Assembly: GCA_017473165.1 (NCBI GenBank)
Contig: JAFUNA010000015.1
Coordinates: 1 to 64,000 of the forward strand
Length of the DNA stretch: 64,000 bases
DNA from: Clostridia bacterium
GTDB taxonomy: Bacteria; Bacillota; Clostridia; Oscillospirales; Acutalibacteraceae
Direction of reading: 5' to 3'
Under the pieces are notes generated by a model that was given only the letters and a program-made list of their open reading frames with translations, did no database searches and had not been told where the DNA came from. Made by a program: the position numbers and the translations under genes. Each line of letters starts with the position of its first letter. Within the stretch, counting starts at the first letter, position 1. Below are positions 1-64,000 of the stretch, one piece after another.

Positions 1-87
1 GAGATTTCTTACAACCATATCGGAATATTACCAAACGAATTATTAAACAGATTATACGGCAGGTTAGCACAGCAAAAAACGGCATAA
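1..87 (+). CDS. Possible 3' end of a gene cut by the window edge
   Basis: Frame 1 is open from the first base to a TAA at 85-87, giving 28 codons ending in RLAQQKTA. The codons are AT-rich with many TTA, unlike the neighbouring genes, so this may be non-coding. Nothing identifies a product. Confidence 0.25.
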   Translation, partial: EISYNHIGILPNELLNRLYGRLAQQKTA

Positions 88-102
88 CCGAAGTTATACC
101 GT
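74..102 (-). terminator. Hairpin with T-run, minus strand
   Basis: An imperfect 10-bp stem (79-88 with 93-102) has a CGAA/TTCG loop. Read on the minus strand it is followed by six T. It may be a second, backup terminator for the minus-strand lipoprotein gene, or a hairpin belonging to the gene that enters from the left. Confidence 0.45.
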
Positions 103-120
103 TAAAAATCACGCTATGCT

Positions 121-205
121 GTCTTACGGGTGTCGATGCCCCCGACGTCCCGCAAATTCAGCACATTTTTTCGGGCGACCACACAGGGTCGCCTCTACCG
201 TATAG
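121..205. repeat. Intergenic palindromic repeat pair (GTAGAGG/GACGTCCC family)
   Basis: Two GC-rich blocks lie in an otherwise AT-rich gap. One contains GACGTCCCGC and the other the palindrome GGGCGACC...GGGTCGCC followed by CTCTACCG. The GACGTCCCGC block recurs near 18850. Short dispersed repeats of this kind are common in gut Clostridia genomes. No coding potential was seen. Confidence 0.5.
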
Positions 206-236
206 TTTTAATTTGTGCGTAAGAGATATCAGTAGG

Positions 237-266
237 AAAAAGCCCGTCAGATTCGGTCTGACGGGC
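237..266 (-). terminator. Rho-independent terminator of the Thr-rich lipoprotein gene
   Basis: A perfect 10-bp stem (242-251 with 257-266) is followed on the minus strand by TTTTT. It lies directly after the stop codon of the gene at 274-1275. Confidence 0.85.
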
Positions 267-273
267 GAAATTT

Positions 274-1275
274 TTAATATTTGAATGATGAATATGTAAC
301 CTTTGTTTCGAGGTTTGCGGAGGCTTCATTTACGGAAACGATTGTATATTTAACCTTTTTCAGGTTAGCCTGCATCTTGAAGCTGTGGGTCAGGGATGAA
401 AGCTTGTTGCCGTCAACAGAGATTTTTGCAACGATTTTGACGTCGGATGTGCTTATATCGAGCGTGCCGACGCTTGCACCCGCTTCCGCAAGACCCGATT
501 TGATTTCGTTGTTGTCCTTGAAATCCTTTGTGAATTTGCTCAACTTGCTGCTGCCCTTTATGGGATTCGATTCGCCCTTGACAATGATTGTCACGGTGTA
601 ATATTTCTTGTCACTTGAAAGAGTGCAGGTTGCAGATGAAACATCATCGGCAGAGAGTGTGCTTTTTACAAGCGAATTACCGTCAAATGAGCCTTTGCTG
701 ACGGTTGAATTTGTTGTGCCTTCGCCAAGGAAATCGCCGATTGTGCTGCGTACCGCTTCAATTCTTGCAAGTGCACCCATTTCAAGGCTTGTGAGAGTTG
801 TGCTCTTTGTTTTGCTGTAGCCGGGCTTCTTGCTTGCCGCCGTTGCGGTTGCGGTGTTGTAAAGCTTAACAATATCCGCTTTGCTTGTGGGTGCAACAAC
901 CTGCTTTTTGGTTGTTGTGGGCTTCTTCGTAGTGGTGGGTTTCTTTGTTGTTGTGGGCTTTTTCGTGGTAGTAGGCTTTTTCGTTGTTGTAGCCTTGGTT
1001 GTGGTGGTAGTTGCGGCAGTTGTGGTTGTTGTGGTTGTGGGGGCTTCGGTGGTTGTTTCTGTTGTTGTTTCCGTTGTTGATTCTGCCGTGGTTGATTCGG
1101 TTGTTGCTTCCGTTGCCGAGGTTGTCGGAGCTACTGTTGTTGTTTCGGTTGAAGCAACGGTTTGGGCGGTTGTTGAAGTTGTTGTTTCAACAGGATTTTC
1201 ATCTCCGCAGGCTGCAAGCGAAAAAAGCATTGCCGCCGCAGAAAGTATTGCAGTTATCTGTTTAAATAGCTTCAT
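274..1275 (-). CDS. Thr-rich lipoprotein with KKPTTT repeat linker
   Basis: The product is 333 residues long. It begins with a lipoprotein signal peptide, with hydrophobic residues 8-20 and lipobox LAAC, so Cys23 should be lipidated and the protein anchored outside the membrane. Residues 27-125 form a Thr/Ser/Ala linker ending in about four tandem KKPTTT units, a typical cell-wall-spanning or glycosylated spacer. Residues 130-333 look folded, with beta-strand-like KYYTVTIIVKG and KKVKYTIVSVNEA stretches; I do not recognise the domain. The start is supported by AAAGGAGG eight bases upstream. A strong terminator follows, so it is a single-gene unit. Function unknown; a surface role is inferred from the architecture. 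Confidence 0.85.
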   Translation of the reverse strand: MKLFKQITAILSAAAMLFSLAACGDENPVETTTSTTAQTVASTETTTVAPTTSATEATTESTTAESTTETTTETTTEAPTTTTTTTAATTTTTKATTTKKPTTTKKPTTTKKPTTTKKPTTTKKQVVAPTSKADIVKLYNTATATAASKKPGYSKTKSTTLTSLEMGALARIEAVRSTIGDFLGEGTTNSTVSKGSFDGNSLVKSTLSADDVSSATCTLSSDKKYYTVTIIVKGESNPIKGSSKLSKFTKDFKDNNEIKSGLAEAGASVGTLDISTSDVKIVAKISVDGNKLSSLTHSFKMQANLKKVKYTIVSVNEASANLETKVTYSSFKY

Positions 1276-1385
1276 AGCGTTTTCCTCCTTTTGGATATAT
1301 TCATTATATCACTTAATTGTTACATTTTCTACTTTATGTTGAAAATTTCGGTTTTATCTGTTACAATTTTCGCAGAGGTGAAACC

Positions 1386-2201
1386 ATGAAAAAGATATTC
1401 AGAAGAATTACGGTTATTGTTTTGGCATTTGTCCTGTTTTTTGCGGTTGAAAAGATATTTCCTACAATCAGCTCGGATTTGAGCATTTCTTCAAAGTTTG
1501 ATTCCGTGCAGAATTTTACCGCACACAGAGGACTTTCCAATGTTGCTCCCGAAAATACGGCGCCTGCTCTTGAAGAAGCGGGCAAAAAGGGATATTATGC
1601 GGCGGAGTTTGATATAACTCCGACCAAAGACGGAGTCTGGATTCTCATGCATGACGACACTCTTGACCGCACGACAAACGGTGAAGGTTATGTCAGCGAT
1701 TATACCTGCGAAGAAATCATGAATTTCAGCATTGACACGGGACACGGCATAGAGAATTATCCCGACCTTAAGGTCAGCACCCTTGAAGAAGCTCTTGACA
1801 TCTGCGAAAAATATTCAATGCGTGCCATGATTGAAATTAAAGGCGGAAAGCCTGAAAACATGGCATCGGTGCTTGAAATTATTGAGGGTAAGAATCTGAC
1901 GGTTGAGCCGCTGATTATTGATTTCGACAGCGACAGACTTGAAGCTGTGAGGGCGCTTGATTCCGAAATCGAGCTTTGGTATCTTGTTTCAAAAATCGGG
2001 GATTCCGACATTGATTTTGCGGAAAAATTTAATACCGCAATTGCATTCAATCACGGCAAGATAAGCAATCTTTTCAGAGTTCGTGATGTCAAGGAAAAGG
2101 GGATAACCTGTGCTGCATGGACGGTTGACAGACTTCCTTCCGTTGACATTCTTTCTCTGCTGGGCGTTGACTACATAACGACAAACAGAATATTGCCTTA
2201 A
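1386..2201 (+). CDS. Membrane-anchored glycerophosphodiester phosphodiesterase
   Basis: This 271-residue protein belongs to the GDPD family (TIM barrel), which hydrolyses glycerophosphodiesters to glycerol-3-phosphate and an alcohol. An N-terminal hydrophobic segment (about residues 7-25) anchors it, with the enzyme outside. Family motifs are visible: the metal and catalytic region AHRGLSNVAPENT near residue 45, then MHDDTLDRTTNG near 85, the EIKGG strand, and the C-terminal AAWTVD...GVDYITTN. The length fits short Firmicutes GDPDs. The ATG at 1386 is chosen over an upstream in-frame start because AGAGGTG sits just before it and the signal-like segment follows at once. It is transcribed alone and ends at a clear terminator. 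Confidence 0.93.
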   Translation: MKKIFRRITVIVLAFVLFFAVEKIFPTISSDLSISSKFDSVQNFTAHRGLSNVAPENTAPALEEAGKKGYYAAEFDITPTKDGVWILMHDDTLDRTTNGEGYVSDYTCEEIMNFSIDTGHGIENYPDLKVSTLEEALDICEKYSMRAMIEIKGGKPENMASVLEIIEGKNLTVEPLIIDFDSDRLEAVRALDSEIELWYLVSKIGDSDIDFAEKFNTAIAFNHGKISNLFRVRDVKEKGITCAAWTVDRLPSVDILSLLGVDYITTNRILP

Positions 2202-2205
2202 CAGA

Positions 2206-2243
2206 AGAACTCCCTGCTGTTTATCCGGCAGGGAGTTCTTTTA
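2206..2243 (+). terminator. Rho-independent terminator after the GDPD gene
   Basis: A perfect 12-bp stem (2206-2217 with 2228-2239) is followed by TTTT. It lies between convergent genes and may also serve the minus-strand gene ending at 2249. Confidence 0.9.
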
Positions 2244-2248
2244 TGTTA

Positions 2249-2695
2249 TTATGCAATTATGAATAACTCGCCTCGAAGAAAACTGATTATCATAAACAGA
2301 ATCGGCGGAATTACGAAGTAATCATATTCAACTGCAACCGCTTCGTTTATAAAAAGAGTTTCAGTCTGACAGCCGTAGCGGACATTCATGGTGTGAAATG
2401 CGCCCGAAACAGACTCGTTTCCTGCGTAATAGCCGTTGTCTTTGCGAACGATTGTTTCGGTTTTTTCTGTTCCGTCTTTGTAAGTAAGTTTAAGAACAAT
2501 TCCGTCGGGAAGATTGGGTGAGCCGTAGCCGAAAACAATTCTGTTTTTGAGGGGAACATAAACAATTTCCGCACTCTCAACATTGTTTACGGGCTCGGGA
2601 TTTGCTTCCGTTGAGGCATCATTATCTGCAAAAGCAGGAACAAAACACAAAACGGAAATCACGAACGCAAGAATAACCGATAAAAGCTTTTTCAT
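2249..2695 (-). CDS. Exported protein with Ig-like domain and C-terminal membrane segment
   Basis: The product is 148 residues with a signal peptide (residues 1-23, ending VPAFA). A stretch around residues 45-115 has the GIVLKLTYKDGTEKTET pattern typical of bacterial Ig-like (Big_3-type) domains. A hydrophobic C-terminal segment (about 128-147) could hold it in the membrane. AAAGGA lies 10 bases before the ATG. No catalytic motif is visible. It is a monocistronic gene between a terminator and the divergent XRE gene. It is probably a surface or envelope protein; the exact role is unknown. Confidence 0.75.
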   Translation of the reverse strand: MKKLLSVILAFVISVLCFVPAFADNDASTEANPEPVNNVESAEIVYVPLKNRIVFGYGSPNLPDGIVLKLTYKDGTEKTETIVRKDNGYYAGNESVSGAFHTMNVRYGCQTETLFINEAVAVEYDYFVIPPILFMIISFLRGELFIIA

Positions 2696-2764
2696 AGAAC
2701 CAATCCTTTCTTAAATTTCCATAATTACATTATAAATAATTGCGGATTTTATGTCAACAATATT

Positions 2765-2808
2765 ATGCCATAAATCCTGCCAAAAGTCAATGGCAGAATT
2801 TATGGCAT
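2765..2808. promoter_or_regulatory. Long inverted repeat upstream of XRE gene (operator or attenuator)
   Basis: Two 18-base arms (2765-2782 and 2791-2808) match at 17 of 18 positions around an 8-base centre. A TATAAT follows at 2810-2815, and the XRE start codon is 25 bases beyond the repeat. It is probably the operator through which the XRE protein controls itself, and possibly the divergent gene too. Confidence 0.6.
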
Positions 2809-2832
2809 TTATAATTCTTTTGAGGTGGTTTT

Positions 2833-3048
2833 ATGAAATATGAAAGAATACGCAATTTGAGAGAGGATAACGACCTTACCCAGCAGCAGATTGCGGATAA
2901 GCTTTTTATAAACAGAAGAACCTATGCGGCTTATGAAAACGGGATAAATTCAATGACTCCCGAAACCCTTTGCAAAATTGCCGATATCTACGGCACAAGC
3001 GTGGACTACCTTTTGGGAAGAACCGATGTTTTTAAGCCGTACGAATAA
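2833..3048 (+). CDS. XRE family helix-turn-helix regulator (small)
   Basis: This 71-residue protein is essentially one Cro/C1-type HTH domain. The RIRNLREDNDLTQQQIADKL helix pair is followed by the recognition helix region INRRTYAAYENGIN, then the typical SVDYLLGRTD ending. It should bind DNA as a dimer and act as a repressor. TTTTGAGGTGG precedes the ATG. The long inverted repeat just upstream (2765-2808) is a likely target. The gene ends at a bidirectional hairpin shared with the TetR gene. Confidence 0.9.
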   Translation: MKYERIRNLREDNDLTQQQIADKLFINRRTYAAYENGINSMTPETLCKIADIYGTSVDYLLGRTDVFKPYE

Positions 3049-3060
3049 TGAATATCAAAT

Positions 3061-3095
3061 AAAAATGCACTGCCCGAATGAAGTGCATAATTTTT
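3061..3095. terminator. Bidirectional terminator between XRE and TetR genes
   Basis: A 7-bp stem, ATGCACT (3065-3071) with AGTGCAT (3082-3088), is flanked by A-rich and T-rich runs on both sides. It can stop transcription of the two convergent genes. Confidence 0.75.
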
Positions 3096-3648
3096 ATATT
3101 TTGGGAATAACAATGTAGTCTATTGCGTCGGCGTTATTGATCAGATTGAAGATAATTTCGGAAATCTCGTCAACCGATTCCACCATTCCGTTGTCAAACC
3201 AGAGCTTGAAAACCGAAAGAATTGCTCCGACATAATAATGAACGGCATATTTTCCTGCGGGATTTTCAACCACAACAGGGAAATAGCACTGAACTCTTTC
3301 GCTCAAAAGCACAGACAGAGTGTTTGAAAGCCCTGCATCGTAAACCGCCTGAATTACCTGTGAGTTGGAAAGAAAAAAGTTTGAAATCAGCTTTATGACA
3401 TCCTTGAAGGTGTCAACTTTTTCGCCGTGGATGTTTATGAGAAGCTTTTTTTCCTGGTCGGTGAGGTGCTTTATCAGAATTTCATCCTTGCTTTTGTAGT
3501 TTCTGTAGTATGCCATTCTTGAAACTCCCGCAAGGTTTGTTATATCAGTTATTGAAATATTGGCGTAGCTTTTGGTTTCCATAAGGCGGAGAAGTGCGGT
3601 GACAATACATTCTTTTGTCAGCACGTTCGCTTCATTTACTCTCTCCAT
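3094..3648 (-). CDS. TetR/AcrR family regulator of the adjacent ABC exporter
   Basis: The product is 184 residues. The N-terminal TetR DNA-binding domain spans about residues 8-55 (ALLRLMETKSYANISITDI, then GVSRMAYYRNYKSKDEIL). The C-terminal half is the variable ligand-binding, dimerisation part. The gene is divergent from the MacB-type ABC transporter at 3782. Two inverted repeats containing GTTAC/GTAAC lie in the shared gap (3720-3748), with a related ATGTAACAT at 3665. AAGGGGAA precedes the ATG. The simplest reading is that it represses itself and the exporter until a substrate such as an antimicrobial or peptide binds; the ligand is unknown. Confidence 0.9.
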   Translation of the reverse strand: MERVNEANVLTKECIVTALLRLMETKSYANISITDITNLAGVSRMAYYRNYKSKDEILIKHLTDQEKKLLINIHGEKVDTFKDVIKLISNFFLSNSQVIQAVYDAGLSNTLSVLLSERVQCYFPVVVENPAGKYAVHYYVGAILSVFKLWFDNGMVESVDEISEIIFNLINNADAIDYIVIPKI

Positions 3649-3664
3649 TACAAATTCCCCTTAT

Positions 3665-3748
3665 ATGTAACATTTGATATAATTTTGTGTTTTTGTTAAT
3701 GATTTTTTCATAAACTAATGTTACAATCGTAACTGTTACAAGTGTAAC
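3665..3748. promoter_or_regulatory. Probable TetR operators in the tetR/ABC divergent promoter
   Basis: GTTACA-AG-TGTAAC (3735-3748) is a near-perfect palindrome. GTTAC-AATC-GTAAC (3720-3733) is a second one a single base away, and ATGTAACAT (3665-3673) is a third partial copy on the tetR side. They lie directly between the two divergent genes. Confidence 0.65.
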
Positions 3749-3781
3749 ATTGAGAATTTGTTTTGTCAAGGGGAAATTTTT

Positions 3782-6700
3782 GTGCTGAAACTTAAAAATA
3801 TCGTAAAGGAATACCCAACGGGCGACTCCAAGGTTGTTGCTCTTAAAGGGGTTAATATCGAATTCCGCAAAAGCGAGTTTGTTTCGATTCTCGGTCATTC
3901 GGGCTGCGGAAAAACAACTCTGCTCAACATTATCGGCGGTCTTGATCAGTACACAAGCGGCGATTTGATTATCGAGGGCAAGTCCACAAAGGATTTTAAG
4001 GACGGCGACTGGGACAGCTACAGAAACCATTCAATCGGCTTCGTTTTCCAGAACTATAACCTTATTCCTCACCAGACCGTGCTTTCAAACGTTGAGCTTG
4101 CTCTGACTCTTTCGGGCGTTTCGAAAACCGAAAGACACGAGAGGGCAAAGGCTGCACTCGAAAAGGTTGGTCTGGGTGACCAGCTCAACAAAAAGCCCAA
4201 TCAGATGTCGGGCGGTCAGATGCAGAGAGTTGCAATTGCAAGAGCTCTTGTCAACGACCCCGAAATTCTGCTCGCCGACGAGCCCACGGGTGCACTTGAC
4301 ACCGAAACAAGCGTTCAGATTATGGACCTTCTCAAGGAGATTTCCCATGAAAAGCTTGTTATCATGGTTACTCATAACCCCGAGCTTGCCGAGGAATATT
4401 CAACAAGAATAATCCGCCTTGTTGACGGTAACATCGTTGACGACACAAACCCCTACACAACAGAGGATATTGAAAGAAAAGAAAAATCAAGAGCGGAAAA
4501 GAAATCGGAGAAAAAGGCTGCAAAGGCAATGCCCAAAAAGCCTTCAATGTCATTCCTCACGGCTCTTTCGCTTTCCCTTAACAACCTTATGACCAAAAAG
4601 GGCAGAACATTCCTTACTTCCTTTGCGGGAAGCATCGGTATTATCGGCATCGCCCTTATTCTTGCTCTTTCAAGCGGATTTCAGGCATATATCGACTCCA
4701 TTCAGCAGGAGACGCTTACCTCTTATCCCATAATGATTGAAAAAACCGCCATGGATATGAACGCCATGATGACGGGAATGGCTTCAACCAAGCCCGGTGC
4801 GGTTGAGCACGGTCTTGACAAAGTATATTCAAACACGCTTACATCAAGCATGATGGAATCCTTCACATCGGAAATCTGGGCAAACAATCTTGAAGGCTTC
4901 AAGGAATACCTCGAAAGCGAGGAATGCACAATCGGCGAATACGCCAGCAGCATTCAGTATTCCTACGGCGGCAAGATGAATATTTTTGCATCGGATTTTG
5001 AAAACGGAATAAATCAGGTTTATCCCAGCCCCGTGCTTTCAATGATGGAAACAATGATGGGCAGCATCAATCTGGGCGGAATGCAGATGGATTCCTCCAT
5101 GATGGCAACATTGGAAAAAACCATGAACTCATGGCTTGAGCTTATCGATAACAAGGATATGCTCCGGGACCAGTATGAGGTCGTTCAGGGTGCATGGCCA
5201 AAGAGCTATAACGAGGTTGTGCTTATTGTTGACAAGAACAACGAAATCAGCGATATTGCAATTCAGGGTCTCGGTCTTACAACCTCCGAGGATATGATGC
5301 AGGCATTCATGGCAACGCAGGGCGGCGAGGAATATACGCCCAAAAAGTTTGAGCTTGAATATGACGACATAATCGGAAAAACCTTCAAGATTGTTCTTGA
5401 ACCCGATTATTTTGAGTATAACGAAGAAACAAAAACATGGGACGATATGCGAGGCGACGAGGAATATGTACGCAAGCTTATCGAAAACGGCGAAGATATT
5501 AAAATTGTCGGTATCGTAAGACCCGCAGACGATTCGATTATGGTAACAACCATGGGCTCAATCGGCTACACATCGGAGCTTACGGAGCATATCATTGCCG
5601 CAACCAACGAATGCGAAATCGTAAAGCAGCAGAAGGCAAATCCCGAGGTTGATGTTTTCACGGGAATTCCCTTTGACAAGGAAAAGAGGGGAGAAAAGGC
5701 TGAAGCCGCAAAAGCACCCAAGGCTTCGGGCGTATCCCTTGACCCGCAGATAGATTCAAAAACACAGGCAATTTCAGATTCTGCACCCCTTGCAAGCTCA
5801 ATGAGCCTTGCATCTGCCGCACCCAAAACAAGCTTCACCGATACTCCTGCGGGAATGCCCGATTTCAGCGGTATGCCTGCGGTGACGGAGGACGAAATCT
5901 ATGCGGCAATTGATGAACAGTTCAGCGGCGACGAAGCAACAAAAATGAAGCGTACCGTTGAGCTTATGCTCAAACCCGTATTGAGTCTTTCGGAAAGAAA
6001 AGAACTTATTGGCTATCTTGACGAGATGCTTGCGGGACAGGAAATTGAGGGCATGGGCGAAATCAGCGGTGAGCAGGCGCTTTCTTTCCTTCAGATGATG
6101 GATAAGACAACAAAGCTCAAGATGCTCAACGCAATTATGACGGGACAGTTTGCTCCCACAACTCCTCCCGTAACCGACGGCGGAGAAACAACAACGCAGC
6201 CTGCAAATCCCGAGCAGCCTACGCAGGGTCAGCAGGGCGGCACAACAACTCCCGCACCGCAGAATCCTTCAACGCAGCCGCAGGCACCCGTTGTTCAGCC
6301 TGAACCTGAACCCGAGCCGGAGCCCGAACCTCTTGCAGCAAGCTATGAGGAGGCACTCTCCATTCTCGGCGTAGCGGACCTTGCCGTTCCCCAGTCAATT
6401 TATATTTATCCGCTTGACTTTGAGTCGAAGGATATAATTTCTGCAGAGATTTCAAAATATAACGAAACAGTAACCGCAGACGGCAGAGAAGACGATAACA
6501 TCAAGTATACTGACTACATGGGACTTCTTCTTTCATCGGTTACAACAATCATCAACATCGTATCGTATATCCTTATTGCTTTTGTTGCAATTTCACTTGT
6601 TGTTTCGTCAATTATGATTGGTATAATTACCTACATCTCCGTTCTCGAAAGAACAAAGGAAATCGGTATTCTCCGAGCAATCGGTGCATCAAAGAGGGAT

Positions 6701-6961
6701 ATTTCACGAGTATTCAATGCCGAAACGTTCATAGTGGGCTTTGTTTCGGGTGCATTGGGCATCGGAACAACCCTGCTGCTGACAATACCCATCAATGCGG
6801 TAATCGAGCATTTTACGGGACTTCCCCATATTTCGCAGCTTCCCGCAGAGGGTGCGATAATCCTTGTGGCAATCAGCGTTATCCTGACCCTTATTGCAGG
6901 TCTTGTACCCGCAAAGATTGCATCAAGAAAAGACCCCGTAGAGGCATTGAGAACAGAATAA
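3782..6961 (+). CDS. MacB-type ABC exporter, ATPase fused to FtsX-like permease
   Basis: This is a very large (1059-residue) single-chain half transporter. Residues 1-230 are the ATPase: Walker A GHSGCGKTT (38-46), signature MSGGQMQR, Walker B ILLADEPTGALD and the H-loop MVTHNPE. A Lys-rich linker follows. The first membrane helix is GIIGIALILALSSGFQAY. A roughly 600-residue extracytoplasmic region includes a Met-rich part and a Thr/Gln/Pro linker ending in (PE)n before residue 860. The C-terminal FtsX domain has three helices and the typical ERTKEIGILRAIGAS motif. The GTG at 3782 is preferred because AAGGGGA lies 7 bases upstream; an in-frame TTG at 3758 lacks a site. The family exports lipoproteins, peptides or drugs. 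Control by the divergent TetR protein is likely. Confidence 0.92.
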   Translation: MLKLKNIVKEYPTGDSKVVALKGVNIEFRKSEFVSILGHSGCGKTTLLNIIGGLDQYTSGDLIIEGKSTKDFKDGDWDSYRNHSIGFVFQNYNLIPHQTVLSNVELALTLSGVSKTERHERAKAALEKVGLGDQLNKKPNQMSGGQMQRVAIARALVNDPEILLADEPTGALDTETSVQIMDLLKEISHEKLVIMVTHNPELAEEYSTRIIRLVDGNIVDDTNPYTTEDIERKEKSRAEKKSEKKAAKAMPKKPSMSFLTALSLSLNNLMTKKGRTFLTSFAGSIGIIGIALILALSSGFQAYIDSIQQETLTSYPIMIEKTAMDMNAMMTGMASTKPGAVEHGLDKVYSNTLTSSMMESFTSEIWANNLEGFKEYLESEECTIGEYASSIQYSYGGKMNIFASDFENGINQVYPSPVLSMMETMMGSINLGGMQMDSSMMATLEKTMNSWLELIDNKDMLRDQYEVVQGAWPKSYNEVVLIVDKNNEISDIAIQGLGLTTSEDMMQAFMATQGGEEYTPKKFELEYDDIIGKTFKIVLEPDYFEYNEETKTWDDMRGDEEYVRKLIENGEDIKIVGIVRPADDSIMVTTMGSIGYTSELTEHIIAATNECEIVKQQKANPEVDVFTGIPFDKEKRGEKAEAAKAPKASGVSLDPQIDSKTQAISDSAPLASSMSLASAAPKTSFTDTPAGMPDFSGMPAVTEDEIYAAIDEQFSGDEATKMKRTVELMLKPVLSLSERKELIGYLDEMLAGQEIEGMGEISGEQALSFLQMMDKTTKLKMLNAIMTGQFAPTTPPVTDGGETTTQPANPEQPTQGQQGGTTTPAPQNPSTQPQAPVVQPEPEPEPEPEPLAASYEEALSILGVADLAVPQSIYIYPLDFESKDIISAEISKYNETVTADGREDDNIKYTDYMGLLLSSVTTIINIVSYILIAFVAISLVVSSIMIGIITYISVLERTKEIGILRAIGASKRDISRVFNAETFIVGFVSGALGIGTTLLLTIPINAVIEHFTGLPHISQLPAEGAIILVAISVILTLIAGLVPAKIASRKDPVEALRTE

Positions 6962-6978
6962 AACCAAACACAATTTTC

Positions 6979-7003
6979 AGACCCGCTCTTCGGAGCGGGT
7001 TTC
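6979..7003 (+). terminator. Terminator of the ABC exporter gene (first copy)
   Basis: ACCCGCTC-TTCG-GAGCGGGT (6981-7000) is a perfect 8-bp stem with a TTCG loop followed by TTT. An identical 24-base copy lies at 7245-7268. Confidence 0.85.
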
Positions 7004-7039
7004 AGCTTGTCGAAAAAGTCATTATTAACATGAAAAGTT

Positions 7040-7200
7040 GCTTGACAGAATCGCCTCCCCCTTCAGGGGAGGTGGATTTTGCAAAGCAAAAGACGGAGGG
7101 GTTTATCAGTAGAAACCCTTTATAAATCAACGGTTTCACGCAAAATCCGAAACTCCCTCAGTCACTCCGTGACAGCTCCCTCTTGAGGGAGCCGAAACAA
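7040..7200. repeat. MITE-like palindromic intergenic element
   Basis: This block of nested hairpins includes CCTCCCC...GGGGAGG near 7053-7071, GTCACTCCGTGAC near 7160, and GCTCCCTC-TT-GAGGGAGC near 7175-7194. No coding potential was seen. Similar CTCCCTC/GAGGGAG elements are widespread in gut Firmicutes intergenic regions. It sits between two identical copies of a terminator. Confidence 0.65.
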
Positions 7201-7244
7201 CAAATTGCAGTTTATGTGCAAAAATAAAGTTTATCGACAGTCTG

Positions 7245-7270
7245 AGACCCGCTCTTCGGAGCGGGTTTTT
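7245..7270 (+). terminator. Second copy of the ABC exporter terminator
   Basis: The sequence is identical over 24 bases to 6979-7002 and is followed by TTTTT. It lies on the far side of the MITE-like element. Confidence 0.8.
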
Positions 7271-7529
7271 GTTGTTATGATGCACAATTTACAAGCGGAG
7301 TTTTTATTCAAATCGGAGAAAAGCTTGAAAATCATAAATTTTTTCTGTAACAAATCGCATTTTTCGTCATATATATATGAAACCAATTTAAACAGGTTTC
7401 AAAAAAGCGAAGGAAGGCGATTCCGATGGGCTGTTTTTCTTGATTGTAACAAAACAATGTCAAATTATAACAAAGCTGTAATTTGACACGCAAAAACCGA
7501 AATGTTAAAATTAAGGAGGGAAATATGGT
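7271..7529 (+). other. AT-rich upstream region of the M23 peptidase gene
   Basis: No credible gene is present here. It holds a GAAACC/GGTTTC hairpin near 7379-7401 and the 9-base inverted repeat TGTCAAATT/AATTTGACA (7458-7466 and 7480-7488). The latter overlaps a possible -35 TTGACA (7483), which is 17 bases from TAAAAT (7506). That promoter would start transcription almost inside the ribosome site, so its use is doubtful. Confidence 0.5.
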
Positions 7530-9335
7530 TTGAAAAGGAAAGAAATAAAAACAGTAACGGCAATTATTTCAATGGTTATGTGTCTTATTCTTGTCTTTAA
7601 TTCGTCGGCTTTGGCAGTCAACAGTCAAAAAGAATCTCTCACTCTTGAAGACATTTCCATTATACGCCAATGCGGTGTGTTGGAAGGTGAGAGCATTCAA
7701 TTACAGGCAACTTTAAGTCCGAGCGATGCTCCGCTTTCGGGTGTTGAGTGGTCATCAAGCAATCCGAGCGTAATTGAATGTGATAAAAACGGGAGAATAA
7801 AAGGAATTCAGGCAGGAGGATACGCCAATATAACCTGCAAATCCAAATGGAACAATAATATAAGTGATACAATAAAAGTTTATTGCGTTAAACCGTTGGC
7901 ACAACCTATAAAAAGCGGGTTTAAAAATTTTTTTGTTTCCATTTATGGTCAACCTTCAACAGCCGAGCCTATTTCAACATACTTTAACCTTCTGTCATTT
8001 TATGATATTATTTTGGAAGGATTAAAAGTTTTGCTTGGAATGGGTGCAGTATTACCGCTTTCTGCAAACAATACTCTTTCTATATTCACAACCGGCAAGT
8101 GTACCGTTTACGGACAAAGCGGGAAATGGTGTTATGTAAGATTTAATGATACCGTTTCGTCAGACGGATTTGTTCAGTATACAACTTTGAAAAAAGAAAT
8201 TCCCAGTTTTTTATATCTTAACAAAGACAGGATTATAGTTTATTCTGATAGAGTTCACCGTGATGATGCAATATTGAAAGCTGAATATAACGGCAATGTA
8301 ACATGGACTGTTTCTGATGATACAAAAATAGATTTTAACAGAACAACGGGACAGATTACGGGTAATTCGCCGGGAGTGGTAACAATAACCGCAAAAACGG
8401 CAGACGGCATGTCTCAAAAATGCAAGGTGATTTCTGTGTATAAATGGCCTCAGTCATGGAATGTAACACCTTCAACAGATATACAGTTTTATGTAGCACC
8501 GTATACTTTGAATAAATCCGTTGTGCAGAAAACAGACAAATCCTTTCATGTTGTCGGAGATATGGGTGACAACAGCAATTGGTGTTTGGTGAATAACGGT
8601 TCCGAATCATCTCCGTCATATCATTTTGCTAAAATAGATGATTTTTCAACCAAGGGAACGATATCGCAGTATAATAACTTAAACTGGCAATGGCCTGTGA
8701 CAGATGTAAAAAACGGTATAATTCAATCTGTAAAACCAAGATACATAACTTCGCCATATGGATGGAGAGATGATGAACCAATTAAGCATAAGGGAATAGA
8801 TATAACAAACGGAATTTCAAGCAAAAAAGATTTTGAAAATAGTGTTGACGGATACGAAGTTGTTTCAGCTTTTGCAGGAACGGTAATTTATGTCTATGAT
8901 TACACTTTAGGCTATAAATCATGTGGCAACTGTGTTGCAATACAATCAAACGAAAAAGATCCAATTACAGGAAAGTACTATGTTGCAATTTATATGCATC
9001 TAAAATTTAAGCCTTCAGTAAGAGAGAATCAAAAGATATCTGCAAACACTTTACTTGGCTATGCTGGCGACACGGGTAACTCTGGCGGTTCTCATCTTCA
9101 TTTTGAAGTTAACAATCAGAATCTTTCTTATGGGCAAAAATTGTATTATGACGAAGCAAAAAAGCATGAGAAAGTATTTAGCATTGTAATCAATCCAATA
9201 TTTTTTTATATGAACTATTACAATTTGCCCAATGACAATTCTGACAAAATAACCATAAATCCAGGTTGTTCAGCAATGAGTTACAGAAAACCGTTATGGT
9301 ACGGAGATGACATAAAGGAGACAAAAGAACCATGA
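7530..9335 (+). CDS. Secreted M23 family metallopeptidase with Ig-like domains
   Basis: The 601-residue product starts with a signal peptide (about 1-30, ending SALAVNS). A BIG2-type Ig-like domain spans roughly 33-120 (SGVEWSSSNPSVIECD and GGYANITCKS), then an SH3-like stretch near 205-235, and a second Ig-like domain near 245-320. The C-terminal M23 (LytM) endopeptidase domain is near 400-560. Zinc ligands are visible in HKGIDI and SHLHFEV, with YMHLK between. The family cuts peptidoglycan cross-bridges or stem peptides. The start is a TTG with AAGGAGGG 9 bases upstream; a nearer ATG at 7525 is out of frame and stops after two codons. It overlaps the next gene by 4 bases. Base composition is more AT-rich than the flanking genes. 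Confidence 0.9.
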   Translation: MKRKEIKTVTAIISMVMCLILVFNSSALAVNSQKESLTLEDISIIRQCGVLEGESIQLQATLSPSDAPLSGVEWSSSNPSVIECDKNGRIKGIQAGGYANITCKSKWNNNISDTIKVYCVKPLAQPIKSGFKNFFVSIYGQPSTAEPISTYFNLLSFYDIILEGLKVLLGMGAVLPLSANNTLSIFTTGKCTVYGQSGKWCYVRFNDTVSSDGFVQYTTLKKEIPSFLYLNKDRIIVYSDRVHRDDAILKAEYNGNVTWTVSDDTKIDFNRTTGQITGNSPGVVTITAKTADGMSQKCKVISVYKWPQSWNVTPSTDIQFYVAPYTLNKSVVQKTDKSFHVVGDMGDNSNWCLVNNGSESSPSYHFAKIDDFSTKGTISQYNNLNWQWPVTDVKNGIIQSVKPRYITSPYGWRDDEPIKHKGIDITNGISSKKDFENSVDGYEVVSAFAGTVIYVYDYTLGYKSCGNCVAIQSNEKDPITGKYYVAIYMHLKFKPSVRENQKISANTLLGYAGDTGNSGGSHLHFEVNNQNLSYGQKLYYDEAKKHEKVFSIVINPIFFYMNYYNLPNDNSDKITINPGCSAMSYRKPLWYGDDIKETKEP

Positions 9336-10111
9336 AAAAACTTATAGCATTAATAGCAATTTTAGTCTTGTTAGTTTTAACCGTTTCTTGCGAAAAAGAA
9401 AAGGAAACCAACAAAACAACAACTATAACAGAAAGCAATCAAACATATGAAACATTTTCATCAACAACAGCGTATAAAGTTGATAACTTGAAAGAAAACG
9501 AACTCCAAAATGATAATGGCGGCGGATATATAGAATCTGGAAAATATAGACAGAGATATTATAATGTTCCATATGATTTTGTCATTCTTGTGGGTGAAAA
9601 AGAGTTTGATAGATGGTATGATGAAATATATGAATTCGATCCTGACAAATCTCAAATTGTGGCTTTTATTCAATATTTCAACATATCCAAAGAGGTTTTT
9701 GAAAAAACTAATTTGCAAATGGCGAAAAGTTTTGCTGAATTTAATCCTACAATGAGACCATTGGATTATGAAAATCAGCAAACATATGAAATTTATAATG
9801 CAGACATAATCTATACTTTTGATGATGAAATTATCAACGAGTATTATTTAACACCCGATTATCCGTATTGTGCAGATTTTGAATATGAAGCTGCTATTGA
9901 AAGAGGCACATATCAGACTCAAACTAAAGACTGGGTTGATATTGAAGCTATGGAAGCGGAAATAATTGCAAAATACGGTGAGGCTGAAATTGTGACAGAT
10001 GCTGCAGAGCAAACCACATCTGAAACGGCAGGCGAAATTACAACCGCCGCTGACACCGCCATTCCCGAAACTCAAATCACACCCGAAACCGATGTTCGGA
10101 TAACCGAATAA
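9332..10111 (+). CDS. Lipoprotein coupled to the M23 peptidase gene
   Basis: This 259-residue protein has a lipoprotein signal (hydrophobic 4-18, then VSC at 18-20). A short Thr-rich spacer follows, then an acidic, Tyr-rich region (about 60-205) without a domain I recognise, and a Thr/Ala/Glu C-terminal tail. Its ATG overlaps the peptidase stop codon (ATGA), so the two are translationally coupled and probably work together at the cell surface. Like the peptidase gene it is AT-rich. Function unknown. Confidence 0.8.
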   Translation: MKKLIALIAILVLLVLTVSCEKEKETNKTTTITESNQTYETFSSTTAYKVDNLKENELQNDNGGGYIESGKYRQRYYNVPYDFVILVGEKEFDRWYDEIYEFDPDKSQIVAFIQYFNISKEVFEKTNLQMAKSFAEFNPTMRPLDYENQQTYEIYNADIIYTFDDEIINEYYLTPDYPYCADFEYEAAIERGTYQTQTKDWVDIEAMEAEIIAKYGEAEIVTDAAEQTTSETAGEITTAADTAIPETQITPETDVRITE

Positions 10112-10120
10112 AACAAACAA

Positions 10121-10160
10121 AGACCGTATCGGATTTGTGTCCGGTACGGTCTGTTTTTTT
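10121..10160 (+). terminator. Terminator after the peptidase-lipoprotein pair
   Basis: A 13-bp stem (10121-10133 with 10140-10152, one G-T pair) is followed by TTTTTTT. It lies between convergent genes. Confidence 0.9.
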
Positions 10161-10168
10161 ATATAATA

Positions 10169-11107
10169 TTAAAGGTATTTATTGACTATCTTATTGATGC
10201 TGCCTTTTTCGTCAACGACCATTTGTGCCGTGTAGTCAGCAATCGACTGCTGATATTCCGCCGAATATATGTCGCTGATGCAGGCAGAGCGGTAGTTTGC
10301 GTAAACGCTTTCGCCCTTATCCTTGAGATTTTCCTTGAACACAGCAAAAACGCAGTCCTCATACTCGATTATATCAACGGTGTTGTCTGACTGTGCCGCA
10401 ACTCTGTCAAAAAATCCGTCGGGATATCCGCCGCTGTCCTTCTTAAGAATAACGGAGTCCGACGAGGAGTAGCCCGCCGCCGATGCGGTGTCAATAAATT
10501 TCTGTACGTCGGAGATTTCCCTCATGGAATTCATCGTTTCAAGAAGCTGATTTTTTTCAAGCTGGCTCATAACCGAGCCGTCAGCCTTGGTGAAATAAAC
10601 GCACACGTTTCGGAAGCTTACATAGTTTGAATAGAAATAGTTCTGAATTATTGCTTCCGCACCGAGGTTTTCAACGCCCAAATCGTAAATTGCCGTGAAA
10701 AGCCTGTCCTCATATGCTTCGGCGGTCCGAATTTTGGTGAGGGTCTGCTTGGAAACGCCGATTGCCTTGTAGTGGTTTTCAAACCGCAGCCAAAGGTCAT
10801 TAACAGCCTCGGAAATCTGCACCTTTTCTGCGGAAGTGAGCTTAAGCCCCTCTGCCGCAAAGCGGGTGTTTGCCGCAAGATATTCCTTGCATTCCTGAAT
10901 TGCCGTTTCCTTGAAAACCTTGTCCTTTGCTTCGGCGTCTATGCCGTAATCCGAGGGTCTTTCAACAATCCTGTGAAAAAAATAGGTGAAAATTTCGGTG
11001 TCAATCTCTGCTCCCGAAATAACAAGAGCCGTTTCTTTTTTTGCCGTGCAGGCACAGAAAGAGAGCATGATTGCAACGGCAAGCAATGCCGAAAAGATTT
11101 TTTTCAT
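10169..11107 (-). CDS. SurA/PrsA-like lipoprotein
   Basis: The 312-residue product has a lipoprotein signal with lipobox FCAC at about residues 16-19. After it comes VISGAEIDTEIFTYFF, the helix that begins SurA_N-type chaperones. A helical region follows, then a C-terminal part (about 170-280) laid out like a PpiC rotamase domain (QLLETMNSM, FIDTASAAGYSS, DGFFDRVAAQ). It is probably an extracytoplasmic foldase or chaperone; rotamase activity cannot be judged from sequence alone. The ATG at 11107 is chosen because the signal peptide starts there and GGATGTGA precedes it; an upstream in-frame ATG would add a charged tail. Confidence 0.75.
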   Translation of the reverse strand: MKKIFSALLAVAIMLSFCACTAKKETALVISGAEIDTEIFTYFFHRIVERPSDYGIDAEAKDKVFKETAIQECKEYLAANTRFAAEGLKLTSAEKVQISEAVNDLWLRFENHYKAIGVSKQTLTKIRTAEAYEDRLFTAIYDLGVENLGAEAIIQNYFYSNYVSFRNVCVYFTKADGSVMSQLEKNQLLETMNSMREISDVQKFIDTASAAGYSSSDSVILKKDSGGYPDGFFDRVAAQSDNTVDIIEYEDCVFAVFKENLKDKGESVYANYRSACISDIYSAEYQQSIADYTAQMVVDEKGSINKIVNKYL

Positions 11108-11264
11108 CAAAATCACATCCATTCTGCTGTTGATTATATCACATTTTTTGAACTTTATCAATTACAGATGAAAAATACTGCAAAAAAATTTAAAAAACAT
11201 CTTTATTCTTTAAAATAATTGATGTATAATTAATATGTATCAAAATTTTTACGGAGTGAAAGCT

Positions 11265-11600
11265 ATGGAAAAAATCAGACTTTTTATTGCAGGCGAAGAA
11301 TATAATATCGCAACAGACGATGACCTTGATTATGTTGCACAGCTCGGACAGGAGCTTGACAAGAAAATTACGGGCATCATGAGCTCAAACAGCAGAATTT
11401 CCGTAACACAGGCTGCAATTCTTGCATCGCTTGAATTTGCCGATGCCGCAAAGAAGAGCGAAGTAACTTCGGAAAACCTACGCGGACAGATTCAGGAATA
11501 TCTTGAGGATGCCGCAAGAGCAAGAACCGATAACGAAATTGCAAGACGTGAAATCGAAAGACTCACAAAGGAGCTTGCTGCCGCAAGAGCAGCAAAATAA
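11265..11600 (+). CDS. zapA: Cell division protein ZapA
   Basis: This 111-residue protein begins IRLFIAGEEYNIATDDD, the small globular domain of ZapA, and continues into a long coiled coil (about 60-110, rich in Ala, Arg and Glu). ZapA tetramers bind and bundle FtsZ filaments at the division site. The start at 11265 follows ACGGAGTGA; a longer in-frame reading from 11235 lacks a site. The U32 gene begins 3 bases after its stop, an arrangement conserved in many Clostridia. Confidence 0.9.
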   Translation: MEKIRLFIAGEEYNIATDDDLDYVAQLGQELDKKITGIMSSNSRISVTQAAILASLEFADAAKKSEVTSENLRGQIQEYLEDAARARTDNEIARREIERLTKELAAARAAK

Positions 11601-11602
11601 AA

Positions 11603-13651
11603 ATGCCGTCTGAAATTTTAGCACCCGCAGGCAGCTTTGATGCCCTTGTTGCCGCAGTACGCTGCGGTGCAAACGCCGTTTATCTTGGCGGCAAGGCATT
11701 CAACGCACGCCGCAATGCCTCAAACTTCGGAGATGAGGAGCTGAAAAAGGCGGTTGACTACTGCCACGCAAGAAACGTTAAGGTCTATCTGACCCTCAAC
11801 ACCCTTGCCTCCGACAGCGAGCTTTCAACTGCATACAATGCAATCAGGAGTGCCTGCGAAAGCAACGTTGACGCACTTATTCTGCAGGATGTCGGACTCG
11901 CCGCCCTTGTGCGTCGGGTCTGTTTGTCTGTACCCCTGCACGCTTCAACACAGATGTCGGTGCAGAGCATAGAGGGTATACGCACCCTTGAAAAAATGGG
12001 CTTCACAAGAGTTGTTCTGCCCCGTGAGCTTTCCGAAAAGGAAATTGCCGAAATTTCCGCACAGACCGATATGGAGCTGGAGCATTTTGTGCACGGTGCA
12101 CTGTGTATGTGCGTTTCGGGTCAATGCCTTATGAGTTCGGTGCTCGGCGGAAGGAGCGGAAACAGGGGGCTTTGTGCACAGCCGTGCCGTCTGCCCTTCG
12201 GAATAAACGGAAAAGGCGGCAATAACTTGAGCCTTAAGGATAATTCCCTTGTGGAGGAGCTTGACAGACTTGAAAGAGCGGGCATCTGTTCCTTCAAGAT
12301 TGAGGGCAGAATGAAACGCCCCGAATATGTTGCTGCGGCGGTGACGGCTTGCAAAAACAGCCTTAATAATATAAATGATTATAATATAAGCAGCTCGCTC
12401 CGTGCGGTTTTTTCACGCTCGGGCTTCACGAAGGGTTATTTTGAGGGCAAACTCGGGAAAGATATGTTCGGAACAAGGCAGAAAGAGGATGTCGAAAAGG
12501 CTGCATCCGTTTTGTCGGGACTTCAGCGGCTTTATGACAATGAAAACCCGCTTATTCCCGTTGATTTCAGGCTCACCTTCAAAGAAAATCAACCGATAAA
12601 ATTAACCGCCTCCGCTTTGGAGAAAACGGTTGAGATAACAGGGGAAAGAGCTCCCGAAAAAGCACTCAACAAGCCTCTTTCCGAGGAGGATTTGACCCAA
12701 AGAATTTCAAAATGCGGCGGCACGCAATTTTATGCAAATAAGACCGAAGTCGATTTTGATTCGGGCTTGATTGTTTCCGCAGGCGCATTGAATGCACTCC
12801 GCCGTGATGCTCTTGCGGCACTTGAAAATGAAATAATCGGTGAAAGCTCATACGAGGTTTCCGATTTTGAATTCGAAAAAAATCCGCACTTTGCGGCAAA
12901 ATTTGCTTACCATGCGAGATTCTTCAAAGAAAATCAGATTCCCGATAACCTCAACGGCATTTCGAGAGCGATTCTGCCCATTGAGGTCAGCGGCGAAACG
13001 GTTGAAAGGCTTGCTGAGGCAGGGATTGAAACCGCAATTGAAATTCCCGCACCCGTTTTCGGAGAGTCGGAGAAATATATTAACAAACTTACCGAGCTGA
13101 AAAAACACGGCGTTTCGCTTGCATGGGTCTGCACCCTTGACGGCGTCGGTATTGCCGAAAAGGCGGGCTTTGACGTTGCATTCGGCTTTGGTACAAATAT
13201 TTTTAACAGCCTTTCTCTTGATGAAGCGGAAAAGCTCGGAGCAAAGGACAGCCTGCTATCATGCGAAATAAATCTCGGAGATGCAAACAAACTCGGCGGC
13301 GATATTCCCAGAGGCGTTATGGTTTACGGCAGAATTCCTCTGATGCTGACAAGAAACTGCCCTGTCAAAAACAAGCTCACCTGTGCGGAATGCAGAAGCG
13401 AAAGCGTGCTTGTTGACCGAATGGGAGTTGAATTTCCTGTTATCTGCAAAAACGGTGCAAGCTTCATTCTTAATTCCCGATCGCTTTGGGCTGCAGATAA
13501 AAAATCCGAAATGAGAAATCTTGACTTCGGTCTGCTTTATTTCACAAACGAAAATAAATCCGAATGTGAAGGGCTCATTGCGGCGTGCATCGGCGGTGAT
13601 ACACCGCAGGGTGAATTCACAAGAGGGCTTTATTTTAAAAATGTTTTATAA
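11603..13651 (+). CDS. U32 family RNA-hydroxylation protein (RlhA/TrhP-like)
   Basis: The 682-residue product has an N-terminal U32 domain (about 1-260): EILAPAGSFDALVAAVRCGA, then VPLHASTQMSV, the Cys cluster CMCVSGQC and CAQPC, and FKIEGRMKRPEYVA. The C-terminal 400 residues match the extension of RlhA-type proteins, which prephenate-dependently hydroxylate 23S rRNA C2501 or tRNA wobble uridine; the Cys residues are thought to hold an iron-sulfur cluster. The older name 'peptidase U32' is probably misleading here. Translation is coupled to zapA, with only 2 bases between stop and start. Which RNA is modified cannot be told from sequence. Confidence 0.88.
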   Translation: MPSEILAPAGSFDALVAAVRCGANAVYLGGKAFNARRNASNFGDEELKKAVDYCHARNVKVYLTLNTLASDSELSTAYNAIRSACESNVDALILQDVGLAALVRRVCLSVPLHASTQMSVQSIEGIRTLEKMGFTRVVLPRELSEKEIAEISAQTDMELEHFVHGALCMCVSGQCLMSSVLGGRSGNRGLCAQPCRLPFGINGKGGNNLSLKDNSLVEELDRLERAGICSFKIEGRMKRPEYVAAAVTACKNSLNNINDYNISSSLRAVFSRSGFTKGYFEGKLGKDMFGTRQKEDVEKAASVLSGLQRLYDNENPLIPVDFRLTFKENQPIKLTASALEKTVEITGERAPEKALNKPLSEEDLTQRISKCGGTQFYANKTEVDFDSGLIVSAGALNALRRDALAALENEIIGESSYEVSDFEFEKNPHFAAKFAYHARFFKENQIPDNLNGISRAILPIEVSGETVERLAEAGIETAIEIPAPVFGESEKYINKLTELKKHGVSLAWVCTLDGVGIAEKAGFDVAFGFGTNIFNSLSLDEAEKLGAKDSLLSCEINLGDANKLGGDIPRGVMVYGRIPLMLTRNCPVKNKLTCAECRSESVLVDRMGVEFPVICKNGASFILNSRSLWAADKKSEMRNLDFGLLYFTNENKSECEGLIAACIGGDTPQGEFTRGLYFKNVL

Positions 13652-13667
13652 AATTTCAAAAAAATTC

Positions 13668-13696
13668 TTGTATATTTAAATGTATGGGTGTATACT
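13668..13696 (+). promoter_or_regulatory. Promoter of ddh
   Basis: TTGTAT (13668) and TATACT (13691) are separated by 17 bases, about 30 bases before the ddh start codon. Confidence 0.75.
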
Positions 13697-13728
13697 TCTA
13701 ACATAATTTTTTATAAGAAGGTGTATTT

Positions 13729-14709
13729 ATGATAAGAATCGGTATCTACGGCTACGGAAATCTCGGCAGAGGCATTGAATGTGCAGTTCAGCAGAATTCC
13801 GATATGACTCTTGTTGCCGTTTTTACACGCAGAGACCCTTCAACCATAAAAACCGTTTTTTCGGGAGTTGATGTGGTATCGGCGGGAAGTGTTGCGGATT
13901 ATGCGGACAAAATCGATGTTATGATTCTTTGCGGCGGAAGTGCAACGGATTTGCCCGTTCAGACTCCCGAGCTTGCAAAGCTTTTTAACGTTGTTGACAG
14001 CTTTGATACCCACGCAAGAATTCCCGAGCACTTTGCGAATGTTGACAAAGAGGCAAAGGCAAGCGGCAAAACAGCAATCATCTCCGTTGGTTGGGATCCC
14101 GGTCTTTTCTCGCTCAACAGACTTTATGCGGAGTCAATTCTTCCCGAGGGTAACAGCTATACCTTCTGGGGCAAGGGCATAAGTCAGGGTCATTCCGATG
14201 CAATCAGACGCATCGACGGTGTTGTTGATGCAAGACAGTATACCGTTCCCGTTCCCGCAGCGGTTGAATCCGTCAGGAACGGCGAAAATCCCGAGCTCAC
14301 AACCCGCATGAAGCACACAAGAGAGTGCTATGTTGTTGCGGCAGAGGGTGCGGATAAGGCAAGAATCGAGCAGGAAATCAAGACCATGCCCAACTATTTT
14401 GCCGATTACGACACAACCGTAACCTTCATTTCACAGGAGGAACTTCTCGAAAAGCACGGCGGTCTGCCCCATCAGGGAATTGTTCTTCGTTCGGGCTCGA
14501 CGGGTGCAAACAAGGAAAATACCCATATTATCGAGTATTCGCTCAAGCTTGATTCCAACCCCGAATTCACCTCAAGTGCACTCATAGCCTATGCACGAGC
14601 TGCATATAAACTCAATCAGAAGGGTGACAGCGGCTGCAAATCCGTGCTCGATATTCCTCCCTCAATGCTTTCAAGAAAGAGTAATGAGGAGCTTTTCTCG
14701 TATCTTTAA
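13729..14709 (+). CDS. ddh: meso-Diaminopimelate D-dehydrogenase
   Basis: The 326-residue NADPH-dependent enzyme makes meso-diaminopimelate from tetrahydrodipicolinate in one step, for lysine and peptidoglycan synthesis. The N-terminal Rossmann motif IGIYGYGNLGRG, the VFTRRDP loop, the SVGWDPGLFSLNR segment and TFWGKGISQGHSDAIRRIDGV are all hallmark Ddh sequences, and the length is exactly that of the family. It has its own promoter and AGAAGGTG ribosome site. hom and lysC lie 10 kb away. It is an alternative to the longer succinylase, acetylase and DapL routes. Confidence 0.95.
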   Translation: MIRIGIYGYGNLGRGIECAVQQNSDMTLVAVFTRRDPSTIKTVFSGVDVVSAGSVADYADKIDVMILCGGSATDLPVQTPELAKLFNVVDSFDTHARIPEHFANVDKEAKASGKTAIISVGWDPGLFSLNRLYAESILPEGNSYTFWGKGISQGHSDAIRRIDGVVDARQYTVPVPAAVESVRNGENPELTTRMKHTRECYVVAAEGADKARIEQEIKTMPNYFADYDTTVTFISQEELLEKHGGLPHQGIVLRSGSTGANKENTHIIEYSLKLDSNPEFTSSALIAYARAAYKLNQKGDSGCKSVLDIPPSMLSRKSNEELFSYL

Positions 14710-14801
14710 ATTATATGTCGGTGCTGCACGGCAGAAACACACCATATAATGTATATATTATATATGTGCAAAAAAAATCAATAAAAATCTTAAAAAAGTG
14801 C

Positions 14802-14830
14802 TTGACTGCAGGGTATGAATGTGTTATGAT
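14802..14830 (+). promoter_or_regulatory. Promoter of the rpmG-secE-nusG operon
   Basis: TTGACT (14802) and TATGAT (14825) are 17 bases apart. Transcription should start near 14837, leaving a leader of about 140 bases. Confidence 0.85.
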
Positions 14831-14836
14831 ATTTGT

Positions 14837-14975
14837 ACCTCTGCAGGAGGGTTCTTTTTTTGTGCCCGAAAATAAATTGTAAAAATTATAAGCAGAGGGA
14901 GGCCTGGCTCTGTTTCAGGTTGCCTGATAGACCCGTCACAGGGCTAAAAATTCCGATTAAATGGAGGTGCCGCAC
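14837..14975 (+). promoter_or_regulatory. Structured leader of the rpmG operon
   Basis: The first bases of the leader, CCTCTGC (14838-14844), can pair with GCAGAGG (14892-14898). A second hairpin CAGAG/CTCTG follows at about 14893-14912, competing with the first. No known leader family was recognised. It may be an autoregulatory site for one of the operon's products. Confidence 0.4.
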
Positions 14976-15140
14976 ATGGCTGCTAACGGTAAAAGAGTAA
15001 AAATCACACTTTCTTGCACCGAATGCAAACAGCGCAATTACAACACAATGAAAAACAAGCAGAACACACCTGACAGACTGGAGATGAACAAGTACTGCCG
15101 TTTCTGCAGGAAGCATACTCTCCACAAAGAAACAAAGTAA
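14976..15140 (+). CDS. rpmG: 50S ribosomal protein L33
   Basis: This 54-residue gene is well supported: ATGGAGGTG ribosome site, start at 14976, and the L33 pattern [17 protein letters not shown] with a second Cys pair in [10 protein letters not shown]. Both CxxC pairs are present, so this is the zinc-binding form. Its place before secE and nusG is the usual Firmicutes order. Confidence 0.95.
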
Positions 15141-15157
15141 GCGGGAGGATTTAACCT

Positions 15158-15577
15158 ATGGCTAAAAAGGAAGTATCCCAAGCAGCAGAAAAGGTTGCCG
15201 CCGCTGAAAAGAAAAACGAAAAAAAGCCTGCTAATCCCAACGGAAACTTTTTCGTAAGAGCCGGCAAGGCAATCAAAAAGTTCTGCAAAGACCTTAAGGG
15301 CGAAATCAAAAAGATTGTTTGGCCCGACGCAAAAACCGTTTTCAAAACAACCGGCGTAGTTCTCGCAGTTGTTATTATCTGCGCACTCGTTATCGGTGGC
15401 ATTGACTGGCTTCTTTCACAGGGTCTTTCGCTTCTTGAAAGAGGTGCACAGAGCATCGGCGACGCTGCAGAAGTTGCAACAACCGTTGCAGACGCAGTAA
15501 CAACAACCGCAGCTGAAGTTGTAGATCACGGTGACCATACTCACGTTGCCGGCATTATCAACAGCATCATAGGCTGA
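15158..15577 (+). CDS. secE: Preprotein translocase subunit SecE
   Basis: The 139-residue product is the small membrane subunit that clamps SecY in the protein-export channel. The conserved core is near residues 45-85: KFCKDLKGEIKKIVWPDAKT, followed by one membrane helix (GVVLAVVIICALVIGGIDWL). It is longer than the usual 60-70 residues. A Lys/Ala-rich N-terminal extension of about 30 residues and a C-terminal tail of about 45 residues (AEVATTVADAV, then VVDHGDHTHV) are additions. GGGAGGA precedes the ATG. It is co-transcribed with rpmG and nusG. Confidence 0.93.
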   Translation: MAKKEVSQAAEKVAAAEKKNEKKPANPNGNFFVRAGKAIKKFCKDLKGEIKKIVWPDAKTVFKTTGVVLAVVIICALVIGGIDWLLSQGLSLLERGAQSIGDAAEVATTVADAVTTTAAEVVDHGDHTHVAGIINSIIG

Positions 15578-15593
15578 TTCGGGAGGATGTTCA

Positions 15594-16142
15594 ATGTCAA
15601 TTGACACAAGATGGTATGTAGTTCATACCTACTCCGGTTACGAAAACAAGGTTGCAACCAACATCGAAAAAATGGTTGAAAACCGCAAAATGCAGGATCA
15701 GATCCTTGAGGTCAAGATCCCTACCGAAATCGTTACCGACGTCGAGAAGAAAAAAGAGGTTGAGCGCAAGCTTTTCCCCGGTTACGTTCTCGTTAAGGTA
15801 GCTGTTACGCCCGATAGGGACAACCGTCCCGCGATGAGCGATGAAACTTGGCTTCTCATCCGCAACACAAGAGGCGTTACAGGTTTCGTTGGCCCCGAAA
15901 ACAAAGCCATTCCCCTTACCGACGAAGAAGTTATCAGGCTCGGAGTCGAGAAGAGAACAGTTGAAGTTTCCTATCAGGTTGGCGACACAGTCAACATCAT
16001 CGATGAAATCTTTGACGGCTTCACAGGCGTTGTTGAGGAGCTCGATATTGACAATAATATGGTCAAGGTTTCGGTTTCAGCACTCTTTGGCAAACAGACA
16101 ACCGTTGAGCTTGAGCTCGATCAGGTTGAGCTTGCCGAATAA
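15594..16142 (+). CDS. nusG: Transcription termination/antitermination factor NusG
   Basis: The 182-residue product has the NGN domain (WYVVHTYSGYENKVATNIEK at the start, LFPGYVLVKV near 65, GVTGFVGPENKAIPL near 100) and a C-terminal KOW domain (VGDTVNIIDEIFDGFTGVVEE). It binds RNA polymerase and modulates pausing and Rho or ribosome coupling. It follows secE by 16 bases with GGGAGGATG as ribosome site. Confidence 0.96.
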   Translation: MSIDTRWYVVHTYSGYENKVATNIEKMVENRKMQDQILEVKIPTEIVTDVEKKKEVERKLFPGYVLVKVAVTPDRDNRPAMSDETWLLIRNTRGVTGFVGPENKAIPLTDEEVIRLGVEKRTVEVSYQVGDTVNIIDEIFDGFTGVVEELDIDNNMVKVSVSALFGKQTTVELELDQVELAE

Positions 16143-16219
16143 TCACGGTAATTTGAGGGTTAACCGCCCTTTCAAATTTAGCGCGTAATGCGCAGTCCCG
16201 TCCAATGGGCGCGGGCTTC

Positions 16220-16254
16220 GTGGGAGGAGCAGAAAAAGCTCCGCAATTTACCAC
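16220..16254 (+). promoter_or_regulatory. L1-binding-type leader site before rplK
   Basis: GTGGGAGGAGC, a short loop, then GCTCCG and an ACCAC at the end form a stem with an internal loop. A very similar block recurs before rplA (16712-16738). This matches the rRNA-like site bound by ribosomal protein L1 for feedback control of rplK-rplA in Firmicutes. Confidence 0.7.
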
Positions 16255-16275
16255 ATTATATGGAGGTTATTAATT

Positions 16276-16701
16276 ATGGCACAGAAAGTTGTCGGCTTAA
16301 TTAAGTTACAGATCCCCGCAGGCAAGGCCACTCCGGCTCCCCCTGTAGGTCCCGCACTTGGTCAGCACGGTGTTAACATCATGGCTTTCACAAAGGAATT
16401 CAATGAGCGCACAAAGAACGACATGGGTCTTATTATCCCTGTTGTTATCACAGTTTATGCTGACCGTACATTCAGCTTCATCACAAAGACTCCCCCCGCT
16501 GCAGTCCTCATCAAGAAGGCTTGCGGAATTGAAAGCGGTTCGGGCGTTCCCAACAAGACCAAGGTTGCAACAATCACTCAGGATCAGGTTCGCAAGATTG
16601 CAGAGCAGAAGATGCCCGACCTCAACGCAGCTTCCGTTGAAGCAGCTATGAGCATGATCGCCGGCACAGCTCGCAGCATGGGCGTTACAGTTGCTGACTG
16701 A
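16276..16701 (+). CDS. rplK: 50S ribosomal protein L11
   Basis: The 141-residue product is full length, with the N-terminal [21 protein letters not shown] motif and the C-terminal RNA-binding domain ending [14 protein letters not shown]. It forms the L10/L12 stalk base with 23S rRNA. ATGGAGG lies 10 bases before the ATG. Confidence 0.97.
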
Positions 16702-16711
16702 TTACGCTACT

Positions 16712-16738
16712 GTGGGAGGAAAAATCCGATTTAACCAC
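16712..16738 (+). promoter_or_regulatory. L1-binding-type site between rplK and rplA
   Basis: GTGGGAGGA, AAAA, TCCG and a final ACCAC repeat the pattern seen upstream of rplK. This is probably a second contact site for L1 feedback repression. Confidence 0.65.
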
Positions 16739-16761
16739 ATGATTGGGAGGAATTAATTAAC

Positions 16762-17472
16762 ATGAAACACGGAAAGAAATATAACGAGAGTGCAAAGCTC
16801 GTTGAAAGAGCTACTCTCTATGATACCGACGCTGCACTTGAGCTCGCTGTTAAGACTGCAAGTGCAAAGTTCGACGAAACTGTAGAAGTACACGTTCGTC
16901 TCGGCGTTGACTCACGTCACGCTGACCAGCAGGTTCGCGGTGCTGTTGTTCTTCCTAACGGAACAGGCCGTACCGTAAGAGTTGCTGTTTTCGCAAAGGG
17001 CCCCGACGCTGACGCTGCAGTTGCTGCAGGCGCAGAGGTTGTTGGTGCTGAAGACCTTGTTGCAAGAATCCAGGGCGAAGGCTTCATGGATTTTGACGTT
17101 TGTATCGCTGCACCCAACATGATGGGTCTCGTTGGTCGTCTTGGTAAGGTTCTCGGTCCCCGTGGTCTTATGCCCAGCCCCAAGGCAGGTACCGTTACAC
17201 CCGACGTTGCAAAGGCTGTTACAGAAGCTAAAGCAGGTAAGATTGAGTACCGTCTTGACAAAACAAACATCATCCACTGCCCCATCGGTAAGGTTTCCTT
17301 CGGTGCAGAGAAGCTTGCTGAAAACTTCAACACTCTTCTCGATGCTATCATCAAGGCAAAGCCCGCTGCTGCAAAGGGTCAGTACATCCGTTCATGCGTT
17401 CTTGCTACAACAATGGGCCCCGGCGTTAAGGTTAACCCCAACAAGATCGGCTCAGCAGCAACAGAAGCATAA
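16762..17472 (+). CDS. rplA: 50S ribosomal protein L1
   Basis: The 236-residue product is full length. [19 protein letters not shown] and the [20 protein letters not shown] loop are diagnostic. L1 forms the mobile stalk near the E site and represses its own mRNA, for which two candidate sites lie upstream. GGGAGG precedes the ATG. Confidence 0.97.
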
Positions 17473-17479
17473 AAAACTC

Positions 17480-17508
17480 TTGACAAGCACAAAATTATGT
17501 GCTATCAT
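17480..17508 (+). promoter_or_regulatory. Promoter of rplJ-rplL
   Basis: TTGACA (17480) and TATCAT (17503) are separated by 17 bases, directly after the rplA stop codon. It gives the L10/L12 genes their own transcript. Confidence 0.88.
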
Positions 17509-17512
17509 ATTT

Positions 17513-17688
17513 AAGCTGTTCTTTTTAAGACAGCAGGTGCTTTTCGCATAAAGGTTATTTTTAGCCGCCTGCCGAGAGAGGATGCATACAAAAAGCATAA
17601 GCTTACCATGTATGTTACGCCCTTTCTGCGGTTTGCGGAAAGGGCTGATTTTTTAATGTATACAAAATCCACACGGAGGTGAAAATAC
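17513..17688 (+). promoter_or_regulatory. L10 leader with attenuator
   Basis: The roughly 175-base untranslated leader of rplJ has a CTGT/ACAG hairpin near 17516-17533 and a GC-rich middle block (GCCGCCTGCCGAGAGAGG). A strong terminator-like stem follows (17619-17626 with 17638-17645) with TGATTTTTT after it. Position, size and terminator agree with the Firmicutes L10 leader, where the L10(L12)4 complex binds the RNA and lowers read-through. Confidence 0.85.
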
Positions 17689-18222
17689 ATGCCCAGCGCA
17701 AAGGTTTTGGAACAGAAGAAACAGATTGTCGCAGACCTTACCGAGCAGCTTCAGAATTCAGTTGCAGGTGTTGTTGTTGACTATAAGGGTATCAACGTTG
17801 CTGACGACACAAAGCTTCGTAAAGAGCTTCGTGAAGCAGGCGTTAAGTACACAGTTGTCAAGAACACCCTCCTCGGTCTTGCAGCAAAGAACGTAGGTCT
17901 TGACGATATTTGCGGCGTTCTTGAAGGCACAACAGCTATCGCTATCAGTGCTGAAGACCACACCGCAGCAGCAAGAATCCTTTCAAAGTTTGCTGATACA
18001 CACAAGAACTTCTCTGTTAAGAGCGGTTACCTTGACGGCAAGGTTGTTGACACAGCAACAATTGATTCACTTGCAAAGCTTCCCACAAGAGAAGTACTTC
18101 TTGCAACAGTTTGCAACGCATTCAACGCACCCATCGCATCTTTCGCACGTGCAATTCAGGCTATTGTTGATAAGAGCGGCGAAGCTCCCGCAGCAGCTGA
18201 AGAAGCACCCGCAGAAGCATAA
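17689..18222 (+). CDS. rplJ: 50S ribosomal protein L10
   Basis: The 177-residue product has the N-terminal rRNA-binding domain (KKQIVADLTEQLQNSVAGVV, VKYTVVKNTLLGLAAK) and a C-terminal helix that carries L7/L12 dimers. It ends in an Ala/Glu-rich tail. GGAGGTG lies 7 bases before the ATG. Control by the upstream leader is expected. Confidence 0.97.
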   Translation: MPSAKVLEQKKQIVADLTEQLQNSVAGVVVDYKGINVADDTKLRKELREAGVKYTVVKNTLLGLAAKNVGLDDICGVLEGTTAIAISAEDHTAAARILSKFADTHKNFSVKSGYLDGKVVDTATIDSLAKLPTREVLLATVCNAFNAPIASFARAIQAIVDKSGEAPAAAEEAPAEA

Positions 18223-18265
18223 TTTATTATTAAACTAACATTTTAACAAATTGGAGGAAAATAAA

Positions 18266-18640
18266 ATGGCATCAGAAAAGATTGCAGCAATGATTGAAAC
18301 AATCAAAGAACTCACAGTACTTGAGCTTTCAGAGCTCGTTCACGCAGTAGAAGAAGAATTCGGCGTATCAGCAGCAGCAGCAGTTGCAGTAGCAGCTCCC
18401 GCAGAAGCAGCTGCAGCAGCAGAAGAAAAGACAGAATTCGACGTAATTCTTGCTGAAGTTGGCGCAGAAAAGATTAAGGTTATCAAGGTTGTTCGTGAGC
18501 TCACAGGTCTTGGCCTTGCAGAAGCAAAGGCTGCTGTTGACAGCGCACCCAAGGCTCTCAAGGAAGGCGTTTCCAAGGAAGACGCTGAAGCTGCAAAGGC
18601 AAAGCTTGAAGAAGTTGGTGCAAAGGTTGAAATTAAATAA
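18266..18640 (+). CDS. rplL: 50S ribosomal protein L7/L12
   Basis: The 124-residue product has an N-terminal dimerisation domain, an Ala-rich hinge (about 38-55) and the factor-binding C-terminal domain ([35 protein letters not shown]). The start is the ATG at 18266, with GGAGG 8 bases before; an in-frame ATG at 18251 overlaps that site and would add five residues not found in the family. Confidence 0.97.
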
Positions 18641-18658
18641 TTTAATTTTCAAACAAGC

Positions 18659-18696
18659 AACCCGCTGTGGAATTCCACGGCGGGTTTTCTTTTGCA
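18659..18696 (+). terminator. Terminator of the rplJL operon
   Basis: AACCCGC...GCGGGTT forms a long stem (18659-18686, with CTGTGGAATTCCACGG in its upper part), followed by TTCTTTT. Confidence 0.92.
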
Positions 18697-18751
18697 TATT
18701 AATTCTGATTTGTGTATATGTTTGATTTAACGAAGTAAAGACAGAGGGAGT

Positions 18752-18872
18752 TCCAAAGCAGCCGTGGATTACGGCAATTTCTTTCGGCGGGCCGGGTCAG
18801 CCCGCCCTACAGCAGATGAAAAAAGAATATTGTAGGGGACGGCGTCCTCGACGTCCCGCGAAAGCAGAATTC
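18752..18872. repeat. Two dispersed intergenic palindromic repeats
   Basis: The first unit carries GCCGTGGATT (18761) and GGCGGGCC...GCCCGCCCTAC. The second carries TGTAGGGGACGG and GACGTCCCGC (about 18831-18862). The first shares GCCGTGGATT and the CCCTAC/GTAGGG end with 45527-45560, and the second shares GACGTCCCGC with 147-156. No gene was seen here. Confidence 0.55.
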
Positions 18873-18880
18873 ATTTACAG

Positions 18881-19207
18881 CTATTTATTATCAACCATTA
18901 AATCGATTAAATCCGAAACGATTTTTTTATCCCTTTCGGAAAGCAGGGGTATTTTTTGGGCAATTTCATCCTGCATATAATCGTCACGGGATTTTGCCGA
19001 GCCCGAAACAAGATATGCCATGTCACCGTCAAGCACGGAGCAGATTTCCGCCAGCGTTTCAAGGCTGATTTTGGTTATACCTCTTTCGAGCTGACTTATA
19101 TATCCAACAGAAACATCAATTTGCTCCGCAAGCCATTCCTGGGTTTTGCCTGCAGTCTTTCTTGTAGCCTTTATGCGAGAACCAATCAAATTAAAATCAA
19201 CACTCAT
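18881..19207 (-). CDS. XRE family regulator
   Basis: The 108-residue product has a Cro/C1 HTH at about residues 5-60 (IGSRIKATRKTAGKTQEWLA, then DVSVGYISQLERGITKISLETL). A C-terminal helical part (DDYMQDEIAQKIPLLSERDK) probably dimerises. The ATG at 19207 is used because AGAGGTGA lies 6 bases upstream; a GTG three codons earlier overlaps that site. The gene is divergent from the exported proteins at 19382, and an 18-base perfect palindrome in the shared gap is its probable operator. Confidence 0.88.
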   Translation of the reverse strand: MSVDFNLIGSRIKATRKTAGKTQEWLAEQIDVSVGYISQLERGITKISLETLAEICSVLDGDMAYLVSGSAKSRDDYMQDEIAQKIPLLSERDKKIVSDLIDLMVDNK

Positions 19208-19262
19208 TACTGTCACCTCTGTTATATTGTGATAGTAATAGCTAAATATTAACAGACATTAT

Positions 19263-19280
19263 TAACTAAATATTTAGTTA
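19263..19280. promoter_or_regulatory. 18-bp perfect palindrome, likely XRE operator
   Basis: TAACTAAAT and ATTTAGTTA form an uninterrupted palindrome 6 bases before the -35 of the rightward promoter. A half-like copy, TAGCTAAATATTAACA, lies about 25 bases to its left. Confidence 0.7.
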
Positions 19281-19286
19281 TTAGTG

Positions 19287-19314
19287 TTGACAGATATATT
19301 TTTTATGCTATAAT
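19287..19314 (+). promoter_or_regulatory. Promoter of the 19382 gene
   Basis: A consensus TTGACA (19287) and consensus TATAAT (19309) are separated by 16 bases. It lies next to the 18-bp palindrome, so it is likely repressible. Confidence 0.85.
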
Positions 19315-19381
19315 GAACATGAAACCGTTTATTGACAAAACGGAAAATAAGTGCTATTTTAAAGAAAAAAGGGGGATTTTT

Positions 19382-20290
19382 ATGCAAGCAATTTTATGGA
19401 AAATCATTTCAGCAATCATGTCCGTTGTTTTCTTTATTTCGGGATTTATCCCGGGCTCAAATCTTAATGAGCCGAAGCCTGTTGAAGATATCAAGGTTTT
19501 TGACGGAGTTTTTATCTCTATTATAGGCAAAGAAAAATATCACGTTTTCAGCACATACGAAGAACTGAATATTTATAGTGAGACACACTATAGTCCGTCG
19601 GTAAAAGAGTATGTGGAGTCTGTTGATAAATCTCTTTTTGAAGAGAATAATCTTGTTGTTATAAATGTTCTTTACGCTGATTCCTCATGGAAAACAAAGG
19701 TTACATCTGTACTTCAGACTGGAAATACGCTTGAAGTTGAGTATGTTGCGGTTCAAGATCTGTATTCAGTCGCTTTATGTGCCGAACATTACAGCACAGT
19801 TTTTGTAACAACAAACAAACTGATTTCAAATGTTAAAGTAACCAAACTGGATTCAATGGAAATTCCATTTATGATTGACGGAAGCAGAGAAGGTTGGTTC
19901 AACATTGTTGACACGGAAATTCACGGATTAACAGAGGAATTTAGCGGTTACACCAATGTTTTCTCTGATTTTGAAGGCTGGAAAGAATTCCTTGACAGCG
20001 GAAAATATGAGTTTGAAGAATATGCCGACACGATTGATGAGAAATACTTTGAAATAAAAAATTTAGTTGCTGTCATAGTCAGCAAGAATGCTCGTGAAGA
20101 AACAAGAATTGAATATCCCGATATCAAAGATGATAATATTATGATTGATTATTACCTTGTTAGTCAGCCGGGTATTTATCCTGATAATATAACATACCAG
20201 ACAATTTTTGTTGAAACAAACAAGAATATTTCAACTGTTACCGCAACATTAAAAGACCCACATTTTTCCGTGCCGTTTGTTCTTGACTGA
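19382..20290 (+). CDS. Exported protein with two copies of an unrecognised domain
   Basis: The 302-residue product begins with a hydrophobic signal or anchor (residues 4-24). Two homologous units follow. The first (about 40-155) contains LFEENNLVVINV and HYSTVFVTTNK. The second (about 175-300) contains YFEIKNLVAVIV and YQTIFVETNK. The downstream protein has a third copy. The beta-rich layout vaguely recalls PrcB-type domains but I cannot assign a family. The ATG at 19382 has AGGGGGA upstream; an in-frame reading from 19313 would start inside the promoter. Likely controlled by the divergent XRE protein. Confidence 0.8.
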   Translation: MQAILWKIISAIMSVVFFISGFIPGSNLNEPKPVEDIKVFDGVFISIIGKEKYHVFSTYEELNIYSETHYSPSVKEYVESVDKSLFEENNLVVINVLYADSSWKTKVTSVLQTGNTLEVEYVAVQDLYSVALCAEHYSTVFVTTNKLISNVKVTKLDSMEIPFMIDGSREGWFNIVDTEIHGLTEEFSGYTNVFSDFEGWKEFLDSGKYEFEEYADTIDEKYFEIKNLVAVIVSKNAREETRIEYPDIKDDNIMIDYYLVSQPGIYPDNITYQTIFVETNKNISTVTATLKDPHFSVPFVLD

Positions 20291-20340
20291 AAAACAGCAC
20301 TTCATTCGGATAATATTTTAAATTAAAAGGAGGCAAAATC

Positions 20341-20808
20341 ATGGCAGCATTATTAATTAAAGCATCATCAATTTTTATGTCACTCATCGTTCTTCTTTCA
20401 AACGCATTCCCTGCTCTTTTCGGTGGTAAAATCTTTGTTGACCCCAACGGCGATGCCGTTACAATTGTTGAAAACGTTGATATCGGCGATGAAAATATTG
20501 TCATAAGCGACTACGAAGCCTTCAAAGCCCTCGGTGATGTCGGAGTCAGCTATGATGAGAAATTTTTTGAAACAAACAATCTTGCTGTTTTCAGCGTTGA
20601 GTATGATGAAAGATATACATTCTATCTTACATCAATCTGCATTGACGGCAAAAATATGGAAGCGAGATTTTATATTGACCCGCCAAAGGGTGTTATAACG
20701 ATGAATTATATGCCGACTCACAAAACAGTTTTCATTGAAACAACAAAGGATGTTACAATGTTGAGGTCCGTCAAAGCCGATTCTGTTAATTTCTTTAAGC
20801 CGATGTAA
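20341..20808 (+). CDS. Exported single-domain paralogue of the preceding protein
   Basis: The 155-residue product has an N-terminal hydrophobic signal or anchor (about 5-28). One domain follows that matches both units of the upstream protein: FFETNNLAVFSV and HKTVFIETTK align with LFEENNLVVINV/YFEIKNLVAVIV and HYSTVFVTTNK/YQTIFVETNK. AAAGGAGG lies before the ATG. It is 50 bases from the previous gene, probably on the same transcript, and ends at a bidirectional terminator. Function unknown. Confidence 0.8.
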   Translation: MAALLIKASSIFMSLIVLLSNAFPALFGGKIFVDPNGDAVTIVENVDIGDENIVISDYEAFKALGDVGVSYDEKFFETNNLAVFSVEYDERYTFYLTSICIDGKNMEARFYIDPPKGVITMNYMPTHKTVFIETTKDVTMLRSVKADSVNFFKPM

Positions 20809-20815
20809 TATAACA

Positions 20816-20850
20816 AAAAGCCGCTTGGATTTTCCAAGCGGCAATTTTTA
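20816..20850. terminator. Bidirectional terminator
   Basis: GCCGCTTGG and CCAAGCGGC (20820-20842) are flanked by AAAAA on the left and TTTTT on the right. It serves the convergent exported-protein and EF-G-like genes. Confidence 0.9.
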
Positions 20851-20859
20851 TGTATTGAA

Positions 20860-22911
20860 TTATTCGTCTTCGAGTTCTGCTTTTCTTTCAGCGATAACCT
20901 TCTGTGCAACGTTTTCGGGAGCTGCTTCATAGTGGTCAAACTCAAATGAAAAATAGCCTCTGCCGATTGTTACGGAGCGGAGAACTGTTGCGAAATCGCC
21001 CATTTCTGCCATGGGAACTTCTGCTACAAGCTCCTGCATCTTGGGGTCATCCTCGCAGGGACCCATGCCGAGAACACGGCCGCGTCTCTTTGTGATGTCG
21101 CCCATGATGTCGCCGAGGTTGTCGCCGGGCATATAAGCCTTGAGTGAGCCGTAGGGCTCAAGAAGCTTAGGATTAGCCTGGGGCATACCGTTCTTATAAG
21201 CAATCTTTGCAGCCATCTTGAATGCCATTTCGTTGGAGTCAACGGGGTGTGACGAACCGTCATAAAGAGTTGCTCTCAATCCAACAACGGGATAGCCTGC
21301 AAGAGGTCCTTTGAGGATTGCTTCACGAAGACCCTTTTCAACTGCGGGGAAGAAGTTCTTGGGAACGGAGCCGCCGACAACTCTCTCTGCAAATTCGAAA
21401 TCTTCTGTGGGGATGGGCTCAAATTCAACCCAGACGTCACCGAACTGACCGCTGCCGCCTGACTGCTTCTTATGTCTGCCCTGAACGGCAACCTTCTTGC
21501 CGATTGTTTCTCTGTATGCAACCTTGGGAACTTCAAGGTCAACCTCAACGCCGAACTTTGTCTTAAGCTTTGTTACAACAGAGTCAAGGTGCTGTTCGCC
21601 GAGACCTGCGATAATCTGCTCTTTTGTTTCGGTGTTGGTGTAGTAGCTGATTGTAAGGTCTTCTTCTGAAAGTCTGTTAAGACCTGCAGCAACCTTATCT
21701 TCTTCGCCCTTCTTCTTTGCCTTAACAGCCATGGGAAGGCAGGGCTTGGGGAAGCTTACGCCCTTAAGCTTGATATCAGCCTTGGGAGCGCAGAGTGTGT
21801 CGCCTGTTTTGAAGCTTGAAAGCTTTGTGATGATACCGATATCGCCTGCAAGGATAGCGGGAGCTTCTTCCTGCTTGCCGCCCTTGGGGAAGAGGAGCTT
21901 GCCCATTCTTTCGGTTTCGCCTGTGCGTTCATTGTATGCGGGTGTATCGGGAGTGATTTTACCCGAAATAACCTTGAAATATGACATCTTACCAACGAAG
22001 GGGTCAGCAACGGTCTTGAAGCAGATTGCTGCAAGAGGAGCGTTTTCGTCGGGGGTAAGGTCGCCTTCGGATGCAACGGATGCAGCGTCGGGAGCTGACT
22101 GAACGATACTGTTGTTGATGAGGTCAACAGCTTCAACAAGGTAACCCGAGCAAGCATAAACGGGGCAGATGTCGCCTGCGAGAATGCCTGTCTTAAGACC
22201 TCTGTCGATTTCATCGTCGGTAAGGGGTTCGCCGTCAAAGAATTTCATCATGAGATCTTCGTCAGCACTTGCAACTGCTTCGATGAAAGCTTCTCTCATT
22301 CTGTTTGTTCTCTCATCGTTTTCGGGCATGGGCGCGTCTGAACGCTTGCCGTCTTTGTATGAGAAAGCTTCGTTACGGGAGAAGTCAACGTATGAAACAA
22401 CCTTGTCACCCTCAACATAAGGAACAACAACGGGGCAAATCTTGTTGCCGTATTCTTCCTGAAGAGAATCAAAGGTCTTGTAGAAGTGTGCGTTTTCAGC
22501 GTCACACTTTGTTATTGCAAACATCTTGTTGATGCCTCTGTCGGTAGCTGCTTTATATGCCTTTTCTGCACCAACGTCGAGTGTGCTGCCTGAAGCAAGA
22601 ACGATAAGGACCGCACCTGCTGCACGGATGCCTTCGCTCATGCCGCCTGCAAAGTCAAAAAGACCCGGAGTGTCGATTATGTTAATTTTTGTGTTTTTCC
22701 ATTCATATGAAGCAACAGCGGAAGCTATGGAGCACTTACGTCTTTTTTCTTCTGCGTCGAAGTCCATTACTGTGTTGCCGTCTGCAACTCTGCCGAGTCT
22801 GTCGGTTGCGTTTGAAACATAAAGCATTGCTTCAGCAAGAGTTGTTTTGCCTCGTCCGCCGTGACCGGCAATAACGATGTTTCTGATGTCTTTTGCGCTG
22901 TAAGATTTCAA
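20860..22911 (-). CDS. EF-G-like translation factor paralogue with altered GTPase motifs
   Basis: The 683-residue product has all EF-G domains: G domain, domain II, then III-V ending in the EFG_C fold. The P-loop is present as GHGGRGKT (16-23). G2 is RRKCSI rather than the usual RGITI. G3 is DTPGL (80-84), where canonical EF-G has DTPGH and the His is needed for GTP hydrolysis. G4 is TKCD (134-137) rather than NKMD. It is therefore a second-class EF-G, not the housekeeping fusA, which normally sits with rpsL-rpsG. Paralogues lacking GTPase activity, such as Bacteroides EF-G2, are known. It has its own promoter and AAGGAGGAA site. Its role may lie in slow or starvation growth. Confidence 0.88.
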   Translation of the reverse strand: MKSYSAKDIRNIVIAGHGGRGKTTLAEAMLYVSNATDRLGRVADGNTVMDFDAEEKRRKCSIASAVASYEWKNTKINIIDTPGLFDFAGGMSEGIRAAGAVLIVLASGSTLDVGAEKAYKAATDRGINKMFAITKCDAENAHFYKTFDSLQEEYGNKICPVVVPYVEGDKVVSYVDFSRNEAFSYKDGKRSDAPMPENDERTNRMREAFIEAVASADEDLMMKFFDGEPLTDDEIDRGLKTGILAGDICPVYACSGYLVEAVDLINNSIVQSAPDAASVASEGDLTPDENAPLAAICFKTVADPFVGKMSYFKVISGKITPDTPAYNERTGETERMGKLLFPKGGKQEEAPAILAGDIGIITKLSSFKTGDTLCAPKADIKLKGVSFPKPCLPMAVKAKKKGEEDKVAAGLNRLSEEDLTISYYTNTETKEQIIAGLGEQHLDSVVTKLKTKFGVEVDLEVPKVAYRETIGKKVAVQGRHKKQSGGSGQFGDVWVEFEPIPTEDFEFAERVVGGSVPKNFFPAVEKGLREAILKGPLAGYPVVGLRATLYDGSSHPVDSNEMAFKMAAKIAYKNGMPQANPKLLEPYGSLKAYMPGDNLGDIMGDITKRRGRVLGMGPCEDDPKMQELVAEVPMAEMGDFATVLRSVTIGRGYFSFEFDHYEAAPENVAQKVIAERKAELEDE

Positions 22912-22933
22912 AGGGATTCCTCCTTAAAATATA

Positions 22934-22964
22934 TTCCGCACGGGCGGAAATTGCCTTTTGAGGC
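22934..22964 (-). promoter_or_regulatory. Two hairpins in the EF-G-like leader
   Basis: TTCCGC/GCGGAA (22934-22949) and TGCC/GGCA (22951-22964) lie side by side in the roughly 90-base untranslated leader. A regulatory role is possible but unproven. Confidence 0.35.
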
Positions 22965-23010
22965 AGTTAATTAAATTGCTTTTTAAAAATTAAGCACCAA
23001 TTTAAATAGC

Positions 23011-23039
23011 ATTATATCACAAAAGTTTTCCCATTTCAA
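23011..23039 (-). promoter_or_regulatory. Promoter of the EF-G-like gene
   Basis: On the minus strand, TTGAAA and a TGA-extended TATAAT are 17 bases apart. The start codon is about 100 bases downstream. Confidence 0.82.
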
Positions 23040-23123
23040 TGATTTTTTTGGTGTTTTTTGTCTATATTCACTAAATTTTTCAAAGTCCACAAAAAAGAAG
23101 TGCGAAAATTGAGCAATATTCAT

Positions 23124-23159
23124 AAAAAGAAGCCTGCACAGAGCAATTTCCGTGCAGGC
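23124..23159 (-). terminator. Terminator of the AI-2E family permease gene
   Basis: GCCTGCAC/GTGCAGGC (23132-23159) is followed on the minus strand by TTCTTTTT, directly after the stop codon at 23168. Confidence 0.85.
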
Positions 23160-23167
23160 GATGAATG

Positions 23168-24331
23168 TTATTTTGCAGATTTGAATCTGTTTCTGCCCCA
23201 AAGATGAATAATTCCTTCGTCGTTGAGAGCTTTGAGAAGAACAAAGGTTATGGGAAGCGTGAAAAGTCCGATAACGCCGAAAAGCTGAACTCCGAGATAC
23301 ATTCCCATGAGGGTGAGAACGGGGTGGATGCCCACGTTCATCGCAACAAGTCTGGGTTCGAGAATCTGGCGGATAACCGTTATTGCGGCATAGAGAACGA
23401 GAAGTCCGATGCCAAGCCCGATGTTTCCGTTAAAGAAGTTGATTATTGCCCATGGAACCATAACCGTGCCTGTGCCGAGAACGGGGAAAATGTCAACAAC
23501 AGCAATTGCAATGGAAATTGCGATGATGTAGCCGCCGTCATAAACACCGATGAGCTTCAGAATGTTAAGACCGATTGATATTTCGCAGAAGGTTATGAAT
23601 ATAATTGTTGCATAGGATTTGAACCATTTTCCGAGAATGTCGCCGAGAAGCTTTTTTGAGCTGACAAGCAGCTTTTCGTGTTCTTCAGAAACATTTTTCT
23701 TTATCAGCCCCGTGAAGCCGTCATAATCGCAGGTTACAAAGAAGCAGGCGATTATGCTGATAAGGGTTGCGGTTAGAATTGCGGGAATCTGCTTTGCGGT
23801 TGAAAGCAGACCGCCCAGAGGAGTGGTGATAACGGAAAAATCGAAGCTGTCGAGTCCGACTTCGCTCTCTGCGGAGCTTCTTTCTTCGTTCATGAGAAGA
23901 AGGTTGTCCACAACGCCGCTGATTGCATCGGTTGCGGATTTTTCGATTGCATCGGGCAGAAAAGCAAGCTTTGAAATTATCCAGCTTTCTGCGGAGCGAA
24001 TCAGATTTGGCAGGTCATTGACCTTTTCCATAAGATACTGTCCCAGTCCCTTGAACTCAACAAAAACCTTGTAGCCAACAAACACCACGGCACTGATTAT
24101 TATTGCAAGAATCAGCAGAACCGCAATTGCGGCGATAATGCTTTTTTTGATTTTTGTTTTCTTTGAAATCACCCTTAAGGGCTTCTGAAGCACCATTGCA
24201 ACCGCAAAAGCAATAACAAACGGAGCAACAAGCCAGAAGGCATATTTCATGAAAAAGTAATATGCGGCAATGAGAAAAGCATAGTAGGTAAGATTAATCA
24301 GATTTGCTCTTCTTTTTTCAACAAGATTCAT
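23168..24331 (-). CDS. AI-2E family membrane transporter
   Basis: This 387-residue membrane protein has the layout of the UPF0118/AI-2E family: about eight helices, a soluble insertion after helix 3 (roughly residues 85-150), and the C-terminal FPVLGTGTVMVPWAI and ILEPRLVAMNVGIHPVLTL motifs. Members export autoinducer-2-like molecules or act as Na+/H+ antiporters; which applies here cannot be told. It is transcribed alone, upstream of the EF-G-like gene on the same strand, and has its own terminator. Confidence 0.88.
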   Translation of the reverse strand: MNLVEKRRANLINLTYYAFLIAAYYFFMKYAFWLVAPFVIAFAVAMVLQKPLRVISKKTKIKKSIIAAIAVLLILAIIISAVVFVGYKVFVEFKGLGQYLMEKVNDLPNLIRSAESWIISKLAFLPDAIEKSATDAISGVVDNLLLMNEERSSAESEVGLDSFDFSVITTPLGGLLSTAKQIPAILTATLISIIACFFVTCDYDGFTGLIKKNVSEEHEKLLVSSKKLLGDILGKWFKSYATIIFITFCEISIGLNILKLIGVYDGGYIIAISIAIAVVDIFPVLGTGTVMVPWAIINFFNGNIGLGIGLLVLYAAITVIRQILEPRLVAMNVGIHPVLTLMGMYLGVQLFGVIGLFTLPITFVLLKALNDEGIIHLWGRNRFKSAK

Positions 24332-24538
24332 ACTTTTGATACCTCCCCGTATAAAAGCTTCACCTGTAATGCTGTTATTTTACATCATTTTTCCCCAAAA
24401 GGCAATAAATGCAATAAAAAATATAGAAAATCTTAAGAAAAGTTTAAAAATACTCTTTATTATTTTTAAAAAGTGTGATAAAATCTAACTTAAATATTGT
24501 TTTATTCATATAATGTTAATCGAAAGGAGCGCTTTTTG

Positions 24539-25777
24539 ATGTATGTTGCCATTATGGGTTACGGTGTTGTCGGCTCGGGCGTAGCAACCCTGCTCAAAAA
24601 GAATTACGAGCACATCGTAAAAAAGAGCATGCAGAACGAGCTCGAACTTAAATATATTCTTGACAGACGCACATTCCCCGGAGACCCCTACGAGCATCTT
24701 CTCATTTCCGATTTCACCAAAATCGTTGAAGACGACGAGGTTAAAATCGTTGTTGAAACCATGGGCGGACTTCATCCCGCTTATGAATATGTTCTTGCCT
24801 GCCTTAAGGCGGGTAAAAGCGTTGTAACCTCAAACAAGGAGCTTGTTGCCGTTAAGGGCTTCGAGCTGCTTCAGGTTGCTGACGAATACAATGTAAACTT
24901 CCTGTTTGAGGCAAGCGTCGGCGGCGGTATTCCCATCATCCGTCCCATCAGCCAGTGCCTTGCCGCAAACGATATTGATGAAATAGCAGGTATCCTCAAC
25001 GGTACAACCAATTTCATCCTCACAAAAATGATTACCGACGGAATGACCTTTGACGAAGCTCTTCTTCTTGCCCAGAAAAACGGTTATGCCGAGCGTGACC
25101 CCTCCGCAGACGTTGACGGCTTTGACGCCTGCAGAAAAATCTGCATTCTTGCCGCTCTCTGCTTCGGTAAGCACGTTTATCCCGATTCGGTTTACACCGA
25201 GGGCATCCGCAAGATTGCACTTGCCGATGTTGACTATGCACGCTCATGGGGCGGCGTAATCAAGCTCATTGCAAGAGCAAAGAAGCTTGAGGACGGCAGA
25301 GTTTCCGTTATGGTTTCACCCGCTTTTGTTCAGAATCACAGCCAGCTTGCAAGCGTTGACGATGTTTTCAATGCAATTCTCGTAAGAGGTGACGCAATCG
25401 GTGACGTTGTATTCTACGGCAAGGGTGCGGGCAAAATGCCCACCGCAAGTGCCGTTGTTGCAGACGTTATCGACTGTGCAAAGCACATGGAACGCAAAAA
25501 GTTCTTCGGCTGGCAGGACGGCGAGGCAGACTATGTTGCAAGCTATCTTGAAAGCACAGGCTCGGTTTATATCAGAGCAATCGCAGACGACGTTGCCGCT
25601 GCAATCGCAAAGGCAACCGCACTCTTCGGTGAAATCAAGCTTCTTTCCCGTGACGGTGCTCCCGAGGGCGAATTTGCCTTCACAACCGCTCCCGTTTCCG
25701 AAAAAGAGCTTTCCGAAAAGCTTGAAGGCTGGAACGGCGTAAGCGTTGAATCGGTTATCAGAATTACCGATTATTAA
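24539..25777 (+). CDS. hom: Homoserine dehydrogenase
   Basis: The 412-residue enzyme reduces aspartate semialdehyde to homoserine for threonine and methionine synthesis. The Rossmann motif GYGVVGSGV is at the start. SNKELVA, FEASVGGGIPII and the catalytic GILNGTTNFILT and DPSADVDGFDA motifs follow. A C-terminal ACT-like regulatory part is present (from about 340). The ATG at 24539 has AAAGGAG upstream; a longer reading from 24497 has none. lysC follows after 30 bases, so the two probably form an operon. Confidence 0.95.
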   Translation: MYVAIMGYGVVGSGVATLLKKNYEHIVKKSMQNELELKYILDRRTFPGDPYEHLLISDFTKIVEDDEVKIVVETMGGLHPAYEYVLACLKAGKSVVTSNKELVAVKGFELLQVADEYNVNFLFEASVGGGIPIIRPISQCLAANDIDEIAGILNGTTNFILTKMITDGMTFDEALLLAQKNGYAERDPSADVDGFDACRKICILAALCFGKHVYPDSVYTEGIRKIALADVDYARSWGGVIKLIARAKKLEDGRVSVMVSPAFVQNHSQLASVDDVFNAILVRGDAIGDVVFYGKGAGKMPTASAVVADVIDCAKHMERKKFFGWQDGEADYVASYLESTGSVYIRAIADDVAAAIAKATALFGEIKLLSRDGAPEGEFAFTTAPVSEKELSEKLEGWNGVSVESVIRITDY

Positions 25778-25807
25778 TCAGTAAATCATTCCCATTCGGA
25801 GGTTAAT

Positions 25808-27019
25808 ATGGCTTTAATAGTTAAGAAATTCGGCGGCAGCTCCGTTGCAAATGCCGAAAGAGTAATGAATGTTGCCCGCATCGTAACGGATGAATACAAA
25901 GAGGGCAACGATGTTGTTGTTGTTGTTTCCGCACAGGGCGACACAACCGATGACCTTATCGCAAAGGCACAGGAAATCAATCCCAAGGCATCAAAAAGAG
26001 AAATGGATATGCTTCTTGCTTCGGGCGAGCAGATTTCAATTGCACTTCTTGCAATGGCAATCGAAAGCCTCGGCTATCCCGCATGCTCACTTCTCGGCTG
26101 GCAGGCGGGCTTTACAACAAATTCCGTTTACGGCTCTGCAAGAATCAAGAAGGTTACCGCAGAACGCATCAAGATGGAAATTGCAAAGAAAAACATCGTT
26201 ATTGTTGCAGGCTTCCAGGGTCTTAACAAATATGACGATATAACAACTCTCGGACGCGGCGGTTCAGACACAAGTGCCGTTGCAATCGCAGCATCAATGC
26301 ACGCAGACCGCTGCCAGATTTATACCGACGTTGAAGGCGTTTATACCGCAGACCCCAGAAAGGTCAAGAGCGCAATCAAGCTCAACGAAATCACATATGA
26401 CGAAATGCTTGAGCTTGCAACTCTCGGTGCACAGGTTCTCAACAACCGTTCGGTAGAAATGGCAAAGAAATATAATGTTAAGCTCGAGGTTCTTTCAAGC
26501 CTTGTACGCAAACCCGGCACAATCGTTAAGGAGGTAGCAGATATGGAAAAAATGCTTGTCAGAGGTGTAACAAAGGATACGGACGTTGCCCGTGTTTCAA
26601 TAATCGGTGTTCCCAATGTTCCCGGAATTGCTTATAAAATTTTCGGTAAGCTTGCCGCAAAGAACGTAAACGTTGATATCATTCTTCAGTCAGTCGGCAG
26701 AGATGACACAAAGGATATCACCTTCACAACAACAAAGTCACACCTTGATGACACAATCGAGGTTCTTGAAAATCTTGACCTTGTTGCAGGTCTTAAGATT
26801 CTCACAGACACAGACGTTGCAAAGGTTTCGGTTGTCGGTGCAGGCATGGAATCACATCCCGGCATTGCAGCAAAGATGTTTGAGGCTCTCTTTGAGGCAG
26901 ACATCAACATTCAGATGATTGCTACAAGCGAAATCAAGATTTCGGTACTTATCGACGTCAACGAAGCTGACAAGGCAGTTTCAGCTGTTCACAACGCATT
27001 CATCCCCGAACTTTCATAA
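25808..27019 (+). CDS. lysC: Aspartate kinase
   Basis: The 403-residue product carries the first step of the aspartate pathway. The kinase domain has VKKFGGSSVANAERV at the N-terminus, then SGEQIS and TLGRGGSDTSAVAIA. Two ACT domains at the C-terminus (about 265-400, VSIIGVPNVPGIAYKIF and VSVVGAGMESHPGIAAKMF) make it a feedback-controlled, single-function type. It follows hom, and ddh is 11 kb upstream. A strong terminator follows. Confidence 0.96.
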   Translation: MALIVKKFGGSSVANAERVMNVARIVTDEYKEGNDVVVVVSAQGDTTDDLIAKAQEINPKASKREMDMLLASGEQISIALLAMAIESLGYPACSLLGWQAGFTTNSVYGSARIKKVTAERIKMEIAKKNIVIVAGFQGLNKYDDITTLGRGGSDTSAVAIAASMHADRCQIYTDVEGVYTADPRKVKSAIKLNEITYDEMLELATLGAQVLNNRSVEMAKKYNVKLEVLSSLVRKPGTIVKEVADMEKMLVRGVTKDTDVARVSIIGVPNVPGIAYKIFGKLAAKNVNVDIILQSVGRDDTKDITFTTTKSHLDDTIEVLENLDLVAGLKILTDTDVAKVSVVGAGMESHPGIAAKMFEALFEADINIQMIATSEIKISVLIDVNEADKAVSAVHNAFIPELS

Positions 27020-27029
27020 GAATAAACAT

Positions 27030-27078
27030 ATATGCCCCTTGAAAAAGACGAATCTTTTTCAAGGGGCATATTTATTTT
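27030..27078 (+). terminator. Terminator of hom-lysC
   Basis: A very long stem pairs ATGCCCCTTGAAAAAGA (from 27032) with TCTTTTTCAAGGGGCAT (to 27069), followed by TTTATTTTTA. Confidence 0.93.
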
Positions 27079-27512
27079 TATGTATTGTTTGTTTTAGCGG
27101 GTATTCTGTTGAGGAAAATGTTTGACGTGATTGTGAGAATAAGCATGAGCACAATCACAGCCATGGGCGAGTTAAGACCGAAGAACGGTGCACAAACAAG
27201 CTCAAACAAAACGTCAAAAAGCTCCGATGCTCCGAGCGCACGGGTCATCATTGTAACAATTCCGACTGCAAGCCCAACGGCGGAATAGATGCTTACAATT
27301 CTTATCCAGAGAGCTTCTCCGAGCTTGAAAGCAACGGCAATGGAAGCGATTATCAGAATTGCATAGCCCGATGCGGAAAGAACTTCCTTTGCATTTGGCA
27401 GCTTTTCAAAAATTTCGGGCACAAGCTTTATTAATTTCCATATGTACGGTGCTCCGAGAAGCAGCCCGCAAACAACATAAAATGTGAGTCTTATATTTTT
27501 CTTGTTATCCAT
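27078..27512 (-). CDS. Small membrane protein, four predicted helices
   Basis: The 144-residue hydrophobic protein has helices near residues 10-30, 45-70, 70-95 and 110-135. I do not recognise a family. The ATG at 27512 has AAAGGCTG upstream and overlaps the stop of the preceding TSCPD gene by 8 bases (ATGGATAA), so the two are coupled. An in-frame TTG two codons earlier is less likely. Confidence 0.7.
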   Translation of the reverse strand: MDNKKNIRLTFYVVCGLLLGAPYIWKLIKLVPEIFEKLPNAKEVLSASGYAILIIASIAVAFKLGEALWIRIVSIYSAVGLAVGIVTMMTRALGASELFDVLFELVCAPFFGLNSPMAVIVLMLILTITSNIFLNRIPAKTNNT

Positions 27513-27756
27513 TTTCAACAGCCTTTCTTAATGCCTGTGCAAGCTGGTCGGGGCAGGAGGTGCTCTTGAATCCGCAGCGGATACCCTCGAGTCTTGCAAT
27601 AACATCCTCCGCCTTCATTCCGTCAACGATAGCACCGATGCCTTTGAGATTTCCGTTGCAGCCGCCCTCGAAGCGTACGTTTCTGACAACTCCGCCGTCA
27701 AGCTCAAATTCAATTGAGCGTGAGCAGGTGCCTCTTGTGCTGTATTTATAAACCAT
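27505..27756 (-). CDS. TSCPD domain protein (TIGR03905-like)
   Basis: The 83-residue product begins VYKYSTRGTCSRSIEFELDG and ends FKSTSCPDQLAQALRKA. TSCPD is the domain-naming motif, also found at the end of some ribonucleotide reductases. The Cys residues (in GTCS, GGCNGN, GIRCG and TSCPD) suggest metal binding. The ATG at 27756 has AAAGGAGTGA before it. It is coupled to the membrane protein gene downstream. Cellular role unknown. Confidence 0.85.
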   Translation of the reverse strand: MVYKYSTRGTCSRSIEFELDGGVVRNVRFEGGCNGNLKGIGAIVDGMKAEDVIARLEGIRCGFKSTSCPDQLAQALRKAVENG

Positions 27757-27812
27757 TTTTATCACTCCTTTGCACCATTTTACAACAAACTTATATTTTT
27801 TTCAAGTATACA

Positions 27813-27989
27813 TTACATTAATATATATAACAGGGCGAAAATCAGAAAAAAATCCGCTTTTTCCGCCATGAGCAGGATTATAATCGGCAAAATCAATGAG
27901 CGGTCGTTGTCGGCGGAGCTTTGCCGAATCTGTTTCGGAGAGTCACCGCAGCTTTGCGGCAGAATAAGCCGCAGAATGCTTTCGTTCAT
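27813..27989 (-). CDS. 58-residue predicted membrane microprotein
   Basis: A short reading frame with a strong GGGAGGAG ribosome site 7 bases before its ATG. The ATG overlaps the stop of the upstream gene (ATGA). The N-terminal half is polar (SCGDSPKQIRQSSADNDR). The C-terminal half is hydrophobic (LILPIIILLMAEKADFFLIF), fitting one or two membrane spans. It belongs to a set of three small co-directed genes. Function unknown. Confidence 0.65.
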   Translation of the reverse strand: MNESILRLILPQSCGDSPKQIRQSSADNDRSLILPIIILLMAEKADFFLIFALLYILM

Positions 27990-28336
27990 CGGTTATCTCC
28001 TCCCATAATCTGCGTTATCATCGGCAAAAGCTCCATGAGCTTCATCATCTGCATGGCTTCGTCGGCTTTTCGCCGCCTTTTTTCGCTCAAAAGGGGCTTG
28101 AGTGCTTCAATCAGCCTTGTTTTGTTATCGGATTTGTTCATTGCGCCCATAACCGTGCCCAGCTTCGCCATCATCTGTGCGTTGCCGAGTATGTCGGCGA
28201 AATCGGGCATGGCTGAAGAGGAGTTCTGATTTTTTTCTTCAGACTCCGTGTTTCCGAAAAGGCCTGACGCCGCCTCTCTTAAATTTTCCATATCTTCGTC
28301 GGTAAGCGATGACAAAATATCGTTCAAGCTGTCCAT
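27986..28336 (-). CDS. Small helical hypothetical protein
   Basis: The 116-residue product has Met-rich helices (FADILGNAQMMAKLGTVMGA, KADEAMQMMKLMELLPMITQ) and a basic RLIEALKPLLSEKRRRK stretch. The repeated 'LKPLLSEKRR...A' layout is known to me from uncharacterised Clostridia proteins only. The ATG at 28336 follows TTTTGAGG. It overlaps the microprotein gene downstream by 4 bases and follows the 70-residue gene by 16 bases. Confidence 0.7.
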   Translation of the reverse strand: MDSLNDILSSLTDEDMENLREAASGLFGNTESEEKNQNSSSAMPDFADILGNAQMMAKLGTVMGAMNKSDNKTRLIEALKPLLSEKRRRKADEAMQMMKLMELLPMITQIMGGDNR

Positions 28337-28352
28337 GGCATGCCTCAAAATT

Positions 28353-28565
28353 TTATTTCTTGAATCTGCTCATAAGCTTCTGTGCCTGCTCGCTGTTGAG
28401 CAATTGCTCCAGAGCTTTTTTATCACGGAGCACCCGCTGAATTTCATTAACCTTGTCGTCGGGCAGTCTGTTTTTCATTGCTCCGAGCATATCTTCGGGC
28501 TTCTGACTCTGTGATGCTTTTGCAATACGCATTAATTCATCCAAAGAAAAATTTTCGTTACTCAT
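28353..28565 (-). CDS. Small helical hypothetical protein
   Basis: The 70-residue product is mostly helical, with SLDELMRIAKASQSQKPEDM and VLRDKKALEQLLNSEQAQKL. It is first of the three-gene set. AAAGGCGGTGA precedes the ATG at 28565. The 'DKKALEQLLNSEQAQKLM' part resembles the C-terminus of its neighbour's family. No function can be assigned. Confidence 0.7.
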   Translation of the reverse strand: MSNENFSLDELMRIAKASQSQKPEDMLGAMKNRLPDDKVNEIQRVLRDKKALEQLLNSEQAQKLMSRFKK

Positions 28566-28629
28566 TGCATTCACCGCCTTTCCGTTTTATAATGTATATG
28601 TTTAAAATTAAAAAATATGAGGATTACAA

Positions 28630-29088
28630 ATGAGAATACTTGTTTTTTCCGACTCCCACGGCTCAACCTATCGCATGAGGGATGCAATCATGAACCATCC
28701 CGAGGCGGATATGATAATTCATCTCGGCGACGGCGAGAGGGATGTTGAGGCGGTTTCGGATGTTATCGGCAGCAAAAGAGTTGTTCAGGTCTGTGGTAAC
28801 TGCGATTTTTATTCGCAGCTGCCCGTAAACGAAATTATAACCGTCGGCGGCACAAAAATTTTTTGCTCTCACGGTCACACGGAGCTTGTCAAGCACGGCA
28901 CGGGTGCATTCATTGCAAAGGCGAAAAATCTTGGTGCCCGCATTGCATTATACGGGCATACTCACCAAAGCGTTACAGATTATGTTGACGGTCTGCACAT
29001 CATGAATCCCGGCAGCATACGAAGCGGCGAATACGGCGCGATAGATTTAACTCCGCAGGGAATTATGCTGCTGAAAATGAAAGTGTAA
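28630..29088 (+). CDS. YfcE/MJ0936-type metallophosphoesterase
   Basis: The 152-residue product is a compact calcineurin-like phosphodiesterase. The metal-binding series is complete: FSDSHGS (8-14), HLGDGERD, CGNCDFY, CSHGHTE and YGHTHQS. Family members hydrolyse phosphodiesters with Mn2+. It is cytoplasmic, with no signal peptide, and divergent from the three small genes. Confidence 0.93.
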   Translation: MRILVFSDSHGSTYRMRDAIMNHPEADMIIHLGDGERDVEAVSDVIGSKRVVQVCGNCDFYSQLPVNEIITVGGTKIFCSHGHTELVKHGTGAFIAKAKNLGARIALYGHTHQSVTDYVDGLHIMNPGSIRSGEYGAIDLTPQGIMLLKMKV

Positions 29089-29134
29089 TAAAATATAATC
29101 ACCGCTCATATATATTTTTCAGGCGGTGAATAAA

Positions 29135-29677
29135 ATGTTTGTATATTCTGTTAAAACTTCAAAGGCAAAAATTGCGGCTCTTTTAATTGCAGCCGGTGCA
29201 ATCGTTATTGCACTTTTTCTGGTTGTCAGCAGAGGTAAACAGCCTGCGGCTGCCGACGAATCGGCGGTTAACTATAAGGCATCAACGGCGGCGGAAAGAG
29301 TTGCGTTTCTTTCTCAATTCGGCTGGAAAATATCCGAAGACCCCGTTGAAGTCAGCGAGGTTATCATTCCCGAGGATTTTGACGCGGGATATGCCGAATA
29401 TGCCGAAATGAACAAGGCACAGGGGCTTGACCTTGAGCCCTATAAGGGTATGCGTGCGAAAAGATGGACATATGACATTCTGAATTATCCGGGTCTTGAG
29501 AACAAATCGGGCATTGTTCAGGCGAATCTGCTGATTTTTGACGGCAGGGTAATCGGCGGAGATATTTGCTCTCTTGAACAGGGCGGTTTCATGAACGGCT
29601 TTGATTTTCCGTCTGTACCCGCAACAACTTTGCCCGCTTCCGAAGCACAAACTGTTACGCAGACGGCGGGAAATTGA
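29135..29677 (+). CDS. DUF4830-type membrane-anchored protein
   Basis: The 180-residue product has a single N-terminal membrane helix (about 10-33), so the rest lies outside. The domain from residue 48 (STAAERVAFLSQFGWKISED, then EVIIPEDFD, YAEMNKAQGLDLEPYKG and RWTYDILNYP) matches the DUF4830 pattern of Clostridia. The tail is Thr/Ala rich. The ATG at 29135 has GGCGGTGA before it. Function unknown. Confidence 0.8.
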   Translation: MFVYSVKTSKAKIAALLIAAGAIVIALFLVVSRGKQPAAADESAVNYKASTAAERVAFLSQFGWKISEDPVEVSEVIIPEDFDAGYAEYAEMNKAQGLDLEPYKGMRAKRWTYDILNYPGLENKSGIVQANLLIFDGRVIGGDICSLEQGGFMNGFDFPSVPATTLPASEAQTVTQTAGN

Positions 29678-29706
29678 TTTTTCGACAAATATAAAAGTTT
29701 GCATAG

Positions 29707-29762
29707 TTGAATTAATTTGTATAATATGTTATAATTTCTAACGGATTGTAACGTTAAATCCG
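29707..29762 (+). promoter_or_regulatory. Promoter and likely operator of the TetR-like gene
   Basis: TTGAAT (29707) and TATAAT (29730) are 17 bases apart. Just downstream, CGGATT (29742) and AATCCG (29757) form an inverted repeat around TAACGTTA. A repressor bound there would block the start site, so autoregulation is likely. Confidence 0.7.
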
Positions 29763-29792
29763 AATGGGACAAAAGAATAAAACGGAGGACAT

Positions 29793-30380
29793 ATGAAAAA
29801 GGATACAAAAGAGCTTATCTACGAAGCCTTTGTTGATTTGCTCACACAGAAGCCGTTTGACAAGATAACGGTAAAGGATATAGTTGAAACCTGCGACATA
29901 AACCGCAACACATTTTATTATTATTACAGCGACATATATGACCTGCTTGAAGAAATCTTCAAAAAGCAGCTTAACATAATCGTTGAGGCACACAAAAACG
30001 GCACTTCATGGGCTGCGGCGTTTCTGCAGGTTGCCAATGTTGCATATACTCACAAAAAGCTTATCTACAACATCTGTGCTTCACGCAGTTATGATTACCT
30101 TGAAAACTATATGTATAAGGCACTCAAGCACATCATGGTTGAAGCTGTTCAGCTTCAGGCAAAGGATATGAACGTGCCCGATGAGGATATTGAATTCATT
30201 GCTTCATTCTATGAATACGGCTTTGTCGGAATACTTTCCGAGTGGTTCAGAACGGGAATGCGTGAGGATCCGCTTGTTCTTGTCAACAGACTTTGGCTGG
30301 TTATTGACAACATGAAGCATTCTCTCAAAAAGAGCCAGAGAAGAATGAGGATAAGAGAAGAAAATGACGATATTTCATGA
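29793..30380 (+). CDS. TetR/AcrR family regulator
   Basis: The 195-residue product has its HTH near residues 8-55 (LIYEAFVDLLTQKPFDKITV, then CDINRNTFYYYYSDIYDLLE). The C-terminal domain (ending GFVGILSEWFRTGMREDP) is of the TetR_C type found in DhaS-like regulators. ACGGAGGA precedes the ATG. It overlaps the pseudouridine synthase gene by 17 bases, so the two are co-transcribed. Confidence 0.9.
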   Translation: MKKDTKELIYEAFVDLLTQKPFDKITVKDIVETCDINRNTFYYYYSDIYDLLEEIFKKQLNIIVEAHKNGTSWAAAFLQVANVAYTHKKLIYNICASRSYDYLENYMYKALKHIMVEAVQLQAKDMNVPDEDIEFIASFYEYGFVGILSEWFRTGMREDPLVLVNRLWLVIDNMKHSLKKSQRRMRIREENDDIS

Positions 30381-30999
30381 GGACAGGGACATAATTGTCT
30401 GCCTTAAGCCTGCGGGCATAATCAGCCAGAGCAGCGGCGGCACGGATATGATATCTCTGCTCAACGAGCATTTCGGCGGCGGTGCACAGGCTTATCCCGT
30501 TCACAGACTTGACCGTGAAACTGCGGGAATAATGGTCTATGCAAAGAATTCAAAGGCGGCTGCGATGCTTTCAAAGCAGGCGGAGCAGAATCAGATAAAA
30601 AAGAGATACTATGCCGTTGTGAAGGGTGTTCCGGAAGAAAAAAGCGGAGTTTTGAAGGACTTGCTTTTCAGGGATAAACAGAAAAACAAGACCTTTGTTG
30701 TCAAGCGTGAGCGTAAGGGCGTGCGTGAGGCGTCGCTGGAATATGAGGTTATGGGCGAAAACGGCGGGCTCTCGCTTTTGAATATTCTTCTGCACACGGG
30801 CAGAACGCATCAGATAAGAGTTCAGTTTTCGAGCAGAAAAATGCCGCTTTTCGGCGACGGAAGATATGGCGGCGGCTCGGGAAACCTTGCACTTTTTGCA
30901 CACACTCTTGAATTTGTTCACCCCGTAACCAACGAAAAGCTGACCTTTTCCGCAAAGCCCGACACGGATTCTGACCCGTGGAATAAATTTGATATATAA
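30364..30999 (+). CDS. RluA family pseudouridine synthase
   Basis: The 211-residue product is a short, S4-less RluA member. The catalytic Asp lies in HRLDRETAGIMVYAKN. KKRYYAVVKG, TGRTHQIRVQFS and PLFGDGRYGG are family motifs. It isomerises uridine in rRNA or tRNA; the target cannot be inferred. It overlaps the TetR gene, an odd pairing that probably reflects read-through rather than shared function. Confidence 0.92.
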   Translation: MTIFHEDRDIIVCLKPAGIISQSSGGTDMISLLNEHFGGGAQAYPVHRLDRETAGIMVYAKNSKAAAMLSKQAEQNQIKKRYYAVVKGVPEEKSGVLKDLLFRDKQKNKTFVVKRERKGVREASLEYEVMGENGGLSLLNILLHTGRTHQIRVQFSSRKMPLFGDGRYGGGSGNLALFAHTLEFVHPVTNEKLTFSAKPDTDSDPWNKFDI

Positions 31000-31004
31000 A
31001 GAAA

Positions 31005-31045
31005 ACCGTATCAAAGCATTGAGCCTTGATACGGTCTTTTTTATA
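31005..31045. terminator. Bidirectional terminator
   Basis: ACCGTATCAA (31005) pairs with TTGATACGGT (31026-31035), followed by CTTTTTTATA. T-rich sequence is also present on the minus strand, so it can serve both converging genes. Confidence 0.9.
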
Positions 31046-31054
31046 ATGTTTTAA

Positions 31055-34000
31055 TTAAAAGATACTGGTGAAAAACTTTGTGATTTTGTAGTAGGCATCG
31101 AAAACAAAATTGATGAATTTCCAGGTGCTCTTGACATCAAGCTTGGAAATAAGTGATTCGATGATTCCTTCGACTGTGCTGTTGTTGATTTTGTCGGCGG
31201 GAGCTTCGTCCTCTGTTTTTTCAACTGCAAATTCGTCAACACGGATTGCTTTGCCGTCTTTGACTTCATATGCGTTGTAATAGAGGCGGTCACCCTCGAC
31301 GGTTATTGCGGAGAACATTGAATTCTCTGCGTTTGCAACAAGAGCTTCAGCTCTGGGGAAGGATTTATCCGTCGCTGCAACGTCCTTTGTTTTGTAAACC
31401 TTAACGCCCGAAGTGCCGCAGATTGAGTAAATTGTGCCCTTGGGGTTATACTTCATGCGGTATTCAAGTCCGTCATAGCTTACGGTTTCCTCGTCGCAGG
31501 GTACAACGGCGTTTGCTTTCATTGCGGCTGTTCTTAAGTAAACATGGTCGTGTCCCTGAAGAACAAGGTCAACTCCGAGATAGGGGAGAAGAGTGCCGAG
31601 CTGCGCTCTCATGCCCTCAACGTCGCCGTCATCAAAGTGTGAGCCGTTGGAATAAAGTGCCTTGTGAAGAATAACAACCTTCCATTTTGCATCGCTGGTT
31701 TTGATGTCATTCTTGAGCCATTCCATCTGTGCGTCGCCAAGCTTATCGTCTTCAACATCGTTGGTGTTGAGTACCGTGAAGTGAACGTCATTGTAGTCAT
31801 AGGAATAGTAAACGCCCGATTCAAGGTCCTGCTCGGGAACGTTGGGAAGCACAAAGTTTTCGCTGATTGCCGCCTCGGCATCCTCATGGTTGCCCGATGT
31901 TGGCATAAAGGGCAGGTCAAGGAGCTTATCGGTTGAGTTGAGGAGATATCTCCAATGCTTGACGTTTTCGCCCGCATCAACCTGATCGCCTGCGGAAACG
32001 ATGAATTTTCCTTCGGGATAAAGCTCCGAAGCGGTTTCGATAACCTCTGCAAATCTGTTGAAATGGTCGGGACGCTGTGCCTGCGGGTCGGTCACATAGA
32101 AGAAGGTGAAGCCTTCGCCGTCACCGCCTGCGGTTTCGATTGTGCCCGCATCACTCCACCAGCCGCGCTTTGCATCGCCGACACGGTAGCTGTATTTTGT
32201 TCCGGGCTCAAGTCCCGAAAGAGTGATTGTGTGCTTTGCGTAGTCCTTTGTGTAGGGGAGAAGTGAGAAAATACCGAGGTCTGCACCGGGATAGGTTTTG
32301 CCGACAAGTTCGCAGTCGGCGGTAACCTTTTTGCCCGTTGTGGGCTTGCCCGTGAATTTGGGGTTTTCGCTGTAGGGAACAAGCTCAATATCCGTTCCCG
32401 TTACGCTGTATTTTGTCAGCCAGGTTATGCTTGCCGTTCTTTCGGCATTCTCGCCGAGGGTCATTGCGATGTGTGAGGGCAGGAGGTAGTTATCCTGCGT
32501 TGCCTTAACCTTTACAGGTCCGCTGTAGGTGAATTCGGCATTCATATCCAGATTTTCTTCGGGGTTTTCGTCAATGAGGAAGGATGAAAGCATCCACTTG
32601 ATTGTGTAGCCCCATGATTCAAACTGGCTGAAGGTGATATATTCGCCTGCAAGGTGGTCGATTATAGCATCAACAGAGCTGTATTCCTCGGGAACAACGG
32701 GAAGTCCGAGAACGGAGTCGATGAGATTGCCGAAGCTGTTGTCGCCGCCGAGAAGAACCTCGGTTGCACCCTGAAGAACTCTGCCGAGAAGATAGAACAT
32801 CTGCCATTCGGGGAAGAGCTCGCCGGGATTGAATTCAAGAGTTGCAAGAATTTCGTTCTGAACAAGGTCTGTTACAAGCACCTTGCGGAGAAGATTGAAA
32901 ACTTTTTCGGTAAGAACGCCGCTGTCGAATGCGTCAAGAACATCCTCAACATAAGGATAATCCGAAACATCCTCGTTGCCCGCATAGTAGGTGAGCATTA
33001 CGGTTGTTGCGTATTCGCCTACGGTGCAGCCCTCTGCGTTGACCTCATAGCCGAGCTTGTCGGCGAGAAGGGTTGCAGGCTTATCGCTGATTCGATAAGC
33101 AAGAACCTCGTTTATAATTGCTTCAAGCTTTGCAACTGTTTCCGCGGGCTTGTTGACATAAGCGTTGTCAATCTGCCCGAAAAGGTCGTTGATGAAGCTC
33201 ATTACGTTGCCGCTGATTGTGAGAATTTCGATGGGACCGAGTGCAAGACCGTTTGTGCCCAGCGCGTCAACGATGATTTTTTCGAGGTCAAGATTCTTTG
33301 ACTTGAGGAATTCACCGAGACCGCCGACTTCCTGAATATCGGCAAAGATATCGGTGATAGCAGGCTCGATAATGCCCATGAGAAGCTCATTAACGCTGCC
33401 CTCGCCGAAGGTTCTTTCGAAAGAGCAGGTGTAGGCAAAGGGCTTTTCAAAAACCGTGCCGTCATCGGCAACAACGGGCTGATATTTGTCAACGTCAAGG
33501 GTTTTCATCTTGAAATCCGTTTTTTTGCCGTTGGTGCTGAAATCAACTATTTTGTAGTAGTTGGGGAAGCCTGTAAGGGTGGGTGTGAGAATGTCATAAA
33601 CAACCTCGCCGTTATCGGAATAATGGCAGTTTGTGTCGTTTGAGTGGAGATGACCCGTGAAAACAAAGTGCATACCTGCGTCTGCATAAGCATCGGCAAC
33701 CTTGAGCCAGTCACGCACAACGAAGGGCCAGAATGTTGCTTCTTCGATATCCATGTGGGGAACAAGATTGTGGTGCTGCATACCGATAACGGTAAGACCT
33801 TTATCCTCTGCTTTTTCTGCTTCGGCAATAATCCAGTCAAGCAGACCTTCGGCAATCTGACCGTCAGTCATGTGCTCGTTGCCTTCTGCACCGTTATCCT
33901 CGCTGTACATACAGCTGTCGATTGCGATGAGCCTGTAGTCACCGAGTGTTACGGCGTAGGAGAGCATACCGCCTTTTTTGCCTTCTTCGGGAACAAAGAA

Positions 34001-34522
34001 GCTGTCTGCAAGGTCATAGCCGAGATTTTTGTAGATTTCTCTGAACTGCTCGGGAGAAGTCTTTTCGGCGGGTTCTTTGATACCGTTTTCAAAGGTTACG
34101 GCTTTGCTGTTATTGATATCGTGGTTGCCGGGGATGACCAAAACGGGAATGCCCGATTCCTTTTCAAAGGCTTCAAGCTTTTCGGCAAGAGCCTTGTGGC
34201 TTTCAAGCTCGCCGTCCTTGGTAAGGTCGCCGGGAATGAGAACATAGTTTTCGCCGTCGGCAGCCGCATTGCGGAGAACGCCGTCAAGAGCGTTCTCAAC
34301 AAGGGAGTCAAGATAATTATATTCCTTGTGCTTGTTCTGAACGAACTCCTCCCAGTTATCGCCGCCGCTGTCTTTGAGCGACGGTGCGAGATAATGGATG
34401 TCGGAGATAACTCCGAAGCGAACGGATGAGGTGTCCGCATTTGCCATCATCGGCACGCAGGCGGCAATGACGGCAAACACAAGCACAATGCTGATTAATT
34501 TCATAATTAAGCTTTTTTTCAT
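31055..34522 (-). CDS. Secreted protein with two metallophosphoesterase domains
   Basis: The 1155-residue product has a signal peptide (1-29, ending MMANA). The first calcineurin-like domain (about 33-330) shows GVISDIHY, LIPGDLTKDGE, VIPGNHDIN, GMQHHN and TGHLHSND. A long helical middle part (about 370-690) has no recognised domain. The second half is like purple acid phosphatase: a fibronectin-like segment (HTITLSGLEPGTKYSYRVGD), then VTDPQAQ, SAGDQVDAGEN, PTSGNHED and QGHDHVYLR. Both metal sites look complete. It probably releases phosphate from extracellular esters. It lies 14 bases after the GH3 gene in the rmuC operon. Confidence 0.9.
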   Translation of the reverse strand: MKKSLIMKLISIVLVFAVIAACVPMMANADTSSVRFGVISDIHYLAPSLKDSGGDNWEEFVQNKHKEYNYLDSLVENALDGVLRNAAADGENYVLIPGDLTKDGELESHKALAEKLEAFEKESGIPVLVIPGNHDINNSKAVTFENGIKEPAEKTSPEQFREIYKNLGYDLADSFFVPEEGKKGGMLSYAVTLGDYRLIAIDSCMYSEDNGAEGNEHMTDGQIAEGLLDWIIAEAEKAEDKGLTVIGMQHHNLVPHMDIEEATFWPFVVRDWLKVADAYADAGMHFVFTGHLHSNDTNCHYSDNGEVVYDILTPTLTGFPNYYKIVDFSTNGKKTDFKMKTLDVDKYQPVVADDGTVFEKPFAYTCSFERTFGEGSVNELLMGIIEPAITDIFADIQEVGGLGEFLKSKNLDLEKIIVDALGTNGLALGPIEILTISGNVMSFINDLFGQIDNAYVNKPAETVAKLEAIINEVLAYRISDKPATLLADKLGYEVNAEGCTVGEYATTVMLTYYAGNEDVSDYPYVEDVLDAFDSGVLTEKVFNLLRKVLVTDLVQNEILATLEFNPGELFPEWQMFYLLGRVLQGATEVLLGGDNSFGNLIDSVLGLPVVPEEYSSVDAIIDHLAGEYITFSQFESWGYTIKWMLSSFLIDENPEENLDMNAEFTYSGPVKVKATQDNYLLPSHIAMTLGENAERTASITWLTKYSVTGTDIELVPYSENPKFTGKPTTGKKVTADCELVGKTYPGADLGIFSLLPYTKDYAKHTITLSGLEPGTKYSYRVGDAKRGWWSDAGTIETAGGDGEGFTFFYVTDPQAQRPDHFNRFAEVIETASELYPEGKFIVSAGDQVDAGENVKHWRYLLNSTDKLLDLPFMPTSGNHEDAEAAISENFVLPNVPEQDLESGVYYSYDYNDVHFTVLNTNDVEDDKLGDAQMEWLKNDIKTSDAKWKVVILHKALYSNGSHFDDGDVEGMRAQLGTLLPYLGVDLVLQGHDHVYLRTAAMKANAVVPCDEETVSYDGLEYRMKYNPKGTIYSICGTSGVKVYKTKDVAATDKSFPRAEALVANAENSMFSAITVEGDRLYYNAYEVKDGKAIRVDEFAVEKTEDEAPADKINNSTVEGIIESLISKLDVKSTWKFINFVFDAYYKITKFFTSIF

Positions 34523-34536
34523 TTTACTTTCCTCTT

Positions 34537-36954
34537 TTAAATGTTCTTAAGAAGGGGACCGATTCCTGCAATTGCGCCGGGGATACCCTTGAGAATCTTG
34601 CGGATGCCGCCCTTTTCGCCTGCAATCCACTTAACAAGACCGTCTGCCATGTCCTCGCTCATAACTCCGCCGCTCATGCTGATGAAATCACGGAAGGGAG
34701 TCTGGAGTGCGATTGCCTGTGCGAAGCCTGCGGGAACAACTGTGGTAAGAAGCTTATAGAAACGCTTACCGTTCTTTGTGTGCTTGCAGCTTTCAAAGGT
34801 GTCGCAGATGGAGAGTGCTCTGTCGGGTGCGTAGTCGCAAGCGGGAAGAGGTCTGCCGAGAACGGCAACAAACTGATCCTCGGGAACGTTCTGAACGTCG
34901 CCGCTGTAATAAAGAGGAGCAACTGCGGAATAGTCGGGGATGTTTTCGGTTGTGCCCGAAACACTAACTGTTGCGGAAAGTCTGATATCCGCACTTGATG
35001 CACCGACAAGAATTTCGAATTCGCCGCTTTCAACGCACCAGTCGTTGATGTTTACGTTATAAAATGCGAAGGCTCTCTTGGAAAGCTCGATTGTGATTTC
35101 CTTTGCCTCGCCGGGATTGAGCCAGATTTTCTTGAAGCCCTTGAGCTCTTTGACGGGTCTGTAGATTGTACTTTCCTTGTCGGCAACATAGAGCTGTGCA
35201 ATTTCATAGCCCGAAACATCGCCTGTGTTCTTGACGGTGAATGATACCTTGAGTGTATCGGTGTCCTTCATTGAGGTTTTGTCAAGCTTTATGTCGGAAT
35301 ATTCAAAGGTTGTGTAGGAAAGACCGAAGCCGAAGGGATAGCGGACATTCTTTGCTGCCTTTTCATAATATCTGTAGCCGATATAAATGCTCTCACGGTA
35401 TTCAACCGATGCGGGATTGCCGGGGAAGTTGTTGATTGCGGGTGTGTCATAGTAGCTCATGGGATATGTTTCGGGGAGCTTACCGCTGGGGTTAACTGTA
35501 CCGCTGATGATATCGGCAACGGCACCTGCACCTGCCTGACCGCCGAGATAGGAGTTGAGAATTGCGGCAACGTTATCGTTCCAGGGCATTTCAACGGGTG
35601 AGCCGCCTGCAAGAACAACGATAACGTTCTTGTTAACTTTAAGAATTTCCTTAACGAGGTTGTCGTGTGCCTCGGGAAGGTTCATGTGAGTTCTGTCAAA
35701 GCCCTCTGCTTCGTATTCGTCGGTAAGACCGATAAAGAGAACAACGGTTTCGCATCTTGAAGCAACCTGTGCCGCCTCCGCTGCAAGAGCCGCATTTTTC
35801 TTTGCTTTCTTTGCGGAAAGCTCGTAGCCCTGTGCGAATTCTACGTTGTAGCCGACCTTCTGAAGCTCTTCAAGAGCGTTGTCAAGCTTTGTGGGGTTGA
35901 TGTGTGATGAGCCTGCACCCTGATATCTGGGAGTTCTTGCAAGCTCGCCGATAACTGCAACCTTGCCGTTTTTCTTGAGGGGAAGAATGCCGTTGTTCTT
36001 AAGAAGAACCATTGAATTTGCGGCAACCTTTCTTGCAAAGCCCTGGTCATCGGCATCGTTATAGGGATAGTTTGCCTTTGAACCGTCAACTGCCTTTTTT
36101 ATGAGGTTGAGCATATTGAGAGCTCTTTCGTTGAGAACGGCTTCGTCAAGTGTGCCGTTTCTGACGGCGTCAACAATTTTCTTTGTACCAGAGCCCGAGG
36201 ATGAGGGCATTTCAAGGTCGTTGCCGTTCTTGAGTCCGAGAACTCTGTCGTTGACTGCACCCCAGTCGCTGACAACAACGCCGTCAAAGCCCCACTCGTT
36301 GCGGAGAATTTCAAGCTGGGTGTGTCTGTTTTCGGAGCCGTGAGCACCGTTGATTTTGTTGTAGGAATTCATTACGGTCCAGGGCTTTGCCTTTTTGACC
36401 GCAATTTCAAATGCGGTAAGGTAAATTTCACGCAGAGCTCTTTCGTCAACAACGGAATCGCAGGTCATTCTGCGTGTTTCCTGGCTGTTTGCGCAGAAAT
36501 GCTTGAGCGATGTGCCGACGCCCATTGACTGAACGCCGTTGATAAAGCCTGCAGAAAGCTCGCCTGCAAGGATGGGGTCTTCTGCAAAATATTCGAAGTT
36601 TCTGCCGCAGAGAGGAGAACGCTTCATGTTGATGCCGGGTCCGAGAAGCACGCCGACTTCTTCTTTAAGGCACTTTTTGCCGAGAGCGACGCCCATTTCA
36701 TAAAGAAGCTCGGGATCCCATGAAGCTGCGGTTGTTGCGGCTGTGGGATAGCTGATTGCGGGAACGCTGTTTGAAAGGCTGTCGCCCTTCTTGCTGTAGT
36801 CTTTTTTGCGGAGTCCGTGAGGGCCGTCGCAGACCATGATTGAGGGGAAGCCGTATTTTTCCATGCCCTTAAGGTGCCAGAAATCGGCACCGTCGCAGAT
36901 TGCGGCTTTTTCTTCAAGGGTCATCTGGGCGAGAATTTCTCTGGGGTCTTTCAT
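34537..36954 (-). CDS. Glycoside hydrolase family 3 beta-glycosidase
   Basis: The 805-residue product has no signal peptide. The GH3 barrel (about 10-290) shows CDGPHGLRK, GPGINMKRSPLCGRNFEYF, KHFCANSQE and the nucleophile Asp in GVVVSDWGAV. The C-terminal sandwich (about 315-540) and a fibronectin III-like domain (about 580-660) follow. A further 100-residue helical tail (GRPLPACDYAP to the end) is seen in some Firmicutes GH3 enzymes. It probably cleaves beta-linked glucosides or xylosides taken into the cell. It lies between rmuC and the double phosphoesterase in one operon. Confidence 0.93.
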   Translation of the reverse strand: MKDPREILAQMTLEEKAAICDGADFWHLKGMEKYGFPSIMVCDGPHGLRKKDYSKKGDSLSNSVPAISYPTAATTAASWDPELLYEMGVALGKKCLKEEVGVLLGPGINMKRSPLCGRNFEYFAEDPILAGELSAGFINGVQSMGVGTSLKHFCANSQETRRMTCDSVVDERALREIYLTAFEIAVKKAKPWTVMNSYNKINGAHGSENRHTQLEILRNEWGFDGVVVSDWGAVNDRVLGLKNGNDLEMPSSSGSGTKKIVDAVRNGTLDEAVLNERALNMLNLIKKAVDGSKANYPYNDADDQGFARKVAANSMVLLKNNGILPLKKNGKVAVIGELARTPRYQGAGSSHINPTKLDNALEELQKVGYNVEFAQGYELSAKKAKKNAALAAEAAQVASRCETVVLFIGLTDEYEAEGFDRTHMNLPEAHDNLVKEILKVNKNVIVVLAGGSPVEMPWNDNVAAILNSYLGGQAGAGAVADIISGTVNPSGKLPETYPMSYYDTPAINNFPGNPASVEYRESIYIGYRYYEKAAKNVRYPFGFGLSYTTFEYSDIKLDKTSMKDTDTLKVSFTVKNTGDVSGYEIAQLYVADKESTIYRPVKELKGFKKIWLNPGEAKEITIELSKRAFAFYNVNINDWCVESGEFEILVGASSADIRLSATVSVSGTTENIPDYSAVAPLYYSGDVQNVPEDQFVAVLGRPLPACDYAPDRALSICDTFESCKHTKNGKRFYKLLTTVVPAGFAQAIALQTPFRDFISMSGGVMSEDMADGLVKWIAGEKGGIRKILKGIPGAIAGIGPLLKNI

Positions 36955-36969
36955 AGTGATTTGTCCTCC

Positions 36970-38289
36970 TTATATATCGGTATTTTCTTCCAAATTTAAT
37001 ATCTCTTCGGCTTTCATGCCGTCGATTTCTTCAACATTGCGAAGCTTTTTGCGTATGATTTCGTTACGCTTGCCCGCTTCGTCAAGGGATTTGCCTGCCT
37101 CGTCGATTTTCTGTCTTGCCTTTTGCAGAACAGTTCCGAACTTATCGTACTGAACCTTTGCGGCGGCAAGAAGAACTCTGACCTCATTGGCTTTTTCGTT
37201 GATAGCAACCGCTCTGAATCCGAGTGAAAGGGAATTGAGCAGGGCGGTTATGGTTGACGGACCCGCAATCATAACGTTGAATTCGCTCTGGATTTTTTCG
37301 GCGATGCCCGAGCGGGATGAGGTGATTTCCGCATAGAGCCCCTCGGTTGCGAGATACATGATTGCAAACGGAGTTGTGAGCGGAACGTTTATGTATTTGG
37401 TGATTGTTTTTGCTTCGCCGAGAACTCTTGCTTCAAGAGCCTTTCTTGCGGCTTCGAGGGCAACGGGGTCTGCGGAATCCGCCGCATCGCAAAGACGGAC
37501 ATAATCCTCCATGGGGAACTTTGAGTCGATGGGGAGATAGGTCATTTCGCCGCCGTCGCTCGACGGAATATGAACGGCAAATTCGACCCTGTCCTTTGAG
37601 CCGGGAACGCACACGAAGTTTGTTTCGTACATTCCGGGGATTGTCTGGTCAAGTATTGCACCGAGCTGAACTTCAGCCCATGTGCCTCTTGCCTTGACGT
37701 TTGTCAGAACACGGTTAAGACCCGTTACTGTTGCGGTAACTCCGCTTGAAAGCTCTTTCATTTCGCCGAGGGATTTATAAACGTTTTCGAGCCTGTCGGA
37801 AACGGTTTTGAAGGAGCTGTCAAGACGCTGCGTTAAAGTTTCGTTCAGCTTTTCGTCAACGGTAAGACGCATCTGCTCAAGCTTCTTTTCGTTGCTTTCA
37901 CGCATTTTGTCAACGGCTTCGGTTAGGGCACGGCTCTGCTTTTCGTTCTGCTCGATATTGTTAAGACGGATTGTGTTGAGAGAATCGGAAAGAGCCTTTT
38001 CTGTTTTGCCGTGATGCTCGGTGTTATCAATGCGGAGCTTTTCTATTTTTTCGCTCATATCGCCCAGATTTTTTGAGGTTTCAAGACGCATCGCCTGCTG
38101 TTCGGAGTGCATTTCACGGCGGCTGCGTTCAAATTCCGAACCGAGAGAGCGGGAAAGTTCCGAGGTTTTTTCGTTAACCCCGTCAATTTTATGTTCAATT
38201 TCAGAGGTGCTGAATTTATTCTGCCTTGCAAGCAGTACAACAAGAAGAATTATAATCGCCGCAAGAAGTGCAATTATTATGTAATCCAT
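36970..38289 (-). CDS. rmuC: DNA recombination protein RmuC
   Basis: The 439-residue product has an N-terminal membrane helix (about 4-20) and a long coiled coil (30-170). The conserved RmuC domain follows: VKARGTWAEVQLGAILDQ, FAVHIP, YLPIDSKFPMEDY and PFAIMYLATEGLYAE. The family limits DNA inversions and restrains phage or plasmid DNA. The ATG at 38289 has GGAG 6 bases upstream; an ATG four codons earlier overlaps that site. It has a good promoter at 38318-38346. Confidence 0.93.
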   Translation of the reverse strand: MDYIIIALLAAIIILLVVLLARQNKFSTSEIEHKIDGVNEKTSELSRSLGSEFERSRREMHSEQQAMRLETSKNLGDMSEKIEKLRIDNTEHHGKTEKALSDSLNTIRLNNIEQNEKQSRALTEAVDKMRESNEKKLEQMRLTVDEKLNETLTQRLDSSFKTVSDRLENVYKSLGEMKELSSGVTATVTGLNRVLTNVKARGTWAEVQLGAILDQTIPGMYETNFVCVPGSKDRVEFAVHIPSSDGGEMTYLPIDSKFPMEDYVRLCDAADSADPVALEAARKALEARVLGEAKTITKYINVPLTTPFAIMYLATEGLYAEITSSRSGIAEKIQSEFNVMIAGPSTITALLNSLSLGFRAVAINEKANEVRVLLAAAKVQYDKFGTVLQKARQKIDEAGKSLDEAGKRNEIIRKKLRNVEEIDGMKAEEILNLEENTDI

Positions 38290-38317
38290 ATATTTCTCCA
38301 TTCTAATTATTTAACTA

Positions 38318-38346
38318 ATAATACCATATATATAGGTAATTGGCAA
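38318..38346 (-). promoter_or_regulatory. Promoter of rmuC-GH3-phosphoesterase operon
   Basis: On the minus strand, TTGCCA and TGG-extended TATTAT are 17 bases apart, about 30 bases before the rmuC start. Confidence 0.75.
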
Positions 38347-38458
38347 TAGTTTTTGAGCATATATTGACAAATTTATTAAGGAAATTTTAAAAAAATTAAG
38401 AAAAACGAAAGGAAAATTTAAGCTTTGAATAATAACGATTAAGAAGTGATTAAACCCG

Positions 38459-38487
38459 TTGACTGTAGGTTTTTATGGCGATATAAT
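38459..38487 (+). promoter_or_regulatory. Promoter of the 38519 gene
   Basis: TTGACT (38459) and TATAAT (38482) are 17 bases apart, and AAAGGGGGA follows before the start codon. Confidence 0.85.
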
Positions 38488-38518
38488 CGGGTCAACAAAA
38501 CAAAGGGGGACAAAAACC

Positions 38519-39046
38519 ATGAAAAAATTTATTGCAGTTTTACTCACATTCACAATTGTTATGACACTGGGAATTCCGGCTTTTGCGGCAGAAGAAACAG
38601 AGCCTGTGCAGGATATCGTAACAGAAGACCAGCCTTTGAATCCGGATGAAGTAATAAAAGATATTATTGATTCGGACAGCTTTAAGGATGTTATTGAGGA
38701 TGAAGATATCGACGGAGAAATAATCGAGGATGCTATTGAAAACGAGGAGTATGAGGTTATATATCTTTCCCAGAAAGAATACGAAAAATTGAGAAAAAAT
38801 GCCGCTCTCGAAAGTTTGGGAGATGCGGGTATGTTTTTGCTCGAAAGCATGGGATTGCTGCTTCTTTCACCTGCGGCACCGTTTCTTTTCTTTATTCCTT
38901 TTGCAGGACCGTTTATGATGATTATTCCTCTTGCCGCACCTGTGCTTTTGCTGATGGCTGTTGCAGGGATTATCGCATCACCGTTTGAAGCAATTGATAT
39001 CTATAAGAATTTCGAACCTGAATTTCCTTATGAAATAACCGAATAA
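38519..39046 (+). CDS. Exported or membrane protein, acidic N-terminal half
   Basis: The 175-residue product has a signal peptide (1-23, ending GIPAFA). An acidic stretch follows (about 24-85, rich in Asp, Glu and Ile), and then a long hydrophobic region (about 105-160, LLLSPAAPFLFFIPFAGPFM onward) able to span the membrane twice. The family is not recognised. The ATG at 38519 follows AAAGGGGGA within a strong promoter. A tiny membrane protein is encoded just downstream. Confidence 0.75.
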   Translation: MKKFIAVLLTFTIVMTLGIPAFAAEETEPVQDIVTEDQPLNPDEVIKDIIDSDSFKDVIEDEDIDGEIIEDAIENEEYEVIYLSQKEYEKLRKNAALESLGDAGMFLLESMGLLLLSPAAPFLFFIPFAGPFMMIIPLAAPVLLLMAVAGIIASPFEAIDIYKNFEPEFPYEITE

Positions 39047-39066
39047 ATCGAGTATTTTACTTTGTG

Positions 39067-39095
39067 TTGAAAAATTACTTGTTGTGTGATAAAAT
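39067..39095 (+). promoter_or_regulatory. Promoter before the 25-residue gene and mtnN
   Basis: TTGAAA (39067) and TGA-extended TAAAAT (39090) are 17 bases apart. The microprotein ATG is 19 bases downstream. Confidence 0.65.
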
Positions 39096-39113
39096 CAGAA
39101 AGGATGTGAATTT

Positions 39114-39191
39114 ATGGGATTGATTTTACCGGCAATTATTTTGTCGTATCTGCTTGCTCCCATTGAACTTCTCATTAATCTTTTCAAGTAA
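39114..39191 (+). CDS. 25-residue membrane microprotein
   Basis: A short frame with AGAAAGGATGTG upstream of its ATG and a promoter directly before it. The product is almost entirely hydrophobic (LILPAIILSYLLAPIELL) and ends in Lys. Its composition, with Pro inside the hydrophobic run, resembles the C-terminal segment of the preceding protein. mtnN begins 16 bases after its stop. It may be a true microprotein or a leader peptide. Confidence 0.5.
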   Translation: MGLILPAIILSYLLAPIELLINLFK

Positions 39192-39207
39192 AAACTCCGG
39201 AGGTATT

Positions 39208-39897
39208 ATGGTAGGAATTATCGGTGCGATGCACATTGAGGTTGAAACAATCAAGGCTCTTATGGAAAACAAAACCGTTGAAACAATCAGCGGTGTTGAT
39301 TATGTCAGAGGCGTGCTTCACGGCAGCGAAATTGTTATTGCGGCTTGCGGAATCGGCAAGGTTGCGGCGGCAATGTGTGCCCAGACAATGATTCTGAAAT
39401 ATGCTCCCGACTGCATCATCAACACGGGTGTTGGCGGCAGCCTTTGCACAAAGCTTGCAATAGGTGATATCGCCGTTGCGGAAAAACTTGTTCAGCACGA
39501 TATGGATACATCTCCGCTGGGCGATCCCATCGGACTTATTTCGGGCATAAATATTGTCAACATCCCCGCCGACGAAAAGGTTATTAATGTTCTTTCGCAA
39601 GGCATTGAAACCCTTGAAAACGTTAAGGGTATGAGGGGAATAATTGCATCGGGCGACCAGTTTATCGCAAGCGATGAAAAGAAGAAATTCATAACCGAGA
39701 ATTTCGGTGCAATCGTTTGCGAAATGGAGGGTGCAAGCATCGCACAGGTGTGCTATACAAACGGTGTGCCCTTCGGAGTTGTGCGTGCGGTTTCCGACTG
39801 TGCCGATGGCTCGTCACACATGGATTACGGCGAATTTTTACCCGTTGCTGCGGCAAATGCGGCAAAACTGATAGAATATTTTGTTGTTAATTTCTGA
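39208..39897 (+). CDS. mtnN: 5'-Methylthioadenosine/S-adenosylhomocysteine nucleosidase
   Basis: The 229-residue product begins VGIIGAMHIEVETIKALMEN. It shows GVGGSL, the substrate-binding GDQFIAS and CEMEGASIAQV, and the catalytic Asp in RAVSDCADG. The enzyme cleaves adenine from methylthioadenosine and S-adenosylhomocysteine, in methionine salvage and autoinducer-2 synthesis. The ATG at 39208 has CCGGAGGT before it; a longer frame from 39154 lies inside the microprotein gene. Confidence 0.95.
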   Translation: MVGIIGAMHIEVETIKALMENKTVETISGVDYVRGVLHGSEIVIAACGIGKVAAAMCAQTMILKYAPDCIINTGVGGSLCTKLAIGDIAVAEKLVQHDMDTSPLGDPIGLISGINIVNIPADEKVINVLSQGIETLENVKGMRGIIASGDQFIASDEKKKFITENFGAIVCEMEGASIAQVCYTNGVPFGVVRAVSDCADGSSHMDYGEFLPVAAANAAKLIEYFVVNF

Positions 39898-39898
39898 T

Positions 39899-40381
39899 AT
39901 GAAAAATAAAAATTATATTAAAAAATTCTTTCCGTTTGCGTTTTACCGTCCCGACAAGCTTGCCGAATATCTGACCGAAATGCGTAGGCAGGGCTTTATG
40001 TTTGAAGACATGAGCACGTTTAATGTTCTGAAATTCAAGCACGTCAAGCCCCGTGACGATTTGCGGTATGTTGTTCTGAATTATTATTTTCCGAACACAG
40101 GTCGTGCAGATAAAATAAGGGATTGGGATATCTTGTTCATGAAACAACGTTTCCCGCAGTTTGACAGGGAGTTTCACAATTGTTTTAAGTCGTCTTCGAG
40201 AGATGTGTATAAATTTGTGATATACTGCACATCCGTTATTTCCGATGAAGATATCGAAGCTCTCAAGCAATTCAGAAAGAAAAGGCTTAAAAAAATCAAC
40301 GCTTTCAAAATATCGATACATCTGTTTAATATAATTCTTTTTACAGTTTTGTTTGCTCTTGCTTTAGCACAATTGCGGTAA
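39899..40381 (+). CDS. DUF2812-like membrane protein
   Basis: The 160-residue product has a cytoplasmic basic domain (PFAFYRPDKLAEYLTEMRRQ and GFMFEDMSTFNVLKFKHV), resembling the DUF2812 fold. One C-terminal membrane helix follows (about 135-158). It begins one base after the mtnN stop, so translation is coupled. Its stop codon lies inside the terminator stem. Function unknown. Confidence 0.7.
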   Translation: MKNKNYIKKFFPFAFYRPDKLAEYLTEMRRQGFMFEDMSTFNVLKFKHVKPRDDLRYVVLNYYFPNTGRADKIRDWDILFMKQRFPQFDREFHNCFKSSSRDVYKFVIYCTSVISDEDIEALKQFRKKRLKKINAFKISIHLFNIILFTVLFALALAQLR

Positions 40382-40401
40382 CTTCGGTTACCGCTTTTTT
40401 T
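40375..40401 (+). terminator. Terminator overlapping the stop codon of the 39899 gene
   Basis: GCGGTAAC-TTCG-GTTACCGC (40375-40394) is followed by TTTTTTT. The TAA stop lies within the left arm. Confidence 0.93.
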
Positions 40402-40449
40402 ATCGTTAAAATCACACATCAAATTGTTAAATTCTCTTATCGGAATTTG

Positions 40450-40483
40450 TTGACAATTGACAATTAATCTGTTAATATATTAA
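40450..40483 (+). promoter_or_regulatory. Promoter of the SCP2-aminotransferase-transketolase cluster
   Basis: TTGACA at 40450 is 17 bases from TAATAT at 40473. A second TTGACA at 40457 makes a TTGACAA direct repeat. The -10 lies in the palindrome TTAATATATTAA (40472-40483), a possible operator. Confidence 0.7.
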
Positions 40484-40516
40484 TGACTATTTTTATAATC
40501 AAAGGAGGAAACCAAA

Positions 40517-41275
40517 ATGATTGATCAGAAAACTCTGGCATATATCAATCTTTACGGCGTTCTGGGTACTCTCGAAAACCTTTGTGAGCTCGCTCCCGAA
40601 GCAGGCAGCATTCTCACAAACAAAAAGCCCATCTCAATCGGCTTTGAGGTAAAGGGCGGCCCCAGCGCAACAATCACCTTCAAAAACGGAAAGTGCAGAA
40701 TGGAACAGGGCTGTGCAAAGTGCGACGTCAAGCTTCCCTTCAGCTCATGCGAAAAATTCAACGGTCTTATCGACGGAACAACTACTCCCATCCCCTCAAA
40801 GGGATTCCACCACATCAGCTTCCTTCTTAAAGACTTCACAAAGCTTACCGACCTTCTCAACAAGTATATGCGTCCCGAGCCCGCTGACCTTGAAGACGAG
40901 GATTTCTTCAGAATCAGCACAACTCTTATGATGTATACAATTTCCGTTGCAATCGCACAGATTGGCAACAACGACGAAATCGGCAAGTTCTCCGCACAGC
41001 AGATGGTTGACGGCGAAATCGCTTTCAGCATCAAGGACGGACCTGCCGCAACGATAAGAGTCAAAAACCACAGACTTCTTGCAATCAAGAAGCCCAGCGA
41101 TGCTCCCAGAGCAATCATGGAATTCAGCTCAATCAAGCTTGCAAGAGATTTGTTTGACGGCAAGGTTAACGCAATTGCCTGCGTAGGCAGCGGCGATATC
41201 GTCATGAAGGGCATGATTTCGATGCTCGATAACCTTAACAGAATTCTTGACAGAGTTGCTCTGTATCTTGCATAA
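40517..41275 (+). CDS. Double SCP2-like domain protein A
   Basis: The 252-residue product has two units with the sterol-carrier-protein-2 pattern. Each has a strand pair with GPSATITFKNGK or GPAATIRVKNHR, then acidic or polar strands, then a helix before GLIDGTTTP or LFDGKVNAIACVGSGDIVMKG. SCP2 domains bind lipids or other hydrophobic molecules in a tunnel. No signal peptide is seen, so it is cytoplasmic. AAAGGAGG precedes the ATG. It is first of five genes, the last of which is a paralogue with the same layout. SCP2 membership is a motif-based inference; the ligand is unknown. Confidence 0.7.
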   Translation: MIDQKTLAYINLYGVLGTLENLCELAPEAGSILTNKKPISIGFEVKGGPSATITFKNGKCRMEQGCAKCDVKLPFSSCEKFNGLIDGTTTPIPSKGFHHISFLLKDFTKLTDLLNKYMRPEPADLEDEDFFRISTTLMMYTISVAIAQIGNNDEIGKFSAQQMVDGEIAFSIKDGPAATIRVKNHRLLAIKKPSDAPRAIMEFSSIKLARDLFDGKVNAIACVGSGDIVMKGMISMLDNLNRILDRVALYLA

Positions 41276-41288
41276 GGAGGTTTCTGAA

Positions 41289-42551
41289 ATGAGTATGAAA
41301 ATCAATACACACGCTAAAAGTGCCGAGCTCTTTCAGAGAGCCGCAAAGGTAATTCCCTCGGGTCTTTACGGTCATCAGGGCCCCGCAGAGGGCTGCTGCA
41401 TCCCCGTTTCCGCTTACCCTCTTTTCAGCCAGAAAGCACAGGGTACATATTTCTGGGATGTTGACGGCAACAAATACATAGACTATATGTGTGCATACGG
41501 TCCCAACGTTCTCGGCTACAATGACCCCGACGTTGACAAGGCTGTTATGGAGCAGATGAAAATTGAAAACTGCGTTACCGCTCCCTCAACAAAGATTATC
41601 GAGTTTGCAGAGCTTATGGTTGATACCGTAGCTTCGGCAGACTGGGCATTCTTTGCAAAGAACGGCGGCGACACAACAACCGCAGCTATCATGACCGCAA
41701 GAGCAGCAACCCACAGAAAGAAGATTATCTTCGTTAAGGGTTACTACCACGGCGTTGCTCCCTGGTGCCAGAAGATTGACTATCCCGGCGTTCTTCCCGA
41801 GGATGTTTCAAACAACCTTTATGTTGATTGGAACGATTTTGAGCAGCTTGAAAGAATCGTTGAAGAAAACGAAGGTGAAATCGCAGCCTTCATTTCAACT
41901 CCCTATATGCACGGCAACTTTGTTGATAACGTTCTTCCCGCAGAAGGCTATTGGCAGAAGGTACGCAAGCTCTGCACCGACAAGGGTATCGTTCTTATCG
42001 TAGACGACGTTCGCTGCGGCTTCAGACTTGACCTTGCAGGCTCCGACCATCACTACGGCTTTGAAGCTGACCTTATCTGCTTCTGTAAAGCACTTGCAAA
42101 CGGCTGGAACGTTTCCGCACTCTGCGGTAAGGATTGGCTCAAGAGCTCAATCAGCGGTCTTTCCTATACAGGCAGCTATTGGATGAGTGCAGTTCCCTTT
42201 GCGGCTGCAATCGCTTGTATCAACAAGATGAAGGAAATCGACTTTCCCAAGTTCTGCCTCGAAAAGGGCACAATGCTCACCGACGGTCTTAAGGCTGCCG
42301 CTGCAAACAACGGCTTTAACCTTAGCGTTACAGGCGAGCCCGCACTTTTCTATCTCATGCTTAAGGATGACGATTCCCTTATGCTTCATCAGGAATGGAT
42401 TGCAGAGGTTGTCAAGAGAGGCGTCTATATGACCAACCACCACAACCACTTCATCAACGCATCACTTTCCGACGAGGATATCAAGCACACAATCGAGGTT
42501 GCGGAGGATGCTTTCAAGGCAGTTCGCAAGAATCATCCCGAACTCGGTTAA
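41289..42551 (+). CDS. Class III aminotransferase (GSA aminotransferase-like)
   Basis: The 420-residue PLP enzyme belongs to fold type I, class III. It shows KVIPSGLYGHQGP at the start, YIDYMCAYGPNVLGYNDPDV, AKNGGDTTTAAIMTARA (phosphate-binding), DDVRCGFRLD with the PLP-contacting Asp, and the Schiff-base Lys in CFCKALANGWNVSALCG. It resembles glutamate-1-semialdehyde aminomutase but is not hemL by context, since no haem genes are near. AAGGAGG lies 9 bases before the ATG at 41289. It probably transaminates a sugar-derived aldehyde or ketone that the neighbouring transketolase makes or uses; the substrate is unknown. Confidence 0.88.
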   Translation: MSMKINTHAKSAELFQRAAKVIPSGLYGHQGPAEGCCIPVSAYPLFSQKAQGTYFWDVDGNKYIDYMCAYGPNVLGYNDPDVDKAVMEQMKIENCVTAPSTKIIEFAELMVDTVASADWAFFAKNGGDTTTAAIMTARAATHRKKIIFVKGYYHGVAPWCQKIDYPGVLPEDVSNNLYVDWNDFEQLERIVEENEGEIAAFISTPYMHGNFVDNVLPAEGYWQKVRKLCTDKGIVLIVDDVRCGFRLDLAGSDHHYGFEADLICFCKALANGWNVSALCGKDWLKSSISGLSYTGSYWMSAVPFAAAIACINKMKEIDFPKFCLEKGTMLTDGLKAAAANNGFNLSVTGEPALFYLMLKDDDSLMLHQEWIAEVVKRGVYMTNHHNHFINASLSDEDIKHTIEVAEDAFKAVRKNHPELG

Positions 42552-42581
42552 TTATACATAATTTTAAAGGAGGAATTTCCA

Positions 42582-43451
42582 ATGGCATTAACCAAACAGG
42601 AATGGCTTGAGCTTGAAAAGCAGGCTCACGAACTCCGCAAGCTCTGCCTTGACACAACCTATTGGGCAGGCAGTGCTCACATCGGCGGCGGCATGAGCGT
42701 TATGGATATGCTCACCATTCTCTACTACAAGTACATGAAATACGACGTTGCAAATCCCCAGTGGGAAGACAGAGATCGCTTCATCCTCAGCAAGGGTCAT
42801 GCAGGCGTTGCTCTTGCAAGCCTTGTTTGCCATGTTGGTTTCGACGATAAAGAAAAGCTCAAGACCTTCAACCTTTCAAACTCAACAATGGGTATCCACC
42901 TTGACTCAAACAAGGTTAAGGGCGTTGATGCTTCAACAGGTTCACTCGGTCACGGTCTTTCAATCGCTCTCGGAACAGCTCTTGCAGCAAAGGTTCTCGG
43001 CAAGGACTACAAAACCTTCTGTATCCTCGGCGACGGCGAATGCGACGAAGGTTCAAACTGGGAAGCAGGCATGGCTGCAGCTCATTTCAAGGCAGATAAC
43101 CTCATTTCCTTCGTTGACCGCAACAAGTGCATGATCGACGGCAGAACAGAGGATGTTATGAAGCTTGAACCCCTTGCAGACAAGTGGCGTTCATTCGGCT
43201 TCATCGTTAAGGAAGTTGACGGCCATAACTTCAACGAGCTTGCCGATGCAATCGACTTTGCTCTTGAAAACAAGGGTGCTCCCGTTATGATTATCGCCGA
43301 CACCATCAAGGGCTGCGGCGTTGATTACATGGAAGACGACTATAAGTGGCATTACGGCGCACTTAACGAAGAAAAATATGAGCTTGCAAAGGCAAGTCTT
43401 GAAAAATACTATGCAAAACGCGTTGCTCGCGCAGAAAAGGAGGGCATCTGA
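42582..43451 (+). CDS. Transketolase, N-terminal (ThDP-binding) subunit
   Basis: The 289-residue product is the pyrophosphate-binding half of a split transketolase. His and Gly motifs are present: AHIGGGMSVMDMLTILYY, LSKGHAGVALASL, GSLGHGLSIALG. The ThDP/Mg2+ motif ILGDGECDEGSNWEA ends in FVDRNKCMIDG. AAAGGAGGA precedes the ATG, and the other half follows after 2 bases. Such split enzymes transfer a two-carbon ketol unit between sugar phosphates. Its position between aminotransferase and SCP2-like genes hints at a specialised donor or acceptor. Confidence 0.93.
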   Translation: MALTKQEWLELEKQAHELRKLCLDTTYWAGSAHIGGGMSVMDMLTILYYKYMKYDVANPQWEDRDRFILSKGHAGVALASLVCHVGFDDKEKLKTFNLSNSTMGIHLDSNKVKGVDASTGSLGHGLSIALGTALAAKVLGKDYKTFCILGDGECDEGSNWEAGMAAAHFKADNLISFVDRNKCMIDGRTEDVMKLEPLADKWRSFGFIVKEVDGHNFNELADAIDFALENKGAPVMIIADTIKGCGVDYMEDDYKWHYGALNEEKYELAKASLEKYYAKRVARAEKEGI

Positions 43452-43453
43452 TT

Positions 43454-44464
43454 ATGGCAGGCGGATTAACCTATACAGCAACCGAATCAACAGCGTTCTC
43501 AACCGCTGAAATTTACGGTAAGGCTCTCTGCGAGCTTGGCGAAAAGCATCCCGAGGTTGTTGCTCTTACAGCTGACCTTGGCAAATCAACAAAAATCGGT
43601 ATGTTCGGCGAAAAATTCCCCGACAGATACTTCAACGTAGGTATTGCAGAACAGAATATGTTCGGTATGGCAGCAGGTATGGCAAGAGCGGGACTTGTTC
43701 CCTTCCTTTCAACCTTCTCGGTTTTCGCTTCATTAAGAAGTGCCGACCAGCTCCACACAGACATCTGCTATCAGAACGTTAACGCAAAAATCATTGCTAC
43801 CCACGCAGGTACATCCTTCGGTCAGGCAGGTTCAACTCACCACGCAATCTGCGACATGGCAGTTGCACGTTCAATCCCCAACCTCACAGTTATCTGCCCT
43901 GCTGACGGTCTTGAAACCTACAACGCAGTTCATGCTGCATACGATAATTTCGGACCCTACTACATCCGTATCAACAGAGGCTTTGACCGTGTTCTTTATG
44001 ATTCAACAGACTACGGCTTTGAGGTTGGTAAGGCTGTTACAATCAACGAAGGCTCCGACATAACAATCATTGCCTGCGGTTCATGCGTATTCCAGGCATA
44101 TCAGGCTGCAAAGTTCCTTGAAACCAACGACGGTCTTAAGGTAAGAGTTCTCAATATGCACACAATCAAGCCCATCGACAGAGAGGCTATTGTTAAGGCT
44201 GTTATGGATACACGCCGCATTATCACCGCTGAAGACCACAATGTTATCGGCGGCCTTGGTTCCGCAGTAGCAGAAGTTATCGTTGAAGCAGGTAAGGGCT
44301 GTGCGTTCAAGCAGCTCGGTATCCCCGACAAGTTTGCACCCATCGGTCTTCACGAGGACATCATGTCCAGCCTCGGCATCGACCAGAACGGTATTATTGC
44401 CGCTGTTCGTGAGGTTATGGGTAAGGACTTCGAGCTCGACGACGACTGGGACGACGAAGTTTAA
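43454..44464 (+). CDS. Transketolase, C-terminal subunit
   Basis: The 336-residue product holds the pyrimidine-binding and C-terminal transketolase domains. GIAEQNMFGMAAGMA contains the catalytic Glu. ASLRSADQLHTDICY and ATHAGTSFGQAGSTHHAICD follow, with PADGLETYNAV after them. The C-terminal domain begins near residue 195 (ITIIACGSCVFQAYQAAKFL). It needs the preceding subunit to form the active site. Coupling is tight, with two bases between genes. Confidence 0.93.
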   Translation: MAGGLTYTATESTAFSTAEIYGKALCELGEKHPEVVALTADLGKSTKIGMFGEKFPDRYFNVGIAEQNMFGMAAGMARAGLVPFLSTFSVFASLRSADQLHTDICYQNVNAKIIATHAGTSFGQAGSTHHAICDMAVARSIPNLTVICPADGLETYNAVHAAYDNFGPYYIRINRGFDRVLYDSTDYGFEVGKAVTINEGSDITIIACGSCVFQAYQAAKFLETNDGLKVRVLNMHTIKPIDREAIVKAVMDTRRIITAEDHNVIGGLGSAVAEVIVEAGKGCAFKQLGIPDKFAPIGLHEDIMSSLGIDQNGIIAAVREVMGKDFELDDDWDDEV

Positions 44465-44544
44465 TTTGAGTTCTTTTCACTTTCTCGTTCGGTCGTGTAT
44501 ACTGATACACTTCCCTCACTGCGAAAGCGAAAATAATCTCAAAT
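44464..44544 (+). repeat. Large imperfect stem-loop between transketolase and SCP2-like genes
   Basis: ATTTGAG (44464) pairs with CTCAAAT (44538). The inner parts TTTC.CTTTC.CG and CG.AAG.GAAA also pair. The centre is GTGTAT-ACTG-ATACAC (44495-44510). It has no T-run, so it is more likely an mRNA processing or stability element than a terminator. Confidence 0.55.
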
Positions 44545-44573
44545 CTAAAAACTAACCGAAAGGAATGATTATT

Positions 44574-45380
44574 ATGGCTTCGAGAGAAGATATTTTAACC
44601 AATAAAATTTTCCTTTGTGCGGTTCTTCCCCTTATCAAAACAATCGCTTCCGATGACCCCAAGCTTGCAAAGAAATTTGAGCACGCTCATGCGGTTATTC
44701 AGGTAAGTGCCAAAGACCCCGACGCTCCCGAAGGCAAGTTTTCAACTCATTTTGTTGTTAACTGCGGCGAATGGGAGTGCCATACGGATAAGGTAACTGA
44801 CAATGCTCACATTGAACTTGAATTCAAGAGCATTGAAACCATGAACGCATTCTTCAAAGGAAAAATCGGTCCTTCAACGCTTCCCGCAATGAAGGGCATA
44901 ACAAAGAAGCCCGCAGTTTTTGCGGCATTCATGATGACACTTCTCAAAATGTCATCCCTGCTCACCGCAACCGAAGCTCCCGCAGACGAAGAAACAAAGA
45001 AATTGCTTGTTAAATGCTATTTCTATCTTCTTTCAACGGGCATCAGCACACTCAACAAGCATGGTCACGAAGAAATCCACAAGTGGACTCTTTCAAGCCC
45101 CGACAGAGTTTATGCCTGGGCGGTTGACGGATATCCCGAAATTTCGGCTTATATCCGCATAAAGGCAGGTAAGTCAAAGGCAGGCAGAGGCGTTTACAAG
45201 CGTGCTCTTCCCTTCTTCACCATGAGATTTGACTGCCTTGACAGCGCACTCGGAATTCTTATGGGCACAGCTGATATGCTTGAATTCACAAAGGAAAGCA
45301 AGCTTATCATGGACGGTGCACCCGAATTCGGCGCACAGATCGGCGACTATATGATGAAGGTCGGCGACTACGCAAGATAA
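44574..45380 (+). CDS. Double SCP2-like domain protein B
   Basis: The 268-residue product has the same layout as the protein at 40517. A first beta-rich unit with THFVVNCGEWECHTDK leads to IETMNAFFKGKIGPSTLPAM, followed by a helical connector. A second unit has EISAYIRIKAGKSKAGRGVY, then FFTMRFDCLDSALGILMGTA and a C-terminal GAPEFGAQIGDYMMKVGDY. Sequence identity to protein A looks low, so the duplication is old. The ATG at 44574 is chosen, with AAAGGA 9 bases upstream; the earlier ATG at 44565 abuts that site. No signal peptide. It is the last gene of the cluster. Confidence 0.65.
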   Translation: MASREDILTNKIFLCAVLPLIKTIASDDPKLAKKFEHAHAVIQVSAKDPDAPEGKFSTHFVVNCGEWECHTDKVTDNAHIELEFKSIETMNAFFKGKIGPSTLPAMKGITKKPAVFAAFMMTLLKMSSLLTATEAPADEETKKLLVKCYFYLLSTGISTLNKHGHEEIHKWTLSSPDRVYAWAVDGYPEISAYIRIKAGKSKAGRGVYKRALPFFTMRFDCLDSALGILMGTADMLEFTKESKLIMDGAPEFGAQIGDYMMKVGDYAR

Positions 45381-45460
45381 ATTCTGATTGTGATAAATGT
45401 GACGGATCGTCAGCATTTCTCAACAATCTGACAGAAATACAACTAACATTATTAAAAATG

Positions 45461-45494
45461 CAAGGATTGATGTTTCGTCAATCCTTGTTTTTTT
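45461..45494 (+). terminator. Terminator of the SCP2-transketolase cluster
   Basis: CAAGGATTGA (45461-45470) pairs with TCAATCCTTG (45478-45487), followed by TTTTTTT. Confidence 0.93.
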
Positions 45495-45517
45495 ATTTAC
45501 TGACAATTTCTGCGTTA

Positions 45518-45572
45518 TTCTGCAAACCGTAGGGCGGCTTGACCAAAGCCGCCGTGGATTTTATGTGCAGAA
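45518..45572. repeat. Dispersed palindromic repeat (GTAGGG/GCCGTGGATT family)
   Basis: The unit is bounded by TTCTGCA and TGCAGAA and contains GTAGGGCGGCTT...AAGCCGCCGTGGATT. It shares GCCGTGGATT and GTAGGGCGG with the copy near 18761-18810. Confidence 0.55.
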
Positions 45573-45604
45573 TTGAAATTAATTATTCCAAATCTTATAC
45601 AAAA

Positions 45605-45633
45605 TTGTCTATATTTTTACTTGCTTTTAATAA
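45605..45633 (+). promoter_or_regulatory. Possible promoter of the V-ATPase operon
   Basis: TTGTCT (45605) and TAATAA (45628) are 17 bases apart, about 40 bases before the first gene. Confidence 0.45.
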
Positions 45634-45674
45634 TAAATAGGAATAGAATAAGAGAAAAGAAGGAAGGTGCGTTT

Positions 45675-46031
45675 ATGGAAGAAAAAAAGACCGTGCTTGC
45701 CGAGGAAGGCGATAATTTAGGCTCGGTTATCAAGCATCTGATAGATTTTGACGCACAGCAGAGAGCTGTTATTTCCGCTGCTCTTGATGAAAGAGAGGCA
45801 AAGCGGAAGGGGCTTGAGCAGGAGAGGGTCGAAATCGACAAAAAATATATGCTCCGTGCCGACAGGGCGTTGGAGTCGCTTCAAATAAAGGAAAACGAAA
45901 AAGCCGAAAAAGAAATAAACGCTTTGCAAAACGCAGCCGCAAAAAACATTGCGGAGCTTGAAAAAAAGGCGGAGGAAAACGGCGATTTCTGGATTGAGGA
46001 AATATTCAAACGGACAATAAGCGACAATTAA
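45675..46031 (+). CDS. ntpF: V-type ATPase peripheral stalk subunit (G/H-like)
   Basis: The 118-residue product is a charged coiled coil (about 25-105, rich in Glu, Lys and Ala), as expected of the NtpF/AhaH stalk subunit. That subunit pairs with subunit E to hold the catalytic head. GGAAGGTG lies before the ATG at 45675. It is the first gene of the operon. Assignment rests on position and coiled-coil pattern, not on a unique motif. Confidence 0.75.
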   Translation: MEEKKTVLAEEGDNLGSVIKHLIDFDAQQRAVISAALDEREAKRKGLEQERVEIDKKYMLRADRALESLQIKENEKAEKEINALQNAAAKNIAELEKKAEENGDFWIEEIFKRTISDN

Positions 46032-46053
46032 TTAAAGAAGGGAGGGCAGCCGG

Positions 46054-47109
46054 ATGGAATCAAAGGCTTCCAATTCCGTTATGACAAGGGTGAGAGCCAA
46101 ATACGGCTGCCGCCTTAAAAGAGAAGATTACGAAGCTCTTGCGGGGGCACAGAATATCAAAGAGGTTGTAAGCTTCATGAAATCCCGCAGCGGCTATGCC
46201 GAGCATTTTGAAAAGCTTGCTTCGGACCCCAATCTTCACAGGCTGAAGCTGGAGCATTCATTGCAGGCAGCCTTTGAAACCGAGGCAAGCCGTCTTTGCG
46301 GCTTTGAAAAAACGGTTGGCTATCCCATACTCAAATATATGATGCTCGACCGTGAAACGGAGCTTATTCTTGACTATATTGTCAATCTTTCATTCGGCAC
46401 GCCCGAAAAAATGATTCTGAAAACTCCTCAAAAATCGAACACGGGAACAAAAATTGACTTCTCAAAGCTTTTTCAAATCAGAGATGTCAGGGAGCTTTCG
46501 AGATATCTTTCAAAAACGAGATATTCAAAGCTTGTGCCCGTTTTACCGAAGAATGAGGGCGATGAATTTGACATTTCTCTTATCGAAGCTACCCTCGGAA
46601 AGATAAAATACAAAATGGTGTTTTCCGAAATCGAAAAATCATTCTCGGCGGAAACGGCAAAAATTCTTTCGGCGGGAATTCTTATGAGAATCGAGCTTTC
46701 CGACCTTGATATGATTTACAGGGCAAAAAAATACTACAATTTGTCCGCAAGCTATATCAGCACAAACCTTGTGGGATACCGCTATCTGCTTTCTTCTGCG
46801 GCGTTTGAGCAGCTTATTGAAGCGGCGAATGCCGATGAATTCATGGCGATATTCAAAAAAACGAGATATAAGTCAAGGGTTGAGCGTTTCGGGATAGAGG
46901 ATGTTGAGCTCTTTCAGAAAAAATCGGTTATGGAAAACGAGATAAGGCAGATTCATTTTTCTGCCGACCCCGCAGTTGTGCTTTCGGCTTATCTGCGGTT
47001 TCTTGAAACCGAATGCGAAAATATAACGAAAATAATTGAGGGAATAACCTATAAAATTCCCAAAGAAGATATTCTCGGAAATCTGATTATAACAGAGAAA
47101 GGAGAGTGA
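46054..47109 (+). CDS. ntpC: V-type ATPase subunit C
   Basis: The 351-residue product belongs to the V0d/AC39 family, which links the rotor shaft to the membrane ring. It starts NSVMTRVRAKYGCRLKREDY and shows DRETELILDYI and ELSDLDMIYRAKKYYNLS, with the terminal AYLRFLETECENITKIIEGI typical of the family. GGGAGGGCAG precedes the ATG. The next gene begins 4 bases after its stop. Confidence 0.92.
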   Translation: MESKASNSVMTRVRAKYGCRLKREDYEALAGAQNIKEVVSFMKSRSGYAEHFEKLASDPNLHRLKLEHSLQAAFETEASRLCGFEKTVGYPILKYMMLDRETELILDYIVNLSFGTPEKMILKTPQKSNTGTKIDFSKLFQIRDVRELSRYLSKTRYSKLVPVLPKNEGDEFDISLIEATLGKIKYKMVFSEIEKSFSAETAKILSAGILMRIELSDLDMIYRAKKYYNLSASYISTNLVGYRYLLSSAAFEQLIEAANADEFMAIFKKTRYKSRVERFGIEDVELFQKKSVMENEIRQIHFSADPAVVLSAYLRFLETECENITKIIEGITYKIPKEDILGNLIITEKGE

Positions 47110-47113
47110 GAGA

Positions 47114-49033
47114 ATGGCTGTTGAAAAAATGAGGCTGTTGAGTATATTCGGCAACTACGACGACCTTGACAAGGCGATTAAGGTCTGCGTTGACAGCGGA
47201 AGCTTTCAGCCCGAAAATGCGTCGGCGTTAATCGGCGATTCCGAAGGCTTTTCCTATATCAGCGAAGAAAATCCCTATTCATTCAGGCTTATGAAAATCC
47301 GTGAGATTTTTGAAAGCTTTGAGCGAGAGCCGAAATTCATTGAGGACTGCTCATCGGTTGATATCGACGAGGCTAACCGCAGAGTGGACGAGCTTTATGA
47401 CACCATAAAAAGCATCAAAACCCACGATTCGGTTGTAAATACGAAAATCGAGGAAACGAAGCGTGTTATCGAGCAGCTTTCTCACTTTGAGCATCTGGAT
47501 ATTAACCTTGAGGATGCGGTAAACTGCGATTACATCCGTGTGCGTTTCGGCAGACTTCCTTTTGAGGGCTTCGAAAAGCTGAAAAAATATAACAAAGACA
47601 TAAGCTCCATTTTTTATCCCGATTCCAGCGACGATGTGGGCTACTGGGGAATGTATGTTACTCCCATTGACAAGGCTGCGGAGGCTGACAGAGTTTACGC
47701 ATCGCTTTTCTTTGAGAGAATGTGGATAAGAGGCTTCGGAGGCGGCACTCCCGCATCAAATCTTGCCCGCCTCAAAAAAGAGCTTGAAGAGCTTGAAGAA
47801 AACAAGCGTGCAGTCGACGAAAGCGACGATATCTATTTCAAGGAGCACACGGAGCTTTTTGACCTCTACTATTCAAAAATCAAAACTCTTCATGACAGCT
47901 TTGAGGTAAGAAAGTTTGCGGCGAAATATCACGGCAGCTTTTTCCTTGGCGGCTGGGTGCCGAAAAAAGAGGAAAAGGCAATTGTCGGCAAACTCAAAGA
48001 GATTGAGGGCGTTGAGGTTGAGGCGGCTGACCCCAAGGAATTCAAAAAACTGACTCCGCCAACCAAAATCAAAAGCTCCTTCCTCACAAGAGCATATCAG
48101 TTCTATACCGAAATCTACGGCGTGCCGTCATATAACGAGGTTGACCCGACGGGACTGGTTGCGGTTGTTTACACCCTGCTTTACGGCATAATGTTTGCCG
48201 ACCTCGGACAGGGCATCGTGCTTTCAATCGTGGGCTGGTTTATGTATAAGTTCATGAACATGAGGCTCGGCAAAATCCTTGTTCCCTGCGGAATAAGTGC
48301 GGCGATATTCGGCACGGTGTTCGGCAGCGTTTTCGGAAATGAGGAGCTTCTCAACCCAATGTTCCATGCTCTGGGATTTGAAGAAAAGCCGATTGAAATA
48401 ATGGATTCGGCGCTGATGTTCATTATTGTTTCAATCGTTCTCGGCGTCGGAATAATCGTTGTTTCAATGCTTTTCAACGTTGTTTCGAGCATCAAGAAGC
48501 GGGATATGAGCTCCGCAATTTTCGGGCACAACGGAATTGCAGGCATCGTTCTTTATGCTTCGCTGATTCTTCTGCTTGTCAATATGTTCATGGGTCTGGG
48601 AATCAGCACAAAGGCTCTTGCAATCGGCGGCATTCTTGTTCCCGTTATTCTCATTTTCCTCAAGCATCCTCTCGGGGAGCTTGTTACGGGAAAGAAGCCG
48701 AAAATCGAAAGCGTTTCCGATTTCATCATTGAAAATTTCTTTGAGCTTTTCGAGGTTATTCTCAGCTATATGTCGAATACCTTAAGCTTCCTGCGTGTCG
48801 GTGCATTCGTGCTTATCCACGCCTGTATGATGTCAACCTTTGCGGCACTTGCGGGCATAACGGGCGGCGGTGTTGCGGCGGTTATCATTATGATTTTCGG
48901 CAACATCTTTGTTATCGCCCTTGAAGGATTGCTTGTAGGCATTCAGGTTTTGCGACTTAACTTTTACGAAATATTCAGCAGATTTTATGACGGTGCGGGC
49001 ATTCCGTTCACACCGATTAAAATCGGAGACTAA
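47114..49033 (+). CDS. ntpI: V-type ATPase subunit I
   Basis: The 639-residue product is the membrane stator (a-subunit). The N-terminal cytoplasmic half (1-330) is a long coiled-coil arm (EKMRLLSIFGNYDDLDKAIK at the start). The C-terminal half has about seven helices, with GLVAVVYTLLYGIMFADLGQG and the ion-path region FEVILSYMSNTLSFLRVGAF. The Arg in SFLRVGAF is the conserved residue facing the ring. Ion specificity (H+ or Na+) is not clear. Confidence 0.95.
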   Translation: MAVEKMRLLSIFGNYDDLDKAIKVCVDSGSFQPENASALIGDSEGFSYISEENPYSFRLMKIREIFESFEREPKFIEDCSSVDIDEANRRVDELYDTIKSIKTHDSVVNTKIEETKRVIEQLSHFEHLDINLEDAVNCDYIRVRFGRLPFEGFEKLKKYNKDISSIFYPDSSDDVGYWGMYVTPIDKAAEADRVYASLFFERMWIRGFGGGTPASNLARLKKELEELEENKRAVDESDDIYFKEHTELFDLYYSKIKTLHDSFEVRKFAAKYHGSFFLGGWVPKKEEKAIVGKLKEIEGVEVEAADPKEFKKLTPPTKIKSSFLTRAYQFYTEIYGVPSYNEVDPTGLVAVVYTLLYGIMFADLGQGIVLSIVGWFMYKFMNMRLGKILVPCGISAAIFGTVFGSVFGNEELLNPMFHALGFEEKPIEIMDSALMFIIVSIVLGVGIIVVSMLFNVVSSIKKRDMSSAIFGHNGIAGIVLYASLILLLVNMFMGLGISTKALAIGGILVPVILIFLKHPLGELVTGKKPKIESVSDFIIENFFELFEVILSYMSNTLSFLRVGAFVLIHACMMSTFAALAGITGGGVAAVIIMIFGNIFVIALEGLLVGIQVLRLNFYEIFSRFYDGAGIPFTPIKIGD

Positions 49034-49052
49034 AATATAAAGGAGAATTATT

Positions 49053-49529
49053 ATGTCATCAATTACAATTGCTCTTTGCGTTATACTTCCCATACTTGCC
49101 CTTGTTGTCTCTGTTTGGGCATCAATCCGCTGCATGGATAAAACAAAAAGCGGCAAAAAGGCATTCGGCCGTCAGCTTCTTGTGCTTGGCGTAGCTCTTA
49201 CGGTTGCTTTTTCCTGCATGGGCGTTGCCTATGCGGCTGAAGACGGTGCTCCCGCCGCAGAAGCAGCGGTTGAAGTTGCTGAAGAAGAAACACAGGCAGA
49301 CGGCGGCATTGCACAGGGCTTAAGCTTTATCGGTGCTGCTCTTGCAATCGGTCTTGCGGCAATCGGTGCGGGTATTGCTCTTGCATCGGGTGCACCCGCA
49401 GCTATCGGTGCGGTTGCGGAAGACCCCAAATCATTCGGTAAGGCAATGATTTTCGTTGCTTTGGGCGAGGCTGTTGCGATTTACGGCTTCATTATCGCCT
49501 TCCTTATGATTCTTCCCACACTCCAGTAA
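49053..49529 (+). CDS. ntpK: V-type ATPase subunit K (proteolipid ring)
   Basis: The 158-residue product has four hydrophobic stretches (about 4-24, 41-62, 88-112, 130-153). The ion-binding Glu is Glu139 in VALGEAVAIYGF of the last helix. The second helix ends AYAA before an acidic, Ala-rich loop (63-82), which looks like a signal-peptidase site. If cut there, the ring subunit would be a two-helix form. AAAGGAG lies before the ATG. Subunit F starts one base after its stop. Confidence 0.92.
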   Translation: MSSITIALCVILPILALVVSVWASIRCMDKTKSGKKAFGRQLLVLGVALTVAFSCMGVAYAAEDGAPAAEAAVEVAEEETQADGGIAQGLSFIGAALAIGLAAIGAGIALASGAPAAIGAVAEDPKSFGKAMIFVALGEAVAIYGFIIAFLMILPTLQ

Positions 49530-49530
49530 T

Positions 49531-49836
49531 ATGAAATACAAGTTGGTAAGCGACAGCCACGACGCACTCACGGGAATGCGGCTTGCGGGAATTGAAGGCG
49601 TGTTTGTGAGCAGTGCGGCGGAGGCTGAAAAGGAAATCGGCAAGTGCATTGACGATGAAGAAATCGGCATTGTGCTTGTAACCGAGCGTCTTGCGGAAAG
49701 CTGTGCGGAGCTTATTGATTCCGTTAAGCTCACAAAAAGCAGACCCCTTATCGTAACTATTCCCCGCTCAAAGCGTTCACAGGTTGACGATAACATCATG
49801 CGATATGTCCGTGAGGCTATAGGCATAAAAATTTAA
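49531..49836 (+). CDS. ntpG: V-type ATPase subunit F
   Basis: The 101-residue product has the compact alpha/beta fold of subunit F: KLVSDSHDALTGMRLAGIEG, EIGIVLVTERLA, and the ending VDDNIMRYVREAIGIKI. It sits on the rotor shaft with subunit D. Its ATG lies one base after the ntpK stop. Confidence 0.93.
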   Translation: MKYKLVSDSHDALTGMRLAGIEGVFVSSAAEAEKEIGKCIDDEEIGIVLVTERLAESCAELIDSVKLTKSRPLIVTIPRSKRSQVDDNIMRYVREAIGIKI

Positions 49837-49848
49837 GGCGGTGAGAAG

Positions 49849-50445
49849 ATGATTCAGCAAAGCAAAATCAACAGCTTTATAAATTCCATTACCGACGCTG
49901 CGGCTGAAAAAAGGTCAAGAGTCGGTGCGGAAACACAGGAAATTCTTGATGCGGAAAGAGCTTTGATTGAAGCAAAGGCAAAGAAAACCGCAGAGGATTA
50001 TTTCAGAGCAAGAACTGCGGAAATAAGACTTGAGGCGGGCAAAAGAATTTCCGAAAGTGCGGCTGAATGCAGAAAAGAGGTTTTCGGACGCAGAAACGAA
50101 ATTTCTTTGAGAATCCGTTCCGCGGTTGCCGAAAAGCTCAACGAATTCACCGCATCACCCGAATACGGGGAGTTTCTCAAAAAGAGCGTTGACAGAATTG
50201 TTGATTTTCTCGGAGAGGGAAACATAACCCTGCTTTTCAGACCCGAGGATATCGGAATCGGCAAAGAAATCTGCAAGGATTGCTTTAACGTTACGGTTTC
50301 GGAGGATTCTTCAATCAGAATAGGCGGAATCAAGGGCATCAATTCAATTGTAACCATGCTTGTTGACGATACGCTTGACAGCCGTCTTGAGGGCTGCAAG
50401 AAGTGGTTTGAGGAAAATTCGGGTCTTTATATCAGTATGAGGTAA
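49849..50445 (+). CDS. ntpE: V-type ATPase subunit E
   Basis: The 198-residue product has a charged N-terminal coiled coil (about 20-85) and a C-terminal globular domain (RIGGIKGINSIVTMLVDDTL), the pattern of the stalk subunit E that caps the A/B hexamer. AAGGCGGTGAG precedes the ATG. Subunit A begins 5 bases downstream. Confidence 0.9.
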   Translation: MIQQSKINSFINSITDAAAEKRSRVGAETQEILDAERALIEAKAKKTAEDYFRARTAEIRLEAGKRISESAAECRKEVFGRRNEISLRIRSAVAEKLNEFTASPEYGEFLKKSVDRIVDFLGEGNITLLFRPEDIGIGKEICKDCFNVTVSEDSSIRIGGIKGINSIVTMLVDDTLDSRLEGCKKWFEENSGLYISMR

Positions 50446-50450
50446 AAATT

Positions 50451-52208
50451 ATGCCAAACAATAAGGTTTTCGGAATAAACGGACCCGTTGTCACGGTTGC
50501 GGATACAAAGGATTTTTCCATGCAGGAAATGGTGTATGTCGGCAACGAAAGACTTGTGGGCGAGGTTATCGGAATTGACGAAAAATTCACCACAATTCAG
50601 GTCTATGAGGTAACAACGGGACTTACCCCCGGCGAGCCGGTTGAAGGTACGGGCAGCGCAATGTCCGTAACTCTCGGACCCGGTATAATCAAAAATATTT
50701 ATGACGGAATTCAGCGTCCTCTGCGTGAAATCGCCGAAAAAAGCGGTGCATTCATAGCAAGGGGCTGCTCTGCTGACGGCATTGACGGCGAAACCCTTTG
50801 GGATGTTACCGTTACGGTCAAGGTCGGCGATGAGCTTTGCGGCGGACAGATTTACGCAACCTGCCCCGAAACACCGTCAATCGTTCATAAAGTGATGGTG
50901 CCTCCCGATTTGAGCGGCAAGGTCACCTTTGCCGCACCCGATGGCAAATACACCGTCAACACAAAAATAATTGAAATAACAGATAAAAACGGCAGAGTTC
51001 ATGAGCTTACTCTTTGCCAGAGGTGGCCCATAAGAACTCCCCGACCCATAAAAAAGCGTTTGCCCTGCACAGTTCCCCTCATCACGGGTCAGAGGGTTAT
51101 CGATACTCTTATGCCCATTGCAAAGGGCGGAACAGCGGCTATTCCCGGCGGCTTCGGCACAGGCAAAACCATGACCCAGCATCAGCTTGCAAAATGGTGC
51201 GATGCGGACATCATTGTTTATGTCGGCTGCGGCGAAAGAGGCAACGAAATGACCCAGGTTCTTGATGAATTCGGCGAGCTTATTGACCCCAGAACGGGCA
51301 GAAAGCTGACCGACAGAACCGTTCTTATCGCAAACACCTCCAATATGCCCGTTGCGGCAAGAGAGGCTTCGATTTATACGGGCATCACCCTTGCGGAATA
51401 TTACCGTGACATGGGCTATGCTGTTGCGATGATGGCGGACTCAACCTCAAGATGGGCAGAGGCTCTGCGTGAAATTTCGGGCAGACTTGAAGAAATGCCC
51501 GCCGAGGAGGGCTTCCCCGCATATCTGCCCTCAAGGCTTGCGGCTTTCTATGAAAGAGCGGGCAGAGCAATTTCCCTTGGCGGCGGCGAAGGCTCGATAA
51601 CCGTTATCGGTGCCGTTTCTCCGCAGGGCTCGGATTTCTCGGAGCCTGTAACGCAGAACACAAAGCGTTTCACCAGAGTTTTCTGGGCACTTGATAAAGC
51701 TCTTGCTTATGCAAGACATTATCCCGCAATCAACTGGACAGACAGCTACAGCGAATATGACGGCGACCTTGCGGGCTATTACAACACAAATGTTAATCAG
51801 TATTTCATGGAATACCGCAGACAGCTGCTTTCGCTTCTTCACGAGGAAAGCAAGCTCATGGAAATTGTTAAGCTTATCGGTGCGGATGTTTTGCCGGATG
51901 ACCAGAGACTGGTTATAGACGTTGCAAGGGTTATCCGAGTAGGCTTTCTTCAGCAGAATGCCTACCATAAGGATGACACCTATGTACCCCTTGCAAAGCA
52001 GTTCCTTATGATGAAAACAATTCTTCATCTTTATGAAAAGGGCAAGTCGCTTGTTGCCGTAGGCAAGCCCGTTGCGGAAATCTCAAAATCGGGCATTCTC
52101 GAAAAGCTAATCAAGATGAAATATGATATTCCAAACGATAAGCCCGAAATGTTTGATGATTATATGGCGGAGATTGATTCGGTCATCAGCACGATTATGG
52201 CTAAATAA
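50451..52208 (+). CDS. ntpA: V-type ATPase catalytic subunit A
   Basis: The 585-residue product holds the ATP site. The P-loop is [10 protein letters not shown] near residue 233. [14 protein letters not shown] and SMADSTSRW-type [20 protein letters not shown] follow, with [11 protein letters not shown] after them. The A-type bulge (about 110-190) is present, so this is the V/A family and not F1 beta. It probably runs as an ion pump or ATP synthase in the plasma membrane. Confidence 0.97.
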
Positions 52209-52219
52209 GAGGAAAACTT

Positions 52220-53608
52220 ATGATTAAAGAATATATCGGTTTAAACCAGATAGAAGGCTCTCTTGTAGTGCTTGACGGGGTGAAGAATCCCGGCTACGAG
52301 GAGGTTGTTGAGTTCAACGTTGCCGGTGAAGGCAAGCGTAAGGGCAGAATAATCCAGATTGAGGGCGAAAGGGTTGTTGTTCAGGTTTTTGAGGGCACGA
52401 AGGGGCTTTCGCTGAAAAATACGGGCACCGTGCCCACGGGCAGACCCATGGAACTGAAGCTCTCCGAAGAAATTCTGGGCAGAGTTTTTGACGGTGCGGG
52501 CAGACCAATTGACGGCTTCGGCGAAATTTATCCCGAGGTTTCGGCGGATATCAACGGCTCGTCAATCAACCCCGTTTCAAGAGTTTACCCCAGAAACTTC
52601 ATTTCAACGGGCATTTCATCAATCGATGCCCTTTCAACTCTTATCAGGGGTCAGAAGCTACCCATTTTTTCGGGCTACGGCATGAAGCATAACGAGCTTG
52701 CGGTGCAGATTGTCCGTCAGGCTAAAATAACGGGTGCAACAAGCAACAATTTTGCCGTTGTTTTTGCGGCAATGGGCGTAAAAAACGACGTTGCGGATTA
52801 TTTCAGGCGTTCGTTTGAGGAATCGGGCGTGCTTTCAAAGGTTGTAATGTTCTTAAATCTTTCCGATGACCCGATTATAGAAAGAACAATCACACCCCGA
52901 TGTGCTCTGACTGCGGCGGAATATCTTGCGTTTGAAAAGGGGATGCACATTCTTGTTGTTATGACGGATATGTCATCCTACTGCGAGGCTCTGCGTGAAT
53001 TCAGCTCGTCAAAGGGCGAAATTCCCGGCAGAAAGGGCTATCCCGGATATCTTTATTCCGACCTTGCATCGCTCTATGAAAGAGCGGGCATGATTAAGGG
53101 CAAGGAGGGCTCTGTTACGCAGATTCCCATTCTCACCATGCCCAATGACGATATAACCCACCCCGTGCCCGACCTTACGGGCTACATCACCGAGGGTCAG
53201 ATTGTGCTTGACCGTGCCCTTGACAGCGTCGGAATTTATCCGCCTGTCAGCGTTTTGCCCAGCCTTTCACGTCTTATGAAAGACGGCATCGGCGAGGGCT
53301 ACACGAGAGAGGACCATTCATCCCTTGCAAACCAGCTTTTCTCTGCCTATGCAAAGGTGCAGGACGCTGTTTCGCTTGCATCGGTTATCGGTGAGGATGA
53401 GCTTTCGGAAATTGACAAGAAATATCTTGAATTCGGCAAGGCGTTTGAAAACCGTTTTGTAAATCAGGGTGCAAACGAAAACCGCACAATTGAGGAAACT
53501 CTTGATTTGGGCTGGGAGATTTTAACCCTGCTTCCCGAAAGCGAGCTTGACCGTGTCAGCAGCGAGCTTATTGAGAAATATTACAGACCCTTAATTAATG
53601 CTCAATAA
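52220..53608 (+). CDS. ntpB: V-type ATPase regulatory subunit B
   Basis: The 462-residue product is the non-catalytic partner of subunit A. It lacks a P-loop (the equivalent region reads [12 protein letters not shown]). It shows [36 protein letters not shown] and [20 protein letters not shown]. It follows ntpA by 11 bases with AGAGGAAA as ribosome site. Confidence 0.97.
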
Positions 53609-53650
53609 AAGTTTTATCACATTCCGAAGGAATATAAAAGAGGTGAGTTC

Positions 53651-54259
53651 ATGTCCGCCAAGGTTTCGCCCACAAAGGGCAATCTTATGAAAATCAAAAA
53701 ATCCCTGGAGCTTGCCAAGGTCGGCTATGAGCTGCTTGACCGCAAGCGTAACATTCTTATCCGTGAAACGATGAGCATGATTGACAGTGCAAAGGATATT
53801 CGTGAAAGAATAAATGTCAGCTTCAGCCGTGCCTATGAGGCTCTTGAAAAGGCTAACATGGGGCTTGGCGTTGTTGATGAATTTGCGGAGTTTGTTCCCG
53901 TTGAAAACGGACTTTCAATTTCGTCACGGAGTGTTATGGGCGTTGAAATTCCGAGTGTCAGACTTGATGCGGTCAGAATCGATAACCACTTCGGCTTCAA
54001 GCGCACAACCGCACAGCTTGACGAGGCATACAGGCTTTTTAATGAGGTCAAGGTGCTGACGGCGGAGCTTGCCGAAACGGAAAACAGCATTTACCGCCTT
54101 GCAACGGGTATAAAAAAAGCCCAGAAAAGGGCGAATGCACTCAAAAATATTATTATTCCCAGATTTGAAATGCAGGTTAAGGAAATAACAACCGCCCTTG
54201 ACGAAAAAGAGCGTGAGGAATTTTCAAGACTCAAGGTGATTAAAAACATCATAGACTAG
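53651..54259 (+). CDS. ntpD: V-type ATPase subunit D
   Basis: The 202-residue product forms the central rotor shaft. The opening PTKGNLMKIKKSLELAKVGY and the C-terminal IKKAQKRANALKNIIIPRFE are characteristic. The rest is a long antiparallel coiled coil. GAGGTGAG precedes the ATG. It ends the operon; all nine usual subunits are accounted for. Confidence 0.95.
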   Translation: MSAKVSPTKGNLMKIKKSLELAKVGYELLDRKRNILIRETMSMIDSAKDIRERINVSFSRAYEALEKANMGLGVVDEFAEFVPVENGLSISSRSVMGVEIPSVRLDAVRIDNHFGFKRTTAQLDEAYRLFNEVKVLTAELAETENSIYRLATGIKKAQKRANALKNIIIPRFEMQVKEITTALDEKEREEFSRLKVIKNIID

Positions 54260-54316
54260 ATATTGTTAATGTTTTGTTATTTTTAAATAAACTGTTAATA
54301 AATGTTGACAAAATCA

Positions 54317-54345
54317 TTGACAAAGCTTGGCCAATATGATAGAAT
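54317..54345 (+). promoter_or_regulatory. Promoter of the secreted zinc-finger gene
   Basis: TTGACA (54317) and TAGAAT (54340) are 17 bases apart. A second TTGACA lies at 54305. The leader is about 50 bases with AAAGGAG before the start. Confidence 0.75.
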
Positions 54346-54402
54346 TCTAATGACTTTAGATTGCAGAAATGCAACAAGAAAAAATGAAAGGAGATAAGAA
54401 TA

Positions 54403-54897
54403 ATGAAAAAATTCTTATCAATCGTGCTTGCACTTGTTTGCGTTCTTTCAACAGCAACAATTGCATTTGCATCAACCAACAAATGCCCCTACTGTGAAGA
54501 AGTTTACACAGACGAAGCAGAGTACAACAAGCATCTCACTAACTGCGACGGTTATTTCCGTAACTGCCCCTATGATTGCGGCGCTGATTTCGCAACTGAC
54601 GAAGAGCTTGCTATCCACATCGGCGTTTGCCTTGAATTCGAAGGCGAATGCGATTACTGCGGTGCTATCGTAGTAACAAACAATGCTTTTAACGCACACG
54701 TTGAAGAATGCAAGGCTAAATACTGCGGTATTCCCGTACATAAGATCATGAAGTTCCTTCAGGAAACTGATCTCTATGAAAAGATTATCGGCGGTCTCTT
54801 CGGACTTCTTGCTGATATCCCCTACAACGATGTATTCGGTACAATCTTCGGTTATGCTGAAGACGGTATCCACTGGGGCGTTAACGAGCTCGCTTAA
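54403..54897 (+). CDS. Secreted protein with three C2HC zinc-finger motifs
   Basis: The 164-residue product has a signal peptide (1-23, ending IAFA). Three evenly spaced motifs follow: Cys28, Cys31, His44, Cys48; Cys55, Cys59, His72, Cys76; and Cys83, Cys86, His99, Cys103. In each, 12 residues separate the second Cys from His and 3 separate His from the last Cys, the classic C2H2/C2HC finger spacing. The C-terminal part (about 112-164) is helical and mildly hydrophobic. The gene has its own promoter and terminator. Codons are those of a well-expressed gene. I know no family for it; zinc binding is inferred. Confidence 0.85.
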   Translation: MKKFLSIVLALVCVLSTATIAFASTNKCPYCEEVYTDEAEYNKHLTNCDGYFRNCPYDCGADFATDEELAIHIGVCLEFEGECDYCGAIVVTNNAFNAHVEECKAKYCGIPVHKIMKFLQETDLYEKIIGGLFGLLADIPYNDVFGTIFGYAEDGIHWGVNELA

Positions 54898-54913
54898 TTA
54901 ACTTGAACATTGA

Positions 54914-54941
54914 CCCCGTACAGAAATGTACGGGGCTTTTT
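54914..54941 (+). terminator. Terminator of the secreted zinc-finger gene
   Basis: CCCCGTAC (54914) pairs with GTACGGGG (54928-54935), followed by CTTTTT. Confidence 0.92.
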
Positions 54942-54956
54942 CATGCCAAAAATAAT

Positions 54957-54990
54957 GCCGACGGAAGCAAATTCCGCCGGCTTGTTTTTA
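54957..54990. terminator. Bidirectional terminator
   Basis: GCCGACGGAA (54957) pairs with TTCCGCCGGC (54972-54981), with T-rich sequence on both sides. It serves the minus-strand oxidoreductase operon and backs up the first terminator. Confidence 0.82.
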
Positions 54991-54997
54991 TTTTACA

Positions 54998-56068
54998 TTA
55001 TATTATGTCCTTGAATTCAACAACCTTGTTGGTTTTGCCCGACTCAAAAATTGCCTCAACAAGACGCATGAGTCTTCTCTGCTGATTGTGGGTTACGATT
55101 GCATCTTCTTCACCTCTGAGGTGAGCGAAAATGTTTTTATAGTATTCGCCCCAGTCAGCTTTCTGAACGGGCAGGGGATAGGTCTGAATTGTGTCGTCGG
55201 TTCTGGGTGCCATGGTTTTTGTTATGCCCGCACCCGCAACAATGGGAACTGCATCTCTGTTTTCCCAGTCGGAAACCATAACGGTTTTGCCGTTGCAGTC
55301 CCAGTCGGTTATAACTGCCGAGCCGTTTTCACCGAGCATATACCAAAGGGGCAGCTCAATGAAGTTGCTTGTAGTAACCTCAACATAGAACGAAAGACCG
55401 TCATCAAAAATGAGAGTGGTGCGGAAGCCGTCGTCGCAGTTTTCGTTTGTGACGTTGGTGAGCTCCGCATAAACGGATTTCAGCTTTCTGGGCAGGGTCA
55501 TCATAAGAGCCTGGTCAAGCAGGTGAATACCCCAGTCAAAAACCATTCCGCCTCCGTGCTGCGGCTGATTACGCCAGTCACCGGGAACACCTCTTGAGCC
55601 CTGAACACGGGACTCAATTCTGAAAACGTTGCCGAGAGTGTTATCGTCGAGGAGCTTTTTCATTGTAAGATAGTCCTCGTCCCAGCGTCTGTTCTGGTGA
55701 ACGGTGAAAAGCTTACCGGTTTCGTTTGCACAGGCAATCATTTCTTCAAGGTCAGCCGTGCAGAGGGTGACAGGCTTTTCGCTGATAACGTTTTTGCCGT
55801 GACGCATGGCGTCGATTGCAATTTCCTTGTGAACATCGTTGGGCGTAGCGATTGTTACAAGGTCAATGCGTTCGTCGGAAAGAAGCTCTTCTCTTGAAGA
55901 AAAGAAATGAATTCCCTTTTCGGCGGCAACCTTTCCTCTTTCGGGATTGATGTCGAAAACGCCTACAAGTTCGGCATATTCGCCCATTTCATCCTTGATT
56001 TTTCTTGCGTGCCAGCCGCCCATTCCGCCGTAGCCGATAACGGCAAAACCGAATTTGTTGTTAATCAT
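54998..56068 (-). CDS. Gfo/Idh/MocA family oxidoreductase
   Basis: The 356-residue product has an N-terminal Rossmann fold (FAVIGYGGMGGWHARKI), then VTIATPNDVHKEIAIDAM and HGKNVISEKPVT with the catalytic Lys of EKP. The C-terminal domain (DWGIHLLDQALMMTLP) contains the His of the WGIHLLD motif. It probably oxidises a sugar or cyclitol hydroxyl with NAD(P). It is the last gene of a four-gene operon, separated from its neighbour by the hairpin array at 56096-56222. Confidence 0.9.
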   Translation of the reverse strand: MINNKFGFAVIGYGGMGGWHARKIKDEMGEYAELVGVFDINPERGKVAAEKGIHFFSSREELLSDERIDLVTIATPNDVHKEIAIDAMRHGKNVISEKPVTLCTADLEEMIACANETGKLFTVHQNRRWDEDYLTMKKLLDDNTLGNVFRIESRVQGSRGVPGDWRNQPQHGGGMVFDWGIHLLDQALMMTLPRKLKSVYAELTNVTNENCDDGFRTTLIFDDGLSFYVEVTTSNFIELPLWYMLGENGSAVITDWDCNGKTVMVSDWENRDAVPIVAGAGITKTMAPRTDDTIQTYPLPVQKADWGEYYKNIFAHLRGEEDAIVTHNQQRRLMRLVEAIFESGKTNKVVEFKDII

Positions 56069-56095
56069 GGTATCGCTTCCTTAAATAAACTGGGT

Positions 56096-56222
56096 ACGGG
56101 TGAAACCCGTCCAAAACATTCCGCAAGGAATATTTCACTTTCGGCAAAGCCGAAAATATCACATTGCAAAGCAATATATCACTCATGCGAAGCATGAATA
56201 TCACTGTTTCGCATTGCGAAAC
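56096..56222. repeat. Array of six short hairpins with 7-base spacers
   Basis: Palindromes lie at 56096-56110, 56118-56131, 56139-56155, 56163-56175, 56183-56197 and 56206-56222. The stems differ in sequence (such as ATTCC-GCAA-GGAAT, ATTGC-AAA-GCAAT, TCATGC-GAA-GCATGA) and loops are 3-4 bases. Spacers are 7 bases: CCAAAAC, ATTTCAC, then ATATCAC three times, the last followed by one extra base. The array lies within an operon, between two genes read leftward. Confidence 0.85.
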
Positions 56223-57188
56223 TCACACCCACCACATTTCGCCTGTGGATTCGGTGAGAATGATATTTTTGAGGAACGAAACAGCCTTTGAAAGACCTTC
56301 ATTCTGGCTCATGAGTGAATCCTCGTGCTCAATGCTGATTGCGTAATCATATCCGACCATGCGGAGATTTGATATAATCTCTTTCCAATATGCGTTATCG
56401 TTGCCGTAACCGATTGTACGGAAAATCCATGAGCGGTTGATTTCATCTCCGTAGGGCTTGTTGTCGAGCACGCCGTTAACAGCGGTGTTATATTTATCAA
56501 TCTTTGTATCCTTTGCGTGGAAATGGAAGATTGCATCACCGAGCTTGCGGATACACGCAACGGGATCCATGCCCTGCCAGATAAGATGGCTGGGGTCAAA
56601 GTTGGCACCGATTTCGGGACCTACCGCCTCACGAAGACGAAGGAGAGATTCTGTGTTATAAACGCAGAAGCCGGGATGAAGCTCGAGAGCGATTTTGTTG
56701 ACGCCGTGAGCCTTTGCGAATGCAACAAGGTCTTTCCAGTAGGGGATAAGAACCTCGTTCCACTGCCATTCAAGAATTTCGCCGAAATCGTTGGGCCAGG
56801 GGCAGGTTACCCAGTTGGGATATTTTGCGGTTTCGCAGTCGCCGGGGCATCCCGAGAAGGTGTTAATCTGGCTCAAGCCGAGTTTTTCGGCAAGAAGAAT
56901 TGTGTTTCTGATTGTTTTGTCGTAGTCAGCGGCAATTTCCTTGTTGGGGTGTACGGGGTTGCCGTGGCAGGAAAGAGCGCTGATTTCAACGTCATATTTC
57001 TTTATGAGAGCCTTGAATTCTTCAAGCTTTGCCTCGTCATTGAGAAGAATTTCGGGGTCAGCGTGAGCGTTTCCGGGATAGCCGCCGCAGCCGATTTCAA
57101 CCATCTCAATGCCGAGAGATTTAAAATATTTGAGTGCTTCTTCCAACGAAAGATTTGAAAGAAGAGTTGTAAATACGCCGAGTTTCAT
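56223..57188 (-). CDS. Sugar phosphate isomerase/epimerase (TIM barrel)
   Basis: The 321-residue product belongs to the AP-endonuclease-2/xylose-isomerase-like barrel family. It shows KSLGIEMVEIGCGGYPGNAH at the N-terminus, SALSCHGNPVHPNKE, and the metal ligands in ALELHPGFCVYN, NFDPSHLIWQG, FHFHAKDT and ISIEHEDSL. Such enzymes isomerise or dehydrate sugars and inosose. It lies 13 bases after the second isomerase gene. The stop codon is next to the hairpin array. Confidence 0.9.
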   Translation of the reverse strand: MKLGVFTTLLSNLSLEEALKYFKSLGIEMVEIGCGGYPGNAHADPEILLNDEAKLEEFKALIKKYDVEISALSCHGNPVHPNKEIAADYDKTIRNTILLAEKLGLSQINTFSGCPGDCETAKYPNWVTCPWPNDFGEILEWQWNEVLIPYWKDLVAFAKAHGVNKIALELHPGFCVYNTESLLRLREAVGPEIGANFDPSHLIWQGMDPVACIRKLGDAIFHFHAKDTKIDKYNTAVNGVLDNKPYGDEINRSWIFRTIGYGNDNAYWKEIISNLRMVGYDYAISIEHEDSLMSQNEGLSKAVSFLKNIILTESTGEMWWV

Positions 57189-57201
57189 TGTGTGTTCTCC
57201 T

Positions 57202-57927
57202 TTAAATTATGCTCTTAAGATATTTGATGCTTCTTGCGATATCCTCAAAGCCTGTGGGCACGGGGTCATCGTTTTCAACGATAAGCCATTCCATGCCGAT
57301 ATCCTTTGCAGCCTTAACAACCGCAGGAATGTCGCAGTTGCCCTCGCCGAGAGCCTTGGGCTTGCCGTCGATGCCGTCCTTGACGTGAAGATGAACAATG
57401 TTGTCCTTCTTTTCGGTGATGAGCTTGTAGTTATCCTCACCTGCGTGGAAGCTCCAGTATGTATCGATTTCGAGGGAGCAGAGTCCGCCGATAACATCGA
57501 TGGGAAGAAGTCCGTTTTCAAGGGGCTTGAATTCCTCGCAATGGTTGTGATAATAAACCTTCATGCCGTATTTTTCCATGGCATATTTCTGTGCATCGCC
57601 CAGCACCTTGCCTGTGTTTTCGGCTTCCTCCATTGTGTCGTGAGGTGCACCGCCGACGCCGATTGCCTTAACGCCGAGGGTGTGCTGGAATTCGATTGTT
57701 TCGGCAAGCTTATCATCTTTGAAATCGTCAAGTCCGATGTGACCGCCGACTGCAACAAGACCAACCTCGTCAAGCTTCGCTTTGATTGTTGCGGCATCCG
57801 TGCCGAAATATCCTGCGAATTCAACGCCGTCATAGCCGATTTTTTTGATTTCCTCAAGAGCCTTGAGGAGAGTTTCGGTATCGTTTATATGTTCTCTTAC
57901 CGAATAAACCTGAACTGCTATTTTCAT
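57202..57927 (-). CDS. Sugar phosphate isomerase/epimerase (short)
   Basis: The 241-residue product is a second xylose-isomerase-like barrel. MKIAVQVYSVREHI begins strand 1. Likely metal ligands are in YYHNHCEEF, LEIDTYWSFHAG, VHLHVKDG and LIVENDDP. It differs from its larger neighbour in length and sequence, so the two act at different steps. It lies 9 bases after the first oxidoreductase gene. Confidence 0.9.
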   Translation of the reverse strand: MKIAVQVYSVREHINDTETLLKALEEIKKIGYDGVEFAGYFGTDAATIKAKLDEVGLVAVGGHIGLDDFKDDKLAETIEFQHTLGVKAIGVGGAPHDTMEEAENTGKVLGDAQKYAMEKYGMKVYYHNHCEEFKPLENGLLPIDVIGGLCSLEIDTYWSFHAGEDNYKLITEKKDNIVHLHVKDGIDGKPKALGEGNCDIPAVVKAAKDIGMEWLIVENDDPVPTGFEDIARSIKYLKSII

Positions 57928-57936
57928 ATTTTCACC

Positions 57937-59028
57937 TTAATCATTGTTAATATATACGGGCTTACCAGTGTTTGCGGATTCATAGATAGCCTCAAGAATC
58001 TGGGTTACAACCATTGCCTGCTCGGGCTTTGTGCGAAGCTCTGCACCGTTGAGAACTGCATCATAGAATGCTCTGCATTCAAGCTCTTCGGGTCTGTCGC
58101 TTGCACCGTCATAGAATGCGACGCCGCCTGCGTCGAAGTTGGGAGTTTCGATAACCTGTCTGCCGTTCTTGACATAGTTGATGCGAAGGTCGTCGCCGAG
58201 CATATCAGCGCCGCCGTTAACGCCTGCGATAAGGGTTGATGCTTCGCAGGGGTCTGCAATGTTGAGTGCCCATGCGGATTCAACGCTTACGGTTGCACCG
58301 TTTTCCATAACAACAAAGCCGAATGCCGAATCTTCAACGGTATATTTTTCGGGATCCCAGTCGCCCCATGCGTTTGCGGTTCTCTTCTGGTCGCCGAGCT
58401 TCTTGTATTTTGTGCCTACAACCATCTTGGGCTTGTAGTTATCCATCATCCAGAGTGTGAGGTCGAGAGCATGAGTTCCGATATCGATAAGCGGACCGCC
58501 GCCCTGTTCTTCTTCGTTAAGGAAAACGCCCCATGTGGGAACGGCACGTCTGCGAAGTGCAAGAGCTCTTGCATAATAGATTTCACCGAATTCGCCGTTT
58601 TCGCAGCATTCCTTAAGATAGAGCGAATCGCTTCTCCAACGTGACTGATAGCCGATTGAAAGAACCTTGCCTGTTCTTACCGAAGCCTCATACATAGCCT
58701 TTGCTTCTGCATATGTTTTTGCCATGGGCTTTTCGCAGAGAACGTGCTTGCCTGCTTCCATTGCATCGATTGCGATGAAGCTGTGGGATTTGTTGGGCGT
58801 ACAAACGTGAACCGCAACAATTTCTTCGTCCTTGAGAAGCTCTTTATAATCTGTGTATACTTTTGCGTTTTCGCCGCCGTATTTTTTAGCGGTTTCGATT
58901 GCTCTTTCTTCAATAATATCGCAGAAAGCGACGGGCTCAAGGAAATCAACGCTTGAAATTGCACGAAGGTGCTTTCCGTTTGCGATGCCGCCGCATCCGA
59001 TTATACCAATCTTAACTTTTTCTGCCAT
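57937..59028 (-). CDS. Gfo/Idh/MocA family oxidoreductase
   Basis: The 363-residue product is the first gene of the operon. IGIIGCGGIANGKHLRAIS binds the dinucleotide. VHVCTPNKSHSFIAIDAM and HVLCEKPMAKT include the catalytic Lys, and GGPLIDIGTHALDLTLWMMD has the conserved His. With two barrel isomerases and a second oxidoreductase, a pathway through keto-sugars or inosose is likely. No transporter or kinase lies in the operon. AAAGGAGAT precedes the ATG. Confidence 0.9.
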   Translation of the reverse strand: MAEKVKIGIIGCGGIANGKHLRAISSVDFLEPVAFCDIIEERAIETAKKYGGENAKVYTDYKELLKDEEIVAVHVCTPNKSHSFIAIDAMEAGKHVLCEKPMAKTYAEAKAMYEASVRTGKVLSIGYQSRWRSDSLYLKECCENGEFGEIYYARALALRRRAVPTWGVFLNEEEQGGGPLIDIGTHALDLTLWMMDNYKPKMVVGTKYKKLGDQKRTANAWGDWDPEKYTVEDSAFGFVVMENGATVSVESAWALNIADPCEASTLIAGVNGGADMLGDDLRINYVKNGRQVIETPNFDAGGVAFYDGASDRPEELECRAFYDAVLNGAELRTKPEQAMVVTQILEAIYESANTGKPVYINND

Positions 59029-59194
59029 AACAATAATCTCCTTTGTGTATAAATTTGCATTATATACTGTTTACTTTCATTATAATGATTTAAAACTTTA
59101 ATGCAAGAAAAAATAAAAATTAAGGGTGTAAATTTTAAAGGCGATATTTTGGGCAGATTTAACAAAAAAGTCAGCATTTTAATTTTCGTCGGAC

Positions 59195-59223
59195 TTGACG
59201 GTTTTTGCTGCTCTTGTTATAAT
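59195..59223 (+). promoter_or_regulatory. Promoter of cysK
   Basis: TTGACG (59195) and TGT-extended TATAAT (59218) are 17 bases apart, 25 bases before the start codon. Confidence 0.85.
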
Positions 59224-59248
59224 CAAACATATGAAATGAGGCGATATC

Positions 59249-60181
59249 ATGAAGATTTATAATAACGCAGCCGAGCTTATCGGCAACACACCTCTTGTGC
59301 GTTTTGAGGCTTATTCAAAAGCTGCGGACACACAGGGAAATATCCTTGCAAAGCTTGAATATCTCAATCCCGCAGGAAGTGCGAAGGACAGAGTGGGCAA
59401 AGAGATGCTTTATGCCGCCATGGCAGACGGAAGAATAAACAAAAGCTCCGTCATCATTGAGCCGACCAGCGGCAACACGGGCATCGGAATTGCATCCGTT
59501 GCGGCACAGATGGGGCTTAAGGTTATTATCACCATGCCCGAAACCATGAGCGTTGAGCGAAGAAAGCTGCTTGCCGCCTACGGTGCGGAGCTTGTTTTAA
59601 CCGACGGCTCAAAAGGAATGACGGGAGCAATTGCAAAGGCAAAGGAGCTTGCTGCCGAAATCCCCGACAGCTTTATTCCCTCGCAGTTTGACAATCCCGA
59701 CAACTGCAATGCCCATTATAAAACAACGGGTCCCGAAATATGGAGCGATACCGACGGCGGGGTTGATATTTTTGTTGCGGGAGTCGGCACGGGCGGCACG
59801 GTTACGGGCACGGGAAAATACCTCAAAGAGAAAAATCCCGACGTAAAAATCATTGCCGTTGAGCCAAAGGATTCTCCCTTCCTTTCCGAAGGCAGAGCGG
59901 GTGTACACGGGCTGCAGGGCATCGGTGCGGGCTTTGTGCCGTCAATTCTTGACACGGAAATTTATGACGAAATCATAACCGTAACAACCGATGAAGCCTA
60001 TGAAGCGGCAAGACTGACGGTTAAAACCGAGGGAATTCTTATCGGAATTTCATCGGGTGCGGCACTCCATGCGGCAACGGTTGTTGCATCACGCCCCGAA
60101 AACAAAGGCAAAAACATTGTTGTGCTTCTTCCCGACGGCGGAGAGAGATATCTGTCAACGGAACTGTTTGAAAATAACTGA
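59249..60181 (+). CDS. cysK: Cysteine synthase A
   Basis: The 310-residue PLP enzyme makes cysteine from O-acetylserine and sulfide. The PLP Lys is in NPAGSAKDRVG. The substrate loop PTSGNTGIGIASVAAQ and GVGTGGTVTGTGKYL are complete. The GAGFVPSILD motif is typical of CysK. ATGAGGCGA precedes the start. rlmD follows after 14 bases, so both are probably co-transcribed. Confidence 0.95.
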   Translation: MKIYNNAAELIGNTPLVRFEAYSKAADTQGNILAKLEYLNPAGSAKDRVGKEMLYAAMADGRINKSSVIIEPTSGNTGIGIASVAAQMGLKVIITMPETMSVERRKLLAAYGAELVLTDGSKGMTGAIAKAKELAAEIPDSFIPSQFDNPDNCNAHYKTTGPEIWSDTDGGVDIFVAGVGTGGTVTGTGKYLKEKNPDVKIIAVEPKDSPFLSEGRAGVHGLQGIGAGFVPSILDTEIYDEIITVTTDEAYEAARLTVKTEGILIGISSGAALHAATVVASRPENKGKNIVVLLPDGGERYLSTELFENN

Positions 60182-60195
60182 ATTGAGGAATTATA

Positions 60196-61638
60196 ATGTC
60201 ACATACCTCCAACATCAAAACCAATCCCGATGCCTGTCCGCTTGCCAAAAAATGCGGCGGATGTCAGCTTCAGAATATGAGCTATGAACGCCAGCTTAAG
60301 TGGAAACAGGCTCGCTGTGAAATACTTCTCAAAAAATTCGGAAAGGTCGATAAAATAATCGGTATGGAAAACCCGTATCACTACCGCAACAAGGTTCAGA
60401 CGGCTTTCGGCAGAACAAAAAGCGGAAAGATTATTTCGGGTGTTTATCAGTCGGGCAGTCACAGAATCGTTATGGTTGACAGCTGCATGACCGAGGATGA
60501 AATTGCCGATAAAATTATTGTCGATATCCGCAATATGCTGCCCAAATTTAAAATCTGGACTTATGACGAGGACAAGGGCACGGGTTTTCTCCGCCATGTG
60601 CTTGTGAAGCGTGGATTTTCAAGCGGAGAGGTTATGGTTGTGCTTGTCGGTGCAAGCGGATATTTCCCGATGAAAAAGAAATTCACCGCCGCTCTTCTCG
60701 AAAAGCATCCCGAAATCACAACCGTTGTGCTCAACATTAACCCCAAGGACACAAATCTTGTGCTCGGTGACAGGGAAGAGGTGCTTTACGGCAACGGATA
60801 TATCGAGGACACTCTTTGCGGACGGATTTTCAGAATTTCGCCCAAGTCGTTTTATCAGATTAACCCCGTGCAGACAGAAAAGCTTTACGGCAAGGCGATG
60901 GAGCTTGCGGAGCTTGACGAAAACACGAAGGTGCTTGATGCTTATTGCGGAATAGGAACAATCGGACTTGTTGCGGCAAAAACCGCAGGCAATGTTATCG
61001 GCGTTGAGCTCAATCCCGATGCGGTGAAGGATGCGATTGCAAACGCAAAGCGGAACAACGAAAAAAATGCCCGCTTTTACTGTGCGGATGCGGGCGATTT
61101 TATGGAGGCACTTGCGGCGGAGGGCGAGAAATTCGACGTTGTTTTCATGGACCCGCCCCGCTCGGGCAGCAGCAAAAAATTCATTGACTCCCTTGCAATC
61201 GCAGACCCGAAAAAGGTTGTTTATATTTCCTGCAATCCCGAAACTTTAGCAAGAGATTTGCAGTATCTCACCAAAAAAGGCTATAAGGTTAAAAAAATCT
61301 GCCCCGTGGATATGTTCCCGCATACAAACCATATAGAGACGGTTGTTCTTTTGTCCCAACGCAGACCGGACACACATATCGACATAAAGCTTGACCTTTC
61401 AGAGCTTGATGTAACCGCAGCTGAAACCAAAGCAACATATCAGGAAATCAAGAATTATGTGCTTGATAAACACGGTCTTAAAGTGTCAAGTCTTTACATA
61501 TCACAGGTTAAGGCAAAGTGTGGTATTATTGAGCGTGAGAATTATAACAAGGGCAAAGAAGGACACCGAGTGCCGAAATGTCCGAAGGAAAAAGAAGAAG
61601 CCATAACGGATGCATTAAAACATTTTAATATGATATAA
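60196..61638 (+). CDS. rlmD: 23S rRNA (uracil-5)-methyltransferase with C-terminal extension
   Basis: The 480-residue product is a RumA/RlmD-type enzyme that uses SAM to methylate a 23S rRNA uridine. An iron-sulfur cluster is suggested by CPLAKKCGGCQLQ near residue 15. The SAM site is VLDAYCGIGTIGLVAA. FMDPPRSG and the catalytic Cys in VYISCNPETLARDL are present. The normal end is near residues 379-387 (HIETVVLLS). A 93-residue extension follows (LSELDVTAAETKATYQEIKN, then LYISQVKAKCGIIERENYNK). Such tails occur where conjugative elements have inserted at this gene's 3' end. It is probably active. Confidence 0.9.
   Translation: MSHTSNIKTNPDACPLAKKCGGCQLQNMSYERQLKWKQARCEILLKKFGKVDKIIGMENPYHYRNKVQTAFGRTKSGKIISGVYQSGSHRIVMVDSCMTEDEIADKIIVDIRNMLPKFKIWTYDEDKGTGFLRHVLVKRGFSSGEVMVVLVGASGYFPMKKKFTAALLEKHPEITTVVLNINPKDTNLVLGDREEVLYGNGYIEDTLCGRIFRISPKSFYQINPVQTEKLYGKAMELAELDENTKVLDAYCGIGTIGLVAAKTAGNVIGVELNPDAVKDAIANAKRNNEKNARFYCADAGDFMEALAAEGEKFDVVFMDPPRSGSSKKFIDSLAIADPKKVVYISCNPETLARDLQYLTKKGYKVKKICPVDMFPHTNHIETVVLLSQRRPDTHIDIKLDLSELDVTAAETKATYQEIKNYVLDKHGLKVSSLYISQVKAKCGIIERENYNKGKEGHRVPKCPKEKEEAITDALKHFNMI
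61330..61356. mobile_element. Candidate attachment site in the rlmD 3' end
   Basis: The bases encoding HIETVVLLS correspond to the rum/rlmD 3'-end segment used as integration site by several ICEs. The unusual C-terminal extension starts directly after it, and a TnpV gene lies nearby. A matching second att copy was not found in the window. Confidence 0.45.
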
Positions 61639-61716
61639 AATTACATATCCACACATTCGACTAACCTCCTGTTATAAGGTAGAATAAAGCTACCAAATAA
61701 CAGGAGGTCATTTTTT

Positions 61717-61872
61717 ATGGGTAGAAAGACAAAAATTAAGTTTACGGATTTTGAGTGCAACTTACTTATCAACGGTATGAATGAGTTTCGCAATATGCTC
61801 TTGGCGGAGAATTTGCCCACCGAGGATGTTGACGAGCTGTTATTGAAAATCATTGATAAAAGTGAAAAATAA
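61717..61872 (+). CDS. Small protein associated with mobile elements
   Basis: The 51-residue product starts MGRKTKIKFTDFECNLLING and ends ELLLKIIDKSEK. It is preceded by ACAGGAGGT. Similar short proteins are familiar to me from Clostridia conjugative or mobilisable transposons, next to tnpV. The next gene starts 13 bases after its stop. Role unknown. Confidence 0.65.
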   Translation: MGRKTKIKFTDFECNLLINGMNEFRNMLLAENLPTEDVDELLLKIIDKSEK

Positions 61873-61885
61873 GGAGGCTGTCATT

Positions 61886-62245
61886 ATGTCAAACAGAATT
61901 CAATATCGCCGTGTTGGTGACTATTTAATTCCTAACCTCATCTTACCACCCGAAGAAGCAAAAGTCACACTTGGGAAGTGGGGTGTTATGCATAAAACAT
62001 ATCTTGAAAAGCATAAGTATGTATTCTTTAACACACTGCTTATGCAAGGTAAGCTTTATCAGCACTGTGCTGAAGTTGAGAGGCAGGCTCGTGATATGTT
62101 TGATACTCTCATTGAACAAATGAAAGCGGCTGAGGGTGTTACTGAGCAGTTGAAAGAAGAAAATCAACTTGAATGGGTACAGAGAATGAATAACATTCAG
62201 CAACAAGCAAAAGAAATTGTACTTGATGAACTGATATACAAATAA
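61886..62245 (+). CDS. tnpV: TnpV family transposon-encoded protein
   Basis: The 119-residue product shows DYLIPNLILPPEEAKVTLGK, a YLEKHKYVFFNTLLMQGKLY middle, and the C-terminal QLEWVQRMNNIQQQAKEIVL motif of TnpV, first known from the clostridial transposon Tn4451. AAGGAGG lies 9 bases before the ATG. It may be a remnant, as no recombinase or relaxase gene is nearby. It marks former mobile DNA at the rlmD 3' end. Confidence 0.88.
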   Translation: MSNRIQYRRVGDYLIPNLILPPEEAKVTLGKWGVMHKTYLEKHKYVFFNTLLMQGKLYQHCAEVERQARDMFDTLIEQMKAAEGVTEQLKEENQLEWVQRMNNIQQQAKEIVLDELIYK

Positions 62246-62272
62246 AAACAGCCAGGCATTTGAATATTGTAT

Positions 62273-62316
62273 AGCAACAGCACGACTTTCAAGAAACTGT
62301 AAGCCGTGCTGTTGCT
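62273..62316. terminator. Hairpin after tnpV
   Basis: AGCAACAGCACG (62273-62284) pairs with CGTGCTGTTGCT (62305-62316), a 12-bp perfect stem with a 20-base loop. No long T-run follows, so it may be an element-end palindrome rather than a terminator. Confidence 0.5.
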
Positions 62317-62317
62317 G

Positions 62318-62611
62318 TTATGAGTATGTTTTTATAATTTCTTCTGCAACAATCCGTTTTGAAATGCATCGGTCCATTGCCTGTTTTTCTATGTAGCGAT
62401 GAGCTCCTTGCTCGTCCATTTTCAGTTCGCTGATAAGCAACCATTTTGCACGGTTAACGATACGGATTTCTTCCATTTTTTCTTCAATGGATAGTGCTTT
62501 CTTTTCTGACTTTCTCAAGCGTTCCCTTGCACTTGACATCCAGTTGAGGGCTGTTAACAAAGTGGGTTTTGAGGTTGGCTTTGGAAGCGTGAAAACACCG
62601 TGTAAGCTCAC
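62318..62611 (-). pseudogene. 5'-truncated ANTAR-domain response regulator
   Basis: The 97-codon frame starts in the last part of a receiver domain (GVFTLPKPTSKPTLLTALNW, with the conserved Lys-Pro). A coiled coil follows, then a full ANTAR RNA-binding domain (RIVNRAKWLLISELKMDEQG, then IEKQAMDRCISKRIVAEEII). The receiver's phosphorylation half is missing and no matching frame lies upstream. ANTAR proteins antiterminate nitrogen-metabolism transcripts by binding paired hairpins. Here a remnant is the simplest reading; a short functional ANTAR protein cannot be excluded. Confidence 0.75.
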
Positions 62612-62735
62612 TGCCTGTTGTATTTTGTCTATTTATAATATTATACAGAAATATCATCTCTCATTAAACGAGATATATAATCCTACAATAAGAGATATAA
62701 TATCTGTATACAGGCGATTAAAACGCATATTTAGA
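62612..62735. other. AT-rich gap without genes
   Basis: No credible coding frame lies here. It contains AT-rich partial inverted repeats around GAGATATA and ATATCT. It lies between the ANTAR remnant and the trpB terminator. Confidence 0.5.
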
Positions 62736-62771
62736 AAAAGCCAAGATACCGATTACTGTATCTTGGCTTTT
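62736..62771 (-). terminator. Terminator of trpB
   Basis: AAAAGCCAAGATAC (62736) pairs with GTATCTTGGCTTTT (62758-62771), a 14-bp stem with T-rich sequence after it on the minus strand. Confidence 0.88.
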
Positions 62772-62791
62772 GAAATTATTTGTTTCTTACA

Positions 62792-64000
62792 CTATCTAAT
62801 ACCATATTTTTCAATGATATAGTCCATATCCTTATCGCCTCTGCCGGAGAGGTTGATAAGCACAGATCCCTTACCCATTGTCTTTGCAAGCTTCATACCG
62901 TAAGCAACGGCATGGGAACTTTCAATAGCCGGGATGATACCCTCCATTCTGGAAAGCTCAAAGAATGCATCAATGGTTTCGTCGTCAGTAACAACATCAT
63001 ATTTTACTCTGCCCAAGTCGTGCAGGAATGCGTGCTCAGGTCCGCAGGATGGATAATCCAAACCGCTTGCCACGGAATACACGGGAGCAGGATCACCGTT
63101 TTCATCCTTCAGCATAATGCTGTTAAAGCCATGCATGATGCCTTCTTCACCATAGGTGAGACTTGCGGCGTGGTCACCCATTTTAATGCCTCTTCCGAGA
63201 GGCTCTACACCGTAAATATCAACGGGGTCGTTCAAAAAGCCTGAGAAAAGTCCCATTGCGTTTGAGCCGCCGCCCACACAGGCAACCACGGCATCGGGAA
63301 GCTCACCGGTCATATCAAGAAACTGTTCTCTTGCTTCGATACCGACAACACTCTGAAAGTCTCTCACCATCATCGGGAACGGATGAGGGCCGACGACTGA
63401 ACCTATGCAGTAGATAGCGTCCTTATACTCATTGCAATATGCGGCGAAGGCAGCGTCTACTGCTTCTTTCAAGGTTTGCAGACCATCTGTAACCTCGACC
63501 ACTCTTGCACCAAGGATCTTCATTCTTGCCACATTGGGAGCCTGCTTTTTAATATCTACAGCACCCATATAAATGTCGCACTCCAAGCCAAAGTATGCAG
63601 CGGCGGTAGCGAGCGCAACGCCGTGCTGACCCGCACCAGTTTCGGCAATGACCTTTTTCTTTCCCATATACTTTGCAAGCAGCACTTCACCCATACAGTG
63701 ATTGAGTTTGTGTGCGCCGGTGTGGTTCAAATCCTCGCGCTTCACATAGAGCTGAACGCCTGTGCCGATTTTATCCGAAAGCCTTGCAAGATGGGAGATT
63801 GGTGTCGGTCTGCCTTGAAATTCCTTGCGTATACGGCGAAGCTCATCGATAAATTTGCGGGACTTGCAGATGGTCTGGTATGCTTCGCTGATCTCATTCA
63901 TGGCGACCTGCAGTTCGGGCGGGATATAGGAGCCACCGTATTTGCCAAAGTAGCCGTTGGTGTCGGGATAGTTCTTAAAATAGGTATCAAAATCAATATT
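62792..64000 (-). CDS. trpB: Tryptophan synthase beta chain (N-terminus beyond the window)
   Basis: 403 codons are visible and the frame is still open at the right edge. Upstream of the first internal Met, the 33 codons to the edge read [17 protein letters not shown], the normal TrpB start region, so the gene continues outside. The PLP Lys is in [44 protein letters not shown] and [10 protein letters not shown] are conserved. The enzyme joins indole and serine to tryptophan. No trpA follows; a terminator does. It lies beside mobile-element remnants. Confidence 0.95.

Follow-up and report, generated by a model that had tools for sequence, protein, structure and literature searches.

What could be made by a cluster in which a class III aminotransferase and a split transketolase stand between two SCP2-like proteins? 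This question is raised by five genes, here named A to E, of a gut Clostridia bacterium, which lie in a window of 64 kb (the whole stretch of DNA that was analysed). The preliminary description of this DNA envisaged a transketolase adding two carbons, an aminotransferase adding nitrogen, and SCP2-like proteins carrying a hydrophobic intermediate, a logic with which the computational findings presented here are consistent.

Layout and conservation of the five genes

The cluster consists of five complete open reading frames, all on the plus strand and at the position given beforehand, flanked by candidate expression signals:

40450..40478, + strand: promoter-like site upstream of A (TTGACA, 17 nt, TAATAT, with TG 5' of the second hexamer), a consensus match only
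40517..41275, + strand: gene A, predicted double-domain SCP2-type carrier, 252 aa
41289..42551, + strand: gene B, predicted FumI-like class III PLP aminotransferase, 420 aa
42582..43451, + strand: gene C, predicted ThDP-binding N-subunit of a specialised split transketolase, 289 aa
43454..44464, + strand: gene D, predicted pyrimidine-binding and C-terminal subunit of a specialised split transketolase, 336 aa, with an acidic DDDWDDE tail
44574..45380, + strand: gene E, second predicted double-domain SCP2-fold protein, 268 aa
45460..45488, + strand: intrinsic terminator-like hairpin with T-run, 13-pair stem, downstream of E

The spacings A-B, B-C, C-D and D-E measure 13, 30, 2 and 109 nt. As listed, the frame of B opens at 41247, within A, and the ATG at 41289 is preceded by a ribosome-binding-like AAGGAGG; for E, an alternative in-frame start is possible at ATG 44565. 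The stretch 45455-45500, which holds the terminator-like hairpin, folds at -17.9 kcal/mol (z -7.5). The region contains 14 promoter-like sites, compared with 6.2 in shuffles, and because some of them lie inside the cluster, a single transcript covering A to E can be called plausible and nothing stronger. Thus, the one promoter and one terminator described earlier stand as a site before A and a hairpin after E, but the promoter before A is not the sole candidate. Similarly, the codon usage of highly expressed genes attributed to the cluster is found in A to D, which rank 6, 12, 7 and 2 among the 56 ORFs of the window by C-ending codons, close in rank to the genes for ribosomal protein L1 (first) and an EF-G (fourth), but does not extend to E, which is only 19th.

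The five genes recur as a unit. All were present in the same order in 65 of 80 fetched loci, the final gene itself being truncated by a contig end in some of these. The other 15 comprise 11 cut by contig ends, one with D and E elsewhere in the genome, and three without the special D and E, where a special D has at least 60% identity to that of the window (no fetched D fell between 46 and 64%). These loci are the 80 best among 174 retrieved through their similarity to B, with 11 short loci (L001-L011) excluded from the unit count, and the count is therefore biased towards close relatives. Flanks of the full loci are mostly unlike one another, so the arrangement is beyond chance. A sixth cassette member was also sought by clustering the flanks of the 80 loci; the top non-cassette cluster occurred in just 13, which leaves no general candidate.

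In an order-wide sample of 295 genomes, A and B were found in the identical 11 genomes, and D and E in the identical 6 of those 11. The survey covered A, B, D and E; C adjoins D in all six, and in G052 (60% complete), A-B and C-D-E lie on separate contigs. The expectation that the genes stay together was thereby borne out, and the opposite outcome, rare co-occurrence, did not arise. Distances among 30 dereplicated loci out of 59 full ones correlate at 0.87 for C-D, 0.57 for A-B and 0.31 for B-D, the top of 500 permutations being 0.21.

Protein families and the altered transketolase

Protein A matches the Pfam SCP2 profile (PF02036) at 25.4 bits, above the cut-off of 21.3. The Pfam search with E gave no match, SCP2 included, and only 3 of 28 E relatives showed a weak one (best 0.0078). 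The predicted models, with mean pLDDT of 94.1 (A) and 92.9 (E), both match SCP2 structures in comparisons that covered mainly the C-terminal half (118-252) of A and both halves of E, and UbiJ is among the fold matches of both. Among PDB sequences searched with the A and E profiles, no SCP2 match was found. The outer proteins are accordingly SCP2-like as first supposed, A by profile and by its predicted fold, E by its predicted fold, the profile search for E being negative.

Protein B belongs to Aminotran_3 (PF00202, 148.2 bits). Among the PDB matches listed, FumI (6hbs) is the best at 304.5 bits, followed by GSAM at 165.7 bits; some of the class III solved relatives listed are C-6' aminotransferases. 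The FCKALANG segment of B aligns with WGKCFANG of FumI, and its lysine is taken here to be the PLP-lysine site. B proteins are 36-42% identical to FumI, and 69 columns are invariant across 95 of them, with the same residue in FumI at 60 of the 69. B is therefore, by nearest solved relative and common invariant residues, a FumI-type class III PLP aminotransferase, with putative activity on a long-chain 2-amino alcohol. Assignment as HemL (glutamate-1-semialdehyde aminomutase) was rejected, as TIGR00713 gave 209.9 bits against an NCBIfam cut-off of 527.3, and the NCBIfam PigE model matches at 92.9 against a cut-off of 850. According to the available part of PMC2933618, FumI uses pyruvate to accept the 2-amino group from hydrolysed fumonisin B1; this part names the substrate as a 2-amino-...-3,5,10,14,15-pentol, without a 1-hydroxyl; fumonisins are described as sphinganine-like in the part of PMC9858248 consulted.

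C carries Transketolase_N (PF00456), and D carries Transket_pyr (PF02779) and Transketolase_C (PF02780). Their closest solved relatives are 6yak for C (245.6 bits) and 6yaj for D (274 bits), and D is also similar to C-terminal parts of 1-deoxyxylulose-5-phosphate synthase (DXS). The comparison covered 72 D proteins and 35 generic counterparts, and 72 C proteins and 33 generic ones; the D set includes the window copy and holds 70 distinct sequences, or 22 at 90% dereplication, where the generic 35 become 30. The catalytic His33, His73, His106 and His257 of C are present in 72 of 72, and the catalytic Glu is also retained. Judged by these residues and the ThDP domains, C and D together are a transketolase.

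The substrate contacts are altered. At the position of E. coli D469, all 72 D proteins have Ala (Ala125), whereas 31 of 35 generic subunits have Asp; at that of R91, the salt-bridge partner from the other subunit, all 72 C proteins have Asn (Asn97), and 31 of 33 generic ones Arg. The phosphate Arg, kept in 34 of 35 generic subunits, is kept in none of the 72 (Ala18 in 69, Thr in two, Ser in one), and where E. coli has Gly262, every C has Tyr (Tyr258), compared with Gly in 31 of 33. The second split transketolase of the same host has R, D, R and G at these four positions. Additionally, W332 and D334 of the acidic tail of D occur in 72 of 72, with a gap at W332 in all 35 generic proteins. Ser, His and Arg remain at the S385, H461 and R520 positions and are able to bind phosphate. 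On sequence grounds, C-D is not an ordinary sugar-phosphate transketolase, as the phosphate Arg and the Asp469/Arg91 pair are each found in 0 of 72. In the part of PMC5073344 consulted, D469 and R91 form a salt bridge, and D469T is among the variants evolved towards non-polar aldehydes.

Serine palmitoyltransferase-like genes and the proposed pathway

Genomes that carry A-B without the remaining genes provide a further clue. In the 295-genome sample, a gene resembling serine palmitoyltransferase (SPT) was present in 5 of 5 A-B-only genomes and in 0 of 6 A-E genomes. Overall, 41 of the 295 have such a gene at E<=1e-120, 36 of them without A-B; at E<=1e-75, there was no match in the A-E genomes (G000, 88% complete, and five others, including G052). 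The search was confined to this sample, with G516 and G457 of the phylum sample and loci L061 and L069 outside it. The family distribution confounds this exclusivity: five of six A-E genomes belong to family f1, where SPT occurs in one sampled genome only (G257), and the A-B-only genomes belong to f14, f16 and f20, where SPT is common.

In three of the five A-B-only genomes, A-B, the SPT-like gene and a ketosphinganine-reductase-like gene form one run: A-B-SPT-reductase in G112 and G126, and SPT-reductase-A-B in G270. In the PDB, the SPT-like protein matches SPT best, at 435.8 bits; it and the reductase-like protein both stay under their NCBIfam cut-offs (536 against 640, and 229 against 400, respectively). 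The wider surroundings were compared for 15 SPT-reductase loci, the three with A-B and 12 others. Apart from SPT, the reductase and A, the last present in three loci, no gene cluster except that of B occurs in as many as three of the 15, and one of the three proteins in it is a distant aminotransferase encoded near SPT in L214. The gene calls missed B of L175, which tblastn detected. The B tree was built from 51 rows, out of 96 before dereplication at 90%, with every A-B-only row retained and FumI as a long branch; rows cut by contig ends and L030 count as A-E, and L073 equals G041 in sequence. In this tree, 8 of 10 A-B-only rows (7 genomes) fall into a single clade (100/97) that lies inside A-E rows. 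This nesting is expected if SPT and reductase displaced C-D-E. The phylum sample yielded seven A-carrying genomes, of which two, G516 and G457, carry A-B with no C-D-E in its vicinity and do not belong to the main A-B-only clade.

We consider the chances evenly balanced that the cluster is a sphingoid-base pathway without SPT. In its first step, the C-D transketolase would transfer a two-carbon ketol from a ketose phosphate or hydroxypyruvate to a long-chain aldehyde and so produce a 1,3-dihydroxyalkan-2-one. B would then use alanine or glutamate to aminate this ketone at C2, which yields a 2-amino-1,3-diol of the sphinganine type. A and E, as predicted carriers, may bind the aldehyde, the ketone and the base, all of them insoluble, and deliver them to the soluble enzymes, by analogy with UbiJ. 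Substrates, chain length, direction, stereochemistry and final lipid are all putative in this scheme. FumI kinship, the lost phosphate and acceptor-hydroxyl contacts and the SPT/reductase-like neighbours point to the lipid backbone itself rather than a head group, and codons of the highly expressed type, in a cassette that encodes neither a regulator nor a transporter, would suit constitutive synthesis. The fuller account falls slightly short of even: some Clostridia would make sphingoid bases without SPT by a naturally re-tooled split transketolase that forms the C2-C3 bond from a fatty aldehyde and a ketol, a FumI-like aminotransferase and two channelling SCP2 proteins, and in one lineage SPT with ketosphinganine reductase would have replaced this route at a later stage.

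Several observations were counted against this reading: the retained S385/H461/R520 positions, the sub-cut-off SPT and reductase scores, the 36-42% identity to FumI, the weak agreement of B-D distances (r 0.31), the 36 of 41 SPT-like genomes without A-B, the confounding of the SPT exclusivity by family, and the position of G516 and G457 in the B tree. Moreover, the cassette has no aldehyde-forming or N-acylating gene, and B seems redundant, or a deaminase, in genomes where SPT and reductase already make sphinganine. A search of open PMC papers (bioRxiv being outside its scope) found nothing relevant, among the matches listed, on a transketolase route to sphingoid bases or related topics. The available part of PMC11914097, on phytosphingosine of Flavonifractor plautii, contained no biosynthetic gene and serves only as a lead; that of PMC11334938 held nothing bearing on Clostridia.

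The main rival, which we regard as doubtful, is sphingoid-base catabolism. Here, B would deaminate an imported base, converting pyruvate to alanine, and C-D would cleave the 1,3-dihydroxy-2-ketone into a fatty aldehyde and a ketol passed to an aldose phosphate, with A and E carrying lipids. FumI is described as deaminating in the accessible part of PMC2933618, both reactions are reversible in principle, and the sampled A-E genomes have no SPT, so that the bases could be external. Among the 295 genomes, some have A-B and lack D and E, but every genome with D and E also has A-B, a pattern that would suit an earlier arrival of B. Nevertheless, a catabolic A-B would be futile where it shares a run with SPT and reductase, as in G112, G126 and G270; the cassette has no transporter, regulator or aldehyde dehydrogenase, and its codons are biased in the manner of genes with constitutively high expression.

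Less likely still is a different amino lipid, in which the transketolase and B would build some long-chain amino alcohol distinct from sphinganine (e.g., a 1-deoxy, branched or threo base) alongside SPT products and not in their place. The retention of A-B beside SPT-reductase in three genomes means that the product of B need not be sphinganine, and both the missing 1-hydroxyl in the FumI substrate (PMC2933618, in part) and the resemblance of D to DXS would fit. However, the top matches are transketolases rather than DXS, which predicts a 1-hydroxyl, and the nested replacement pattern is simpler with one common product.

The remaining alternative concerns water-soluble products. The amino-sugar or aminopolyol unit first suggested, with the SCP2 proteins merely as scaffolds, is very improbable: small polar substrates are common for transketolases and class III aminotransferases, and C-6' aminotransferases are among the listed solved relatives of B, but FumI outscores all other solved relatives among the matches listed, the phosphate-Arg and acceptor-hydroxyl contacts are gone, two SCP2-type proteins accompany the transketolase, and SPT-like and ketosphinganine-reductase-like genes adjoin A-B elsewhere.

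The preferred reading, synthesis of sphingoid bases, bears on a 2025 statement, in the part of PMC12134224 consulted, that eukaryotes and every currently known sphingolipid-producing bacterium depend on SPT. The cluster looks like a previously undescribed route to make, or possibly take apart, a sphingolipid backbone. If this is true, some SPT-less gut and rumen Clostridia may still build or degrade such backbones and would be overlooked by SPT-based genome surveys. For biocatalysis, it would also provide a transketolase and a transaminase that naturally work together on lipophilic aminodiols, with the C-D subfamily as a natural counterpart of the laboratory D469 change, here together with its partner R91.

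Comparison with known systems

Transketolases have been coupled with transaminases to give aminodiols, and in prodigiosin synthesis PigD and PigE combine a ThDP enzyme with a class III aminotransferase acting on a lipid-derived aldehyde. The cluster shares this pairing; it differs in that PigD uses pyruvate and conjugate addition, and B lies far under the PigE cut-off.

Canonical sphingoid-base synthesis relies on SPT and 3-ketosphinganine reductase (PMC9278070, in part), and a PKS-fed variant uses the SPT-active SgaB (PMC12134224, in part). E. coli BL21 has no de novo sphingolipid synthesis of its own (PMC9278070, in part). The proposed product class, a 2-amino-1,3-diol base, would be the same in A-E as in the SPT route, and in three genomes A-B is accompanied by SPT/reductase-like genes. 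In the SPT route, serine and an acyl thioester undergo a decarboxylating PLP condensation followed by reduction, whereas A-E would proceed by ThDP ketol transfer and transamination with unrelated enzymes. Among single components, FumI resembles B in class, identity and invariant columns but serves fumonisin degradation in Sphingopyxis (PMC2933618, in part). UbiJ binds hydrophobic intermediates of ubiquinone synthesis in its SCP2 domain for other enzymes; UbiJ and UbiT have one such domain, unlike the double-domain A and E, and belong to another pathway (PMC6747719, in part).

The two-chain split-gene transketolase of Carboxydothermus (6yaj/6yak), the nearest solved relative of C and D, takes bulkier aldehydes according to the accessible part of PMC7661550, yet 6yaj is like ordinary transketolases in having the Arg and the GED motif, and its aligned part has no acidic tail. 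The engineered E. coli transketolase S385Y/D469T/R520Q and its precursors are similar in that a change at D469, where D has Ala, opened the enzyme to non-polar aldehydes; they differ in arising by laboratory evolution, in acting on aromatic or short aldehydes and in keeping R91 intact (PMC5073344, in part).

The cassette and its conservation

The host genome comprises 2.11 Mb in 38 contigs and is 88% complete. On the forward strand at 40517-45380 it carries five ORFs, all complete and placed as in the preliminary description:

40517-41275, forward strand: gene A, SCP2 (Pfam)
41289-42551, forward strand: gene B, Aminotran_3 (Pfam)
42582-43451, forward strand: gene C, Transketolase_N (Pfam), N-subunit of a split transketolase (TK)
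43454-44464, forward strand: gene D, Transket_pyr / Transketolase_C (Pfam), C-subunit of the same TK
44574-45380, forward strand: gene E, no family match in the Pfam search

Sequence scanning and folding upheld the promoter-like site and the terminator around the cassette, so that a single transcript is plausible, and the codon use ascribed to highly expressed genes holds for A-D, E being less extreme. Models of A and E, built from relatives' alignments of 41 and 28 rows, respectively, were both confident, and Foldseek and VIA-align placed both predicted structures in the SCP2 fold; the two profiles also match each other (probability 94.8). The proposal that SCP2-like proteins stand on both sides of the cassette is borne out, for E by fold, without a Pfam match, and for A mainly in the C-terminal half. 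Elsewhere in the window, at 7530-10111, two ORFs show odd codon use, with 25 and 9 ATA codons and few C-ending codons; the first carries M23 peptidase and Big_2 domains, and the second has no Pfam match.

With B as the query, the best 80 of 174 loci were fetched from genomes in GTDB; going by the record titles, these are with few exceptions MAGs labelled Clostridia, Oscillospiraceae, Ruminococcaceae or similar, many of them from ruminant gut. This survey of co-occurrence found all five genes, in the order A-B-C-D-E, in 65 of these best 80 loci, while the flanking genes mostly differ. A contig end cuts 11 of the 15 loci without the full cassette, D and E of L030 are located elsewhere in the same genome, and a genome-wide search of L061, L069 and L073 found neither E nor a special D (at least 60% identity to the D of the window). 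Among 295 genomes of the order, A occurs in 11 and B in the identical 11, and special D and E share 6 genomes, all within these 11. Among 398 genomes of the phylum, A occurs in 7, with B adjoining it in every one: the whole cassette is found in 4 (the host G000, G602, G456 and G682), A-B-C-D broken off by a contig end in G427, and A-B, with C-D-E not nearby, in G516 and G457. Neither sample contained D or E without the A-B core. The cassette is sporadic and consists of an A-B core and a C-D-E block.

In L058, A-B-C-D lies on a short contig of a MAG labelled Propionibacteriaceae (Actinomycetota), by either horizontal transfer or mis-binning. An opposite-strand pair, encoding a class III aminotransferase (491-508 aa) and a class II aldolase-domain protein (~406 aa), adjoins gene A in 9/80 loci (L071, at 4268-7074, L032, L067, L074, L078, L080, L088, L089 and L091) and lies further upstream in L034; the aldolase domain in L071 falls in two stretches.

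Acceptor-site residues of the split transketolase

Within the fetched loci, 72 special D were aligned with 35 ordinary split-TK C-subunits (22 and 30 after 90% dereplication); a second alignment set 72 C against 33 ordinary N-subunits. Both special subunits retain their catalytic residues, four catalytic-site His in C and Glu66 in D. The position of the phosphate-binding Arg (human R318), counted off an alignment with solved TKs, holds Ala in 69/72, Thr in 2/72 and Ser in 1/72 special D, whereas 34/35 ordinary subunits have Arg. At the human D424 / E. coli D469 position, Ala (72/72) replaces the Asp of 31/35 ordinary subunits; the position counted as E. coli R91, the salt-bridge partner of D469 in the other subunit, is Asn in 72/72 C and Arg in 31/33 ordinary proteins, and the residue after the fourth His is Tyr (72/72) rather than Gly (31/33). 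The special TK retains the Ser, His and Arg of the S385, H461 and R520 positions (E. coli numbering), which would leave room for a phosphorylated donor. The same special residues occur in distant relatives (C of G682 and G427, partial D of G427, and G145); the ordinary ones are found in the second split TK of the host.

PMC5073344 describes the D469-R91 salt bridge in E. coli TK, the contact of S385 with phosphate, and D469 variants that accept non-natural aldehydes. Because the phosphate Arg and the D469-R91 pair are lost and the catalytic residues kept, C-D is predicted to transfer a ketol unit to an aldehyde that lacks the 2-hydroxyl and the phosphate, for instance a fatty aldehyde. Special D also bears a conserved acidic tail, DDDWDDE, which is absent from 35/35 ordinary subunits and may be a peptide on which A, E or B docks.

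Serine palmitoyltransferase-like genes beside the A-B core

The hypothesis predicted sphingoid substrates, and A-B genomes without C-D-E were therefore inspected. In G112 and G126, of one genus, A-B is followed by a gene resembling serine palmitoyltransferase (SPT) and then by a ketosphinganine-reductase-like gene; in G270, of a different family, both lie upstream of A-B. The SPT-like protein scores 536 bits against the NCBIfam SPT model, below its cut-off of 640, and 435.8 bits against the Sphingobacterium SPT structure 3a2b, and the reductase-like protein scores 229 bits against the KdsR model, below the cut-off of 400. Called at E<=1e-120 (by our count of rows, next weaker row 5e-86), the SPT-like gene is present in 41/295 genomes of the order, and the reductase-like gene adjoins it in 27/30 SPT loci (L182-L211). 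In the 295-genome sample the SPT-like gene occurs in 5/5 A-B-only and 0/6 A-E genomes, a contrast that is confounded by family membership; the two different operon arrangements, seen in two families, are free of this confounding.

In a tree of 51 B rows, eight A-B-only rows (seven genomes) form a single clade (100/97) that sits within the A-E rows, neighbouring L060 (99/97); the remaining two fall outside it. On this tree 3 changes account for the label, compared with a mean of 9.2-9.3 after shuffling. Given this nesting and the SPT-like gene in A-B-only genomes, a lineage having SPT-reductase probably lost C-D-E, and the two sets look like alternative partners of A-B.

Synthesis, breakdown and known systems

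The best explanation, to which we give an even chance, is SPT-independent sphingoid-base synthesis, in which TK would act first and B second. On this reading the replacement by SPT-reductase would make sense, as would the carriers, the biased codon use and the absence of transport genes; the survival of A-B beside SPT is left unexplained. Breakdown by the same chemistry reversed, B before TK, would account for A-B standing alone and would match the direction described for FumI, a fumonisin-degrading aminotransferase, but it makes little sense inside SPT operons and seems rather unlikely. As for other products, another amino lipid is improbable, and a soluble amino sugar very much so.

A literature search of published open papers found none joining TK to sphingoid-base synthesis or other sphingoid-base metabolism. 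According to the accessible part of PMC12134224, all currently known sphingolipid-producing bacteria rely on SPT, the PKS route that it describes being no exception, and the order of Clostridia with SPT-like genes is not named there among known producers. The component families of the cassette are already known; no description seems to exist of their combination or of the proposed chemistry. Among solved structures, B is nearest to FumI (304.5 bits, next 165.7). B proteins share 36-42% identity with it, and of the 69 alignment columns that do not vary in 95 B proteins, 60 have the same residue in FumI. The described direction of this nearest relative is deamination of a long-chain 2-amino compound: according to PMC2933618, hydrolysed fumonisin B1 gives up its 2-amino group to pyruvate.
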